A stretch of DNA of 49,364 nt, from assembly GCA_903929485.1 (NCBI GenBank), contig CAIYUY010000258.1, forward strand, positions 1 through 49,364. The letters are read 5' to 3'. Below are positions 1-49,364 of this stretch, one piece after another. This stretch comes from an uncultured Desulfuromonadales bacterium. GTDB taxonomy: Bacteria > Desulfobacterota > Desulfuromonadia > Geobacterales > CAIOGM01. The stretch's first letter is position 1, and the number at the start of each line of letters is the position of its first letter. The notes under the pieces are model-generated. The model searched no databases. It had not been told where the DNA came from and worked only from the letters and a program-made list of their open reading frames with translations. Both the position numbers and the translations under genes were made by a program.

Positions 1-182
1 TCAACGGCGCCGTCCGGGCGCTGGAGGAAGAGCTTGCCGACTCCACCGCCACGGTGACGGTATCGGCGGCCAATCCCATGATCGCCCTTGCCCCGCGAAA
101 GCCGGCCAAGTCCAGGCATGACAAAGATAAAGGGGAGTCGGAAAAAGAGAAGAAAGAGCGGAAGAAGAAGAAAGAGAAGTAG
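1..182 (+). CDS. C-terminal end of an unrecognised protein with a Lys-rich tail (partial)
   Basis: An open frame runs in from the window edge and stops at TAG 180-182, giving about 59 residues. The first part reads as ordinary globular protein (NGAVRALEEELADSTATV, then VSAANPMIALAPRKPAK). The last 25 or so residues are almost entirely Lys, Glu and Arg. A basic, disordered tail like this often contacts nucleic acid or another polyanion, and the phosphate/polyphosphate genes that follow make a polyanion partner conceivable, but this is speculation. I do not recognise the family and the start lies outside the window. Confidence 0.6.
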   Translation, partial: NGAVRALEEELADSTATVTVSAANPMIALAPRKPAKSRHDKDKGESEKEKKERKKKKEK

Positions 183-244
183 ACGACGGTGACCGGTTCG
201 GTCATTGTCTTTTTGCGAAAGATTCAACAACTATAAGCGACATG

Positions 245-277
245 ACAGGGGGGCCGGATCTATTTTCGGCCCCCTGT
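245..277. terminator. GC-rich hairpin, possible terminator between convergent genes
   Basis: ACAGGGGGGCCG (245-256) can pair with CGGCCCCCTGT (267-277) across a 10-nt AT-rich loop. It lies 60 bp after the stop of the first plus-strand gene and on the downstream side of the minus-strand kinase. No clear U tract follows on either strand, so it may be a weak terminator or an mRNA-stabilising stem. I see no gene in the rest of 183-519. Confidence 0.45.
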
Positions 278-519
278 TCATGGAAAATTCGCAACCGATG
301 GTCCGCCGCCCTGGAGACGACTTTTCAAAATGAAAACGCCAGGGTCAGGCGTAATGAGGCGTCGAATATATGGAAGTTACCCTTAATGTCTTCACTGACT
401 TCATGCGGCATCCATAGTTCACCCTTTCGTGTCAGTTGTTTGAACAGTAGCTCACCACTCCCTTTTATCCACGAAATACGCCGCCGACGATACTTCCAAT
501 GGAGCAGCCCGAGGTTTTT

Positions 520-1815
520 TCAGATTAACCCGTCCGCTTCCGGCTCCCCAGGGATACGGGGGATGATGACCGTAAAGGTTGTCCCTTTGCCGACGCTGCT
601 CTCCACCACGATTTCTCCCCCATGTTTTCGTACAATATCGTAGGAAATACTGAGCCCCAGGCCGGTCCCCTGCTCCCGCTCCTTGGTGGTGAAGAACGGC
701 TCGAAAATACGCCCCTGAATATCCTCGGGAATACCACCTCCGTTATCGCCCACCTCAATAAAAACGGTGGCCTCGTCGCTCCAGCTTTTCAGCAGGATCT
801 CACCCTGCCCCTCAATGGCTTGGCCGGCGTTGACCAGCAAGTTCAGAAAGACCTGGTTCAGGTGGCCGTGATTACCCAGGACCTTGGGCAAGGGAGTCAG
901 CTCCTTGCGCACCGTAGCCGTATACTTCAGCCCGTTGTGCGCCACCGTCAAGGCGCTCTCCAGACATGAGTTCAAATCAACCGGCACATACTCCGGCCCA
1001 TCCACCCGGGAAAAACCCTTCAGATCCGCCACGATCTTCGTTACCCGCTCCACTCCACCCAGGGATTCGGAGATCAGATCGGTTCCATCCTCAAGAATGT
1101 AATCGATATCCAGGGACGCTCTACTCACCACCACGGTTTCCCCCGGCAACGACTCCTGGAGCAGACGGTCGTAGGAGGTCAGCCGGTCATAGTACTTGGC
1201 CAATACCCGCAGATTGCCGGAGATGAAGGCCATGGGATTGTTGATCTCATGGGCCACCCCCGCCGCCAGTTGTCCCAGGGACGCCATTTTTTCACTCTGG
1301 ATAAGCGCCTGATCCTTCGCTCGGCTCTTTTTAACCTCGTAATCCACTCGCTCTTCCAATTCAAGATTCAGGGTAAGGAGGTAACGATGCTGAAGGCGAA
1401 TCATGGTCAGGACAGAGATCATTCCCACGTAACAGTCATGATGGTCAACCAGGATGACATCATTGAAAAAACAGTGATCTTCGGCGGAAAATGCCGTGGA
1501 GAGAACATCAACGACGGGAGTCCCTTCCCTGACGCGGAGGCAGGCGGGTTCCAGATGGTCACGGATCAGCTTTTTACCGAACAGTTCCCAGCCGAAACGG
1601 GACCCCAGAATCATCCCGATCTCCCGTCGAGAGCAGATCCCCAGCAAACAATCTCCATCCAAAACCGCCATGAAATCGTGGGGACTTAAATTGAATTGGG
1701 AAAACGTCGCGCCGAGAGTTTCAGCTCCCTGAATGGAATAGGAGTGGCTCACCAGATCCCCAAGTTCGGACGATCCGGCGCCGAAATTTTCGGGGGAGTT
1801 GAAAAACGACGTCAC
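520..1815 (-). CDS. Cytoplasmic sensor histidine kinase with N-terminal CBS-type domain
   Basis: 431-aa histidine kinase. Residues of about 40-140 look like a CBS pair (VLDGDCLLGI... and VILVDHHDCYVGMIS). A short coiled linker follows (about 145-175), then a HisKA dimerisation domain with phospho-acceptor His189 in GVAHEINNP, and a HATPase_c domain with an N box (NQVFLNLLVNA), DNGGGIP, an FEPFFTTK lid and a GTGLGLS G2 box. I see no membrane segment, so it should sense an intracellular signal, perhaps a nucleotide bound by the CBS domains. Its ATG overlaps the stop of pstS by 4 nt (ATGA), so the two are probably cotranscribed and translationally coupled. No partner response regulator is adjacent. 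A phosphate-linked role is inferred only from this coupling. Confidence 0.9.
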   Translation of the reverse strand: MTSFFNSPENFGAGSSELGDLVSHSYSIQGAETLGATFSQFNLSPHDFMAVLDGDCLLGICSRREIGMILGSRFGWELFGKKLIRDHLEPACLRVREGTPVVDVLSTAFSAEDHCFFNDVILVDHHDCYVGMISVLTMIRLQHRYLLTLNLELEERVDYEVKKSRAKDQALIQSEKMASLGQLAAGVAHEINNPMAFISGNLRVLAKYYDRLTSYDRLLQESLPGETVVVSRASLDIDYILEDGTDLISESLGGVERVTKIVADLKGFSRVDGPEYVPVDLNSCLESALTVAHNGLKYTATVRKELTPLPKVLGNHGHLNQVFLNLLVNAGQAIEGQGEILLKSWSDEATVFIEVGDNGGGIPEDIQGRIFEPFFTTKEREQGTGLGLSISYDIVRKHGGEIVVESSVGKGTTFTVIIPRIPGEPEADGLI

Positions 1816-2825
1816 CGGATTTCCTTCAGCGTCTTCTCCACCACCTTGACCACACTCTCGGGAAGCGGCGCATAACCGAGCTGGGGCGCTATTTTCTGAC
1901 CATCATGCAAACTCCAGGAGAGGAATTGCACCAGTTTTTGTCCCTTGACCTTGTCCTTCTGCTCTCCATAGACCAGCAGCCAGGTAAAACCGACAACGGG
2001 GTAGGACTCCTTGCCCGGCTGGTTTACCAGAACAATCCGATGGTCCGCCGTCATGCGACCCATCGCCTGGGTGGCGGCGGCGGTGATGGATCCGGCGGAA
2101 GGCTCCACAAACCGGCCCTGCCTGTTTTTCAGGTGGGCATAGGGAAGATTATTCTCCACGGCATGGGCCAGGTCTACGTAACCGACTGCATATTTGGTCT
2201 TTTTCACCAAACCGGCAACACCTTCGTTCCCCTTCCCCCCCACGCCTGCCGGCCACTTCACCGCTGTCCCCTTCCCCACGCCGGCGGCCCACCGGGGATT
2301 GGCCGCGGAAAGGTAATCGGTAAAGATGCCGGTGGTGCCGCTCCCATCGGAGCGATGCATGACGATGATCGGTTTGTCCGGAAGCGTCACCCCGGAATTA
2401 TACCCCACGAGCCTGGGATCGTTCCACTTGGTGATCTTCCCCAGGAAAATATCGGCCAGCTCTTCCGACGCAATCCTGACGCCGCCGCCGATGCCCGGCA
2501 GATTATAGATGACCACCACCGCTCCCATGACCGTGGGGATATGCAGCAGCTTGCCGGGCGCCGTTTTCAGTTCCTCATCGGAGAGATACTGGTCCGAAGC
2601 GCCGAAATCCACGGCGCGGGCCATGATTTGCCTGATCCCTTCGCTGGAACCGACTACCTGATAGTTGAACTGAACGGATGGATCTATTTTGGCGTACTCG
2701 TTGAACCATTTGGCATAAAGCGGGTAAGGGAAGGTGGCCCCCGCTCCATGTATGAGAGTAGCTGCTCCAGCTGGGGCAACGGCCGACATCAGAGTCAACA
2801 TAAGCAGCATCAGACATTTAAGCAT
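1812..2825 (-). CDS. pstS: Phosphate ABC transporter substrate-binding protein PstS
   Basis: 337-aa periplasmic phosphate-binding protein. A hydrophobic signal peptide (about residues 1-21, ending PAGAA) precedes the family hallmark GAGATFPYPLYAKWF. Later come QIMARAVDFGASDQYL, HRSDGSGTTGIFTDYL (phosphate-binding loop) and KTKYAVGYVDLAHAV. Length is typical of PstS. The ATG is preceded by GGAG at good spacing. It is the first gene of a two-gene minus-strand unit with the CBS histidine kinase. The permease and ATPase genes pstC, pstA and pstB and phoU are not next to it, so this is a satellite pstS copy, or the rest of the transporter is elsewhere. An 11-bp direct repeat lies about 75-95 bp upstream. 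Confidence 0.93.
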   Translation of the reverse strand: MLKCLMLLMLTLMSAVAPAGAATLIHGAGATFPYPLYAKWFNEYAKIDPSVQFNYQVVGSSEGIRQIMARAVDFGASDQYLSDEELKTAPGKLLHIPTVMGAVVVIYNLPGIGGGVRIASEELADIFLGKITKWNDPRLVGYNSGVTLPDKPIIVMHRSDGSGTTGIFTDYLSAANPRWAAGVGKGTAVKWPAGVGGKGNEGVAGLVKKTKYAVGYVDLAHAVENNLPYAHLKNRQGRFVEPSAGSITAAATQAMGRMTADHRIVLVNQPGKESYPVVGFTWLLVYGEQKDKVKGQKLVQFLSWSLHDGQKIAPQLGYAPLPESVVKVVEKTLKEIR

Positions 2826-2897
2826 GGCGTATCTCCGTGGTTATCGTGACTTTATAGGTTATACGAGAAGTTACCGACACTGTTTAGCAGAAAACTA

Positions 2898-2919
2898 TTG
2901 AGCTTATGTTGAGCTTGTG
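2898..2919 (-). promoter_or_regulatory. 11-bp direct repeat upstream of pstS, candidate PhoB-type box
   Basis: TTGAGCTTATG (2898-2908) is followed immediately by TTGAGCTTGTG (2909-2919), 10 of 11 positions identical. PhoB sites are 11-bp direct repeats near position -35 of Pho promoters, and this one lies 73-94 bp before the pstS start. The bases do not match the enterobacterial TGTCA core, so the call rests on period and position only. Confidence 0.35.
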
Positions 2920-3034
2920 TCCCATTGATGTAAAAATCCATGCGGCTTTTTTACCTGTTTTGTAAAACAACACGAAACTGTCACCAACATATATTTTCGC
3001 TGGACGTTTATAACAAACCGTCGACGAAATTGTT

Positions 3035-3063
3035 TTGACGCACTCCATCTTCAAGTGTTATCT
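3035..3063 (+). promoter_or_regulatory. Candidate sigma-70 promoter for the CHAD-ParA-CYTH/Nudix operon
   Basis: TTGACG (3035-3040) and TTATCT (3058-3063) are separated by 17 bp and lie about 50 bp before the ATG at 3115. This is the best -35/-10 pair in the divergent region between pstS and the operon. Confidence 0.45.
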
Positions 3064-3114
3064 TGCAGCCGCGGAGTACCTGCTACGAATCAAACCATGA
3101 GGTCGTGATAAGAG

Positions 3115-4668
3115 ATGCAGAGTAAAGATTCGATTCGATTGGTGCTTCCCCTTCAGTTTGACCATCCGGAATGGGGTGGGAATATCACCCATGAGGAGTC
3201 ACGACTCCTGACCTTTTGGGATACCTTCGAGTGGGGACTCTGGCTGGTGGGGCGCCTCCTGTACAGTTGCGAGGGTGTCTATCATCTCTGCACTCATGAA
3301 GGGGGCTGGATAGGAGAAGAACTGTCCCGGGAGAGCAGCGCCGCGAGACGGCAATTCTGGGGAGATTTCACGACACCGGCCATGCGGGGGGCGCTGGAAG
3401 AACCGCTGGGCTTGAGAGGGCTCGCCCCCGTGGTTGAAGGGATATTCCATCGCTCCCAGGGAGAACTCCGGAACAAGATGGGAAAAATCGTCTGCCGGGT
3501 GGAGTGGACCGCGGTCGCTCCGTGCAAACAGCGGGGAGATATCCTGTTCCAAGCCTGCCGAATCACTCCCCTCCTGGGGTACGAATCGGAGGCGACGCGA
3601 CTGGTGGAGAAACTATCCCTGGCCGGGGCGAAGCCGGTGGGGGATGGTCCCCTGGGCGCGCTCCTGGGGAACTCAAACCTCTCGCCCCATCGCTACACCC
3701 TGCGACCGGAGTTCGGCTTGAGACAGGAAACTCCGGCGCGGGAAGCCATGGGGGTGATCGTCCGCTCCATGCTGACCCTGGCGCTGAGCAATGTTCCGGG
3801 TATCATCCGGGACCTGGATACGGAATTCCTCCACGATTACCGGATCTGCTTCCGAAAAATCCGCTCTGGGCTCTCCTTGATCAAGGAGGTTTACCCTCCC
3901 CACGAAACCCTCCGCCTGCGCGAGATCTTCGGGGATCTTGCCCGACAAACCAACCGTCTCCGGGACCTGGATGTCTACCTGTTGGCCAGGGACGAATACC
4001 TGGGGATGCTCCCGCCCGGTTTCCGTCAGGGAATGGAGGGGATGTTTAAAGATTTTGCCGCGGAAAGGGGTACGGAGGTGCGACGAGTGACCTCGAAACT
4101 GCGGGGCGCTCCCTGGCGCCGGCTTCACCAGGAAGTGGCAGAGTATTTCGCTCCGGAGAGCGTTCACGGCCCCTCCCCCGCCGCCGACCTCCCCATCGGC
4201 CCACTGGCTTTCCGCCGCATCCATAAACGGTATCAACTGATTCGCAAACTTGCGGCGGAGATCGGAGCGGAAACCCCCGACGAGGCGGTGCATCAACTCC
4301 GGATCCAGTGCAAAAAACTGCGTTATCTCATGGAGTTTTTCGCCGAGCTCATTCCCCCCGAAGAGGGGGCGATACTGCTGAAGCTGCTCCGCCGGCTGCA
4401 AGGGAAGCTGGGGGAGTTCAACGACGCCTCGGTGCAGCAGCACTCCCTCCTGAGCTATTGGGCCGGGAAAAAATCCGGGTGCGAAGCCGCCCTGGGACTG
4501 GGGGGGCTGGTATCCCTCCTTTACCATAAACAGCAGCAGAGCCGGCTGTTGATCCACCAGGCCATGGACGGTTTCTGCGACGGGGCCACCGCCGCAACCT
4601 TCAAACGTATTTTCAAACAGCCGGTTGCCGTTCATCCCACGGCCGCCACGAGGTCCGAGCAACCATGA
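3115..4668 (+). CDS. CHAD-domain protein with degenerate CYTH-like N-terminus
   Basis: 517-aa protein. About residues 1-200 resemble a CYTH (triphosphate tunnel) domain: FWDTFEWGLWLVGRLLY fits the CYTH 'YYDT...LR' strand and VCRVEWTA a later strand. The N-terminal ExExK motif needed for catalysis is absent, so this half is probably non-catalytic. About residues 220-510 form a CHAD helical domain, with its two paired conserved helices at EFLHDYRICFRKIRSGL and AVHQLRIQCKKLRYLMEF carrying the basic residues that bind polyphosphate in characterised CHAD proteins. It is the first gene of an operon; its stop overlaps the next ATG by 4 nt. CHAD proteins are known to bind polyP and to localise to polyP granules, so a granule-associated role is likely. 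Confidence 0.85.
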   Translation: MQSKDSIRLVLPLQFDHPEWGGNITHEESRLLTFWDTFEWGLWLVGRLLYSCEGVYHLCTHEGGWIGEELSRESSAARRQFWGDFTTPAMRGALEEPLGLRGLAPVVEGIFHRSQGELRNKMGKIVCRVEWTAVAPCKQRGDILFQACRITPLLGYESEATRLVEKLSLAGAKPVGDGPLGALLGNSNLSPHRYTLRPEFGLRQETPAREAMGVIVRSMLTLALSNVPGIIRDLDTEFLHDYRICFRKIRSGLSLIKEVYPPHETLRLREIFGDLARQTNRLRDLDVYLLARDEYLGMLPPGFRQGMEGMFKDFAAERGTEVRRVTSKLRGAPWRRLHQEVAEYFAPESVHGPSPAADLPIGPLAFRRIHKRYQLIRKLAAEIGAETPDEAVHQLRIQCKKLRYLMEFFAELIPPEEGAILLKLLRRLQGKLGEFNDASVQQHSLLSYWAGKKSGCEAALGLGGLVSLLYHKQQQSRLLIHQAMDGFCDGATAATFKRIFKQPVAVHPTAATRSEQP

Positions 4669-5411
4669 AAATTATTTCCTCCTACAGCATCAAGGGTGGC
4701 GTGGGGAAGACGGCTCTTTCGGTTAATCTGTCCTACGCGCTGGCCGAGGCCGGCCGCCGGACCCTTCTCATTGACCTGGATCCCCAGGGGGCTGCCTCCT
4801 TCTATTTCCGGGTGGAGAGCGCGAAGAAATTCAAGATGCGTGACGCAAACTCCATGGCCGAGGGGCTCCGGGCGAACATCCGGGAATCCGACTTTCCGGG
4901 GCTGGACATTATCCCCTCCAATCTGGAGTACCGGCGACTGGACATCCTGCTGGACGGCATGGCGAAAAGCCGGAAGCAGCTCCGGAGCGTGCTGGAGGAG
5001 TTCAAGCCCGATTACGACGTCATCGTCATGGACTGCCCCCCCAACATCACGCTCCTGTCGGAAAACGTCTTCCGGGCCTCCGATTCCATCCTGGTCCCCG
5101 TTATTCCCACCGTACTCTCACGCAGAACCCTGGAGCAGCTGCTGGGGTTCTTCCGGGACGAAGAGCTCCCCGGCAAGAGGCTTCGCCCGTTTTTCTCCAT
5201 GGTGCAGAAACGGAACAAGATGCACAGGGAGCTCATGGCCGAACTTCCCGCGTCCCATCCCGGTTTCCTGAAAACGGCCATTCCGTTCTCGGTGGATGTG
5301 GAGAAGATGGGGCTGCGCCGAATGCCGCTTCTGGCCTCCTCCCCCTCCAGCGAGGCGGCGCGAGCCTACCGAGCCCTCTGCGACGAAATTCTTCCCTCGG
5401 CGACTCCTTAA
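4665..5411 (+). CDS. ParA/MinD-family partition ATPase, orphan (no parB)
   Basis: 248-aa ParA-type ATPase. The deviant Walker A KGGVGKT at residues 10-16 has both the signature Lys10 and the P-loop Lys15. LLIDLDPQG is the A' motif and DVIVMDCPP the Walker B motif. The length fits a small ParA without an N-terminal DNA-binding HTH. The gene overlaps the CHAD gene by ATGA and ends 3 nt before the CYTH-Nudix gene, so the three are one translational unit. No ParB or parS-like gene is nearby, which argues against chromosome or plasmid partition. Orphan ParA proteins position cargoes such as carboxysomes and chemoreceptor clusters, so the neighbours suggest polyP granules as cargo. That last step is inference. 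Confidence 0.9.
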   Translation: MKIISSYSIKGGVGKTALSVNLSYALAEAGRRTLLIDLDPQGAASFYFRVESAKKFKMRDANSMAEGLRANIRESDFPGLDIIPSNLEYRRLDILLDGMAKSRKQLRSVLEEFKPDYDVIVMDCPPNITLLSENVFRASDSILVPVIPTVLSRRTLEQLLGFFRDEELPGKRLRPFFSMVQKRNKMHRELMAELPASHPGFLKTAIPFSVDVEKMGLRRMPLLASSPSSEAARAYRALCDEILPSATP

Positions 5412-5414
5412 GCC

Positions 5415-6266
5415 ATGATGGAAATCGAACGGAAATTTTTACTGAAGGGGCTCCCGGAGAACATGCCCAAGGGGACGCCGATCCTGCAGGGGTACCTGGC
5501 TCATGACGAACAGCTGGAGGTGCGGGTCCGGCAGTACGGTGACAACCATTTTCTCACCGTCAAGGAGGGGCGGGGACTCAAGCGGCGGGAGACCGAAATT
5601 GAGATCTCTCCCCAGCAGTTTCAAGCCCTTTGGCCCTCCACCCAGGGGAGGCGGCTGGAAAAAGTTCGCTCGGTGATCCCGTACGGAGAGTTCCTGGTGG
5701 AGGTGGATCGCTACCATGGGGAGCTGGCGCCGCTCCTGGTGGGGGAGGTGGAGTTTTCCTCCGTGGAAGAGAGCGACCGTTTCCAAAAGCCGGACTATTT
5801 CGGCCAGGAGGTGACGGAAGAGGACGCGTATAAAAACAGTTCCCTGGCGCTCCACGGGATTCCCGAGGGACGGGCGCTGGAGTACCAGATCGGGGCGCTC
5901 CCCTATTTTTTCCGCGACGGGGAGTTGCAGCTGGTCATCGTCATGAACTCCTCCCAGAGCCGCTGGATCATCCCCAAGGGGCAGCCGGAACCGGGGATGT
6001 CCCGCCAGGACGTGGCGATCATGGAGGCCATGGAGGAGGCCGGGGTCATCGGAAGTTGCCGTCCGGGACTCCGGATCCCCTGCTATCGCAAGGGGGAGAA
6101 ACTCCTCTATATCTATCCACTGAAGGTCACCACCGTGCTGAAGAAGTGGCCGGAGATGGAGTGGCGCAAGCGCGCGGTGCTCCCCGCCACCAAGGCGCTG
6201 AAGATGATCAGCGACCCGGAACTGGCCGGCTGCCTTCAGCGTCTGATCTCCGGCCTGGCGGCCTGA
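5415..6266 (+). CDS. CYTH-Nudix fusion protein
   Basis: 283-aa two-domain protein. About residues 1-150 are a CYTH/triphosphate-tunnel domain beginning with MEIERKFLL, where the catalytic ExExK motif is intact; VRVRQYGDNHFLTVK and ETEIEIS supply further tunnel strands. About residues 155-283 are a Nudix fold with WIIPKG before the Nudix box, as in the DIPP subgroup that acts on diadenosine and inositol polyphosphates. In the box the usual Glu of GX5E and the Arg of RE are both Met (EPGMSRQD and MEAMEEAG), while the metal-binding EXXEE is kept. It follows parA after 3 nt. Cleavage of polyP, tripolyphosphate or a nucleotide polyphosphate is plausible; the substrate cannot be read from sequence. 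Confidence 0.85.
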   Translation: MMEIERKFLLKGLPENMPKGTPILQGYLAHDEQLEVRVRQYGDNHFLTVKEGRGLKRRETEIEISPQQFQALWPSTQGRRLEKVRSVIPYGEFLVEVDRYHGELAPLLVGEVEFSSVEESDRFQKPDYFGQEVTEEDAYKNSSLALHGIPEGRALEYQIGALPYFFRDGELQLVIVMNSSQSRWIIPKGQPEPGMSRQDVAIMEAMEEAGVIGSCRPGLRIPCYRKGEKLLYIYPLKVTTVLKKWPEMEWRKRAVLPATKALKMISDPELAGCLQRLISGLAA

Positions 6267-6385
6267 CCTGGAGTGAAGAGAGATTGCGCAATCCGCAAAT
6301 CTTGTCTGGGGAATCGTCTCGGCAACGCCCGAAGTCAAGGGGGTCCTTCAACTGCCCCGATCCCGCTTTTGCCCGTCATCCAGTT

Positions 6386-6796
6386 TTACGTTTCGCCAAA
6401 GGGATTGATGACCGGTACACCCAGCGGTGCAAAATGGCGTTCATTTCGTGTCACCATTGTCAAGCCATGATAGAGCGCCGTAGCAGCAATAATCACATCG
6501 GCGCCGTCATGCCCGACCTGCGCGGAAAGTGAGCCCCAGTGACGGGCAATTTCCGGTGTAACCGATAAAATCCGGTCGCCATAGTTTTGCACCAGCACGA
6601 CAAGCCACTTTTTCAAACGCTCCGCAAAGACGATATCCTTTGTCTGTTGCCGTACGATGCCTCGCTGAATTTCGCTGATGGTGACGACACTGAGGAAAAG
6701 GCTCTTTTCGCTCTTGTCGGCAAGCCAAAAGACCACCAGCGGATCAGGCGAATTTTTTCTCAACTCCGAGATCACCATGGTATCCAGCAGCCACAT
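6386..6796 (-). CDS. PIN-domain toxin, VapC/FitB-like
   Basis: 136-aa PIN-domain endoribonuclease. The acidic active-site residues are in the expected places: Asp5 and Glu11 (LLDTMVISE), Glu in VTISEIQRG, and Asp in DGADVIIAATAL near the C-terminus. The C-terminal pattern VTRNERHF... is typical of VapC/FitB toxins, which cleave RNA. Its start codon shares one base with the stop of the upstream antitoxin (TGATG), the usual arrangement. No frameshift or missing residue is visible, so it may be active. The pair lies between the phosphate operon and the response-regulator pseudogene and may be a mobile insertion. Confidence 0.9.
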   Translation of the reverse strand: MWLLDTMVISELRKNSPDPLVVFWLADKSEKSLFLSVVTISEIQRGIVRQQTKDIVFAERLKKWLVVLVQNYGDRILSVTPEIARHWGSLSAQVGHDGADVIIAATALYHGLTMVTRNERHFAPLGVPVINPFGET

Positions 6797-7062
6797 CAGA
6801 AATTCACCTCTCGCTCCAGGAACGGCAAACGCTCAAAATCCTCATCATCCTTGGGCATCATAAGAAGATAATCCACAAATCCGGGGGCCGAAACCGCCTG
6901 AATTTTTTCCAGTCGATCATATGCATCAGCGGCAAGAACCACCACCACCTCTCGTCCTCGTCGGGTGACATGTTGCGGTTCGCCGTGAAGCGCGGCCTCA
7001 ACTACCTTGCTGAATTGATTTTTAGCATCTTGTAAGCGCCAGGTCGAACCATTCATCTCCAC
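6796..7062 (-). CDS. Phd/YefM-family antitoxin
   Basis: 88-aa protein. The N-terminus WRLQDAKNQFSKVVEAA is the Phd/YefM DNA-binding fold (short strand, then the helix contacting the operator), followed by GEPQHVTRRGREVVVVL and DAYDRL. The last 30 residues should wrap the PIN toxin. It is the first gene of the pair, and Phd antitoxins usually repress their own promoter. The gene begins at ATG 7062 with no unusual feature. Confidence 0.88.
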   Translation of the reverse strand: MEMNGSTWRLQDAKNQFSKVVEAALHGEPQHVTRRGREVVVVLAADAYDRLEKIQAVSAPGFVDYLLMMPKDDEDFERLPFLEREVNF

Positions 7063-7121
7063 ACCTCATTCCTGTCTGGCTAGGTAAACTGGCCAGATTA
7101 TGGCAGCTCCAGCCATTGCTG

Positions 7122-7878
7122 TCAATGGGATCCGGAGGAAGTTAAAAACCGTGAACCGGCCGACTGCCGCCAGATCTCTCCACATGGGGCAACCTTGTTA
7201 AACGGCAGACTCAGGCCGTGAATCTTGAGGGAATCCAGCTCGCTCTTCCCCACCACGCCCCGTTCGCCAACCAAAATTCCGCGGGAAGTGTAGATATCAC
7301 GAGTCAACACCATGCCTCCGCGCAGTTCCGCCAGCGGGAGTTCCCGTTCCAGCATGACTCCTTGTGCATGAGGGGCTTCCAGAACATCCTTCACCGCCTG
7401 ATCGGCAGCGGCGGAGAGGGCCGGGGCAAAAGGGTCCCCATGCCGTCGCCCGGTACCGCCGCAGCCCGTCATGCACGGCGAGCCGCAATTCATCATCATC
7501 CCACGGTTTATGCAGATAGCGGAGGAGATCCCCCCGGTTCATGGCGTCGCTGATCGATTCCATATCGGCATACCCGGTCATGATCATCCGGGGAACATGG
7601 GGAGCAAGCGCCCTGGCTGCTTCCAGAAAAACCACTCCGCTCATCCCCGGCATCCGCTGGTCACTGAGGATGAGTCCGATATTTCCCATCTGTTTCAAGA
7701 GAGCCAAACCGCTTTCCCCCGAGGTGGCGGTAAGAACCCCGAATGACTCCCTATGAAAAAGACGTTTCAACGATTTGAGTATCCCCTCCTCGTCATCCAC
7801 GCAGAGGATGTTCAGCGGTTCGTCAGTCGGCCGCAGCCGCAACATACTGTTATCCACGATACTGTCTCCTCTTTCCAT
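7122..7878 (-). pseudogene. Response regulator (receiver plus C-terminal domain) split by a frameshift
   Basis: From 7878 downward the frame encodes a receiver domain: ILCVDDEEG acidic pocket, phospho-acceptor Asp in LILSDQRMPGMSG, the conserved Thr in MIMTGY, and Lys in YLHKPW. After GLRRYRA it becomes low-quality sequence, while the next frame starts reading well (DPFAPALSAAADQAV, then PLAELRGGMVLTRDIYTSRG) and stops at 7122. That second part is the short C-terminal segment common on RpfG/HDOD-type regulators. Removing one base from the G4 run (CCCC on the plus strand, 7436-7439) restores one protein of about 250 aa. It is either a real frameshift or a homopolymer sequencing error. Confidence 0.75.
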
Positions 7879-8274
7879 GGGGGCGAGAGTGCTTTCGGGC
7901 CACCACCATACACGACTCCTGTTGTGGCTGTGCTGAAAGTAAGACTCATTTTCGGTGATTTTACAGGCAGGTGATTTATTCTTGAGAGAGAATTGACGAG
8001 GCCGGCGGCGCCGGCCTCAACGGGAAGAAAAATTGTTTAAACGTTATCGGCACAGATGCCACACTCGCCACAGAGCCTCAAGCATGGTTCTATATGAACC
8101 AGAATATCGTGTTGGAGAGTACTGAGAGGCGAGCCGCTCCCTGCTTCAGCCTGTCATGTTCCGCGGAAATCATCACTGCAACTCCGTCTGAAAATATTCG
8201 ACTTACGCAATCCACTGCTCCAACCAGCTCTTAATCTGATCCCTGATCTCACGAGTTAGCGCCAATAAAGCAGG
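7879..8274. other. Intergenic stretch without a recognisable gene
   Basis: About 400 bp between the response-regulator pseudogene and the decarboxylase operon end. Apart from a perfect GC hairpin (7998-8018), I see no gene, RNA motif or promoter that I can support. Confidence 0.6.
7998..8018. terminator. Perfect 9-bp GC hairpin
   Basis: GAGGCCGGC (7998-8006) and GCCGGCCTC (8010-8018) are exact reverse complements with a 3-nt loop. On the plus strand AACGGGAAGAAAAATTG follows, so no U tract is adjacent. It could end the minus-strand decarboxylase operon about 260 nt after its stop, or be a dispersed palindrome. Confidence 0.4.
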
Positions 8275-9417
8275 TCAGCGGTTAACATGAACAACCGTGG
8301 CCGGCGGGAAACCGTTGAACCAAGTGGAAGAAGCCCCGCTGTAGGCGCCGATGTTTCTGCTGTAGAGCAGATCCCCCCGCTCCAGGTCATGGGGAAGTTC
8401 CTCCGCCATGGAGATGACGTCCAGGGCGTCGCAAGTGGGGCCGAACACCGTGCAGATCTGGGTGGTCCCCTCCTTGAACGACTCAAGGTGGTACTGACAG
8501 TGGTCGAAGATGATCCCCGAAAAGGTGTGATAAACTCCGTCATCAATGTAATAACAGAGCTTGCCGTCCCGCACCGCCTTGCCGATGATCTTGGCGACGG
8601 CCGTCCCCGCAGTGGCCACCATGAACCGCCCCGGCTCAGCCAGAATCTCTATCTCCGGTGGAAAAAGACGCTCCAGTTCGGCATTGATCCGTCTGGCCAG
8701 TTCGCTGAACGGTTTCACGGAAGCATCGTAGGGAGCCGGAAAGCCGCCGCCGATATCCAGGAGAAACATCTTGTCATAGCCGCGCTCCTTGGCCTCCCGA
8801 AAGATCATGGACGCCAGGTTAATGGCCTGCACGAAGTTCTCGAAATTGGTCGTCTGACTTCCCACGTGAAAACTCAACCCCTCCACGGTGAGCCCTTCCC
8901 TGTCGGCCTCCAGGATGAGGTCCACCGCCTCGCCGGGTCCCGCGCCGAATTTTGACGAGAGCTCCACCATGGCGCCGGTATTGGGAACCCGGAGGCGAAG
9001 CGCCAGCCCCGAATGAGGGGCGAACTGTTTAATCTTGATGATCTCCTCCCGGTTGTCGAAGGTGACCAGCGGCTTGTAACGGTCAAGCTCCCGCAAGGTT
9101 TCGTCAGCCTTGATGGGATTGGCATAGATGATCTTGTCCCAGATCCACTGCTGCCGCTCCCGATCCGGCAGATCCTTGACCATGTCGTAAACCACCATGA
9201 ATTCGGGAAGCGAGGCCACGTCAAAGCTGGCGCCGGCGTCGTAGAAGGTCTTGACTATGGCCGGGTCCGGGTTGGCCTTGACTGCGTAATATGCCTGGAC
9301 CCGGGGGAGATACTTCTTAAACGCAGCATAATTGTTCCGGAGTTCATCATGATCGATAACGAACAACGGAGTTCCGTGGGTTTTTGCAAGCTGTTGCAAC
9401 TGATCCGGGGTGATCAT
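8275..9417 (-). CDS. Fold-III PLP-dependent amino-acid decarboxylase (ornithine/lysine or carboxynorspermidine type)
   Basis: 380-aa alanine-racemase-fold decarboxylase. The PLP lysine is in YYAVKANPD, the glycine-rich phosphate-binding loop is LLDIGGGFP, AEPGRFMV is the next conserved block, and the catalytic cysteine is in FGPTCDALD, so all catalytic landmarks are present. It probably makes a polyamine (putrescine, cadaverine or norspermidine). Motifs alone do not separate ornithine from lysine or carboxynorspermidine decarboxylase. I chose ATG 9417 because AAAGGAG lies 6 nt before it; an in-frame start 25 codons upstream has no such site. It is the last gene of a five-gene minus-strand operon, 29 nt after the 63-aa gene. 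Confidence 0.88.
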   Translation of the reverse strand: MITPDQLQQLAKTHGTPLFVIDHDELRNNYAAFKKYLPRVQAYYAVKANPDPAIVKTFYDAGASFDVASLPEFMVVYDMVKDLPDRERQQWIWDKIIYANPIKADETLRELDRYKPLVTFDNREEIIKIKQFAPHSGLALRLRVPNTGAMVELSSKFGAGPGEAVDLILEADREGLTVEGLSFHVGSQTTNFENFVQAINLASMIFREAKERGYDKMFLLDIGGGFPAPYDASVKPFSELARRINAELERLFPPEIEILAEPGRFMVATAGTAVAKIIGKAVRDGKLCYYIDDGVYHTFSGIIFDHCQYHLESFKEGTTQICTVFGPTCDALDVISMAEELPHDLERGDLLYSRNIGAYSGASSTWFNGFPPATVVHVNR

Positions 9418-9446
9418 GGGAGACTCCTTTAAGAGCGTAATGACTT

Positions 9447-9638
9447 TCAGGTGGGGGTGACCGTCGTTATCGCCACTTCCCATGGCTCGCACTCCCAGGC
9501 AAGTTCCGGGAAGAGGGCTTTATCCAGTTTCAGATAGGTGCCGTCGACCCCCAGGGGCGCCCACCAGCATTCGTTCCCCCGTTGGGGGAGGTCACCGAAG
9601 AGGTACAAGTCGTTGTTTTTGTCTCTGGCAAGGTACAT
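9447..9638 (-). CDS. Unknown 63-aa protein
   Basis: Begins at ATG 9638 (MYLARDKNNDLYLFGD), preceded by AGGAG at 6-nt spacing, which is why this start is chosen over longer alternatives. It is rich in Trp and acidic residues (CWWAPLG, ELAWECEPWEVAI) and has no membrane segment or signal peptide. The family is not recognised. It sits in the operon between the RMD1-family gene (19 nt away) and the decarboxylase (29 nt). Its good ribosome-binding site and tight spacing make it very likely real. Confidence 0.7.
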   Translation of the reverse strand: MYLARDKNNDLYLFGDLPQRGNECWWAPLGVDGTYLKLDKALFPELAWECEPWEVAITTVTPT

Positions 9639-9657
9639 GTGAATCTCCTGTTTGTTT

Positions 9658-10488
9658 TCATGCCTTTCCGGCAAAAAACGTGTAGATGTAGAGCAGAATT
9701 TCCAGGGCGATGAGAATGATGATGATCCACTCCAGGCGGGTCGAACGCTGGGCATGGCTCAATCCGGTGAAAACCTCGGTAATATCCATGAGGGTTTCGG
9801 ACTTGGTTCTGATCTCGTGATATCGCTGGCTCAATTCGAACAGGTTGGCCATCCGACCGTAGAGCTTGTCCAACTCCTCGTTGTCCCAGGTGATCTCGGG
9901 CTTGTCCAGAACCATGATATGAGCGATGGATTTGTACTTGAAGTTGAGGATGGAAGAGGCCAGCTTCGCCAGCTTGCGATCGGGAATGGCCAGCTTCCCC
10001 CGCTCCAACTGCTGAATCAGATCCTCCATCTCATCCAGCACCAGATCCACCTGCTCCTCGATCCGCTCCAGAGCCACCGATTTGGCGATGACAAAGCTGA
10101 TGATATTGACCCCGGCGGGAAAATAGCGCGGCATGACGGCGTTTTCGTTGGTAATCTCCAGCGCGGCCCCGTCTTCGGTCTTCAGGGAATAGGTGTCACG
10201 GTACTTGGTGACATGGACGGAGCGAAAGAGCTCGGCGAAGCTCGTCATCCGGTGGCAAAAGGAGAGGACGAGCTCGTCGGAACAGTTGATGAAGATCATT
10301 GCTCCGAAGTAGTAGAGCTGACACTGACTGGTCCCGCTGCTCCGCTGGGGCAAAAGGGTGCAATCTTGTGGATTCAACAGCATCGGCTCTTCCCAGCGAT
10401 ACCGTTGCCTCAATCCCATGGCCGCGGCCAACCGGTTCAGATCCAATTCACCGCTCAAGGCGATGGCTACAAAATTATCTTCCGTCAT
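9658..10488 (-). CDS. RMD1/DUF155-family membrane-anchored protein
   Basis: 276-aa protein of the RMD1/Sif2 (DUF155) family, known from mitochondria and bacteria. The central region has the family look: YYFGAMIFINCSDE, then a helical stretch with LERIEEQVDLVLDEMEDL. The C-terminus has a single hydrophobic helix (WIIIILIALEILLYIYTFF) after EWI, so it is tail-anchored with its bulk in the cytoplasm. In eukaryotes these proteins support mitochondrial gene expression or meiotic division; no clear bacterial function is known to me. It is in the middle of the five-gene operon with short gaps on each side. Confidence 0.8.
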   Translation of the reverse strand: MTEDNFVAIALSGELDLNRLAAAMGLRQRYRWEEPMLLNPQDCTLLPQRSSGTSQCQLYYFGAMIFINCSDELVLSFCHRMTSFAELFRSVHVTKYRDTYSLKTEDGAALEITNENAVMPRYFPAGVNIISFVIAKSVALERIEEQVDLVLDEMEDLIQQLERGKLAIPDRKLAKLASSILNFKYKSIAHIMVLDKPEITWDNEELDKLYGRMANLFELSQRYHEIRTKSETLMDITEVFTGLSHAQRSTRLEWIIIILIALEILLYIYTFFAGKA

Positions 10489-10509
10489 GACTGCTCCTGG
10501 CTACGCCGA

Positions 10510-11214
10510 TTACCTGGCGGCGTCCACTGCCCGCACCGAATAGCTCCCCTTGCCGGACTTTCCGTCCTGCCGAGCGATTTTGACTCCCACGGAGTCGGGA
10601 AGAATCCAACGAGTGCCCGTCTTGTTCCGGTCATGGAACTCCACCACCCGGAAGAGCTGAGTCACGCCGTTCACCGTAAGCCGCTCCGACCTCACCCAGC
10701 GATAACTCCGCGTGACCACCTCGCAGCTTTCCAGATCCAACAACCGGACCGTCAAACCTTCCCCCTCTCGCGGGATACGGAGTTCCGGGCAATCCATGAT
10801 GGTGAAGTCATAGCTTTCCCGGGGGAAGCTGAAGCTGCGGGCGGCGTTACCGCTCCCCGTGGCGACGCAACTGAGGACGCCGCCATCCAACCTGGCGTCC
10901 ACCTGCTGCCGCAGGCCGTTTTCCTGCCAGCTTTTTTTATAGCTGCGGGTCCCCTCGGGACCGATTCGAGCCTCTTCGTCACTCTCCAGGGTGTAGGACG
11001 CCAAGAGAAAATTGGCGTTGATCCTGGTGTGACTGCTGTATTGAATCAGCCCCTCCCCACCCTCATCCCCACGGCTATACCGGGAAACGACTTCACCGAC
11101 CTTGAATCCGTGGGAGGAGACGACCATCCGAATTTCGTTGGAGCCGCCGGGAACGGCGAAGGCGGACGATGCCGACAGCAACAGGACAAGGAGCGTGAGC
11201 TTGAAATAGTTCAT
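10510..11214 (-). CDS. Secreted protein of unknown function (DUF3108/DUF6134-like)
   Basis: 234-aa protein starting at ATG 11214, 10 nt after the preceding stop. A clear signal peptide (FKLTLLVLLLSASSAFA) gives a mature periplasmic or outer-membrane-associated protein. The remainder is beta-rich, with alternating strands that include GFKVGEVVSRYSRG, LASYTLESDEEARI and VKIARQDGKSG. This fits the beta-barrel-like domain of DUF3108/DUF6134 proteins, but I am unsure of the exact family. No catalytic motif is seen. A longer in-frame reading upstream would overlap the glycosyltransferase gene and reads as noise. Confidence 0.7.
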   Translation of the reverse strand: MNYFKLTLLVLLLSASSAFAVPGGSNEIRMVVSSHGFKVGEVVSRYSRGDEGGEGLIQYSSHTRINANFLLASYTLESDEEARIGPEGTRSYKKSWQENGLRQQVDARLDGGVLSCVATGSGNAARSFSFPRESYDFTIMDCPELRIPREGEGLTVRLLDLESCEVVTRSYRWVRSERLTVNGVTQLFRVVEFHDRNKTGTRWILPDSVGVKIARQDGKSGKGSYSVRAVDAAR

Positions 11215-11224
11215 AGGGTTTAGT

Positions 11225-13618
11225 TTAGTTCGTCTCCGGGTTAAGAATGGCGCCGTAGCTGTTCGCTTCATCCGGAGCGGAGCCGACCGTGAAGGCGCGA
11301 GCCTTGCACCCCATCTCAGCCAGGCTTTCTCGGCACGCCATGAGCCGCCGCACCCCCTCCACCAGGCCGGAGCAACTCCCCGCCGGAAAAACCACCCCGG
11401 TTTCGCCGTCTCGCATAAGTTCACGCGGCCCTCCCCTGTCGGTGACGATGACCGGAAGACCCGATGCCTGGGCCTCCAGCACCACATTGCCGAAGGTGTC
11501 GGTGGCGCTGGGAAAGACAAACAGATCCGCCGACGCATAGGCCCGCTCCAAGAACTCTCCCTCCAGAAATCCGGTGAAGAGCACGGGGTACCCCGCCAGC
11601 TCTCCAGCCAGCTCCTCCCGATAGGGACCATCCCCCACGATGGCAAGAGAGAGCTCCGCGCCGGAGTCCACCAGCTCCCGAAACGCCGCGGCAAGGAGAT
11701 CAAGGGATTTTTCCCGAGAGAGCCGTCCCACGTAAAGGAGTACTCCCCCCTTCAGTCCCAGCCCTTCCCAGTATCCCGAGCTTCTCCGTTCCGGAGTGAA
11801 CCGATGGGTATTCACCCAGCGGGGGAGCAACTTCAACTTGGCGGCGGAGATACCGCGGGATACCAATTGCTCTCGGGTTCCCTGGGACGGAACCAGGACC
11901 TCGCTCATCTGGTTGTAAAACCAGACCATGTAGCGCCAGGCGGCCTGCTCCAGAAATTCATCATTGGTGAGGCTTCGCACATAGGGAGGGATGTCGGTGT
12001 GATAGGTGCCTGCCACCGGAAGATCCATGAGGCGCCCGATGAGTAGTCCCAGCAGTCCCACGGTTCCCGGAGTGCTCACATGGATATGGGTGAACCCTTC
12101 CTTCTCCATGAAATCCATCACGTCCAGGATAGGGGGGAAACTGAGTTTCAATTCAGGATATTCCGGAATGGCCACGTCCCCCACCGCGGGAAAGTATCTG
12201 ACCCCTTCTTGCGGGATCGTGGGGGCGTTCCCCGACATGATGACCGTCAGCCGACTCCCCCGCTCCTTGGCGACTCCCATGAGCCTCCGGATGGTAATGG
12301 CCACACCGTTAATCTCGTCCAGGGTATCGGTAAAAAGGGCTATTTTCTCCTCCCCCCCGCCAAGACCAATCCCGGGAAAATCGCGTTCCAGCTCCCGGAT
12401 CAACTCCTTCCCCTTGTGCTGGTGGTGAAAGGCAAGATAATAGGGGGAGACCAGCAGGTGGGTCAGGCCGATGGAACCGACGGTTGTGAGGTACTCAAAG
12501 AACCCGGCGGTGAGCGGGAGCTCCATGAGACGCTTGGTATAGCCATAGAGAATCCGGTTCGCCAGACGGCTGGTCACGGCGAAGATCTTCCGGTTCCGAC
12601 TCGCATCCTCCAGGGAGTGGATGAACTCGTCGTCGGCAAGAAGGCGACGCGCCTCCACCTCCAGCACCTGCTCAAAGGTGGCCGCACGCCCCGGGCGGGG
12701 TTCGGGGAGATTCTTCAGAATGAACAGCCGGATCTTATCCACCAGGGAGGATGAATCGGCGCCCAGATCAAAGAACCGGTTCAGGAGCGCCGTGACAAAG
12801 GGGGGCGCGCCGCGACGGCGTTCACCGAGACGCTCCTTGTAAAAGCTGTGGGCGATGCCGTACATGCTGTGCGCCATGGTAAGAGCACCACCGTCCTCCC
12901 CATCGGCCCATGAATTGCCGGTTCCCACGGCGTCAAGAAACTCCGCCAGTGAGTTGACCTGATGTACCGTGGTATGGGCCCGGGCGATGAATAACCCCCC
13001 GTGATCATCGGAGCCACCAACCACCCCCTTCTTCCAGGGGGTTATCCCGTAAGGGGCGAGGTCATGTTTGTCGGCCAGCCGGTTGAGAGTACCCTCGTCG
13101 AGGAGCGAGATCAGCCGCTTGGTAACGGCGTTGAAACGCCTGGCTCGACAGCCGTTCTTCACCTCGAAGCTGTTGAACAGAAGCAGGCACTTCTCGATGA
13201 TCTCCACGGTGAGCTTGTCGTTTTGGGCATACAGCGGGTGAGCCAGGAAATGGACGATATTTTCCTGGCGCAGGTAGGTCGTCAGGGCATGGACATCGTA
13301 GCGGAGCGCCATGATTTCCCTGAACCGGGCCTCGGTCAAATCAAGCGTCACCAGATGAACCTTGCAGCCGTTCTCCGGAAAGTGAGCGGTAATCTCGGAA
13401 CTGATGAACGCGCCGGGGAGATGGGCTATTTCCCTTGCCCCATCTATGGTGTTGTGGTCCGTAATGGTGACAAAGTCCATCCCCCGACCGCGGGCGATGT
13501 CGTAGAGCCTCTTGGGGGAGGTAAAACTCTCCGGGCAGTTGAACTTACGCAATGCCCAGTAGGTCGGCTTGTTGGAGAAGCTGGAATGGAGATGAAGATC
13601 GGCGCGAAGCGTTGGCAT
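11225..13618 (-). CDS. PHP-domain phosphoesterase fused to a GT4 glycosyltransferase
   Basis: 797-aa fusion. Residues 1 to about 260 are a PHP domain with metal-binding motifs DLHLHSSFS (7-15), TITDHNTIDG, HFLAHPLY and GGSDDHGG. After a linker of about 160 residues, residues from about 425 are a GT-B glycosyltransferase: LFTDTLDEINGV at the start, YHTDIPPYV, then the GT4 donor-binding half with LLYVGRLSREKS, IVGDGPYREEL and the E-x7-E motif region FVFPSATDTFGNVVLEA. It should transfer a sugar from a nucleotide donor, perhaps onto a lipid, and the PHP half may hydrolyse a phosphate ester in the same pathway. I chose ATG 13618 because DLHLH then sits at the N-terminus, as usual for PHP; no strong ribosome-binding site is visible. 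First gene of the operon. Confidence 0.87.
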   Translation of the reverse strand: MPTLRADLHLHSSFSNKPTYWALRKFNCPESFTSPKRLYDIARGRGMDFVTITDHNTIDGAREIAHLPGAFISSEITAHFPENGCKVHLVTLDLTEARFREIMALRYDVHALTTYLRQENIVHFLAHPLYAQNDKLTVEIIEKCLLLFNSFEVKNGCRARRFNAVTKRLISLLDEGTLNRLADKHDLAPYGITPWKKGVVGGSDDHGGLFIARAHTTVHQVNSLAEFLDAVGTGNSWADGEDGGALTMAHSMYGIAHSFYKERLGERRRGAPPFVTALLNRFFDLGADSSSLVDKIRLFILKNLPEPRPGRAATFEQVLEVEARRLLADDEFIHSLEDASRNRKIFAVTSRLANRILYGYTKRLMELPLTAGFFEYLTTVGSIGLTHLLVSPYYLAFHHQHKGKELIRELERDFPGIGLGGGEEKIALFTDTLDEINGVAITIRRLMGVAKERGSRLTVIMSGNAPTIPQEGVRYFPAVGDVAIPEYPELKLSFPPILDVMDFMEKEGFTHIHVSTPGTVGLLGLLIGRLMDLPVAGTYHTDIPPYVRSLTNDEFLEQAAWRYMVWFYNQMSEVLVPSQGTREQLVSRGISAAKLKLLPRWVNTHRFTPERRSSGYWEGLGLKGGVLLYVGRLSREKSLDLLAAAFRELVDSGAELSLAIVGDGPYREELAGELAGYPVLFTGFLEGEFLERAYASADLFVFPSATDTFGNVVLEAQASGLPVIVTDRGGPRELMRDGETGVVFPAGSCSGLVEGVRRLMACRESLAEMGCKARAFTVGSAPDEANSYGAILNPETN

Positions 13619-13965
13619 GCGCCCAGTATGACAGCAGATTGTTGCCGTTATGTTGAGGATATGCGGCGACCGGGTAGAATTTTGACGCTCTTTTTGGTTC
13701 ACCCCAGGCAGGACAAGCCGGAGCCGAACAGGAGAACCCTAAAGGCATTTTCCACTGATAAAATATAATTTTAAAATAACTTTAAAAATAAAAGTTCATA
13801 GCCGTTGACTCACTATGCGTCCTCCGCGAGAGACCGCTTTCCATGATTTATCTGCGGAAATCAAATGCGGGCTCTCGCTCGTTCGCTACACTCACTAGAG
13901 GACGCAGAGGAAAGCAAACAGATCTGATGACTTTGGATAAAAGAGTATCACGACAAATAGATTTT

Positions 13966-13992
13966 ATCCGCGCAATCCGCGTCATCCGCGTT
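13966..13992. repeat. Three 9-bp tandem repeats of ATCCGCGNN
   Basis: ATCCGCGCA, ATCCGCGTC and ATCCGCGTT occur in tandem from 13966. Arrays like this recur in intergenic DNA of many Gram-negative genomes and give spurious frames reading RAIRVIRV. Confidence 0.7.
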
Positions 13993-14191
13993 CTATTGAA
14001 GTTCAGATTTGCTCGGAAACCGGACCAACACTTTTCCCAATAACCGATGACATGATCGGTATTTGCCGGCGGCTTCTGTTGCCCTCATGTTCGGGCCATG
14101 TTGAGAACAGGTAAAATCTTGCCGCCGGGGTCGTCCACCGTTACTTACAACTTGCCTTTCCACCGGTTCAACCGTACAATTATCCCGATAT

Positions 14192-14217
14192 TTCAACTAG
14201 TTGAACATTTAATGTTC
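14192..14217. promoter_or_regulatory. Two overlapping palindromes upstream of the CHAD-ppx-ppk operon
   Basis: TTCAACTAGTTGAA (14192-14205) is a perfect 14-bp palindrome. It overlaps GAACATT-T-AATGTTC (14203-14217), a perfect 7-bp inverted repeat with a 1-bp spacer. They end 63 bp before the CHAD start codon, in AT-rich DNA where the promoter should be. Likely a binding site for a dimeric regulator, possibly two dimers. Confidence 0.5.
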
Positions 14218-14280
14218 TTAATTACAACAACGTGCGGGATCGCGGTTGTTTCGCCGCGGCTTGAATAAGGGAACCAAACC

Positions 14281-15189
14281 ATGTCATTACCGGCGGCGGC
14301 AAGCTATCTGACCTCTTCGTCTCCACTTTGGGTGACGGGCCGCGCACTGCTGGCGCGGCGAGGCGTCGAGCTCTTTGCCTGCTGGAGCAGGGCGGGAAGA
14401 AACCCGGACCACAAAGCCATCCATGAACTGCGAATCGCATCCCGGATAGTTCGGGAGTGCCTGCTCTTCTTTGCCCCCTGCTATCGCAGCGGCGATAGTG
14501 CGCGGTTCAGTCAAAAATTAGACCGACTGAACAAGCGGTTGGGCGCCATCAGGAGCACCGATGAAGCCATGTTGTTCATGGAGCTGATCGTGGAAGAGCT
14601 CTCTCCTGAGTGCAGGGTGCGCCTTACCCATGTCGTGAACCAGCTCAGCCGTGAACGGGAAGATGAAGCCCGGCGAGTCGGCCGATTCCTTCGAAAAACT
14701 CGCCGCCTTTCCCTGGGTGCGCTGTTCAAGGAGCTGAGCATCCCCCCCGACCTGTTCAGAAATGTAGGAATCGACCCGTTCATGCCGGTGCGGCGCTACC
14801 TGCGCGACACCTTGCGCCTGACTCTTGCCGCCATGGAGCCGCTGGCCGACACCGGCCGGAGCGGTAACTCCGGGGAAGCCCTACGGCAGTGGAGGATTGC
14901 AACCAAGAATCTCAACTACCTGTTGGAGCTTGTGGCTCCCGTGATGATACAGGCTCCGCCCGATCTCGTACTGCTCCTTCTTGAACGCTACCGGGAACTC
15001 CTGGAAGCGCTTCATGATCTCAATAGTTTCCGGGAACTGATGGAAAAGCTGGTGACGGATGAAGAGGCTTTGCGGGAACTGCTGGGAATCATTATCGCAA
15101 AACAGTCAGGAGTCCGGAGCAAACTGAGCGCCCTTCTGGAGGAGCAACCGTGGGAACGTCTGTTGACCCGGATAGAGGAGTCTCTGTGA
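14281..15189 (+). CDS. CHAD-domain protein
   Basis: 302-aa protein made almost entirely of a CHAD domain. The two conserved basic helices are AIHELRIASRIVRECLLFF (about residues 43-61) and ALRQWRIATKNLNYLLEL (about 200-217); these carry the His/Arg/Lys side chains that bind polyphosphate in characterised CHAD proteins. There is no CYTH domain. It is the first gene of the ppx-ppk operon, and its stop TGA overlaps the GTG start of ppx. Such proteins are thought to dock on polyP granules and may recruit or regulate Ppk and Ppx. The start has a weak AAGGGA site. Confidence 0.9.
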   Translation: MSLPAAASYLTSSSPLWVTGRALLARRGVELFACWSRAGRNPDHKAIHELRIASRIVRECLLFFAPCYRSGDSARFSQKLDRLNKRLGAIRSTDEAMLFMELIVEELSPECRVRLTHVVNQLSREREDEARRVGRFLRKTRRLSLGALFKELSIPPDLFRNVGIDPFMPVRRYLRDTLRLTLAAMEPLADTGRSGNSGEALRQWRIATKNLNYLLELVAPVMIQAPPDLVLLLLERYRELLEALHDLNSFRELMEKLVTDEEALRELLGIIIAKQSGVRSKLSALLEEQPWERLLTRIEESL

Positions 15190-16741
15190 AGAAAAAACGA
15201 TTGGCGGCCATCGATATCGGCACCAATTCCATCAGGAGCATCGTCGTGGAGGCGAACCCGGACGGAACCTTTCGGGTCCTGGACGACGAAAAGAGCACGG
15301 TTCGCCTTGGGGATGGACTACACCGCACCGGCATGCTCTCTCCTCACGCCCAGCGCAGGGCATTGGAGGCGCTGGCCCGGTTTTGCAAGATCAACGCCGG
15401 CTACGGGGTGAAGATAACCGAGGCCATCGCCACCAGCGCCGTCCGGAAGGCGGCGAACGGCGCCGACTTCATCCGGGAGGTGAAGCGGGTTACCGGCCTG
15501 ACGGTATCGGTGATAACCGGTGAGGAGGAAGCGGAACTGGCCGCTTTAAGCGCCTTCAACAACTTCCATATGAACGGGAGTCGTCACCTCCTGGCCGACC
15601 TGGGGGGTGGCAGTCTGGAGCTGGTGACCTCCGTGGGACGCCATCCGGACAATGTAGTCTCCCTGGAACTGGGGGCGGTCTACCTCACCGAGACCTTTCT
15701 CTCCGACGACCCCATCAAGGAAGGGGCCCTCCGTAAACTCCGGCGCCATATCCGGGGAACCCTGCGCCTCGCCTTTCCGGGAGAACGCCCGGTGCTCAAC
15801 TCGGTCATCGGTTCGGGGGGGACATTCACGACAATCGCCGCCATGATCGCCGCTTCGCGGGAGGAAGCCTTCGGCTCCCTCCACGGCTATGAACTGCTCC
15901 ATGCCGATGTGGTCCATCTGCAGGCCATGCTTACCCGGACGACCCTGTCCGAACGACGGAACCTCCCGGGCCTCAACCCTGATCGGGCCGACATCATCGT
16001 GGCCGGTGTGGCCGTGGTGGAGGCGCTGTTGGACTTCTTCAACGGCAATCTGCTGAAGGTCAACGAACGGGGAATACGAGAGGGGCTCATCCTCCGAGCG
16101 CTGCAGCGTAACGGCTGCGTCCGGAACGAACCCAAGCAGCGGAGCTGGAAAGATGGGGTGCTGGAGTTCGCCGCCTCCTGCCACTATGACGCCGAACACT
16201 CCCACCACGTAGCAAAACTCGCCGATCAGATCTTCATGGCCGTCGCCGGTTCCCATGACCTGGGGGAACGGGAACGCCAGCTCCTTGAAGCGGCGACCAT
16301 CCTCCATGATATCGGCTACTTCATCAACTACACCGGTCATCACAAACATTCCTACCATCTGATTCGCCACGCGGAACTGTTCGGCTTCACCCCGCGAGAG
16401 CGGGAACTGGTCGCCCAGATCGCCCGCTACCACCGCAAGTCGCTCCCCCGCGCCAAACACCTTGAGTATCAGCGGCTGGCCAAATCGGACCGGCTCCTGG
16501 TTGCCCGGTTGGGGGGGATACTGCGACTGGCCGATGGCCTGGACCGACGGAGAAACTCGCTGATAACCGGTCTCGAACCTACCCTGAATGCTTCCCGGCT
16601 CACGCTACGGGTTCAGGGAGAAGGCGACCTCTCCGTGGAGCTGTTCGCCGCCAGAGCCAAGGGTGAATTGTTCGAACAGGCCTTCGGCCGTCACCTGGTA
16701 CTGGAGCAACCTTCCCCCCCACCTGAAACGGAGCAGACCCC

Positions 16742-16745
<4 letters not shown>
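15186..16745 (+). CDS. ppx: Exopolyphosphatase/guanosine pentaphosphatase (Ppx/GppA) with C-terminal HD-type domain
   Basis: 519-aa enzyme removing terminal phosphate from polyP, possibly also acting on pppGpp. The ASKHA phosphate-binding loop is AAIDIGTNSIRSIV at the N-terminus. EAIATSAVRKA, ITGEEEAELAALSA and LLADLGGGSLEL follow, the last being the second phosphate loop. The C-terminal third has an HD-like fold, AEHSHHVAKLADQIF, with LHDIGYFI at His374-Asp375, as in long Ppx forms. I chose GTG 15186 because GAGGAG lies 5 nt upstream and it forms the common GTGA overlap with the CHAD stop; an ATG 12 codons earlier lacks a good site. Its stop overlaps the ppk1 start. Confidence 0.92.
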
Positions 16746-18997
<2,252 letters not shown>

Positions 18998-19037
18998 ACT
19001 TAGGGCGGCGCTCGCAAGAGCTCAACAGGAGCGATGT

Positions 19038-19238
19038 ATGTCAAGAGGGAGAGAGACAATGAACACGAGATTGGGACTTTCCGAAAGGATAGAGGCGTTT
19101 GAAAGCATTCTCGAGCATCTGCGGGAAAACAGCCCGGATCGACGTCGGCATTATCAGGAAAAATGCGAACTCTATCGCCGCGTGCTCTCGGATCTTGACG
19201 GGAAGCAGTACGTAACTGATGAAACAATTTCACACTAG
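19038..19238 (+). CDS. Small unknown protein after ppk1
   Basis: 66 aa from ATG 19038 (AGGAG 6 nt upstream), or 59 aa from ATG 19059 (GGGAGAGAG upstream); both starts look usable. The sequence is predicted helical and highly charged (GLSERIEAFESILEHLREN, RRHYQEKCELYRRVLSDL) without membrane segments. It begins 40 nt after the ppk1 stop and may belong to the operon. The family is not recognised. Confidence 0.6.
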   Translation: MSRGRETMNTRLGLSERIEAFESILEHLRENSPDRRRHYQEKCELYRRVLSDLDGKQYVTDETISH

Positions 19239-19327
19239 CCCCACCTCCAGCTTGAATTTACGTAACTTATGGGATGTGGCGGGGCGCGAGCCGCAACGGT
19301 CTGGGAGTTGATGTAACCGCACTGATG

Positions 19328-19363
19328 GTATGGTGGCGCAGGCCGTTGCGCAGCTCCCCATAC
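19328..19363 (+). promoter_or_regulatory. Two-tier hairpin in the leader of the MgtA-type gene
   Basis: GTATGG (19328-19333) pairs with CCATAC (19358-19363), and inside it GCGCA (19336-19340) pairs with TGCGC (19347-19351). It lies about 40 nt before the ATG. Leaders of mgtA genes often sense Mg2+, but this one does not match the M-box or the enterobacterial mgtL arrangement as far as I can tell. Confidence 0.4.
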
Positions 19364-19404
19364 GCCGGTTCAAGGGAATCCGAGACGGAAGGAGATTTAC
19401 ACGG

Positions 19405-22062
19405 ATGAGTATGTTTTCAAAATTAATTCCCGGTCGGACTGAAACAGCAGCCACTCCCGACACCAGGTCGGAGGCAAGCGAACATGAACGCCTCATGGTT
19501 GAACTTTGCGCTGTTTCCGAACAGGAAGCCCTCGGGAAGCTGCAAAGCTCCGTCACGGGTTTATCCGAAGAGGAAGCCGAACTACGCCTGGACAAGTATG
19601 GCGCAAACGAACTGGCTCACTCCAAGGAACTGGGCTTCTGGGCTGATATCTTCCGCCGTTGCAAAAGTCCCCTGGTGATTCAGCTGTTGGTGATTGCGGC
19701 CATAGCCGGAATTATCGGCGAGGCGAAATCCGCTGTCATCGTCGGCTTGATGGTCGTGTTGAGCGTCGGACTCTCCTATATCCTGGACCGCCGGTCAAGT
19801 CGCGCCGTTGAGACCCTTGGCAAAAGGGTTCAATCACGCACGTCGGTGCTGCGTGATGGGGTGAAAGTTGAAATTAAAATAACTGATGTTGTTCCCGGGG
19901 ATGTCGTCTTGATGCAGGCGGGTTCCATCGTACCGGCTGACGTGCGCCTGCTGGTCGCCAAGGACTTCTTCCTGAGTCAGTCCGCGCTCACCGGTGAATC
20001 CATGCCGGTGGAGAAAACCGCCCAAGCCGATACCGCCGCAGGTCAGAGCGCCTGGGACTTGACAAATGCCTGTTATCTCGGCAGTAGCGTAACCAGTGGT
20101 TCCGCCCGAGGCGTGGTGGTGAATACAGGGACCCGAACCCTGTTCGGTTCCATTTTCCAGACTCTGGGCGAAAAGCGGGAAGAAACCAGCTTCGATACCG
20201 GCGTTCGCTCATTCACCTGGCTCATGATTCGTTTCATGCTGGTAATGACCTGCGCGGTCTTTTTTATCGTGGGCATGACCAAGGGTAACTGGAGCGAAGC
20301 CTTGTTGTTCGCCCTTTCCATTGCCGTTGGTCTTACCCCGGAAATGCTCCCCATGATTGTCACGGTGAACTTGGCAAAGGGCGCGCTGGCCATGGCCGCC
20401 AAGAAGGTCATCATCAAACGTCTGCCGTCCATTCAGAACTTCGGCGCGATCAACATCCTCTGCACCGACAAAACCGGCACCTTGACCCAAGACCAGGTCG
20501 TTCTCGAACGATATGTGGATATAACCGGAAATACCAGTGAAGACGTTCTGAGTTACGCCTATCTGAACAGCCACTATCAAACCGGTCTGCATAACCTGAT
20601 CGACCGAGCCATCCTTGACCATAGCAACCTTAATGTGGAAGTATGTCGTCTGGTGGACGAGTTGCCGTTCGACTTTCAGCGTCGCCGCATGTCGGTTATC
20701 ATGGACTACGATGGCGACCATGTGCTGATTTGCAAAGGCGCGGTTGAGGAAATCTACGACTGCTGCACTCACTACACCATCGGCGATGAGGTATATCCGC
20801 TGATTGAAATGATTCGGGATAATCTCTTCGAGGAGGTGGACAACCTCAACAGGGATGGTTTCCGCGTGCTGGCTATTGCGTATCGTGAATTCCCTCAAGA
20901 CAAGAATAACTTTACCGTAAAGGACGAATCCAAGCTGGTTCTCCTGGGTTACGTATCATTCTTTGACCCGCCCAAGGCTTCGGCCACTGAAGCTCTGGAG
21001 TTATTGGCCAAAGCCGGTATCCGGGTCAAAGTGCTCACCGGTGATAACGGCTTGGTGACGCAACGGGTCTGTACGAACGTCGGCTTGAAGGCGGAGCGCG
21101 TAGTGACCGGTTCGGAACTGTCCAAACTCACACCGCGGGAATTCAGTAACATCGTTGTGGAAGAGGACATCTTCGTCAAACTCAGTCCGGCCCAAAAAGC
21201 GCAGATTGTTCGCGCTCTGCGCGATGCCGGTCATGTTGTGGGCTTCATGGGCGACGGAATTAATGACGCGCCGGCTCTCAAGGCCGCCGACGTCGGAATT
21301 TCCGTTGATTCCGCCGTGGACGTGGCCAAGGAGACCGCCGATATCATCCTGCTTGAGAAAAGCCTGCTGGTTCTCGAAGAGGGAATCATGGAAGGCCGGC
21401 GGGTATTCGCCAATATCGTAAAGTACATCCGGATGGGGGCCAGTTCCAACTTCGGCAACATGTTCAGTGTTATCGGCGCCAGTTACCTGCTCCCGTTCCT
21501 GCCGATGCTGTCGGTGCAGATTTTGGCGAACAACCTGCTCTATGATTTTTCACAGACCGGTATTCCCACCGATAAGGTTGACGAGGAGTTGGTCGCCAAA
21601 CCGCTCCAGTGGAACGTCGGCAACATCAAACGGTTCATGGTTTTCATCGGGCCGATGAGTTCCATCTTCGATTACGCCACATTCGCCCTGATGTGGTATT
21701 ACTTCGGCTGCAGTGCTTACAACGACCCGGGTGCCACGGTTGCGCAACAACAGATGCATGCAAGTCTGTTCCAGACCGGGTGGTTCGTGGAATCGCTCTT
21801 GACGCAAACCATGATTGTGCATATTATCCGAACCCGGCGGATGCCTTTTTTCGGTAGCAGCGCCTCGGTGCACCTGACGCTGACTACCCTGGCCATCATG
21901 GCGATTGCGAGTTGGTTGCCCTATTCGCCTTTCGCCGCCTCGCTGGGTATGACGCCGTTACCGGCGATCTATTGGGCTTGGATCGCCGGGTTCCTCGTAA
22001 CCTACGGCGTTTCGACCCATTTCGTTAAAACCTGGTTCTTTAACCGCTTTGGAGACAATTGA
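19405..22062 (+). CDS. mgtA: Magnesium-importing P-type ATPase (MgtA/MgtB type, P3B)
   Basis: 885-aa P-type ATPase. The order is typical: actuator loop SALTGESMPVEKTA, TM4 motif LTPEMLPMIV (characteristic of the Mg2+ P3B group), phosphorylation site DKTGTLT with Asp355, nucleotide-binding region with CKGAVEE, hinge MGDGINDAPALKAADVGISV, then C-terminal membrane helices with LANNLLYDFSQTGIPTD. It imports Mg2+ at the inner membrane. I chose ATG 19405 because AAGGAG lies 10 nt upstream. Orientation and spacing suggest its own promoter in the 166-bp gap after the small gene. The EIIA-like gene starts 2 nt after its stop. Confidence 0.94.
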   Translation: MSMFSKLIPGRTETAATPDTRSEASEHERLMVELCAVSEQEALGKLQSSVTGLSEEEAELRLDKYGANELAHSKELGFWADIFRRCKSPLVIQLLVIAAIAGIIGEAKSAVIVGLMVVLSVGLSYILDRRSSRAVETLGKRVQSRTSVLRDGVKVEIKITDVVPGDVVLMQAGSIVPADVRLLVAKDFFLSQSALTGESMPVEKTAQADTAAGQSAWDLTNACYLGSSVTSGSARGVVVNTGTRTLFGSIFQTLGEKREETSFDTGVRSFTWLMIRFMLVMTCAVFFIVGMTKGNWSEALLFALSIAVGLTPEMLPMIVTVNLAKGALAMAAKKVIIKRLPSIQNFGAINILCTDKTGTLTQDQVVLERYVDITGNTSEDVLSYAYLNSHYQTGLHNLIDRAILDHSNLNVEVCRLVDELPFDFQRRRMSVIMDYDGDHVLICKGAVEEIYDCCTHYTIGDEVYPLIEMIRDNLFEEVDNLNRDGFRVLAIAYREFPQDKNNFTVKDESKLVLLGYVSFFDPPKASATEALELLAKAGIRVKVLTGDNGLVTQRVCTNVGLKAERVVTGSELSKLTPREFSNIVVEEDIFVKLSPAQKAQIVRALRDAGHVVGFMGDGINDAPALKAADVGISVDSAVDVAKETADIILLEKSLLVLEEGIMEGRRVFANIVKYIRMGASSNFGNMFSVIGASYLLPFLPMLSVQILANNLLYDFSQTGIPTDKVDEELVAKPLQWNVGNIKRFMVFIGPMSSIFDYATFALMWYYFGCSAYNDPGATVAQQQMHASLFQTGWFVESLLTQTMIVHIIRTRRMPFFGSSASVHLTLTTLAIMAIASWLPYSPFAASLGMTPLPAIYWAWIAGFLVTYGVSTHFVKTWFFNRFGDN

Positions 22063-22064
22063 CA

Positions 22065-22847
22065 ATGAATAGCTTACTTGATGCGCTGCAGGAAGGACGA
22101 CTGATAGAACTACCGGAAGACTATGACAAGGAAGATTCACTTCGGTTCCTGGCGCATATACTTGAAGCAATTCCGTCACTTCCGGCCGGCACCGATGTGG
22201 CCGGGAGGATAATTCCCAAGGAGGCTTCCACCAAAACGGCGCTTGGCAAGGGGTGGGCATGCCCGGACGCACGAGTGCCGTTCAATGAAGACCTCATCTG
22301 CGTTGTCGGTTGGAGTCCCAACGGGATTGAGTATGGCGCTCCCGATGGCTTACCTGTCAAAATTATAGCCATGTACCTGGTGCCGGAAAACCAGCGAAGC
22401 AATTATCTGCGCGAGGTGTCATTGCTGGCGAAGGCTCTGGAGATCTATCCCGGTCTTGACAGTCTGAATAAAGCCAAGGAATTGAACGATATCCGCGAGC
22501 ACCTGCTTGACCTGATAAGTTCAACCAAGGGTTCCGTCGGCCCGGACACCAGGGCGCGCATGATTCAACTTCAAGCCAGACCCAGCGTTGTGGAAGCACC
22601 GGCTTACGACCTAGCGAATCTGACCGTCGAATCAGTGACTATTATCACCGGCGCCGGAATTCGTCCTGTTGTCCTTGCTCATGACCGACAACTTGTGGAT
22701 TCCCTGGACGCCTCCACGGGACTTGTGGAGAGTATTGCTTCGCAGGGTATGTTCCAACAGGGCGAATGGCGCATAGTGAAACGCCGGGAAGCATCGTTTC
22801 AGGCGGATAGGGTGCTTTTTGACTGTCTGGCGATAAAAACTGCATGA
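22065..22847 (+). CDS. PTS EIIA-like regulatory protein lacking the phosphorylated histidine
   Basis: 260-aa protein starting at ATG 22065 (GGAGA upstream). The N-terminal 140 residues follow the fructose/mannitol-type EIIA fold: an opening helix, EASTKTALGKGWACPDARV, then LICVVGWSPNGIEYG, VKIIAMYLVPE and NYLREVSLLAKAL. In working EIIA proteins the segment after G.G reads IPH, with a phosphorylated His; here it is CPD with Asp68, so PTS phosphotransfer should not occur. The C-terminal 100 residues (from ARPSVVEAP) are a separate small domain I do not recognise. It sits directly after mgtA and before a terminator, so a regulatory role on Mg2+ import is likely but inferred. Confidence 0.7.
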   Translation: MNSLLDALQEGRLIELPEDYDKEDSLRFLAHILEAIPSLPAGTDVAGRIIPKEASTKTALGKGWACPDARVPFNEDLICVVGWSPNGIEYGAPDGLPVKIIAMYLVPENQRSNYLREVSLLAKALEIYPGLDSLNKAKELNDIREHLLDLISSTKGSVGPDTRARMIQLQARPSVVEAPAYDLANLTVESVTIITGAGIRPVVLAHDRQLVDSLDASTGLVESIASQGMFQQGEWRIVKRREASFQADRVLFDCLAIKTA

Positions 22848-22909
22848 TTTGAATCGGCATGCCGAGGTGGTCGTATGATTTCTTCAGACCACGACAAGCT
22901 GAAATTCGG

Positions 22910-22938
22910 GGCGGCACGTCTATCAGTGCCGCCGTTTT
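22910..22938 (+). terminator. Rho-independent terminator after the mgtA unit
   Basis: GGCGGCAC (22910-22917) pairs exactly with GTGCCGCC (22926-22933) across an 8-nt loop, followed by GTTTT. It lies 63 bp after the EIIA-like stop codon and closes the mgtA transcription unit. Confidence 0.75.
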
Positions 22939-22972
22939 AATGTCAGGGAAGCTATTCATAATAGTCATTGCC

Positions 22973-23076
22973 GTCATCCTGAGCAACGCGGATCTGCTGT
23001 AGATTTGACAGCCCAAAATAATATGCAGATTCTTCGCTTGCTTCGACTACGCTCAGCACAAGCCGCTCGGAATGAC
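22973..23076. repeat. Dispersed inverted-repeat element, copy 1
   Basis: Starts GTCATCCTGAGC and ends CGGAATGAC, with internal GGATCTGC and GCAGATTCTTCGC that are also inverted relative to each other. A second copy with the same ends and internal motifs is at 25870-25938. Elements of this form are frequent intergenic repeats in deltaproteobacterial genomes; no coding potential is seen. Confidence 0.7.
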
Positions 23077-23088
23077 AACCTTTTTCTT

Positions 23089-23112
23089 GTTCCCAAGCCG
23101 AAGCTTGGGAAC
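23089..23112. repeat. Perfect 10-bp inverted repeat with CGAA loop
   Basis: GTTCCCAAGC (23089-23098) and GCTTGGGAAC (23103-23112) are exact reverse complements around CGAA. It directly follows the dispersed repeat and ends 41 bp before the MgtE_N-type gene. Sequences of this kind recur between genes in many bacteria; no U tract follows. Confidence 0.65.
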
Positions 23113-23153
23113 AGGAGACGAACCGCGAAACGTTAAGGCCGACGAGGACTAAA

Positions 23154-24416
23154 ATGACCGAAGAACTCAACGAAGTTAATCTCAGCCGCGTGCTGGGCAA
23201 AACCGTAATCGATGAAAAAGGCCGGCAAATCGGGACGCTGGACGATCTGGTCATGATCCCTGGAGAGGGTTTCCCCCAGGTGTCACACCTCATCGTCAGG
23301 AGCCGGAAACGGCTGATCGTCATCCCCTGGCTTGCCATCACCCTCTTCAACCGTTTTGTCATCTCCGTGGAGCCAACCGCGACCGAGTTCCCCCGCCATG
23401 AAGAATCCGAGGGGGAGATCCTTCTCAAGCGGGATATTCTCGACAAGCAGATCGTGGATGTGGACGGAGCCAAGGTTGTCCGGGTCAATGACATCAAACT
23501 AGGAAAATACAAGGAATTTCTCTGTATCCTCTCCGTGGACATCGGCCTGGCGGGACTGCTCCGGCGGCTGGGATACGACGGAGTGGGGAAAAAGATCGCC
23601 GCGCTCCTGAAAAAAGAGATCCCCCGCCAGGAGATCAGTTGGGAGTACGTGCAGCCGTTGGAGATGAACCTTTCCCGGCTGACCCTGACCATGGCCCATG
23701 ACCAGCTTGCCGAGATGCACCCGGCGGATCTGGCCACCATCATCTCCACCATCTCTCACCAGCAGATCCAGGCGATGCTCACCTCCCTTGACACCGAAAC
23801 CGCCGGGGAGGCGATCCATGAACTGGAGCCGGAACTAAGAAGCCGGGTCATCTCCGAGATGGACAGCGAACTGGCCTCGGACATCCTGGAAGAGATGGAA
23901 CCCGATGAGGCCGCCGATGTTCTGGGGGATCTCTCCCAGGAGAAGGCCCAGGAACTTCTCGGTCTCATGGATGCCGAGGATGCCGGGGACATCAAGGAGT
24001 TGCTTGAGCACGAGGAAGACAGCGCCGGCGGACTCATGAACAACTGGTTTCTCACTGTACCTCAGACTTTTACTGCCGGCCAGGCTTTTGAAGAGGTCAG
24101 AAATAACGCCCATGAAATCGAGATGGTCTACTACGTCTACGTCCTGGATGACACAGAGCGGTTGGTGGGGGTGGTGAGCCTGCGGGAACTCCTCATCACT
24201 CCTCCCGAAACATCTGTAACGGAGATCATGGTGGATTACGTGAAATCGGTGACGGCCGACGCCGAGCCCGAGGAGGTACTGGAAATCATCGCCAAGTACA
24301 ACCTCATCGCCGTGCCGGTTCTGGACGAAGAAGAGAAAGTCCTGGGTATCGTGACGGTGGATGATATTCTGGAACCGTTTCTCCCCTACGCGCTGAAACG
24401 GAAACGGCACGGATAG
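23154..24416 (+). CDS. Soluble PRC-barrel / MgtE N-terminal / CBS-pair protein
   Basis: 420-aa cytoplasmic protein. Residues of about 8-75 and 90-150 look like two PRC-barrel repeats (VIDEKGRQIGTLDDLVMI; QIVDVDGAKVVRVNDIKL). About 180-285 are the superhelical MgtE N domain with its repeats (LAEMHPADLATIIS, EPELRSRVISEM, MEPDEAADVLGDL, SQEKAQELLGLM). About 290-415 are a CBS pair ending in VTVDDILEPFLPY. The MgtE channel membrane domain is missing. In MgtE the N and CBS domains sense cytosolic Mg2+ and gate the pore. The NRAMP-family gene starts 52 nt downstream on the same strand, so this protein probably gates or senses for that transporter in trans. Confidence 0.88.
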   Translation: MTEELNEVNLSRVLGKTVIDEKGRQIGTLDDLVMIPGEGFPQVSHLIVRSRKRLIVIPWLAITLFNRFVISVEPTATEFPRHEESEGEILLKRDILDKQIVDVDGAKVVRVNDIKLGKYKEFLCILSVDIGLAGLLRRLGYDGVGKKIAALLKKEIPRQEISWEYVQPLEMNLSRLTLTMAHDQLAEMHPADLATIISTISHQQIQAMLTSLDTETAGEAIHELEPELRSRVISEMDSELASDILEEMEPDEAADVLGDLSQEKAQELLGLMDAEDAGDIKELLEHEEDSAGGLMNNWFLTVPQTFTAGQAFEEVRNNAHEIEMVYYVYVLDDTERLVGVVSLRELLITPPETSVTEIMVDYVKSVTADAEPEEVLEIIAKYNLIAVPVLDEEEKVLGIVTVDDILEPFLPYALKRKRHG

Positions 24417-24468
24417 CTGTCGAATTATTTCCGGATTCACCAAAATTTCATTCTCGCTGGAGGTATCC

Positions 24469-25767
24469 ATGTTCGCAGGCTCCATCCTTTCACGGCTGTC
24501 AAGACCGTTTGCCAAGATAAATGTCAAGAATATCATGCTGTTTCTGGCCATCCTGGGCCCAGGCATCATCACCGCCAACGTGGACAACGACGCCGGAGGG
24601 ATCACCACCTACTCCCTGGCCGGGGCCAGATTCGGCTACTCCCTGCTCTGGCTCATGATCCCCACCACGGTCGCCCTAGTGGTCATACAGGAGATGTGCG
24701 CCCGGATGGGGGCGGTGACGGGGAAGGGACTGGCGGACCTGATCCGGGAGACCTTCGGGGTCAAGACCACCTTCTATGTCATGATCGCGCTTCTACTGAC
24801 CAACATGGGGAACTCCATCTCGGAGTTCGCGGGGATCGCCGCCGGGATGGAGATCTTCGGCGTCAGCAAGTATCTCTCCGTGCCGGTGGCCGCCATCCTC
24901 ATCTGGATACTCATCGTCAAGGGGTCGCTGAAGGTAGTGGAACGGATCTTTTTGGTGGCCTGCCTGGTCTACATAGCTTATCCCGTGGCTGCCTTCATGG
25001 CCCACCCCAACTGGCCTGAGATCGCCCGAGCCACGGTAATCCCCGATTTCCGCCCCAACAGCGAATACATGATGATGATGATCGGCGTGGTAGGAACCAC
25101 CATCGCCCCCTGGATGCAGTTCTACCAGCAGTCCGCCGTGGTGGAGAAGCGGATCACCGCGGAACAGTACAACTTTACCCGCCTGGACGTCATCATCGGC
25201 TGCGTCTTCGCCATCGTGGTGGCCACCTTTATCGTCGTGGCCTGCGCCGCCAGCATCCATGTTCAAGGACTCAAGGTGGAGACCGCCGCCGATGCCGCCA
25301 TGGCGCTGAAACCGCTGGTGGGGAAATACGCAGCAACTCTCTTCGCCTTCGGCCTCTGCAACGCCTCGCTCTTTGCCGCCTGCATCCTTCCCCTCTCCAC
25401 CGCCTTCTACATCTGCGAAGGGATGGGATGGGAATCGGGAGTGGATAACGACTTCCGCCAAGCGCCCCAGTTCTTCTGGCTCTTTACGGTCATCATCGTC
25501 CTTTCCGCCCTGATCATCCTGATCCCCAACGCCCCCCTCATCGCCATCATGTACATCTCCCAAGTGGTGAACGGCGCGGTGCTCCCCTTTGTCCTCATCT
25601 TCATGCTCCGGCTCATCAATAACCGCCGGATTATGGGAACGTACGTCAACGGACCGATATTCAACCTGATCTCCTGGGTCACGGTGATCATCATGATCGT
25701 CCTCACCCTCCTCATGACCTTTGACCAGATGGTTCCCGGCGTCTTCGCCAAGCTCATGGGAAAGTAA
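24469..25767 (+). CDS. NRAMP-family transporter with altered metal-binding residues, probable Mg2+ or divalent metal importer
   Basis: 432-aa protein with about 11 membrane helices. The first helix motif GPGIITANVDNDAGG places Asp41-Ala-Gly-Gly where canonical NRAMP has DPGN, and helix 6 reads GTTIAPW with Ala213 and Trp215 where canonical NRAMP has Met and His (MPH). Loss of the Met ligand removes the soft-metal selectivity of Mn2+/Fe2+ carriers; as I recall, NRAMP-related Mg2+ transporters (NRMT) show the same kind of change. It follows the MgtE_N/CBS gene, with GGAGG 5 nt before the ATG, and is closed by a strong terminator. MntH is the naive annotation, but I favour Mg2+. Confidence 0.85.
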   Translation: MFAGSILSRLSRPFAKINVKNIMLFLAILGPGIITANVDNDAGGITTYSLAGARFGYSLLWLMIPTTVALVVIQEMCARMGAVTGKGLADLIRETFGVKTTFYVMIALLLTNMGNSISEFAGIAAGMEIFGVSKYLSVPVAAILIWILIVKGSLKVVERIFLVACLVYIAYPVAAFMAHPNWPEIARATVIPDFRPNSEYMMMMIGVVGTTIAPWMQFYQQSAVVEKRITAEQYNFTRLDVIIGCVFAIVVATFIVVACAASIHVQGLKVETAADAAMALKPLVGKYAATLFAFGLCNASLFAACILPLSTAFYICEGMGWESGVDNDFRQAPQFFWLFTVIIVLSALIILIPNAPLIAIMYISQVVNGAVLPFVLIFMLRLINNRRIMGTYVNGPIFNLISWVTVIIMIVLTLLMTFDQMVPGVFAKLMGK

Positions 25768-25795
25768 TACGCCGCTGACATACACGTCCCGGCAG

Positions 25796-25830
25796 AAAAA
25801 AGCCGCACCCATCAGGGGTGCGGCTTTTTT
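25796..25830. terminator. Strong bidirectional Rho-independent terminator
   Basis: Six A, GCCGCACCC (25802-25810), a 5-nt loop, GGGTGCGGC (25816-25824), six T. Perfect 9-bp stem, extended by A-U pairs, 29 bp after the NRAMP-family stop codon. Confidence 0.93.
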
Positions 25831-25869
25831 CATGTATCTGTCCATATCTTGGCGTTTTGTCTCTCGTCT

Positions 25870-25938
25870 GTCATCCTGAGCAAGGCAAGGATCTGCATTT
25901 CAAACAGAAGCAGATTCTTCACTTACGTTCAGAATGAC
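25870..25938. repeat. Dispersed inverted-repeat element, copy 2
   Basis: Starts GTCATCCTGAGC, has GGATCTGC and GCAGATTCTTC inside, and ends TCAGAATGAC. The two halves are imperfect reverse complements, so the transcript would form a long hairpin. It matches copy 1 at 22973-23076 but is shorter by a 30-40 bp internal segment. Confidence 0.7.
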
Positions 25939-25999
25939 AACCCACAGTTCCAATTGTACCCCCCTAAACATCGAACTCCTTTCTTTTTGTTGTAAATTG

Positions 26000-26019
26000 T
26001 AGTATCATACAACATACTA
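26000..26019. promoter_or_regulatory. Inverted repeat upstream of the KfrA-like gene, candidate operator
   Basis: TAGTAT (26000-26005) and ATACTA (26014-26019) are 6-bp inverted arms 8 bp apart, just before the AGGAGG ribosome-binding site of the KfrA-like gene. KfrA proteins repress their own promoters, so an autoregulatory site is a reasonable guess. Confidence 0.4.
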
Positions 26020-26039
26020 TCAGAAGGAGGGAGCAAACC

Positions 26040-26642
26040 ATGGCCATCACCAGGGAGAGGATATTTGAGATCGCGGACGAACTGGACGCCAACGGACAGA
26101 ACCCGACACTGGCGCAGGTGCGCAAGCAGCTTGGCGGCGGAAGTTTTACGACCATCTCCGAAGCGATGACCCAGTGGAAGGTGCGCAAAGCCGCCAAGGA
26201 AGCGCCGACGCAACACACCCCCTTGCCGACCGTAGCCGCTGATAAGTTGAGCGAACTGGGGAGCGAGATCTGGGGCATGGCTCTCGACCTCGCCCATGGC
26301 CGACTCACCGCGGAACATGAACTGCTCCGCACAACCCGCCTGGAGCTGGAAGCCGGTAAAAATGATGCCGTGGAACTGGCTAACCAGGTCACCGCCGAAC
26401 TGGAAGAGTTACAGGAAAAGATGGTTCTGCTGGAGGAGGGGACTCAAGAAGCCCATGATGAGGCAAAGACTCTGCGGGCGACGGTTGCGATGTTGACCCA
26501 GCGCGTGGGGACAGCTGAAGCATGCGCCCTGGAAATAGAAAAGAAAGCCGCGGATCTCAACGCCGAGCTTGCCCGCGTTAATGAGCAGAACGCCCAAATG
26601 ATAAGGACTCTCTCGGCGTTGGTGTCGGTGGAAAAGCCATGA
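26040..26642 (+). CDS. KfrA-like DNA-binding protein with C-terminal coiled coil
   Basis: 200-aa protein. The N-terminal 60 residues match the KfrA_N (replication-region DNA-binding) domain: ITRERIFEIADELDANGQNP, then PTLAQVRKQLGGGSFTTIS and WK. About residues 90-195 form a long Glu/Lys/Leu-rich coiled coil (ELEELQEKMVLLEEG and similar). KfrA proteins bind DNA, polymerise and help maintain plasmids; chromosomal homologues are common on integrated elements. A good AGGAGG lies 9 nt upstream. It overlaps the next gene by ATGA. The AT-rich upstream DNA and neighbouring remnant suggest an acquired segment. Confidence 0.82.
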   Translation: MAITRERIFEIADELDANGQNPTLAQVRKQLGGGSFTTISEAMTQWKVRKAAKEAPTQHTPLPTVAADKLSELGSEIWGMALDLAHGRLTAEHELLRTTRLELEAGKNDAVELANQVTAELEELQEKMVLLEEGTQEAHDEAKTLRATVAMLTQRVGTAEACALEIEKKAADLNAELARVNEQNAQMIRTLSALVSVEKP

Positions 26643-26923
26643 ATACCGATTTACGCCTCATCAAGTCCATCGACCTGGCCGCCGACTCTCGCCGTCAGGC
26701 CCGATACTACATCCGCCTCTATGAACTGCCTCATGGCGCCGGATATGTGGTCAAAAAACTGTCAGGACCTTGCGGAAAGGAAAAAGCTGCCGAGGAGTGG
26801 TATCGGGGAACCATGGATCTGGCCGAGAAAAAACTGTCCGCCATTGTGAGGTCCAAAACAACACGTCAAACCGGTCGGCTGTACCGGGAATTACCCCCAT
26901 CACCACAACTACTACTCTGGTGA
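26639..26923 (+). CDS. Small WGR-like protein paired with KfrA-like gene
   Basis: 94-aa protein whose ATG overlaps the KfrA-like stop by 4 nt. ARYYIRLYELPHGAGYVVKK, then SGPCGKEKAAEEWYRG and a run of Lys/Arg near KTTRQTGRLYREL fit the layout of a WGR domain, which binds DNA or nucleic-acid-linked partners. The match is partial: the Trp-Gly-Arg signature itself is replaced by SGPCG. The tight coupling argues that it acts with the KfrA-like protein. The last ten residues (PPSPQLLLW) overlap an opposite-strand gene remnant and may be the result of a rearrangement. Confidence 0.6.
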   Translation: MNTDLRLIKSIDLAADSRRQARYYIRLYELPHGAGYVVKKLSGPCGKEKAAEEWYRGTMDLAEKKLSAIVRSKTTRQTGRLYRELPPSPQLLLW

Positions 26924-27118
26924 TGCCACCGCAATACTACAGATGGTCAGGGCACTCTCCATGCATCTCTCCAGCGCCGCCGATCTCGGCTGCTGTGAGT
27001 CCAGCCGGAAAAAATTCTTCAGCTCCAGCACAATTGTAGCGACCCGCTCCGCCCCCTCCACTGTTTGCACCCTGTAGCTGCTTTTCAACGCATTATTAAG
27101 AATCCTGATGCTAAGCAC
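26912..27118 (-). pseudogene. Histidine-kinase fragment
   Basis: The minus strand encodes 68 residues that match the region just after the HisKA domain in the kinase at 520-1815. GAERVATIVLELKNFFRLD aligns with GVERVTKIVADLKGFSRVD, and ALERCMESALTI with DLNSCLESALTV, about half of 39 positions identical. No His box is present upstream and no ATPase domain downstream; the fragment ends where the WGR-like gene ends. It is a decayed remnant of a related kinase, probably cut by arrival of the KfrA/WGR pair. Confidence 0.7.
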
Positions 27119-27184
27119 TCCATCATCAACATGGCCTGAGCCGCATCGAACTCAAGACGATAATCGCGTCGCCGCAAATAATTA

Positions 27185-27213
27185 TTGATATAAATTTAAA
27201 TACGTGCTATGAG
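27185..27213 (+). promoter_or_regulatory. Candidate promoter for the riboswitch-TonB receptor operon
   Basis: TTGATA (27185-27190) and TATGAG (27208-27213) are 17 bp apart in a strongly AT-rich stretch. Transcription from about 27220 would give a leader of about 140 nt containing the riboswitch. Confidence 0.4.
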
Positions 27214-27281
27214 ATTATTTAAAGCAATTAATAAAAATATTTTTACAAAACTCTTCCGAAACCTCCGGAGGAAAACAGAGC

Positions 27282-27363
27282 TCACCGAAAAAGGCAAAAC
27301 CCGGGTGACCGGGCGGCGCAAAACCACCATCTCCCTTGAGAGAAAGAGGGGTTGCCGAAGTGA
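27282..27363 (+). promoter_or_regulatory. GEMM-I (cyclic di-GMP class I) riboswitch overlapping the start codon
   Basis: The core elements appear in order. TCAC (27282-27285) can close P1 with GTGA (27360-27363). Then come AGGCAAAACC, the P2 hairpin CCCGG-GTGA-CCGGG with its GNRA loop, GGCGCAAAACC, an irregular P3, and GGGGTTGCCGAAG, the conserved tetraloop-receptor end of the class. The base I align with the G that recognises the ligand in Vc2 RNA is G, which favours c-di-GMP over cGAMP. The ribosome-binding site AGAGGGG lies in the 3' strand of P3 and the GTG start of the receptor gene lies in P1, so ligand binding should block translation. Confidence 0.82.
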
Positions 27364-29372
27364 ACAGCCGGACAATAACCGTATCCGCCGCTCTCATCGC
27401 CGCCATACTGCTCACCTCCGCCGCTCCGTCACGGGCCAAGGAGCAGAGGAGTAAACCGTCCGATGACCTGATGGATTTGGGTATCGAACAGTTGCTGCAG
27501 CTTGACGTCCCATCGGTGTACGGGGCCAGCAAGTACGAGCAGCGAGTGACCGATGCCCCGGCCTCGGTGAGCATTGTTACCGCCGAGGAGATAAAAAAGT
27601 ACGGTTACCGGACCATCGGCGACATCATGCGCGGCATCCCCGGTTTTTACGTCTCCTCCGACCGAAACTACTCCTACCTGGGGATCCGCGGCTTCAACCG
27701 GCCCGGTGATTACAATACCCGGGTTCTGATTCTACTGGACGGACACCGGCTGAATGACAACGTTTATGATCAGGCGCCCATCGGCAACGAATTCCCGCTA
27801 AACATCGACCTGATCGACCAGATCGAAATAATCCGCGGACCAAGTTCATCACTGTACGGCTCCAGCGCGTTCCTGGGTGTGATCAATGTAGTTACCCGAC
27901 AAGGCAAGGATATGAAAGGGGTCGAGGTTACCGCCTCGGGAGGGAGCCGGGAGAGCTACCAGGGGCAGATCAGTTACGGCAACAAGTTCACAACAGGATT
28001 GGAAACGTTGGTTTCCGGAACGGTTTTTTCCAGTAGCGGTCAGCGACAACTCTTTTTCCCGGAATATGCAATCCCGGAGTTGAATAACGGCGTCGCCGAC
28101 AATGCCGACCGTGAGCGGGCATACACGCTTTACGCCAAACTCTCTCTTCAGGAACTGACCCTGACCACTCTCTTCAGCAGCCGGAACAAGACAATCCCCA
28201 CGGGATCTTTCGGCACACAGTTTAATGACACCGGCGCCAACACCACGGACAGCCGCAGCTATCTGACCCTCGCCTACCGGCATAAAATCGAAGATCACTC
28301 TGAACTGAGCGCCCATCTTTCCTATGACAACTACCACTATTATGGAGAGTATCCCTACGGAGCGACATCAGCCGGCCCACCGTTCGTAAGCAAGGATGCG
28401 GCCCTGGGAGAATGGCTGGAAGGTGAACTCCAGTACAACCGGCGCTTCTTTCAGCGACACCTGTGGACCGTCGGCGGAGAGTTTCGGAATAACTTCACGC
28501 AGAACCAAGCAGCCACAACCCTGGATGATCGCCGAACCTCCCGCGAGTATGGGATTTATCTCCAGGACGAGTGGCAGATTATGAAAAATCTCATCCTCAA
28601 CGCCGGAGTTCGCTACGACCGGTACTCCACCTTCGGCGGCAGCAGCAATCCGCGTCTCGGCCTGATCTATCGACCGGTGGAAACAACTATCCTCAAGCTC
28701 CTCTACGGCACCGCCTTCCGCGCCCCCAACGTTTACGAACTCTACTACCATGACATCGGACTCTACGCAAACCCCTTCCTGCAACCGGAAAAAATGACCA
28801 CCTATGAAGCGGTTTACGAGCAGTATTTCGGCCAGAACCTCCGGACCTCCCTCTCCGGCTTCTACTATCAGGCGTCAAAGCTCATCTCACTGGTTGGTGG
28901 GACCTACATCAACAACGCCAACGTGGATGCCAAGGGGTTGGAGACGGAACTGTCGGGGAAATGGGCTAACGGTCTCCAGGGGCGACTCAGTTACACATAC
29001 CTGGATGCCCGCGACATGGATACCAACACCCTCCTGACCAATGCCCCACGTCATCTTGCCACCTTCAACCTGAGCCTCCCTTTTCTGGAGAAACGGGTTT
29101 TTTTCAGTCCCGAAGTAGTGTACACCGGGCCGCGGAGTACCGTTACCGGCGCCACGGCAGGAGGTTTTATCACAACCAACTTGACGCTCTTCAGTCACAA
29201 CCTGCTCCCCGGCCTGGAGCTGTCAGCCACTGCGTACAACCTTTTTGACAAACGGTACGGCGACCCGGCGGCGGAAGAACATTACCAGCAGGTAAACGGA
29301 GAGATTCATACCCTGAACACCATCCCCCAGGATGGCCGGAACTTTCGCATCAAGCTCGGCTACCGGTTCTAA
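27360..29372 (+). CDS. TonB-dependent outer-membrane receptor
   Basis: 670-aa outer-membrane receptor from GTG 27360. A signal peptide (ITVSAALIAAILLTSAAPSRA) is followed by the plug domain: DAPASVSIVTAEEIKKYGY, then GIRGFNRPGDYNTRVLILLD and IEIIRGPSSSLYGSSAFLGV. A 22-strand-type beta barrel follows, and the last residues FRIKLGYRF end in Phe, the usual outer-membrane signature. No N-terminal signalling domain is present. The substrate (metal chelate, vitamin or glycan) is not evident. GTG is chosen because it gives an ordinary signal peptide; its ribosome-binding site lies inside the riboswitch. The YfiR-like gene starts 26 nt later. Confidence 0.93.
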   Translation: MNSRTITVSAALIAAILLTSAAPSRAKEQRSKPSDDLMDLGIEQLLQLDVPSVYGASKYEQRVTDAPASVSIVTAEEIKKYGYRTIGDIMRGIPGFYVSSDRNYSYLGIRGFNRPGDYNTRVLILLDGHRLNDNVYDQAPIGNEFPLNIDLIDQIEIIRGPSSSLYGSSAFLGVINVVTRQGKDMKGVEVTASGGSRESYQGQISYGNKFTTGLETLVSGTVFSSSGQRQLFFPEYAIPELNNGVADNADRERAYTLYAKLSLQELTLTTLFSSRNKTIPTGSFGTQFNDTGANTTDSRSYLTLAYRHKIEDHSELSAHLSYDNYHYYGEYPYGATSAGPPFVSKDAALGEWLEGELQYNRRFFQRHLWTVGGEFRNNFTQNQAATTLDDRRTSREYGIYLQDEWQIMKNLILNAGVRYDRYSTFGGSSNPRLGLIYRPVETTILKLLYGTAFRAPNVYELYYHDIGLYANPFLQPEKMTTYEAVYEQYFGQNLRTSLSGFYYQASKLISLVGGTYINNANVDAKGLETELSGKWANGLQGRLSYTYLDARDMDTNTLLTNAPRHLATFNLSLPFLEKRVFFSPEVVYTGPRSTVTGATAGGFITTNLTLFSHNLLPGLELSATAYNLFDKRYGDPAAEEHYQQVNGEIHTLNTIPQDGRNFRIKLGYRF

Positions 29373-29398
29373 CCGTCAGCTTCCAGCCAAGGACAAGA

Positions 29399-29938
29399 GT
29401 GGTGCTACGATATTTCTTAAAACTATCAGGTTGGCTGATCACACTGCTGGGGTTGACGCTGGCGCCGGCAAAAGCTGTCGGCCAGGGGAGTGACCTTCGG
29501 GAATACCAGATAAAGGCGGCCTTTATTTATAATTTCGCCGTGTATGTGGAGTGGCCCACGGAACAGAAACCGCGCACCGTCTGTACCTTAGGCGCCGATA
29601 CTTTTGCTCCGGCGCTGGAAACAATCAGCGGCAAGGTCGTCAAGAACCAAACCCTGATGGTTCGGCGCATCGCGGAGATCGAAGACGCGGGCGCCTGCGA
29701 CATTCTCTTCATCGGCAGGTCGGAAAGAATCAACCTCCCCTCCATCCTTGACACGGTTCGCAACCGGCCGGTGCTGACCATCAGCGACATGGAACGGTTT
29801 ACCCATGCAGGCGGGATGATCGGCCTCCTCTCCCGGGATAACAAGGTTCTCTTTGAAATAAATCTCAAACGGGCGCAACAGTCGCAGCTGAAGGTCAGCT
29901 GCCAACTCCTGAAACTGGCGCGTGACGTCATCGAGTAG
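29399..29938 (+). CDS. YfiR-like (DUF4154) periplasmic protein
   Basis: 179-aa protein starting at GTG 29399 (AAGGAC upstream). A signal peptide with GWLITLLGLTLAPAKAVG leads to EYQIKAAFIYNFAVYVEWP, the hallmark of YfiR/DUF4154. Later motifs are ACDILFIGRSER, VLTISDMERFTHAGGMIGLL and FEINLKRAQQSQLKVSCQLL, all typical. Three cysteines remain in the mature part. YfiR represses the periplasmic domain of the diguanylate cyclase YfiN in Pseudomonas. Here the gene is followed after 5 nt by a CHASE8-type cyclase, and the usual outer-membrane partner YfiB is replaced by a TonB receptor upstream. Confidence 0.92.
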   Translation: MVLRYFLKLSGWLITLLGLTLAPAKAVGQGSDLREYQIKAAFIYNFAVYVEWPTEQKPRTVCTLGADTFAPALETISGKVVKNQTLMVRRIAEIEDAGACDILFIGRSERINLPSILDTVRNRPVLTISDMERFTHAGGMIGLLSRDNKVLFEINLKRAQQSQLKVSCQLLKLARDVIE

Positions 29939-29943
29939 CAACC

Positions 29944-32478
29944 ATGCGAAAACAGATTCGAACCTGTCCGCTGAAAACAAAGCTGGTGGCGATGATGCTC
30001 CTGACCAGCACCACGCTTCTCGTGGCGGCGACCACAATTTTCATCGTCAACGAAGCAATCGCCTATCGCCAGGCAATGAAGGAGGAGCTGGTTTCCCTGG
30101 CGGACATCATCGGTCGTAACGCAGCTTCGGCTCTGCTCTTCGATGATCCCTGCTCAGCCGCGGAAACCATCGGCAGCGTCAGCGCCAACAAGGCCATCCT
30201 CTCGGTCTACCTCCTCAAGGGGGAGCGCCGGATTTTCACCCAGTACCACAAAAAGGGGGCCGCCCCAGCCGACCAGAGTTCCGACAAGGGCGAGCCCCGA
30301 ATCACGGCGGCTTTCATTCAGCGGCTCCTGACCCATGCCCAGGAAGATCTTCGAAACTATTGGGACTGGGATATGCGGATGAACATCGCCAGAACCGTTA
30401 CCGTGGGTGGTAAAAACCTCGGCACGGTGATCATCGAAGCCGACATGACGGGACTGATCAGCAAACTGCAAAGATTCACGCTCCTTGCGGTTCTGATTCT
30501 GCTCGTCTGTTCAGCCATGGCCTACCTCATGGCTCGGAAACTCCAGACCTTGATCTCGCTTCCCATCATTCACCTGGCCGAGACAATGAAAGCGGTATCA
30601 CTCAGTAAAGACTTCACCGTACAGGTAATGAAAAGCACCGACGATGAAATCGGCTCGCTGTTTGACAGCTTCAACGCCATGTTGGCTGAAATCAAGGAAC
30701 GGGACGAACTCCTCTGCCAGCGACAGGAACGACTCCGGCAACTGGCGCATTTCGACAATCTCACCCTGCTCCCCAACCGGGTGCTCTTTAACGACCGTCT
30801 GGCCCAGGCGTTGCTGCAGGCGAAACGACACCGGCACCGGATGGCGATCATGTTTCTCGACCTTGACGGCTTCAAGGATATTAATGACACCCACGGGCAC
30901 CGAGTTGGTGATCTCGTTCTCGTGGAGGTGGCGGCGCGTCTCCGGAATGTCGTCCGTTCGTGCGATACCGTGGCGCGAATGGGTGGTGACGAGTTCACTA
31001 TCTTTTTGCAGGATATTCAGAGTTCGGGTAACGCCGAACTTATCGCCCAAAAGATCATCACGGAGCTGGCCCTGCCGTATGCCGCCCAAGGAAAGGAGCT
31101 CTTCTCCTCCGCAAGCATCGGTATCGCCATGTATCCCGATGACGGCAATACGTCCGACGAACTGCTGCGAAAAGCCGACATGGCCATGTACCACGCCAAA
31201 AACAACAATAAAAACATGCTTAAGTTCTATTTCGCGGAGCTGGACAAGCGGATGAGTTCCCAACTGGAACTGCAGAACAGCCTGCGCAAAGCACTAGATC
31301 GTCATGAGTTCGAGATCCACTACCAGCCATTAGTGGCCATGGGCTCCGGCCGGGTGGTCGGCGTGGAAGCCTTGGTACGCTGGCGCCATCCGGAACAGGG
31401 ACTCATCATGCCGGATGAATTTATTCACCTTGCCGAGAAGTCGGACCTCATCCACGGGCTGGGACGAATGGTGCTGCATGAGGCGTGCCGCAAAATAAAA
31501 TCATTGCAGGAGGAGGGTTTCCCATCCCTGCGCGTGGCGGTGAATGTCTCTCCCTGCCAGTTCCGATCTCATAATTTCCATGAGCTGGTGCTGGAGCTGC
31601 TCCTGGAAACCGGGCTCAACCCGTGCTGTCTGGAATTGGAGATAACCGAAGGGGCCATCATGCATGATGTGGAGGCTTCAATAACCACCATGTCCCTGCT
31701 GAAGGCGAGGGGGGTCCGGATCTCCATCGATGATTTCGGCGTGGGGTACTCGTCGCTTAACTACCTGCGCCGCTTCCCCATCGATACCCTGAAAATCGAC
31801 CGTTCCTTCATCATGAATATGGCCACCTGTAATGAAGATCTGGCCATAGTCACCACCATTATCGCCATGGCCCACAGTCTGAACCTTGAAGTTATCGCCG
31901 AGGGGATCGAAACCGAAGAGCAGGTGGCGCTTCTGGCTCACCTGGGATGCCAGCTGATGCAGGGATACCTGCTGGGCAAACCTCAGCCGCCGGAGCAACT
32001 GCCGGAGGTTCTGGCAACGGTGCGGGCAGTCCACCCCACAACGGATCTCCTGACCAAGACCGTCCTGGTCATCGATGATGATATCGTCACCATATCCGTC
32101 ATCAGCGCCATACTTGTCCGGCAAGGCTACCGGGTTATCACGGCCAAGGACGGTATTGACGGGTTCAGGGAGGTAATCACCCATAACCCCCAGGTCATCG
32201 TTTCCGACAAATTCATGCCGAATGCGGACGGTTTCGCCCTGTTGCATTCTCTCAAAACCTTGCATCAGATAAGAAAGATACCAGTGATCCTCATCAGCCT
32301 GCATATGACACCGGAAGAAGAGGCCGATGCCCTTGATCAAGGTTTTTTCGATTTCATCGCCAAACCGATCAATTCTTCCACCCTCGTGGCAAGGGTCAAA
32401 CGGGCGCTTCGGTTTTCCGACCAGAGCTGGGAGCCGAGAAGAAACAGTGGGGGCAACCAGCCGGAAGGACTGATTTAA
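29944..32478 (+). CDS. Membrane GGDEF/EAL protein with CHASE8 sensor, HAMP and C-terminal receiver domain
   Basis: 844-aa inner-membrane protein. TM1 is at about residues 13-36. The periplasmic part of about 140 residues carries the CHASE8 pattern NAASALLFDDPCSAAETIGS, as in YfiN. TM2 is at about 178-197, with a HAMP linker to 250. The GGDEF domain has GGDEF at 347-351 and an inhibitory-site motif RSCD five residues before it. The EAL domain (E475-A-L) keeps NVSPCQF, ELEITEG, IDDFGVGYSSL, LKIDRSFI, AEGIETEEQ and QGYLLGKP, so both activities look intact. A receiver domain follows, with VIDDD, phospho-Asp755 in VIVSDKFMP and FIAKP. Last gene of the riboswitch operon. Confidence 0.94.
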   Translation: MRKQIRTCPLKTKLVAMMLLTSTTLLVAATTIFIVNEAIAYRQAMKEELVSLADIIGRNAASALLFDDPCSAAETIGSVSANKAILSVYLLKGERRIFTQYHKKGAAPADQSSDKGEPRITAAFIQRLLTHAQEDLRNYWDWDMRMNIARTVTVGGKNLGTVIIEADMTGLISKLQRFTLLAVLILLVCSAMAYLMARKLQTLISLPIIHLAETMKAVSLSKDFTVQVMKSTDDEIGSLFDSFNAMLAEIKERDELLCQRQERLRQLAHFDNLTLLPNRVLFNDRLAQALLQAKRHRHRMAIMFLDLDGFKDINDTHGHRVGDLVLVEVAARLRNVVRSCDTVARMGGDEFTIFLQDIQSSGNAELIAQKIITELALPYAAQGKELFSSASIGIAMYPDDGNTSDELLRKADMAMYHAKNNNKNMLKFYFAELDKRMSSQLELQNSLRKALDRHEFEIHYQPLVAMGSGRVVGVEALVRWRHPEQGLIMPDEFIHLAEKSDLIHGLGRMVLHEACRKIKSLQEEGFPSLRVAVNVSPCQFRSHNFHELVLELLLETGLNPCCLELEITEGAIMHDVEASITTMSLLKARGVRISIDDFGVGYSSLNYLRRFPIDTLKIDRSFIMNMATCNEDLAIVTTIIAMAHSLNLEVIAEGIETEEQVALLAHLGCQLMQGYLLGKPQPPEQLPEVLATVRAVHPTTDLLTKTVLVIDDDIVTISVISAILVRQGYRVITAKDGIDGFREVITHNPQVIVSDKFMPNADGFALLHSLKTLHQIRKIPVILISLHMTPEEEADALDQGFFDFIAKPINSSTLVARVKRALRFSDQSWEPRRNSGGNQPEGLI

Positions 32479-32604
32479 AGGATTACTAACCGTTGTCACG
32501 CCATCGACTTCCATCCCGTATTTTTCATGTAACTTTTTCCTAACAACTTCCGTCTGAATGTTGTATTGTATTGCTATTGTCATATTTTTGTTTTCCGGTG
32601 TCCC

Positions 32605-33822
32605 ATGAGCAATCTTAACTCCATACTTCTCATCACCCGTGACAAGGAATCCCAGACGACACTGGCCGACCTTCTCGCAAGGAGCCGGCGTCCCCTTGAG
32701 TTAAGCGCCTTCGCGATCCGGTTTCCCGATGACGTGAAACTCCTTGAATCGTTTCCGCTGCTCCAGCTGGTGATACTGGAGGTCCGCTCCATCTCCCAGG
32801 GTGTAAGAGATATTGCCGCTATCGCCACCATCAATCCCCGGATACTGATCATCGCCATCTCCCGGGAAAAACAGCCGGATTGGGGCCTTACCCTGATTCA
32901 AGCGGGAGCTGATGAATACCTGGCCAATCCGACCAACCGTGGGGAACTGGAAGATGTTCTGGGACGGGCAGCTCTCATCTTTGAGCAAAAACAGAAGAGA
33001 GCGGACGCAAGGGGAAAGGTCATCACCGTCTACAACCCGTCGGGCGGGATGGGAACCACCACCATCGCCGTAAATCTGGCGGTATCCCTGGTCGCCAAGG
33101 GGCAAACCGCGGCGTTGATCGACCTCAATCCGTTCAGTGGCGACGCCGCTACTCTTCTTGATCTCAACCCCACGACCACCCTGACCTCGTTCCTGGAGAG
33201 AGAGAGTTCAATCACCCCCGCTGAACTCACGGGCATCATGACTCGACACGGCTCGGGGGTTCAATTTCTTAGCGCAACGGATGAAATGGGGATGGGCGCC
33301 CCGGATCAGATGCCAAGCATCCTCAACATGATGCGGAGTCGGTTCGGCGCAACGGTCCTTGATGCCGGCGGTTCACTCTCCAAGAGCAACCTGGATATCT
33401 TTGGCGGTTCGGACGTCATTCTGTACCCTCTGCTTCTCACCCGGCCGGCCATCAACAACGCCGGACGCTATCTGAAGGCGTTGAAATGTCACGGTTTCGG
33501 CCCCGATCTGGTCAAGGTAGTGGTGAACAGATATTTATCCAATGAAAATATCAGCATGGCCCAGGCGGAGAAACTGCTCGAGGTCACGCTCTTTCATACC
33601 ATTCCCAATTCCTACATGGAGATAAACAGCTCCATCTACCATGGGACCCCCCTGGTAACCGGCTACCCCCGCTCGCCCGTTACCATGGCCCTCGCCGCAT
33701 TGGCGACACGAGTTACCACGGAGTTAACCGGCAATTTCTTCCAAAGAAAGCCCATTCCGGCGCCGGCGCCTTTCGAACACGGCTTCTTTTCCGGAATGCC
33801 GGCGGCTCATGTCTTGGGCTAG
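32605..33822 (+). CDS. TadZ/CpaE-like atypical ParA ATPase, orphan
   Basis: 405-aa protein from ATG 32605. About residues 5-125 form a receiver-like Rossmann domain (ILLITRDKESQTTLADLL, LLQLVILEVRS, GADEYLANP). From 138 there is a ParA/MinD ATPase: VYNPSGGMGTTTIAVNLA is the Walker A region, where both the signature Lys (Ser146) and the P-loop Lys (Thr151) are replaced; ALIDLNPFSGDAATLLDL and TVLDAGGSLS are the later motifs. CpaE/TadZ proteins localise Tad pilus machinery at the pole and commonly have such variant P-loops. No other tad or cpa gene lies in the window. The 126-bp gap from the GGDEF/EAL gene suggests a separate unit. Confidence 0.8.
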   Translation: MSNLNSILLITRDKESQTTLADLLARSRRPLELSAFAIRFPDDVKLLESFPLLQLVILEVRSISQGVRDIAAIATINPRILIIAISREKQPDWGLTLIQAGADEYLANPTNRGELEDVLGRAALIFEQKQKRADARGKVITVYNPSGGMGTTTIAVNLAVSLVAKGQTAALIDLNPFSGDAATLLDLNPTTTLTSFLERESSITPAELTGIMTRHGSGVQFLSATDEMGMGAPDQMPSILNMMRSRFGATVLDAGGSLSKSNLDIFGGSDVILYPLLLTRPAINNAGRYLKALKCHGFGPDLVKVVVNRYLSNENISMAQAEKLLEVTLFHTIPNSYMEINSSIYHGTPLVTGYPRSPVTMALAALATRVTTELTGNFFQRKPIPAPAPFEHGFFSGMPAAHVLG

Positions 33823-33900
33823 TACCACGTCCATCGCCTTGTGTGCAGGATTTGGTGAAAGAAAAGGCGCCCTGCTTTTAGTCTGGGGCAAAAGAGTTAC

Positions 33901-34251
33901 TCACCGGCATCGACGGGACAATAATGTCACCACGTTGTTATTTGCCACCAACCGTACTTTGTCTTTGGAACTAAATCCGTTATCCAGTAAAAGTTCCGAA
34001 AGTCTCAAGGAATTACCGTCGGCATCCGACATATCCTGGCAAATTCTCACATCGGGAGATCTCTCCGTGGATCTGGTTCCCGCAATGAATTTTCTTCCGC
34101 TGACGACCAAGGTTATGTCATTTCTTGTGCCATCGGCAGCCGGGAAACCTTCGGCCGACTCTTTTTTAAGGGATATGATATAGATCGGAATGCCATCCGA
34201 GTAGTGACCTGTTTTATCTATTCGTCCTTCAAAAACAGCGTACTCTTCCAT
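33901..34251 (-). CDS. Unknown 116-aa protein
   Basis: No signal peptide or membrane segment. Strands and short helices alternate (FEGRIDKTGHYSDGIPIYII, DITLVVSGRKFIAG, LRLSELLLDNGFSSKDKVRL), and the end VRLVANNNVVTLLSRRCR looks like a small beta fold. The family is not recognised. It is read on the minus strand, alone between the TadZ-like gene and the His/Ser-rich gene. Its composition resembles the neighbours and the frame is complete, so it is probably a true gene. Confidence 0.6.
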   Translation of the reverse strand: MEEYAVFEGRIDKTGHYSDGIPIYIISLKKESAEGFPAADGTRNDITLVVSGRKFIAGTRSTERSPDVRICQDMSDADGNSLRLSELLLDNGFSSKDKVRLVANNNVVTLLSRRCR

Positions 34252-34327
34252 CTCGAATCCACCTCATTCAAGCTATCATCCACCACCACGCTCAGCACTG
34301 CCCGACCCATTCGCAGAAAAAAGACGT

Positions 34328-34789
34328 TTAAACGGAAATACTGATGGTGCTGTTGTCGGGTAGCACCGCGGAGGCTCCTGTCCCTTGACCGCCGGAACTG
34401 GAAGAACTGCTTGACGAACTTGATCCGGCCCCTCCATGATGGTGATGGCCGCCCTTCTTCTGCGCCTGCATGTCCGTCTGGAGTTTGGCGAATGCCGTTT
34501 GAGCATCCGTTACATTCCCGGACTGAAGCGCTTGGCTCAATGAAGAGAAATCATCGGAAAGGGTGCTATTTTTCCCACTGCTACTGCCGGTCGTGGAACT
34601 TGTCGCGCTTTTCTGCCCCTGGCCACCGGAGGTAACACTTTGAAGATCGGAAAAAGCCTTCCGGGCCCCGGCAAGATCGCCGCTCTGAAGGGCGGCGCCA
34701 AGCTGACTGAAATCCTGCTTACGCTGCTGCATGGTGGCCTGCCAACTCTGCTGCATGCTGCTGTTTGAGCCAACTCCTGATAGTGTCAT
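34328..34789 (-). CDS. Unknown protein with duplicated DFxxLxxALQSG motif and His/Ser-rich tail
   Basis: 153 aa from ATG 34789, preceded by GGGAGG at about 8 nt; an ATG two codons earlier is too close to that site. An internal duplication is clear: DFSQLGAALQSGDLAGARKA and DFSSLSQALQSGNVTDAQTA, each a helical hairpin of about 27 residues, separated by a Ser/Gly/Thr linker. Then come GGHHHHGG, a run of ten serines and a short C-terminus. There is no signal peptide. The His cluster could bind metal. I have no firm family; similar two-copy proteins are, as I recall, found in Geobacter relatives. Confidence 0.7.
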   Translation of the reverse strand: MTLSGVGSNSSMQQSWQATMQQRKQDFSQLGAALQSGDLAGARKAFSDLQSVTSGGQGQKSATSSTTGSSSGKNSTLSDDFSSLSQALQSGNVTDAQTAFAKLQTDMQAQKKGGHHHHGGAGSSSSSSSSSSGGQGTGASAVLPDNSTISISV

Positions 34790-34878
34790 CCTCATTTCCT
34801 CCCTGTATCCGGCGCTTGATCCTTCTAGTGGAGTAAGACGAGAGGAGAGAGAAAAAGGTTACGGAAGAAAAAAACGTT

Positions 34879-36150
34879 TCACGGCTCCCGTCCCGCCGCT
34901 ATCAGCTCCTGCCATTCAGTGAAAATCCGCCCGAACGTCTGCCCCACATTACCATAAGCCTGCTCCGCCGCCGCATCAAACGAAGAGCCTTCTCCCAAGG
35001 CAGTCAGGAGCTCTTTCATCGTGTGCCACCCATAGGCCGTTATCATGTACTTCACCAGTGAATAGCTCTGCTGGTACGCCAGGTAAACATTCTTCCCCTG
35101 TAACGAGGTGAACGAACCGACCAAGCCGGCCAGGGGAAGTAATCTCTTTTTAAGAGCCGCCTGGTGCAACTCCGTCAGAGGCGGATCAAACTCCTTCCTC
35201 CCCTCGTTCTCCGCCAGCCCTTCATTAAGCCACACAGGACAGTTCCCCTTGGTCAGCTCCCGAACGAGCACATGGGTATATTCGTGAAAGAGAACGGCGC
35301 GCACCTGGGGTGGAACCTCGGTCATCCCTCCGATAGGAAGCCGGATCTTGCCGTCATACTGCCCGCCGGACCACTCGGGCGACCCGGTGACCTCGTGATA
35401 ATCCTTACCGGCGTAGACGATTACCGGCACCCGGCTCTCGGGATAGGTACCGCCGAAATCACGTCCTACTTGGTTATAGGCGTCTCCCAGCACATCGAGG
35501 ACTTTGTCCGCCACTTCCGACTTGATCCCGGAATCATAGGAAAGGATGAAGCGAGAACTCTGCCCCTTCCCCATGCCGGCGTCCACCGTCAGTTCCCGTT
35601 TTGCCTTGGCCAGCAGGTTCTGAATGGTCATGTTTCCGGGTTCTTTTTCCGCGGCTAGCTCCCAGAGCGCCACCGCCTGGCGGATATCTTCGGTATCGTA
35701 GTAGACCTTCCCCAGGAGAAACAGGACATCAATGGAATCGCCACCGATGTTACGGGCCTTTTCCAGCTCGGTTCCGGCCAGGTCGTACTGCTTGAGCAGA
35801 TAGGCTGCGTTACCTCTAAGTAAGGCTGCCTGGGGATCGTCTGAAAAAAGCTCCTCGGCATATTCAAACTGGGCAGCGGCCTCTTCGTACCGTTTCTGCT
35901 TGAGAAACTCGACGCCGGCCATCAGGAGCGCCGACTCCAGGTTCTTTTTGCACACGGGATTATAGGGATTGGCAAGATACTGCTGCCGGAGTTGCTCCAG
36001 GGTTGGTTGAGCAGCCGTCTGGTGAGGGGAAGTATCGTTCTGTCCGGCGGCGGGCGTTTTTTCGGCAAAAGCCGGAGTGGGGCCACCGGAAAGGAGTTGC
36101 ATCGTAACGGCAAAACAGACAACAGAAAAGAGCGCGCCTAATCCGACCAT
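34879..36150 (-). CDS. Secreted gluzincin (peptidase MA-like) metallopeptidase with TPR repeats
   Basis: 423-aa exported protein. The N-terminal hydrophobic segment (LFSVVCFAVTMQLLSGG) is a signal peptide or anchor. About residues 70-190 carry three TPR-like repeats (FLKQKRYEEAAAQFEYAEEL, ALLRGNAAYLLKQYDLAG, LFLLGKVYYDTEDIRQAVAL). The peptidase domain follows with zinc motif HEYTH and the downstream NEGLAE, whose Glu is the third ligand in gluzincins. Active site complete. It should act in the periplasm; the substrate is unknown. The 56-bp gap from the upstream MFS gene is compatible with an operon. Confidence 0.88.
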   Translation of the reverse strand: MVGLGALFSVVCFAVTMQLLSGGPTPAFAEKTPAAGQNDTSPHQTAAQPTLEQLRQQYLANPYNPVCKKNLESALLMAGVEFLKQKRYEEAAAQFEYAEELFSDDPQAALLRGNAAYLLKQYDLAGTELEKARNIGGDSIDVLFLLGKVYYDTEDIRQAVALWELAAEKEPGNMTIQNLLAKAKRELTVDAGMGKGQSSRFILSYDSGIKSEVADKVLDVLGDAYNQVGRDFGGTYPESRVPVIVYAGKDYHEVTGSPEWSGGQYDGKIRLPIGGMTEVPPQVRAVLFHEYTHVLVRELTKGNCPVWLNEGLAENEGRKEFDPPLTELHQAALKKRLLPLAGLVGSFTSLQGKNVYLAYQQSYSLVKYMITAYGWHTMKELLTALGEGSSFDAAAEQAYGNVGQTFGRIFTEWQELIAAGREP

Positions 36151-36206
36151 GGAATTTCACCCCACGGTGGCATCGCCACCGCAACCTTTTAGAAAGTTAT
36201 AGTTAA

Positions 36207-37445
36207 TTACTCCGACAGCAACTTGTCACGGCAGGCCAGTTGCGGAAAGAGAGACCGCCATAGGCCAACGACCAGCAACGTTCCCACCCCCCCGATAATG
36301 GTGGCCGGCACGACTCCAAACCAAGCAGCGGTAACCCCTGACTCGAATTCTCCCAGTTGGTTCGATGCACCGATGAACATTGAGTTGACGGCGCTGACGC
36401 GACCACGCATCTCATCGGGAGTTTCAAGCTGTACCAGCGCCGAGCGAATAACCACGCTAATCATGTCGGCCCCCCCCAGGAGAACAAGCGTCAGAAATGA
36501 CACCATCAAGGAGGTGGAGACGGCAAAGATAATGGTGGCGATGCCAAACAGCGCCACTGAGGCAAACATCACGGCGCCGACCCTCCGCCGGAGCGGATGC
36601 CGTACCAGCCAGAGCGAGGCAAGAAAGGCCCCAACCGCCGGCGCCGCCCGGAGCAAACCGAGACCACGGGGTGAAGCAAACAGAATATCCCTGGCATAGA
36701 TCGGCAGTAAAGCTGTTGCCCCGCCCAGCAGCACGGCAAAGAGATCCAGTGAGATGGCGCCCAGCAGCACTGGCCGATGGCGAATAAAAGAGATGCCGGC
36801 AAAAAGCGTCCGGATGCTGACCGGTTCGCGACTGGGCACGGAGTGGCTGATCCGGATGCGAGCTATCACGAGGACCGACAGCAAAAACATGAGACAGCCG
36901 GCGCCGTACACGACGGCCGGTCCCATGACGTACATAAAACCTCCCAGCATGGGGCCGATGATAATCGATCCCTGACTAACCGAGGCATTGACCGCCATCG
37001 CCCTGGGGAGATCTTCGCGCCTGACCAGTGAAGGGAGCAGTGTCTGCATTGTCGTGAATTCGAACGCGCGGGCAGTACCGATAACAAAAACCAGCGCAAA
37101 GATGTTCTCACGGTTAATCCACTCTCCCCCTGTGGCGACGGCCAAAACCAGCAAGGCCGCCATTTCACTCAATTGGGCGCAGCAAACCAGCATGCGGCGG
37201 TTATATCGATCCGCGGCATGGCCGACAACCAGCACCAGCAGGGCCGAAGGGATGAACTGCACCAAACCGACCAGACCAAGATCAAGCGGCCGCTGAGTCA
37301 GCTCATAAACCTGCCAGCCAACAGCCACTCCCGCCATCTGATAGCCGATGATGGCGGCGGAACGGGCAACCAGGTACCACAAAAATGACTTCCGCTGCCG
37401 CGGAACAGGCGCTGCGGCTCTCCCGTCTTGTATCAACTTCAGCAT
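36207..37445 (-). CDS. MFS transporter (EntS/MFS_3-like exporter)
   Basis: 412-aa integral membrane protein with about 12 helices. The loop between helices 2 and 3 reads GHAADRYNRRMLVCCAQL, the classic MFS motif A (G...DR..RR). The N-terminus FLWYLVARSAAIIGYQMAGV and RALVQLETPDEMRGRVSAVN-like segments near helix 10 resemble the enterobactin-exporter branch (EntS, MFS_3). Export of a siderophore or small molecule across the inner membrane is plausible, but the substrate is unknown. It lies upstream of the metallopeptidase on the same strand. Confidence 0.88.
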   Translation of the reverse strand: MLKLIQDGRAAAPVPRQRKSFLWYLVARSAAIIGYQMAGVAVGWQVYELTQRPLDLGLVGLVQFIPSALLVLVVGHAADRYNRRMLVCCAQLSEMAALLVLAVATGGEWINRENIFALVFVIGTARAFEFTTMQTLLPSLVRREDLPRAMAVNASVSQGSIIIGPMLGGFMYVMGPAVVYGAGCLMFLLSVLVIARIRISHSVPSREPVSIRTLFAGISFIRHRPVLLGAISLDLFAVLLGGATALLPIYARDILFASPRGLGLLRAAPAVGAFLASLWLVRHPLRRRVGAVMFASVALFGIATIIFAVSTSLMVSFLTLVLLGGADMISVVIRSALVQLETPDEMRGRVSAVNSMFIGASNQLGEFESGVTAAWFGVVPATIIGGVGTLLVVGLWRSLFPQLACRDKLLSE

Positions 37446-37797
37446 CTAGGATCATCTCTCTTAAAACATCTCCGCCCAGTGTGACTACGAACAGTCGGCA
37501 CCTCTGCAGGAGCAGACGGCAACCGACGGTAAATGGTTACAAAAAAACCGGGCGGACGTTCATCTGCGGTTTACGGACTTTTTGCCATGATTCGGCCAAT
37601 AGCCGAATTCGGAGAAATTAATGCCTGTTCGACTTCCTTCTTCAACTGGATTTCAATCCGTCACCTCTTAAAGATAAGAGCTCCCCACCGCCCGGAGAGT
37701 AGACGACGTTGAGATGATTTGCAAAGAGAATAGCGAAAAAAACTTTTTTGTCGCAACCTCGTGGTATCATCCCCAAAAAACAAAAAGGGATTCACCC
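37446..37797. other. Divergent promoter region between the MFS gene and recCBD
   Basis: About 350 bp with no credible gene. It contains one clean inverted repeat: ATTCGGC (37590-37596), CAATA, GCCGAAT (37602-37608), which may be an operator. AAAAAGGGA lies just before the recC ATG. I see no SOS box. Confidence 0.55.
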
Positions 37798-40700
37798 ATG
37801 CCCCTGAACATCTATACCAGCAACCGGATGGAAAGCCTGGTGGAAGCCCTGGCCGGCGTCGTGGCCACCCCCCTCGCCTCCCCCTTTACCCCCGAACTGA
37901 TCGTCGTTCAGAGCAAGGGGATGCAGCGTTGGTTGGCCATGGAACTGGCCCGCCGCAACGGGGTATGGGCCAACTGCGTCTGCCCGTTCCCCAACGCCCT
38001 GGTCTGGCGCCTGTTTCGAGAGAGCCTCCCCAAACTGCCGGAGACATCGGCGTACGATCCCCAAGTCCTGACCTGGAAACTCATGGGACTGCTCCCCGGG
38101 TTCCTGGAGCGGGAAGAGTTCATCCCGCTACGCCACTACCTGGCAGACGACCGGGACGGGCTCAAGCTCTTCCAGCTTGCGGCAAAGATCGCCGACACCC
38201 TGGACCAGTACACCCTGTTTCGCCCCGAGCTCCTCCTGGCATGGGAAACGACCCAGGCCACGGGGGAAGACGCCGGCTGGCAGTCGATCCTCTGGCGAGA
38301 GCTGGCAGCCTCGGACGACGGTCGACACCGCGGCCGACTGAAAGAGGAGTTCCGCCGCCGGATCATGAGCGGCGGAGCGGTCGGCACCGGGATGCCGGAG
38401 AGGATCACCCTGTTCGGCATCTCCTACCTCCCCCAGTACCATCTGGAGATCCTGACCATGGTCTCTCGGGTTACGGCGGTCAACCTGTTCCTCCTGAGCC
38501 CGACCCGCGAGTACTGGTCGGACATCGTTTCAGGGAAAGCACTGGCCCGCCGGACCCCGGAGGAGCGCGCCTGCCGGATGGAGGGGAATCCCCTCCTGGC
38601 CTCCCTGGGGAAGCTGGGTCGGGACTTTTCCGACCTGGTCATTGAGGCCGGCGACGTCGCCGCGCTCCAGAATGAGCTCTACACCGAACCGGCCACGACA
38701 ACGCTTCTCGGCGCCCTTCAGTCGGATATCCTCAACTTGAGGGGCGCCGGGGAGCAGGAACAGCGGCTCATAGCCCCTGTTGATCTTTCGGTGCAAATTC
38801 ACTCCTGCCACAGCCCCTTGCGTGAAATCCAGGTTCTCCACGATAACCTCCTTCTCCTTTTGGATACGCAAGATGGGTTGGCGCCCCTTGACATCGTGGT
38901 GATGACTCCCGACATCGAAACCTACGCCCCCTACATCGTCACAGTATTCGAGGGGCGCCAGGATTCTCCCATCAAAATCCCCTACGCCATAGCCGACCGG
39001 AATCTTGCCAGTGAAGGAGAAATCGCCGCGCTCCTCCTGAAGCTCCTGGAAATCCCCGGCAGCCGCTGCACCGTTCCCCAGTTACTGGATATCCTGGAAA
39101 CGCCGCCGGTTCGCCGCCGGTTCGATCTGAGCGATACCGATCTGGAAACCATCCGCGGCTGGCTCAAGGAGACCCGGGTTAGATGGGGTCTGGACGAAAA
39201 AGATCGGGAACGGCTGGGGCTCCCCGGCTACCGGGATCACTCCTGGCGAGCGGGGATCGACCGACTTCTGCTGGGGTATGCCCTTCCCGAAACCGGCAAG
39301 CAACTGTTTCACGACATGCTCCCCTATGACGAGATGGAGGGGGCGGACACGCTCTCCCTGGGGAAGCTGTTGGAGTTCATGGGCAAAATAGGGAAGCTCG
39401 CCACCGGCCTGACCCCTCCCCGCTCCCTGAGCGGCTGGGGCGAAACTCTCCGGATGCTGCTGGAAGAGTTTATCCTGGCGGACGACGCTTCGGCCCGGGA
39501 ACGGGCGGCCATCACCGACGTGATTTCCGAACTGGAAAAGCTGCGGGAGTCCGCCGACTTCACCGGGGATCCGACCCTGGGGGTCATCCGCTCGTGGCTC
39601 ACCGCGCGACTCTCCCAGGAAGAAAAAGGGTTCGGCTTCCTCACCGGCGGGGTCACCTTCTGCGCCATGCTCCCCATGAGGAGCATCCCCTTCCGAGTTG
39701 TGGCCCTTATCGGCATGAACGACGGCGCCTTTCCCCGGCAAAACCGTCCCCCGAGCTTCGACCTGATCACCCAAAAACCCCGCCGGGGCGATCGCTCTCT
39801 GCGCGACGAGGACCGTTACCTCTTCCTGGAGGCAATCCTCTCCGCCCGCACGACACTGTATCTGAGCTATGTGGGACAGAGCATCAAAGACAACAGCGAG
39901 CTGCCGCCATCGGTCCTGGTGAGCGAGTTCCTGGACGCCATAACCCGGGGATTCACGACGGCGGCGGGGAACTCTCCCGCACAGCAGCTCGTTACGCAAC
40001 ACCGGCTTCAGGCGTTCAGCCAGGAGTACTTCACCGCCGGCTCTCCCCTCTTCAGCTATTCCAGCGAGAATTGCGCCGCATTGCTGGAACGGCGCATGAA
40101 CCCCTGGCGCCCTTCGGAACTGTTCACCACCCCGTTACAAAAGCCCCCGGAGGAATGGCGCGAGCTCCCCCTTCCCAGGCTGCTCCGCTTCTTCGACAAC
40201 CCTGCAAAATTTTTTCTGGAACAGCGTCTGAAACTTCGCCTGGAAGAGGCCGCCGGCCCTCTGGAGGAGCGGGAGCCCTTTACGGTGGAAGGGCTGGAAG
40301 CTTACGGCCTGAACCAGGAGCTTCTGGAGCGGTGCATGGCCGGCGAAGATCCGGAGGAGTTATTCCCCATGGTCCGCTGCCGGGGAATCCTCCCGCCGGC
40401 GCACCATGGGGAGGCGCTCTTTGCCGCGGCAGTCACGGAAGTCACCGCCTTTGCCGAAACTCTGCGGCAGAAAATCGGTAACGGATCCCCCCTCCCCTCC
40501 ATCTCCATCCAGGAGGAGTTGCGGGGGTTCCGGGTGACCGGGAGCCTGGAGCAAATCTGGCCCCAGCGAATGGTCCGATACCGCTGCGCAACCCTGAAAG
40601 CCAAGGATCAGCTACGGGCCTGGATCGAGCACCTGTTCCTCAACCTGGTACAGCCAAAGGGGTATCCCCGGGAAACGGTACTCTTCATGAAAAAAGGGGG

Positions 40701-40998
40701 ACCAACCTTTCGCCCGGTGGACAATGCCGCCGAACTGTTGGCCGGAATTCTCGCCCTCTATGAAAAAGGGCTGTACAAACCGCTCCGCTTCTTCCCCACC
40801 TCGGCCCTGGCATATGCCCACAAACAGGAGTGGAACCTGGGAAAAGCCAGGAGCGCTTGGGAAGATGGGTACAACTTCCCCGGTGAAGGGAATGACCCCC
40901 ACTTCCAGCTCTGCTTCGGCCAGGTCGACCCGTTCACCCCGGAATTTGAAGAGATCGCCCGAACCCTGCTGGAGCCGATGCTCCGGCACCAGGTATGA
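37798..40998 (+). CDS. recC: Exodeoxyribonuclease V subunit gamma (RecC)
   Basis: 1066-aa RecC, the Chi-recognition subunit of RecBCD. The N-terminus LNIYTSNRMESLVEALAGVV and LIVVQSKGMQRWLAMELARR are hallmark RecC motifs; IPYAIADRNLASEG, VTFCAMLPMRSIPFRVVALI, GMNDGAFPRQNRPPSFDL and RGDRSLRDEDRYLFLEAIL follow. The C-terminal part contains the degenerate nuclease fold. I chose ATG 37798 because an AAGGGA site precedes it and family proteins start at this point. It is the first gene of a recC-recB-recD operon, 9 nt before recB. Confidence 0.95.
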   Translation: MPLNIYTSNRMESLVEALAGVVATPLASPFTPELIVVQSKGMQRWLAMELARRNGVWANCVCPFPNALVWRLFRESLPKLPETSAYDPQVLTWKLMGLLPGFLEREEFIPLRHYLADDRDGLKLFQLAAKIADTLDQYTLFRPELLLAWETTQATGEDAGWQSILWRELAASDDGRHRGRLKEEFRRRIMSGGAVGTGMPERITLFGISYLPQYHLEILTMVSRVTAVNLFLLSPTREYWSDIVSGKALARRTPEERACRMEGNPLLASLGKLGRDFSDLVIEAGDVAALQNELYTEPATTTLLGALQSDILNLRGAGEQEQRLIAPVDLSVQIHSCHSPLREIQVLHDNLLLLLDTQDGLAPLDIVVMTPDIETYAPYIVTVFEGRQDSPIKIPYAIADRNLASEGEIAALLLKLLEIPGSRCTVPQLLDILETPPVRRRFDLSDTDLETIRGWLKETRVRWGLDEKDRERLGLPGYRDHSWRAGIDRLLLGYALPETGKQLFHDMLPYDEMEGADTLSLGKLLEFMGKIGKLATGLTPPRSLSGWGETLRMLLEEFILADDASARERAAITDVISELEKLRESADFTGDPTLGVIRSWLTARLSQEEKGFGFLTGGVTFCAMLPMRSIPFRVVALIGMNDGAFPRQNRPPSFDLITQKPRRGDRSLRDEDRYLFLEAILSARTTLYLSYVGQSIKDNSELPPSVLVSEFLDAITRGFTTAAGNSPAQQLVTQHRLQAFSQEYFTAGSPLFSYSSENCAALLERRMNPWRPSELFTTPLQKPPEEWRELPLPRLLRFFDNPAKFFLEQRLKLRLEEAAGPLEEREPFTVEGLEAYGLNQELLERCMAGEDPEELFPMVRCRGILPPAHHGEALFAAAVTEVTAFAETLRQKIGNGSPLPSISIQEELRGFRVTGSLEQIWPQRMVRYRCATLKAKDQLRAWIEHLFLNLVQPKGYPRETVLFMKKGGPTFRPVDNAAELLAGILALYEKGLYKPLRFFPTSALAYAHKQEWNLGKARSAWEDGYNFPGEGNDPHFQLCFGQVDPFTPEFEEIARTLLEPMLRHQV

Positions 40999-41007
40999 GG
41001 AGCCGCC

Positions 41008-44000
41008 ATGAATGAACTGGATCATATCCAGGTGGAACTCGCCGGACGCAACCTCATCGAAGCCAGCGCCGGTACGGGCAAGACCTACGCCATCGCCTCT
41101 CTTTACCTTCGCCTGCTGATGGAGAAAGAGCTTACGCCGGAACAGATCCTTGTGGTGACCTATACCGAGGCGGCCACCAAGGAGCTGCGGGGACGTATCC
41201 GGAACCGGATCAGGGAGGCGTTGGCGCTCTTTTCCGGGGGAACCACAACGGACCCCCTTCTCACGTCTCTGGCGGCCAACAGCAACGGCAAAGGGCCGAC
41301 CAGGGAACAGGCACGGGAGCGGCTGAGTCGAGCGCTCACGGCCTTTGATACCGCCTCTATTTTCACCATCCACGGCTTCTGCCTCCGGGCTCTGAAAGAA
41401 AACGCCTTCGAGAGCGGCTCTCTCTACGACACCGAACTTGTCACCGATCAGAGTGTGCTCCTGCGGGAGATCGCCGACGACTTCTGGCGGATCCGCTTCT
41501 TTGCCCGTCCGGCTCCCCTCCTGGGGTACGCCCTCCGCCGGAAATTCTCGGCCTCCTTTTTTCTGGAGTTTCTTTCGGGAATGCTGGGGAACCCAAAGCT
41601 GAAAATAGTCCCCAACTACAGCCAGGACGACATCGCCGCAATGGAGGCCGGCTGCGAAACCGCCTTCCAGTCGGTGCGCTTGGAGTGGCGGCAACAGCGG
41701 CAGCAGATCATCCTCCTCCTCCAAAACGACAAGGGACTCAGCCGGGGCCCCTACAAAATCGACCTCCTCCCCGGACTGCTGGCGGAACTGGACAGCTTCA
41801 CCACCGGCAACAACCCCTTCGACCTGGGAGCCGGATTCGCCAAGGTCACCGCCTCCGGCATCGCCCAGGGAACAAAACCCACCGGGACAGCTCCGGATCA
41901 TCCGTTCTTCCACTCATGCGAAGCATTGCAGCGCCGGGTAGAGGAGCGTTTTCTCGCCCTGCAGTGGGAACTCATCGTCTTCGCCCGGGATCGGCTCAAG
42001 GCCCGGAAAAAGGAGACGAACATCCGCTTCTTTGACGACCTTCTCAACGACCTCTACGGGGCGTTGTGCGGAGAGAGCGGCGGCGCCCTGGCCAGCCGAC
42101 TGTCGGAAAAGTACCGGGCCGCCCTCATCGATGAATTCCAGGATACCGATCCGGTGCAGTATGACATCTTCCGCCGGATCTATGATAACCCGGACTCTCC
42201 CCTGTTCCTCATCGGCGACCCCAAGCAAGCCATCTACAGCTTCCGGGGGGCGGACATCTTCGCCTACCTGGAGGCAGCAGCGGACGTGGCCGGTGAAAAC
42301 CGTTTCACTCTCACGGGCAACTGGCGCTCTACCCCCCGGCTCCTGACGGCTCTGAACATGCTGTTTGCCCACGAGGGGCGCCCCTTCGTGTTCGACGCCC
42401 TCGCCTACCACCCCGTCACTCCCGGCCCCACGAAAGCCGGGAAAGAGCTCACCCTTACGGGGAGCGACGACGCCCCCCTGCAGCTCTGGTACCTCCCCCC
42501 CGACCAGGAGGGGAAGACCCTTTCCGTGGGGAAGGCTAACGACGCCGTGGTAGCCGGCGTCGCGGGGGAAATAGCCCGGCTGCTGCGACAGGGGGAAAGG
42601 GGAGAAGCGCTGGTGGGAGAGCGCCCCCTCCTCCCCGAAGACATCGCTGTCATCGTCCGATCCCACCGCCAGGCCGGCGCCATTCAGGGCGCCCTGAAAA
42701 GCCTCATGATCCCCAGCGTCATGCGCAGCGACCTTTCCATCTTCGCCACCGAAGAGGCCCGGGAGCTCTGCACCCTCTTGAGCGCCCTGGTATATCCGGG
42801 CAGCGAGCCCAGGGTTCGGGCGGCGCTGGTGACCTCCATCCTCGGCCGCTCGGGGACGGATCTGGCCGAGCTGAACGAGAATGAATCGGCGTGGGAGAAC
42901 TGCCTGGAGCAGTTCCGCGATTACCATCAGAGCTGGCTGGATAAGGGATTTATGGTCATGTCCCAATCCCTCCTTTCCCGGGAAGGGGTGCGGGGACGGT
43001 TGCTCCGGCGTCCCGACGGCGAGCGCCGCTTGACCAACCTGCTCCACTGCCTGGAGATCATCCACCAGGCGACTCACGACCGGAGGCTCGGCATGGAAGG
43101 GCTCATTACCTGGTTCGGCGAACGGGTGAGCGGCGGCGAAGCGGGTGAAGAGTACCAGATCCGCCTGGAAACCGACGCCAAGCTGGTGAAGATCGTCACG
43201 GTCCATGTGAGCAAGGGGCTGGAATACCCCATCGTCTTCTGCCCTTTCATGTGGGGTGGGCTCAGGGGAAACGACCGGGTGATAACCTTTCACGACTCCT
43301 TCTCCATGATGAAGGATTTCGGCTCCCCGGGGTACGAGCGACACCGGCTTCTGGCCCAAAAGGAGTCCCTGGCTGAAAGCCTCCGGCTCCTCTACGTGGC
43401 TCTCACCCGAGCGAAGTACCGTTGCTACCTCTCCGCCGGGAAAGTTCACGATTCCAGCGAAAAAAACCGCCCCGAGACCTCCCCGCTGGCCTATCTTCTC
43501 CATGGGACGGAAGAGACCAAAACCGCCGCCGACCTGGTCACCCAACTGGCGGCTCAGGTAAGCATCATCCCTCGACAGGAGATGGAACAACAGCTGGAAG
43601 AGCTGGCGGAGAGGAGCGGCGGGACCATTGCCGCCAACCGGATGCCCGACCCGGCCGGAGCCCCTCCCTATCTCCCGAATGCCGCTTATACCGGGCCGCC
43701 GGCCATGAAAGAGTTTACCGGGACCATCGCCACCGACTGGCGGGTAACCAGTTTCACCTCCTTTGCCACGCACCAGAGCCCGGCGGCGGAGGAGCCGGAC
43801 CGGGATGACACCGGCTCGACCCCGGCGGTTCCACTACCCGGCGAAGCCCCCCCCGGAAAGAGCATCTACACCTTCCCCCGGGGGGCGCAAGCGGGAATAT
43901 TCCTGCACGACCTTTTCGAGGATCTGGACTTTGCCGCCGGCTCTCCCGCCGCGATCCGCTCCCTGGTGGAGAAGGGGCTGGAGAGTCATGGCTACGACCC

Positions 44001-44628
44001 GGAATGGCTCCCCCATATCTGCGCCATGGTCACCAACGTCATCACGGTCCCCCTGGCCTCTCCGGAAGGACCCTTCACCCTGGCCGGTCTCCAACCGGGA
44101 AACTGGATCAAGGAGCTGGAATTCTTCTTCCCCCTGAAATTCATCACCTCCGACACCCTGCGCAACTGTTTGCGCAACCATGCCGGCGGCTATGACGCCA
44201 CGGAGCTGCACCGGGTGGCCACGGCCTTGAAATTCAAATCGGTGAGAGGGATGGTTCATGGATTCATGGATCTGGTGTTCACCCATAACGGTCGCTATTA
44301 CCTGCTGGACTGGAAATCAAACCACCTGGGGTACCAGAGCCGGGAGTATGGGCGGGATCTCCTGGGGAGCGCCATGTCCCGGCACCTTTACCCGCTGCAG
44401 TATCTCCTCTACACCGTGGCCCTTGACAGGTACCTGACCGGGCGTCTGCCGGGATACGACTACGACTCCCATTTCGGGGGGGTGCTCTACGTTTTTCTTC
44501 GGGGAGTCTCCGCCGACCAGGGAGAAGAGTTCGGCATTTTTCGGGATCTCCCCCCTCTGGCGCTAATACGGGAGTTAACTGAGTGTCTCCTTGAGACAGG
44601 GGGCGAGGGGTGTGACCATGGAAATTGA
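41008..44628 (+). CDS. recB: Exodeoxyribonuclease V subunit beta (RecB)
   Basis: 1206-aa helicase-nuclease. The Walker A motif ASAGTGKT is at residues 19-26, TYTEAATKELRGRIR is motif Ia, ALIDEFQDTDPVQYDIF is Walker B, GDPKQAIYSFRGADIF is motif III, VTVHVSKGLEYPIVF is motif V and LLYVALTRAKYR is motif VI. The C-terminal RecB nuclease domain has GFMDLVF and YYLLDWKSNHLG with the catalytic Asp and Lys. It unwinds and degrades duplex ends in recombinational repair. GAGGAG lies 5 nt before ATG 41008. Its end overlaps the recD start by 11 nt. Confidence 0.96.
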   Translation: MNELDHIQVELAGRNLIEASAGTGKTYAIASLYLRLLMEKELTPEQILVVTYTEAATKELRGRIRNRIREALALFSGGTTTDPLLTSLAANSNGKGPTREQARERLSRALTAFDTASIFTIHGFCLRALKENAFESGSLYDTELVTDQSVLLREIADDFWRIRFFARPAPLLGYALRRKFSASFFLEFLSGMLGNPKLKIVPNYSQDDIAAMEAGCETAFQSVRLEWRQQRQQIILLLQNDKGLSRGPYKIDLLPGLLAELDSFTTGNNPFDLGAGFAKVTASGIAQGTKPTGTAPDHPFFHSCEALQRRVEERFLALQWELIVFARDRLKARKKETNIRFFDDLLNDLYGALCGESGGALASRLSEKYRAALIDEFQDTDPVQYDIFRRIYDNPDSPLFLIGDPKQAIYSFRGADIFAYLEAAADVAGENRFTLTGNWRSTPRLLTALNMLFAHEGRPFVFDALAYHPVTPGPTKAGKELTLTGSDDAPLQLWYLPPDQEGKTLSVGKANDAVVAGVAGEIARLLRQGERGEALVGERPLLPEDIAVIVRSHRQAGAIQGALKSLMIPSVMRSDLSIFATEEARELCTLLSALVYPGSEPRVRAALVTSILGRSGTDLAELNENESAWENCLEQFRDYHQSWLDKGFMVMSQSLLSREGVRGRLLRRPDGERRLTNLLHCLEIIHQATHDRRLGMEGLITWFGERVSGGEAGEEYQIRLETDAKLVKIVTVHVSKGLEYPIVFCPFMWGGLRGNDRVITFHDSFSMMKDFGSPGYERHRLLAQKESLAESLRLLYVALTRAKYRCYLSAGKVHDSSEKNRPETSPLAYLLHGTEETKTAADLVTQLAAQVSIIPRQEMEQQLEELAERSGGTIAANRMPDPAGAPPYLPNAAYTGPPAMKEFTGTIATDWRVTSFTSFATHQSPAAEEPDRDDTGSTPAVPLPGEAPPGKSIYTFPRGAQAGIFLHDLFEDLDFAAGSPAAIRSLVEKGLESHGYDPEWLPHICAMVTNVITVPLASPEGPFTLAGLQPGNWIKELEFFFPLKFITSDTLRNCLRNHAGGYDATELHRVATALKFKSVRGMVHGFMDLVFTHNGRYYLLDWKSNHLGYQSREYGRDLLGSAMSRHLYPLQYLLYTVALDRYLTGRLPGYDYDSHFGGVLYVFLRGVSADQGEEFGIFRDLPPLALIRELTECLLETGGEGCDHGN

Positions 44629-46417
44629 GCTGAGGGAGATCGACCGGCATTTTGCCCGATTCATCCGCCGTGAAGCGTTGGAAGCGCCACCATGGCTGGA
44701 GATGGTGGTCGCCCTGACCAGCGCAGTCGTGGGAGGGGGCGATATCTGCCTGGAATTGGCCGCTCTTTCCGGAGAGAAATTTTGGTGCAACGAGACGGAG
44801 ATCACCCTCCCCTCCCGGGACGATCTGGCCGACGGCCTGCGCCGCACCCAGGTAGTCGCCACCAGGGGTGAGTACCGCCCCCTGGTACTGGACGACGGCC
44901 GGCTTTATCTTTACCGCTACTGGCGGTATGAGCAGGAGTTGTCACGGATCATCCGGGAGAAAGCGACCGCCGTGGCCGGAGAGGTGAACGAAACGCTCCT
45001 GGCTGCGGGAATCGCCCGGCTTTTTCTCGATACCGGCGATGAAAAAGTTGATTGGCAGCAGGTGGCGGCGGCGGCGGCGGTGCGGCAACGGTTCTGCGTC
45101 ATCTCGGGAGGACCGGGAACCGGCAAGACCTCCACGGTGGTGAAGATTATCGCCCTGCTCCTGGAACAGGCGCAAGGGACACCGCTCCGGATCGCCCTGG
45201 CAGCCCCCACGGGAAAGGCGGCGGCACGGCTCAAGGGGTCAATTCGCACCATGAAGGAAAACCTGGTATGTGATGAAGAACTCCTCCAGCTGATCCCCAC
45301 GGAAGTCGTAACCATCCACCGGCTGCTGGGCTCACGGGGAGGCTCCGTCCGCTTCACTCACGGAGCGGACAACACCCTGGCGTACGATGTGGTGATCATC
45401 GATGAGGCGTCCATGGTCGCCTTACCCCTCATGGCCAAACTGGCCGTCGCCCTGAAGCAGGAAGCACGGCTGATTCTTTTGGGAGACCGGGACCAACTGG
45501 CCTCGGTGGAGGCGGGCGCGGTTCTGGGGGATATCTGCGGACGAGGGAGGAATGAACCGTTCTCGCCGGAATTTGCAGGATACGTAGCCCGGATGACGGG
45601 GAAGCAGTTCCCGGCGCAACAGTCCACCGCCCCGTTGCCACCCCTTACCGACTCTCTGATAGTTCTGAAGAAAAACTACCGATTTAGCGCCGCCGGCGGT
45701 ATCGGCCTGGTGGGACGAGCGGTGAATGAGGGAGATGGAATCCAGGCCATGACGCTGCTCCGCAACGATGCGTACCACGACTTGGTCTGGCGCGACGTTC
45801 CGCCGCCGGAAGAGCTCAAAAAAGCCCTTGCCCCAACGGTCATCCAAGGGTATCGAGCCTACCTTACCGCCGGATCGCCGGCGGAGGCTCTGGTTCGCTT
45901 CGAGGAGTTCCGGATTCTCTGCGCCCTGCGTCAGGGGCCCTACGGAGTGACCGGTCTCAACCGGGTCGTGGAGGAGATCCTGGCCGAGGCCGGCCTCATC
46001 GACCCACGGAACCGCTGGTATAAAGGACGCCCCATCATGATCTCGGCCAACGACTACACCCTGAAGCTGTTCAACGGTGATGTGGGACTTGTCTTTCCGG
46101 ATCAGGAGGCCGGCGGCGCCCCCCGGCTCTTCGTTCAGTCGCCGGAGGGGATAATCAGGAAAATCGCCCCGGTGCGGTTGCCGGCCCATGAAACGGTCTA
46201 TGCCATGACCATTCACAAAAGCCAGGGTTCGGAATTCAGCCAACTGCTGATACTCCTTCCGGGACAAACCTCCGAACTTCTGACCCGTGAACTGATCTAT
46301 ACGGGAGTGACCAGGGCCAGAGACAAGGCGATGCTCTGGGGAGACGAAGCACTGTTCAAGGCCACGGTTGCACGACGGGTTGAACGGAAATCCGGGCTCA
46401 GCGCCATCCTTTGGTGA
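44618..46417 (+). CDS. recD: Exodeoxyribonuclease V subunit alpha (RecD)
   Basis: 599-aa 5'-3' helicase subunit. The N-terminal domain is followed by Walker A SGGPGTGKTST with Lys170, then AAPTGKAAARL (Ia), VVIIDEASMVALPL (Walker B), LILLGDRDQLASVEAG (III) and AMTIHKSQGSEF (V), with YTGVTRARDKAMLWGD (VI) at the end. I chose ATG 44618, inside the end of recB, because GAGGGG lies upstream and MEIELREIDRHF is a typical RecD start. A degenerate second copy of its 3' end is found 2 kb downstream at 48372-48452. Confidence 0.95.
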   Translation: MEIELREIDRHFARFIRREALEAPPWLEMVVALTSAVVGGGDICLELAALSGEKFWCNETEITLPSRDDLADGLRRTQVVATRGEYRPLVLDDGRLYLYRYWRYEQELSRIIREKATAVAGEVNETLLAAGIARLFLDTGDEKVDWQQVAAAAAVRQRFCVISGGPGTGKTSTVVKIIALLLEQAQGTPLRIALAAPTGKAAARLKGSIRTMKENLVCDEELLQLIPTEVVTIHRLLGSRGGSVRFTHGADNTLAYDVVIIDEASMVALPLMAKLAVALKQEARLILLGDRDQLASVEAGAVLGDICGRGRNEPFSPEFAGYVARMTGKQFPAQQSTAPLPPLTDSLIVLKKNYRFSAAGGIGLVGRAVNEGDGIQAMTLLRNDAYHDLVWRDVPPPEELKKALAPTVIQGYRAYLTAGSPAEALVRFEEFRILCALRQGPYGVTGLNRVVEEILAEAGLIDPRNRWYKGRPIMISANDYTLKLFNGDVGLVFPDQEAGGAPRLFVQSPEGIIRKIAPVRLPAHETVYAMTIHKSQGSEFSQLLILLPGQTSELLTRELIYTGVTRARDKAMLWGDEALFKATVARRVERKSGLSAILW

Positions 46418-46429
46418 TAATCTTGTTCA

Positions 46430-46621
46430 TCAATGGATCAGCTTGACCACGGTAGCGACCAGACCGACGGTTACTATGATCATGCCTGCCAACTTGAGAA
46501 TCAGGCGTTGCTCCATTTCGCGCGGATCGGTCTTGGTGGCGACTTCCGCAGCCACATGGGGCAATAAGGGGACATAATCGATCTGTTGACTATGCTTTGC
46601 CTTTTCAGCTACTTCCCTCAA
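46430..46621 (-). pseudogene. Remnant of a DUF1640-like coiled-coil membrane protein
   Basis: 63 residues ending EMEQRLILKLAGMIIVTVGL then VATVVKLIH, the C-terminal membrane helix typical of DUF1640-like small proteins. The frame opens with TTG directly after a TGA stop and has no ATG or ribosome-binding site, and the segment before VATKTD does not fit the family. It is most likely a 5'-truncated gene fused to unrelated sequence. It lies just after recD, at the edge of the mosaic region. Confidence 0.5.
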
Positions 46622-46674
46622 TCAGTCCCCCCAACCACCCGAACCGACTGTCTTGCCGGGCGCCTCCTTTAGTT

Positions 46675-48270
46675 TCACATCCCCCAAACCTGTATCGTGT
46701 TGCCATTCCAGGTTTCCGTTTGCTCCCAGATCCGATCATCCCACCCCTTGCCGCCATCGCGGTCAAAGAGAATCAAGTGTGCCTCGTCCGTGCCGCAGGT
46801 AGCGGCGTAGGCAGCGGTCTGTTCCAAACCTTGAGCTATGGTGGTTTTCAGACTCTTGCGCCGGATCTTCAACTCCAGAACCACCCGCTGCAGCGGCCCG
46901 CGAAACATCAGGGTTTCATCCAGCGGCCATTCCAGAAACAGATCCATCCGCTTCATCCCCAGACTGTATTCCCGAGTAATCCGTCCGCCGCCGTTGACGA
47001 TCCTTTGCAAAAACGCCTGCAGTAGCAGTTGGGGACCGACCTCTTTATATTGAAACCGTTCAATCCAGGCATCGGCGTTTTCCCGGAAAAACTGTTGAAA
47101 TGCCCGTAACAATTTAGTCAGATCAAGATGTCGGTCGGCAGTCAGGTACCAGGAAGTTTCCTGGGCTATGGTAAGTTGCCGGGTCCAGGTCAGTTCCCGC
47201 GGAATGACCTCCCGGTAAATGGCGTTGCTGATCCGGACCTGCCGGTCCAACGTTATCAGTCCCATGTCCTGAACATACTGAAGATCATCAGTCGATATAG
47301 TTTCCGCATCGGCCTCGCCGGCCAGCAGTGCGGCGATGACCCGGTGAACCCGATCTTCCCGCAGCTTATCGGTCAGTTGATCCAAATGGGTGGCGCGACT
47401 GCGAATCAATTGTTCCCGGGCCTGAAGGTACAACTCCAGGTCTATGGGGCGAGTCCGCTCTTTCCCCTCCTCCAGTTTGAAACAGGCCTCGCGGGCCAAG
47501 GCGTTGACCAACCAAGGCTGACCGGCGGTATCATCCCAGACCTTGTCAAAAATTTCGATACCGAAACGCTGGCCGGTCTCCCGGGTGTGTTGTCCGTATA
47601 ATTCAACGATGTCGGCCCGGGTGAAGTTTCCGACGAGAATGGACTCGGCCTTGATATTAAAGGCGCTCCCTCCGCTGATGATTTCGCCGCCACCGGTGTG
47701 AATGCGGTAATCCCGGACATCACGAACACCGCAAAGGATGACCGAGGTGGGGAAGTACTCCGGGCGGTCAGTATAACCGGCACGCAACTGACGCAATACC
47801 GAGATGAGGGTGTCACCCACCAGGGCATCTATTTCATCAAGAAACAGGACCGTTGGGTGTGAAGGGTCGTTCCTGGTCCAAACTTCCAGCAGATACCGTA
47901 AAGACTCATTCGGTCCATGCGCTTCAAATATCTTCAGCCACTCTTCTTCCGGTGAGGTATCTCCCAAATGACGCCTGATAGAACCGGCGACGCAGCCGCA
48001 AACCGCCCGAAGCCCCTGGGAAACATCACCCCTCGCTGTTTGGGCTGTTTCAATATTGGCGTAAACGGCGCGATAACGCCCTTGGGTATTCAGGTAACGC
48101 ATCAAGGCCAGCAGGCAGGTGGTCTTGCCGGTCTGACGGGGGGCATGCAGTACAAAATACTTTTTCGAATCAATCAGAGAAATGATCTCATCCAGGTTGA
48201 TTCTGGTCAAAGGGTCAACACAGTAATGATCAGTGGCAGTGCTGGGTCCGGCGGTATTGAATTGTCTCAT
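46675..48270 (-). CDS. AAA-like ATPase with C-terminal PD-(D/E)XK nuclease-like domain
   Basis: 531-aa protein. The N-terminus HYCVDPLTRINLDEIISLID leads to Walker A HAPRQTGKTT (about residues 43-52) and Walker B TVLFLDEIDAL (about 139-149), followed by winged-helix-like segments. The C-terminal 130 residues contain REYSLGMKRMDLFLEWP and RVVLELKIRRKS then GLEQTAAYAATCG, the D...ExK pattern of PD-(D/E)XK nucleases. This is the layout of the 'AAA-ATPase-like plus DUF1703/PDDEXK_9' group, abundant, mobile and of uncertain function, possibly defence. It reads opposite to recD and is bracketed by gene remnants, so it was probably inserted. Confidence 0.8.
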   Translation of the reverse strand: MRQFNTAGPSTATDHYCVDPLTRINLDEIISLIDSKKYFVLHAPRQTGKTTCLLALMRYLNTQGRYRAVYANIETAQTARGDVSQGLRAVCGCVAGSIRRHLGDTSPEEEWLKIFEAHGPNESLRYLLEVWTRNDPSHPTVLFLDEIDALVGDTLISVLRQLRAGYTDRPEYFPTSVILCGVRDVRDYRIHTGGGEIISGGSAFNIKAESILVGNFTRADIVELYGQHTRETGQRFGIEIFDKVWDDTAGQPWLVNALAREACFKLEEGKERTRPIDLELYLQAREQLIRSRATHLDQLTDKLREDRVHRVIAALLAGEADAETISTDDLQYVQDMGLITLDRQVRISNAIYREVIPRELTWTRQLTIAQETSWYLTADRHLDLTKLLRAFQQFFRENADAWIERFQYKEVGPQLLLQAFLQRIVNGGGRITREYSLGMKRMDLFLEWPLDETLMFRGPLQRVVLELKIRRKSLKTTIAQGLEQTAAYAATCGTDEAHLILFDRDGGKGWDDRIWEQTETWNGNTIQVWGM

Positions 48271-48371
48271 ATCTGTTTACTCTCCATCGGAGCACAATGG
48301 CGATATCAGTCATCCTCGTGGTATATCCGGCCGCGTGGTCCTCATTTAAGTGATCGTTTGCCAATAATCAG

Positions 48372-48452
48372 GGAGATGAAGCACTGTTCAACGCTGCGGT
48401 AGCACGGCGGATTGGACGAAAAACCGGGCTCAGCTCTGCCCTCTGGGGATGA
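48372..48452 (+). pseudogene. Degenerate second copy of the recD 3' end
   Basis: The plus strand reads GDEALFNAAVARRIGRKTGL then SSALWG and a stop. The true recD ends GDEALFKATVARRVERKSGL then SAILW and a stop (46340-46417). Similarity continues past the stop in non-coding DNA (ATCTTGTTAATCGATGGA against ATCTTGTTCATCAATGGA). No upstream recD sequence is present before 48369. The difference between copies is too large for a very recent duplication. Confidence 0.75.
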
Positions 48453-48457
48453 TCTTG

Positions 48458-49364
48458 TTAATCGATGGACGGTAAAAACGTGGCACAAGTAGGATAATTG
48501 GGGCAAACCCAGAATCTTTTTCCTGCATTTGCCCCTGATTTTCCCACTGCTCTCTTCATCTCCCGACCGCACCCCGGACAGAGTGTCTTCTTAACGACAG
48601 ATCCATAGTTTTTACTCTCCGTGGCGACGGCGGCGGCCACGACGGCCGAAGAAACAGCCGAGGCTGCACTTCTTGCAACGTATAATCCCACGGCGTTACC
48701 GGCAAAAGCCTGCTCAGTAGCAACGGGTACAAATTTTGCGACCTCTTGTGTAACAGCCTGCCGGACAATTCCCGTCACTGTTTGCTCTACCACCCTGGAA
48801 ACGACTCGCTCCACGGCACTTTCAACTAGTTGTTCCACAGCCGCAGCGACGGCATGTTCCACTGCTTGCGTAACTGCCTGCGAGACAGTGCCGGCCAGCA
48901 TTTGTTCCATGACTCTGAAAACAGCTCTCTCCACGGCGCCGGCGGTTGTTTTCTCAATAGCCGCTGCCACTTCCAGTTCAACGGCTATAGATACCGGTTG
49001 CTCCACGGATGCCGCGATACTTTTTTCAATCGCTCGCGCCACGGGCTGCTCTATGGCGGCATGAATACTCCTTTCCACGGCATCCACAATGGCTCTATCG
49101 ACCGCCTCCGTCACCGGTTGCGACACGCCCCCGGCAATGGCTTCGCCAATGGCGGCAGCGACCGGTTCCGCCACCGCATTGGACACCGTTTGCTCGATGG
49201 CCAAAGCCACGGCATGCTCCACTGCTTCAGCTACCGCCCTGTCCACGGCCTCCGTTACCGGTTGTCCGACGGAATCGGCAATAGCCTTCTCTATCGCTTG
49301 CGCCACAGGCTGCTCTATTGCGGCATGAATACTTTTTTCCACGGCATCGGCAATGGAGAGATCA
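48458..49364 (-). CDS. C-terminal part of a tetrapeptide-repeat protein with zinc ribbon (partial)
   Basis: The frame enters from the window edge and stops at 48458, giving about 300 residues. From the edge to about 48750 the protein is an unbroken series of four-residue units of the form x-A-(V/I)-x, for example EAVDRAVAEAVEHAVALAIE, more than 40 in a row. A higher-order 88-residue unit repeats (SIHAAIEQPV recurs 88 residues, 264 nt, apart). Near the C-terminus CPGCGREMK and WVCPNYPTC form C-x2-C-x21-C-x5-C, like topoisomerase I zinc fingers. The rod-like repeat is probably helical; the zinc finger may bind DNA. The family is not recognised and the start is outside the window. Confidence 0.7.
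   Translation of the reverse strand, partial: DLSIADAVEKSIHAAIEQPVAQAIEKAIADSVGQPVTEAVDRAVAEAVEHAVALAIEQTVSNAVAEPVAAAIGEAIAGGVSQPVTEAVDRAIVDAVERSIHAAIEQPVARAIEKSIAASVEQPVSIAVELEVAAAIEKTTAGAVERAVFRVMEQMLAGTVSQAVTQAVEHAVAAAVEQLVESAVERVVSRVVEQTVTGIVRQAVTQEVAKFVPVATEQAFAGNAVGLYVARSAASAVSSAVVAAAVATESKNYGSVVKKTLCPGCGREMKRAVGKSGANAGKRFWVCPNYPTCATFLPSID

Follow-up and report, generated by a model that had tools for sequence, protein, structure and literature searches.

A TonB receptor-YfiR-CHASE8-GGDEF-EAL-REC operon behind a c-di-GMP-I riboswitch aptamer in an uncultured Desulfuromonadales bacterium

YfiBNR of P. aeruginosa and HmsCDE of Y. pestis are envelope signaling systems in which a DUF4154 regulator adjoins a CHASE8-GGDEF sensor, and for YfiR the roles of both cysteine pairs, including the redox-sensitive pair Cys71-Cys110, have been described (PMC4887326). 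A related arrangement has been curated in NCBIfam as a trio of TOL_0244 TonB receptor, TOL_0243 YfiR-like protein and YfiR-associated histidine kinase (NF053590, NF053591, and NF053592). Among the RNA elements that respond to c-di-GMP, Vc2 is a GEMM-I switch that acts as a translational OFF switch, with helix P1 being decisive (PMC9262584). Ligand choice in such aptamers depends on position 20 (Vc2 numbering), where G goes with c-di-GMP and A with cGAMP; an A20G change turns a Geobacter GEMM-Ib aptamer c-di-GMP selective (PMC6456294). Here we describe a locus that shares features with these systems and differs from them in others.

The window, i.e., the whole stretch of DNA that was analyzed (49,364 nucleotides), is contig CAIYUY010000258.1, positions 1-49,364 of the forward strand, from an uncultured Desulfuromonadales bacterium (GCA_903929485.1). 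The features of the locus, in window coordinates, are as follows.

27282-27363, + strand: helix P1 of the aptamer, formed by UCACCG 27282-27287 with CG 27356-27357 and GUGA 27360-27363 (pairing in relatives, constrained folding)
27283-27359, + strand: c-di-GMP-I (GEMM-I) riboswitch aptamer with G at the Vc2 G20 position, column 11 (cmscan RF01051; our models R1 and R2)
27345-27351, + strand: Shine-Dalgarno-like AGAGGGG, its GGGG inside P3, 8 nt before the GTG (sequence; P3 pairing in the cmscan alignment and in folding)
27360-29372, + strand: TonB-dependent receptor, 670 aa, with signal peptide, plug, beta-barrel, and GTG start (PF07715, PF00593)
29399-29938, + strand: YfiR-like periplasmic protein, DUF4154, TOL_0243 type (PF13689, NF053591)
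29944-32478, + strand: CHASE8-HAMP-GGDEF-EAL-REC inner-membrane enzyme, 844 aa (Pfam, motifs)
32062-32400, + strand: C-terminal receiver domain of the enzyme (PF00072, 73 bits, residues 707-819)

The original prediction of a tight operon encoding a TonB receptor, a YfiR-like protein and a CHASE8-GGDEF-EAL-REC protein is upheld, as all the Pfam domains score above their cut-offs, with the TonB gene separated from yfiR by 26 nt and yfiR from the GGDEF gene by 5 nt. The receptor carries a TonB plug (PF07715, 82 bits) and a beta-barrel (PF00593, 164 bits), and its nearest solved chains are the colicin I receptor and BtuB. The second protein matches PF13689 (DUF4154, YfiR/HmsC-like) with 158 bits and is encoded next to the CHASE8 sensor (46.5 bits), in line with the pairing that had been proposed. 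In the remainder of the enzyme, HAMP (29 bits), GGDEF (174 bits), EAL (258 bits), and Response_reg (73 bits) were identified. The GGDEF motif is located at residue 347 with an I-site, RSCD, at 338, and the EAL set (EALVR, NVSP, LEITE, DDFGVGYSS, LKID, AEGIE, and QGYL) and the REC motifs (VIDDD with the receiver aspartate, SDKFMP, and AKP) are intact. With the I-site and the complete GGDEF and EAL motifs in place, the last gene is predicted, as before, to be able both to make and to degrade c-di-GMP.

As in YfiBNR and HmsCDE, the DUF4154 regulator adjoins a CHASE8-GGDEF sensor, and the redox-sensitive cysteine pair is kept, since Cys62 and Cys100 align with Cys71 and Cys110 in an alignment with solved YfiR structures. 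However, the second pair (Cys145/Cys152) is absent, the output is HAMP-GGDEF-EAL-REC with an I-site, and the proteins fall below the equivalog cut-offs for YfiR (NF053586, 63.8 bits against 85) and for YfiN/DgcN (PRK09966, 259 bits against 325). Furthermore, the operon has no OmpA/Pal-type lipoprotein, as a Pfam search for an OmpA-like domain (YfiB) gave none in the three operon genes, the two upstream neighbors, and the one downstream neighbor. A KfrA_N-domain DNA-binding protein is encoded upstream (26040-26642). The downstream neighbor (32566-33822) encodes a ParA/MinD-like ATPase whose N-terminal domain is degenerate and which by eye resembles CpaE/TadZ.

Similarity to the TOL_0244/TOL_0243 trio extends to the gene order, the CHASE8 membrane sensor and the type of YfiR, which scores 136.2 bits against the NF053591 cut-off of 125. 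Unlike the trio, the receptor stays below the TOL_0244 cut-off (132.9 bits against 645), and the output is GGDEF-EAL-REC rather than a histidine kinase, so that NF053592 is matched over the sensor part only (153.9 bits against 194). The closest homologous operon, L183 of Syntrophobacterales GWC2_56_13, has the same order, with identities of 57% (TonB), 47% (YfiR), and 51% (CHASE8-GGDEF-EAL), but has neither aptamer nor REC tail. Indeed, a receiver tail occurs in 0 of the 37 CHASE8-GGDEF-EAL homologues examined, in which the extension after EAL is 3-52 aa, as against about 155 aa here.

This type of operon is common. Of the 277 class genomes, 111 have a TOL_0243-like YfiR, and a TonB receptor lies directly upstream of 107 of the 140 YfiR-like reading frames detected in the class and named-genome loci surveyed (see below). 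The suggestion that the outer-membrane partner YfiB had here been replaced by a TonB receptor does not hold as a one-off swap, because the arrangement is both widespread and already curated as the NCBIfam trio. The outputs of the 140 frames are CHASE8-GGDEF-EAL in 34, CHASE8-GGDEF in 1, CHASE8 plus receiver in 40, and CHASE8 with another output in 30, with no adjacent CHASE8 gene detected for the remaining 35. Outputs other than GGDEF-EAL thus make up at least half, and the two of these checked with Pfam are histidine kinases. These counts depict a module with one input side and interchangeable outputs. The genome of the window itself contains a second TonB-YfiR-CHASE8 operon (L068), with a receiver-containing non-GGDEF output and without an aptamer. 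Nothing relevant on TonB plus YfiR/DUF4154 operons was found in the literature library searched.

The aptamer in front of the operon is the sole Rfam match in a cmscan of the whole 49-kb window. Its match to RF01051 (27283-27359, + strand; 53.3 bits, E 1e-7, with a gathering threshold of 35 bits) ends directly before the TonB gene, and thereby the GEMM-I-type aptamer of the original prediction, which had been staked on this covariance-model score, is confirmed. Two covariance models built for the survey gave 77.8 bits (R1) and 70.0 bits (R2), scores to be read with the window aptamer being in both training sets.

Column 11 of the aptamer, which from the alignment and general structural knowledge we take to be the Vc2 G20 position, is a G, and for this reason the predicted ligand of the aptamer is c-di-GMP and not cGAMP. 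GEMM-Ib riboswitches, which bind cGAMP, have A at this position. The enzyme differs in the same direction from the Hypr GGDEF proteins, which synthesize cGAMP and have Ser/Thr at the GTP-selecting position, where Asp is found here (INDTHGHRVGD); aptamer and enzyme therefore agree on c-di-GMP. On the basis of G20, cGAMP specificity was rejected for this aptamer. A circuit in which it senses 3',3'-cGAMP, the loop being cross-talk of two messengers, might be thought of because the same genus also has GEMM-Ib-like aptamers in which position 20 is A and because this position influences selectivity without being an absolute filter (PMC9262584), but with G in the aptamer and Asp in the enzyme it is most improbable. 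The genome of the window has five RF01051 matches, with G in the window aptamer, L002, and the contig-end L005 and A in L003 and L004; such cGAMP-type aptamers are also present elsewhere in the genus. In sister species, tandem pairs of GEMM-I aptamers precede a single gene, with 190-226 nt between the two aptamers (L008/L013 in G003:C110 and L024/L026 in G002:C292).

The leader is unusual. By a corrected assignment, the TonB gene most likely starts at GTG 27360, the base right after the aptamer, since L183 begins at the equivalent residue; this start also gives a good signal peptide, and AGAGGGG is the only plausible ribosome-binding site of the gene. Helix P1 consists of six pairs with an AA bulge, and its 3' strand includes the start codon, UCAC 27282-27285 pairing with GUGA 27360-27363. 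Because P1 contains the GTG and P3 the ribosome-binding site, the aptamer is predicted to be a translational OFF switch, the direction being our inference. The aptamer fold, the G20-type specificity residue and P1-centered control are shared with Vc2 and RF01051; in contrast to Vc2, the start codon is within P1 itself, the Shine-Dalgarno sequence is within P3, and a separate expression platform is absent. No terminator-like site was found on the + strand between the aptamer and the TonB gene.

Constrained folding of seven transcript lengths, in which tertiary structure is ignored, is in keeping with this mode of control. Taking the free ensemble as reference, P2 and P3 together cost less than 2 kcal/mol, P1 adds 5-7 kcal/mol, and exposure of the start codon is calculated to fall from 0.13-0.67 to 0 upon P1 formation. 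Even without ligand, part of the start region is paired in these calculations, so the range of the switch could be small. In the three stretches tried, the minimum free energy did not improve on that of shuffled sequence (z -0.71 to 0.79).

The same UCAY-CG / CG-AA-GUGA pairing is found in the genus relatives L002, L011, L014, L016, and L027, in which that GTG opens no long gene, and this helix therefore belongs to the aptamer subtype and not to the gene; in L219, P1 has U-A instead of C-G. Relatives of the same subtype have T-runs 52-92 nt downstream, several with an evident terminator hairpin, and L238 has a hairpin with TTTT. An aptamer sub-class with built-in start codons was considered and ruled out, as L219 and L238, which likewise seemed to have reading frames at +1, show hairpin or T-run sequence immediately behind the aptamer, and the kinase-like gene of L219 begins further downstream. 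That gene (L219, 1501-3080), located after a c-di-GMP-I aptamer and a terminator-like hairpin, resembles a PAS-type sensor histidine kinase by eye.

The occurrence of this subtype, with its GTGA-containing P1, before unrelated genes and with T-runs downstream would lead one to think of an accident, in which recombination put the operon behind an existing aptamer with loss of the terminator, leaving an RNA that folds but regulates weakly or not at all. That L183, in another lineage, has no aptamer would also fit. However, neither the conserved core nor P1 is damaged, and P1 and P3 fall exactly over the start codon and Shine-Dalgarno sequence of the gene; such an accidental fusion is thus improbable.

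How often the aptamer accompanies this operon was surveyed with the two covariance models in 118 other loci with a TOL_0243-like YfiR, drawn from the 277 class genomes, and in 26 TonB-homologue loci of named genomes (Nitrospirota, Brocadia, Acidobacteria, Betaproteobacteria, and others, some without YfiR). It was present upstream of two of the 118 and of 0 of the 26. Because the sequence reaches 350 nt or more beyond the start of the receptor frame in 96 surveyed loci, most of the absences are real. Both positives precede TonB-YfiR-CHASE8 histidine-kinase operons of other families, namely L118 (2564-5460, - strand; also RF03167, 66.5 bits) and L099 (3089-8662, + strand; RF01051, 38.2 bits). 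Terminator-like hairpins lie between aptamer and receptor gene in both, so that conservation does not extend to the mode of control. A conserved closed-loop design was ruled out by these counts. Moreover, RF01051 occurs in 255 of the 277 class genomes, often at least 10 times per genome, and chance would give roughly 0.6 coincidences per 118 loci (a rough figure, from at least about 10 aptamers per genome and an assumed 2,000 transcription units), so that the two observed represent no clear enrichment. One deltaproteobacterial contig that also has a TonB-YfiR operon contains a TPP riboswitch (L185, 789-903, - strand, 64.3 bits). Overall, the operon type is common and its joining to a c-di-GMP-I aptamer is rare, having been found three times in all, with different outputs. 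What is new here is this rare pairing, the unusual platform-less leader and the unusual receiver tail; the aptamer class and the operon type are known. A literature search on c-di-GMP riboswitches with TonB-dependent receptors found nothing relevant.

We give an even chance to the reading that this is an envelope sensory operon under c-di-GMP control, acting through the OFF switch and a receptor relay. Rising c-di-GMP would close P1 and bury the GTG start codon, the ribosome-binding site already being held in P3, upon which translation of the receptor would fall, and that of the two following genes would fall with it by coupling. Depending on ligand or energy state, the TonB receptor would change binding of the YfiR-like protein to the CHASE8 periplasmic domain and so shift the balance of GGDEF versus EAL activity, and the receiver tail would provide a second input, from a kinase. 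Ligand uptake may relieve YfiR repression, as envisaged in the original prediction. Feedback of the enzyme on its own operon via the aptamer is plausible; it would be negative if the enzyme is a net cyclase and positive if it is a net phosphodiesterase. The recurrence of the TonB-YfiR-CHASE8 order in most loci surveyed speaks for the unity of the operon and for this reading; the sister-species operon that would bear on conservation of the leader in the genus (L067) is truncated by a contig end.

A self-contained c-di-GMP circuit goes further: P1 and P3 carry the start codon and ribosome-binding site without a platform, and the bifunctional enzyme would set the level of the ligand of its own RNA, gated from outside via YfiR and from inside via the receiver. 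This is doubtful. GGDEF was matched 17 times in the genome, in about 15 proteins, some 14 of them besides the operon enzyme, the aptamer is missing from 116 of the 118 other YfiR loci, and L118 and L099 drive kinases. Many enzymes feed the pool that the riboswitch senses, so the closed loop claimed at the outset is not established as a private one. The same genomic background might suggest an ordinary member of the c-di-GMP regulon, in which the aptamer tunes the receptor operon to the cell-wide level, the enzyme is minor and no functional loop exists. GEMM-I aptamers are found on many surface genes in the class, and, according to a review, the targets of c-di-GMP riboswitches are often cellular processes and not genes of c-di-GMP metabolism (PMC11477304). 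Against this stand the complete GGDEF and EAL sites, which make it likely that the last gene contributes to the pool; membership of this ordinary kind is possible, with a chance somewhat short of even.

Finally, it should be noted that c-di-GMP riboswitches are usually described as readers of the messenger and not as controllers of its synthesis and breakdown enzymes. In the survey, TonB-YfiR-CHASE8 modules recur widely in front of different outputs, and the signal of the receptor is a testable question. In addition, a compact operon that combines outer-membrane input, periplasmic relay, an enzyme for synthesis and breakdown and an RNA read-out would test local versus cell-wide c-di-GMP feedback.
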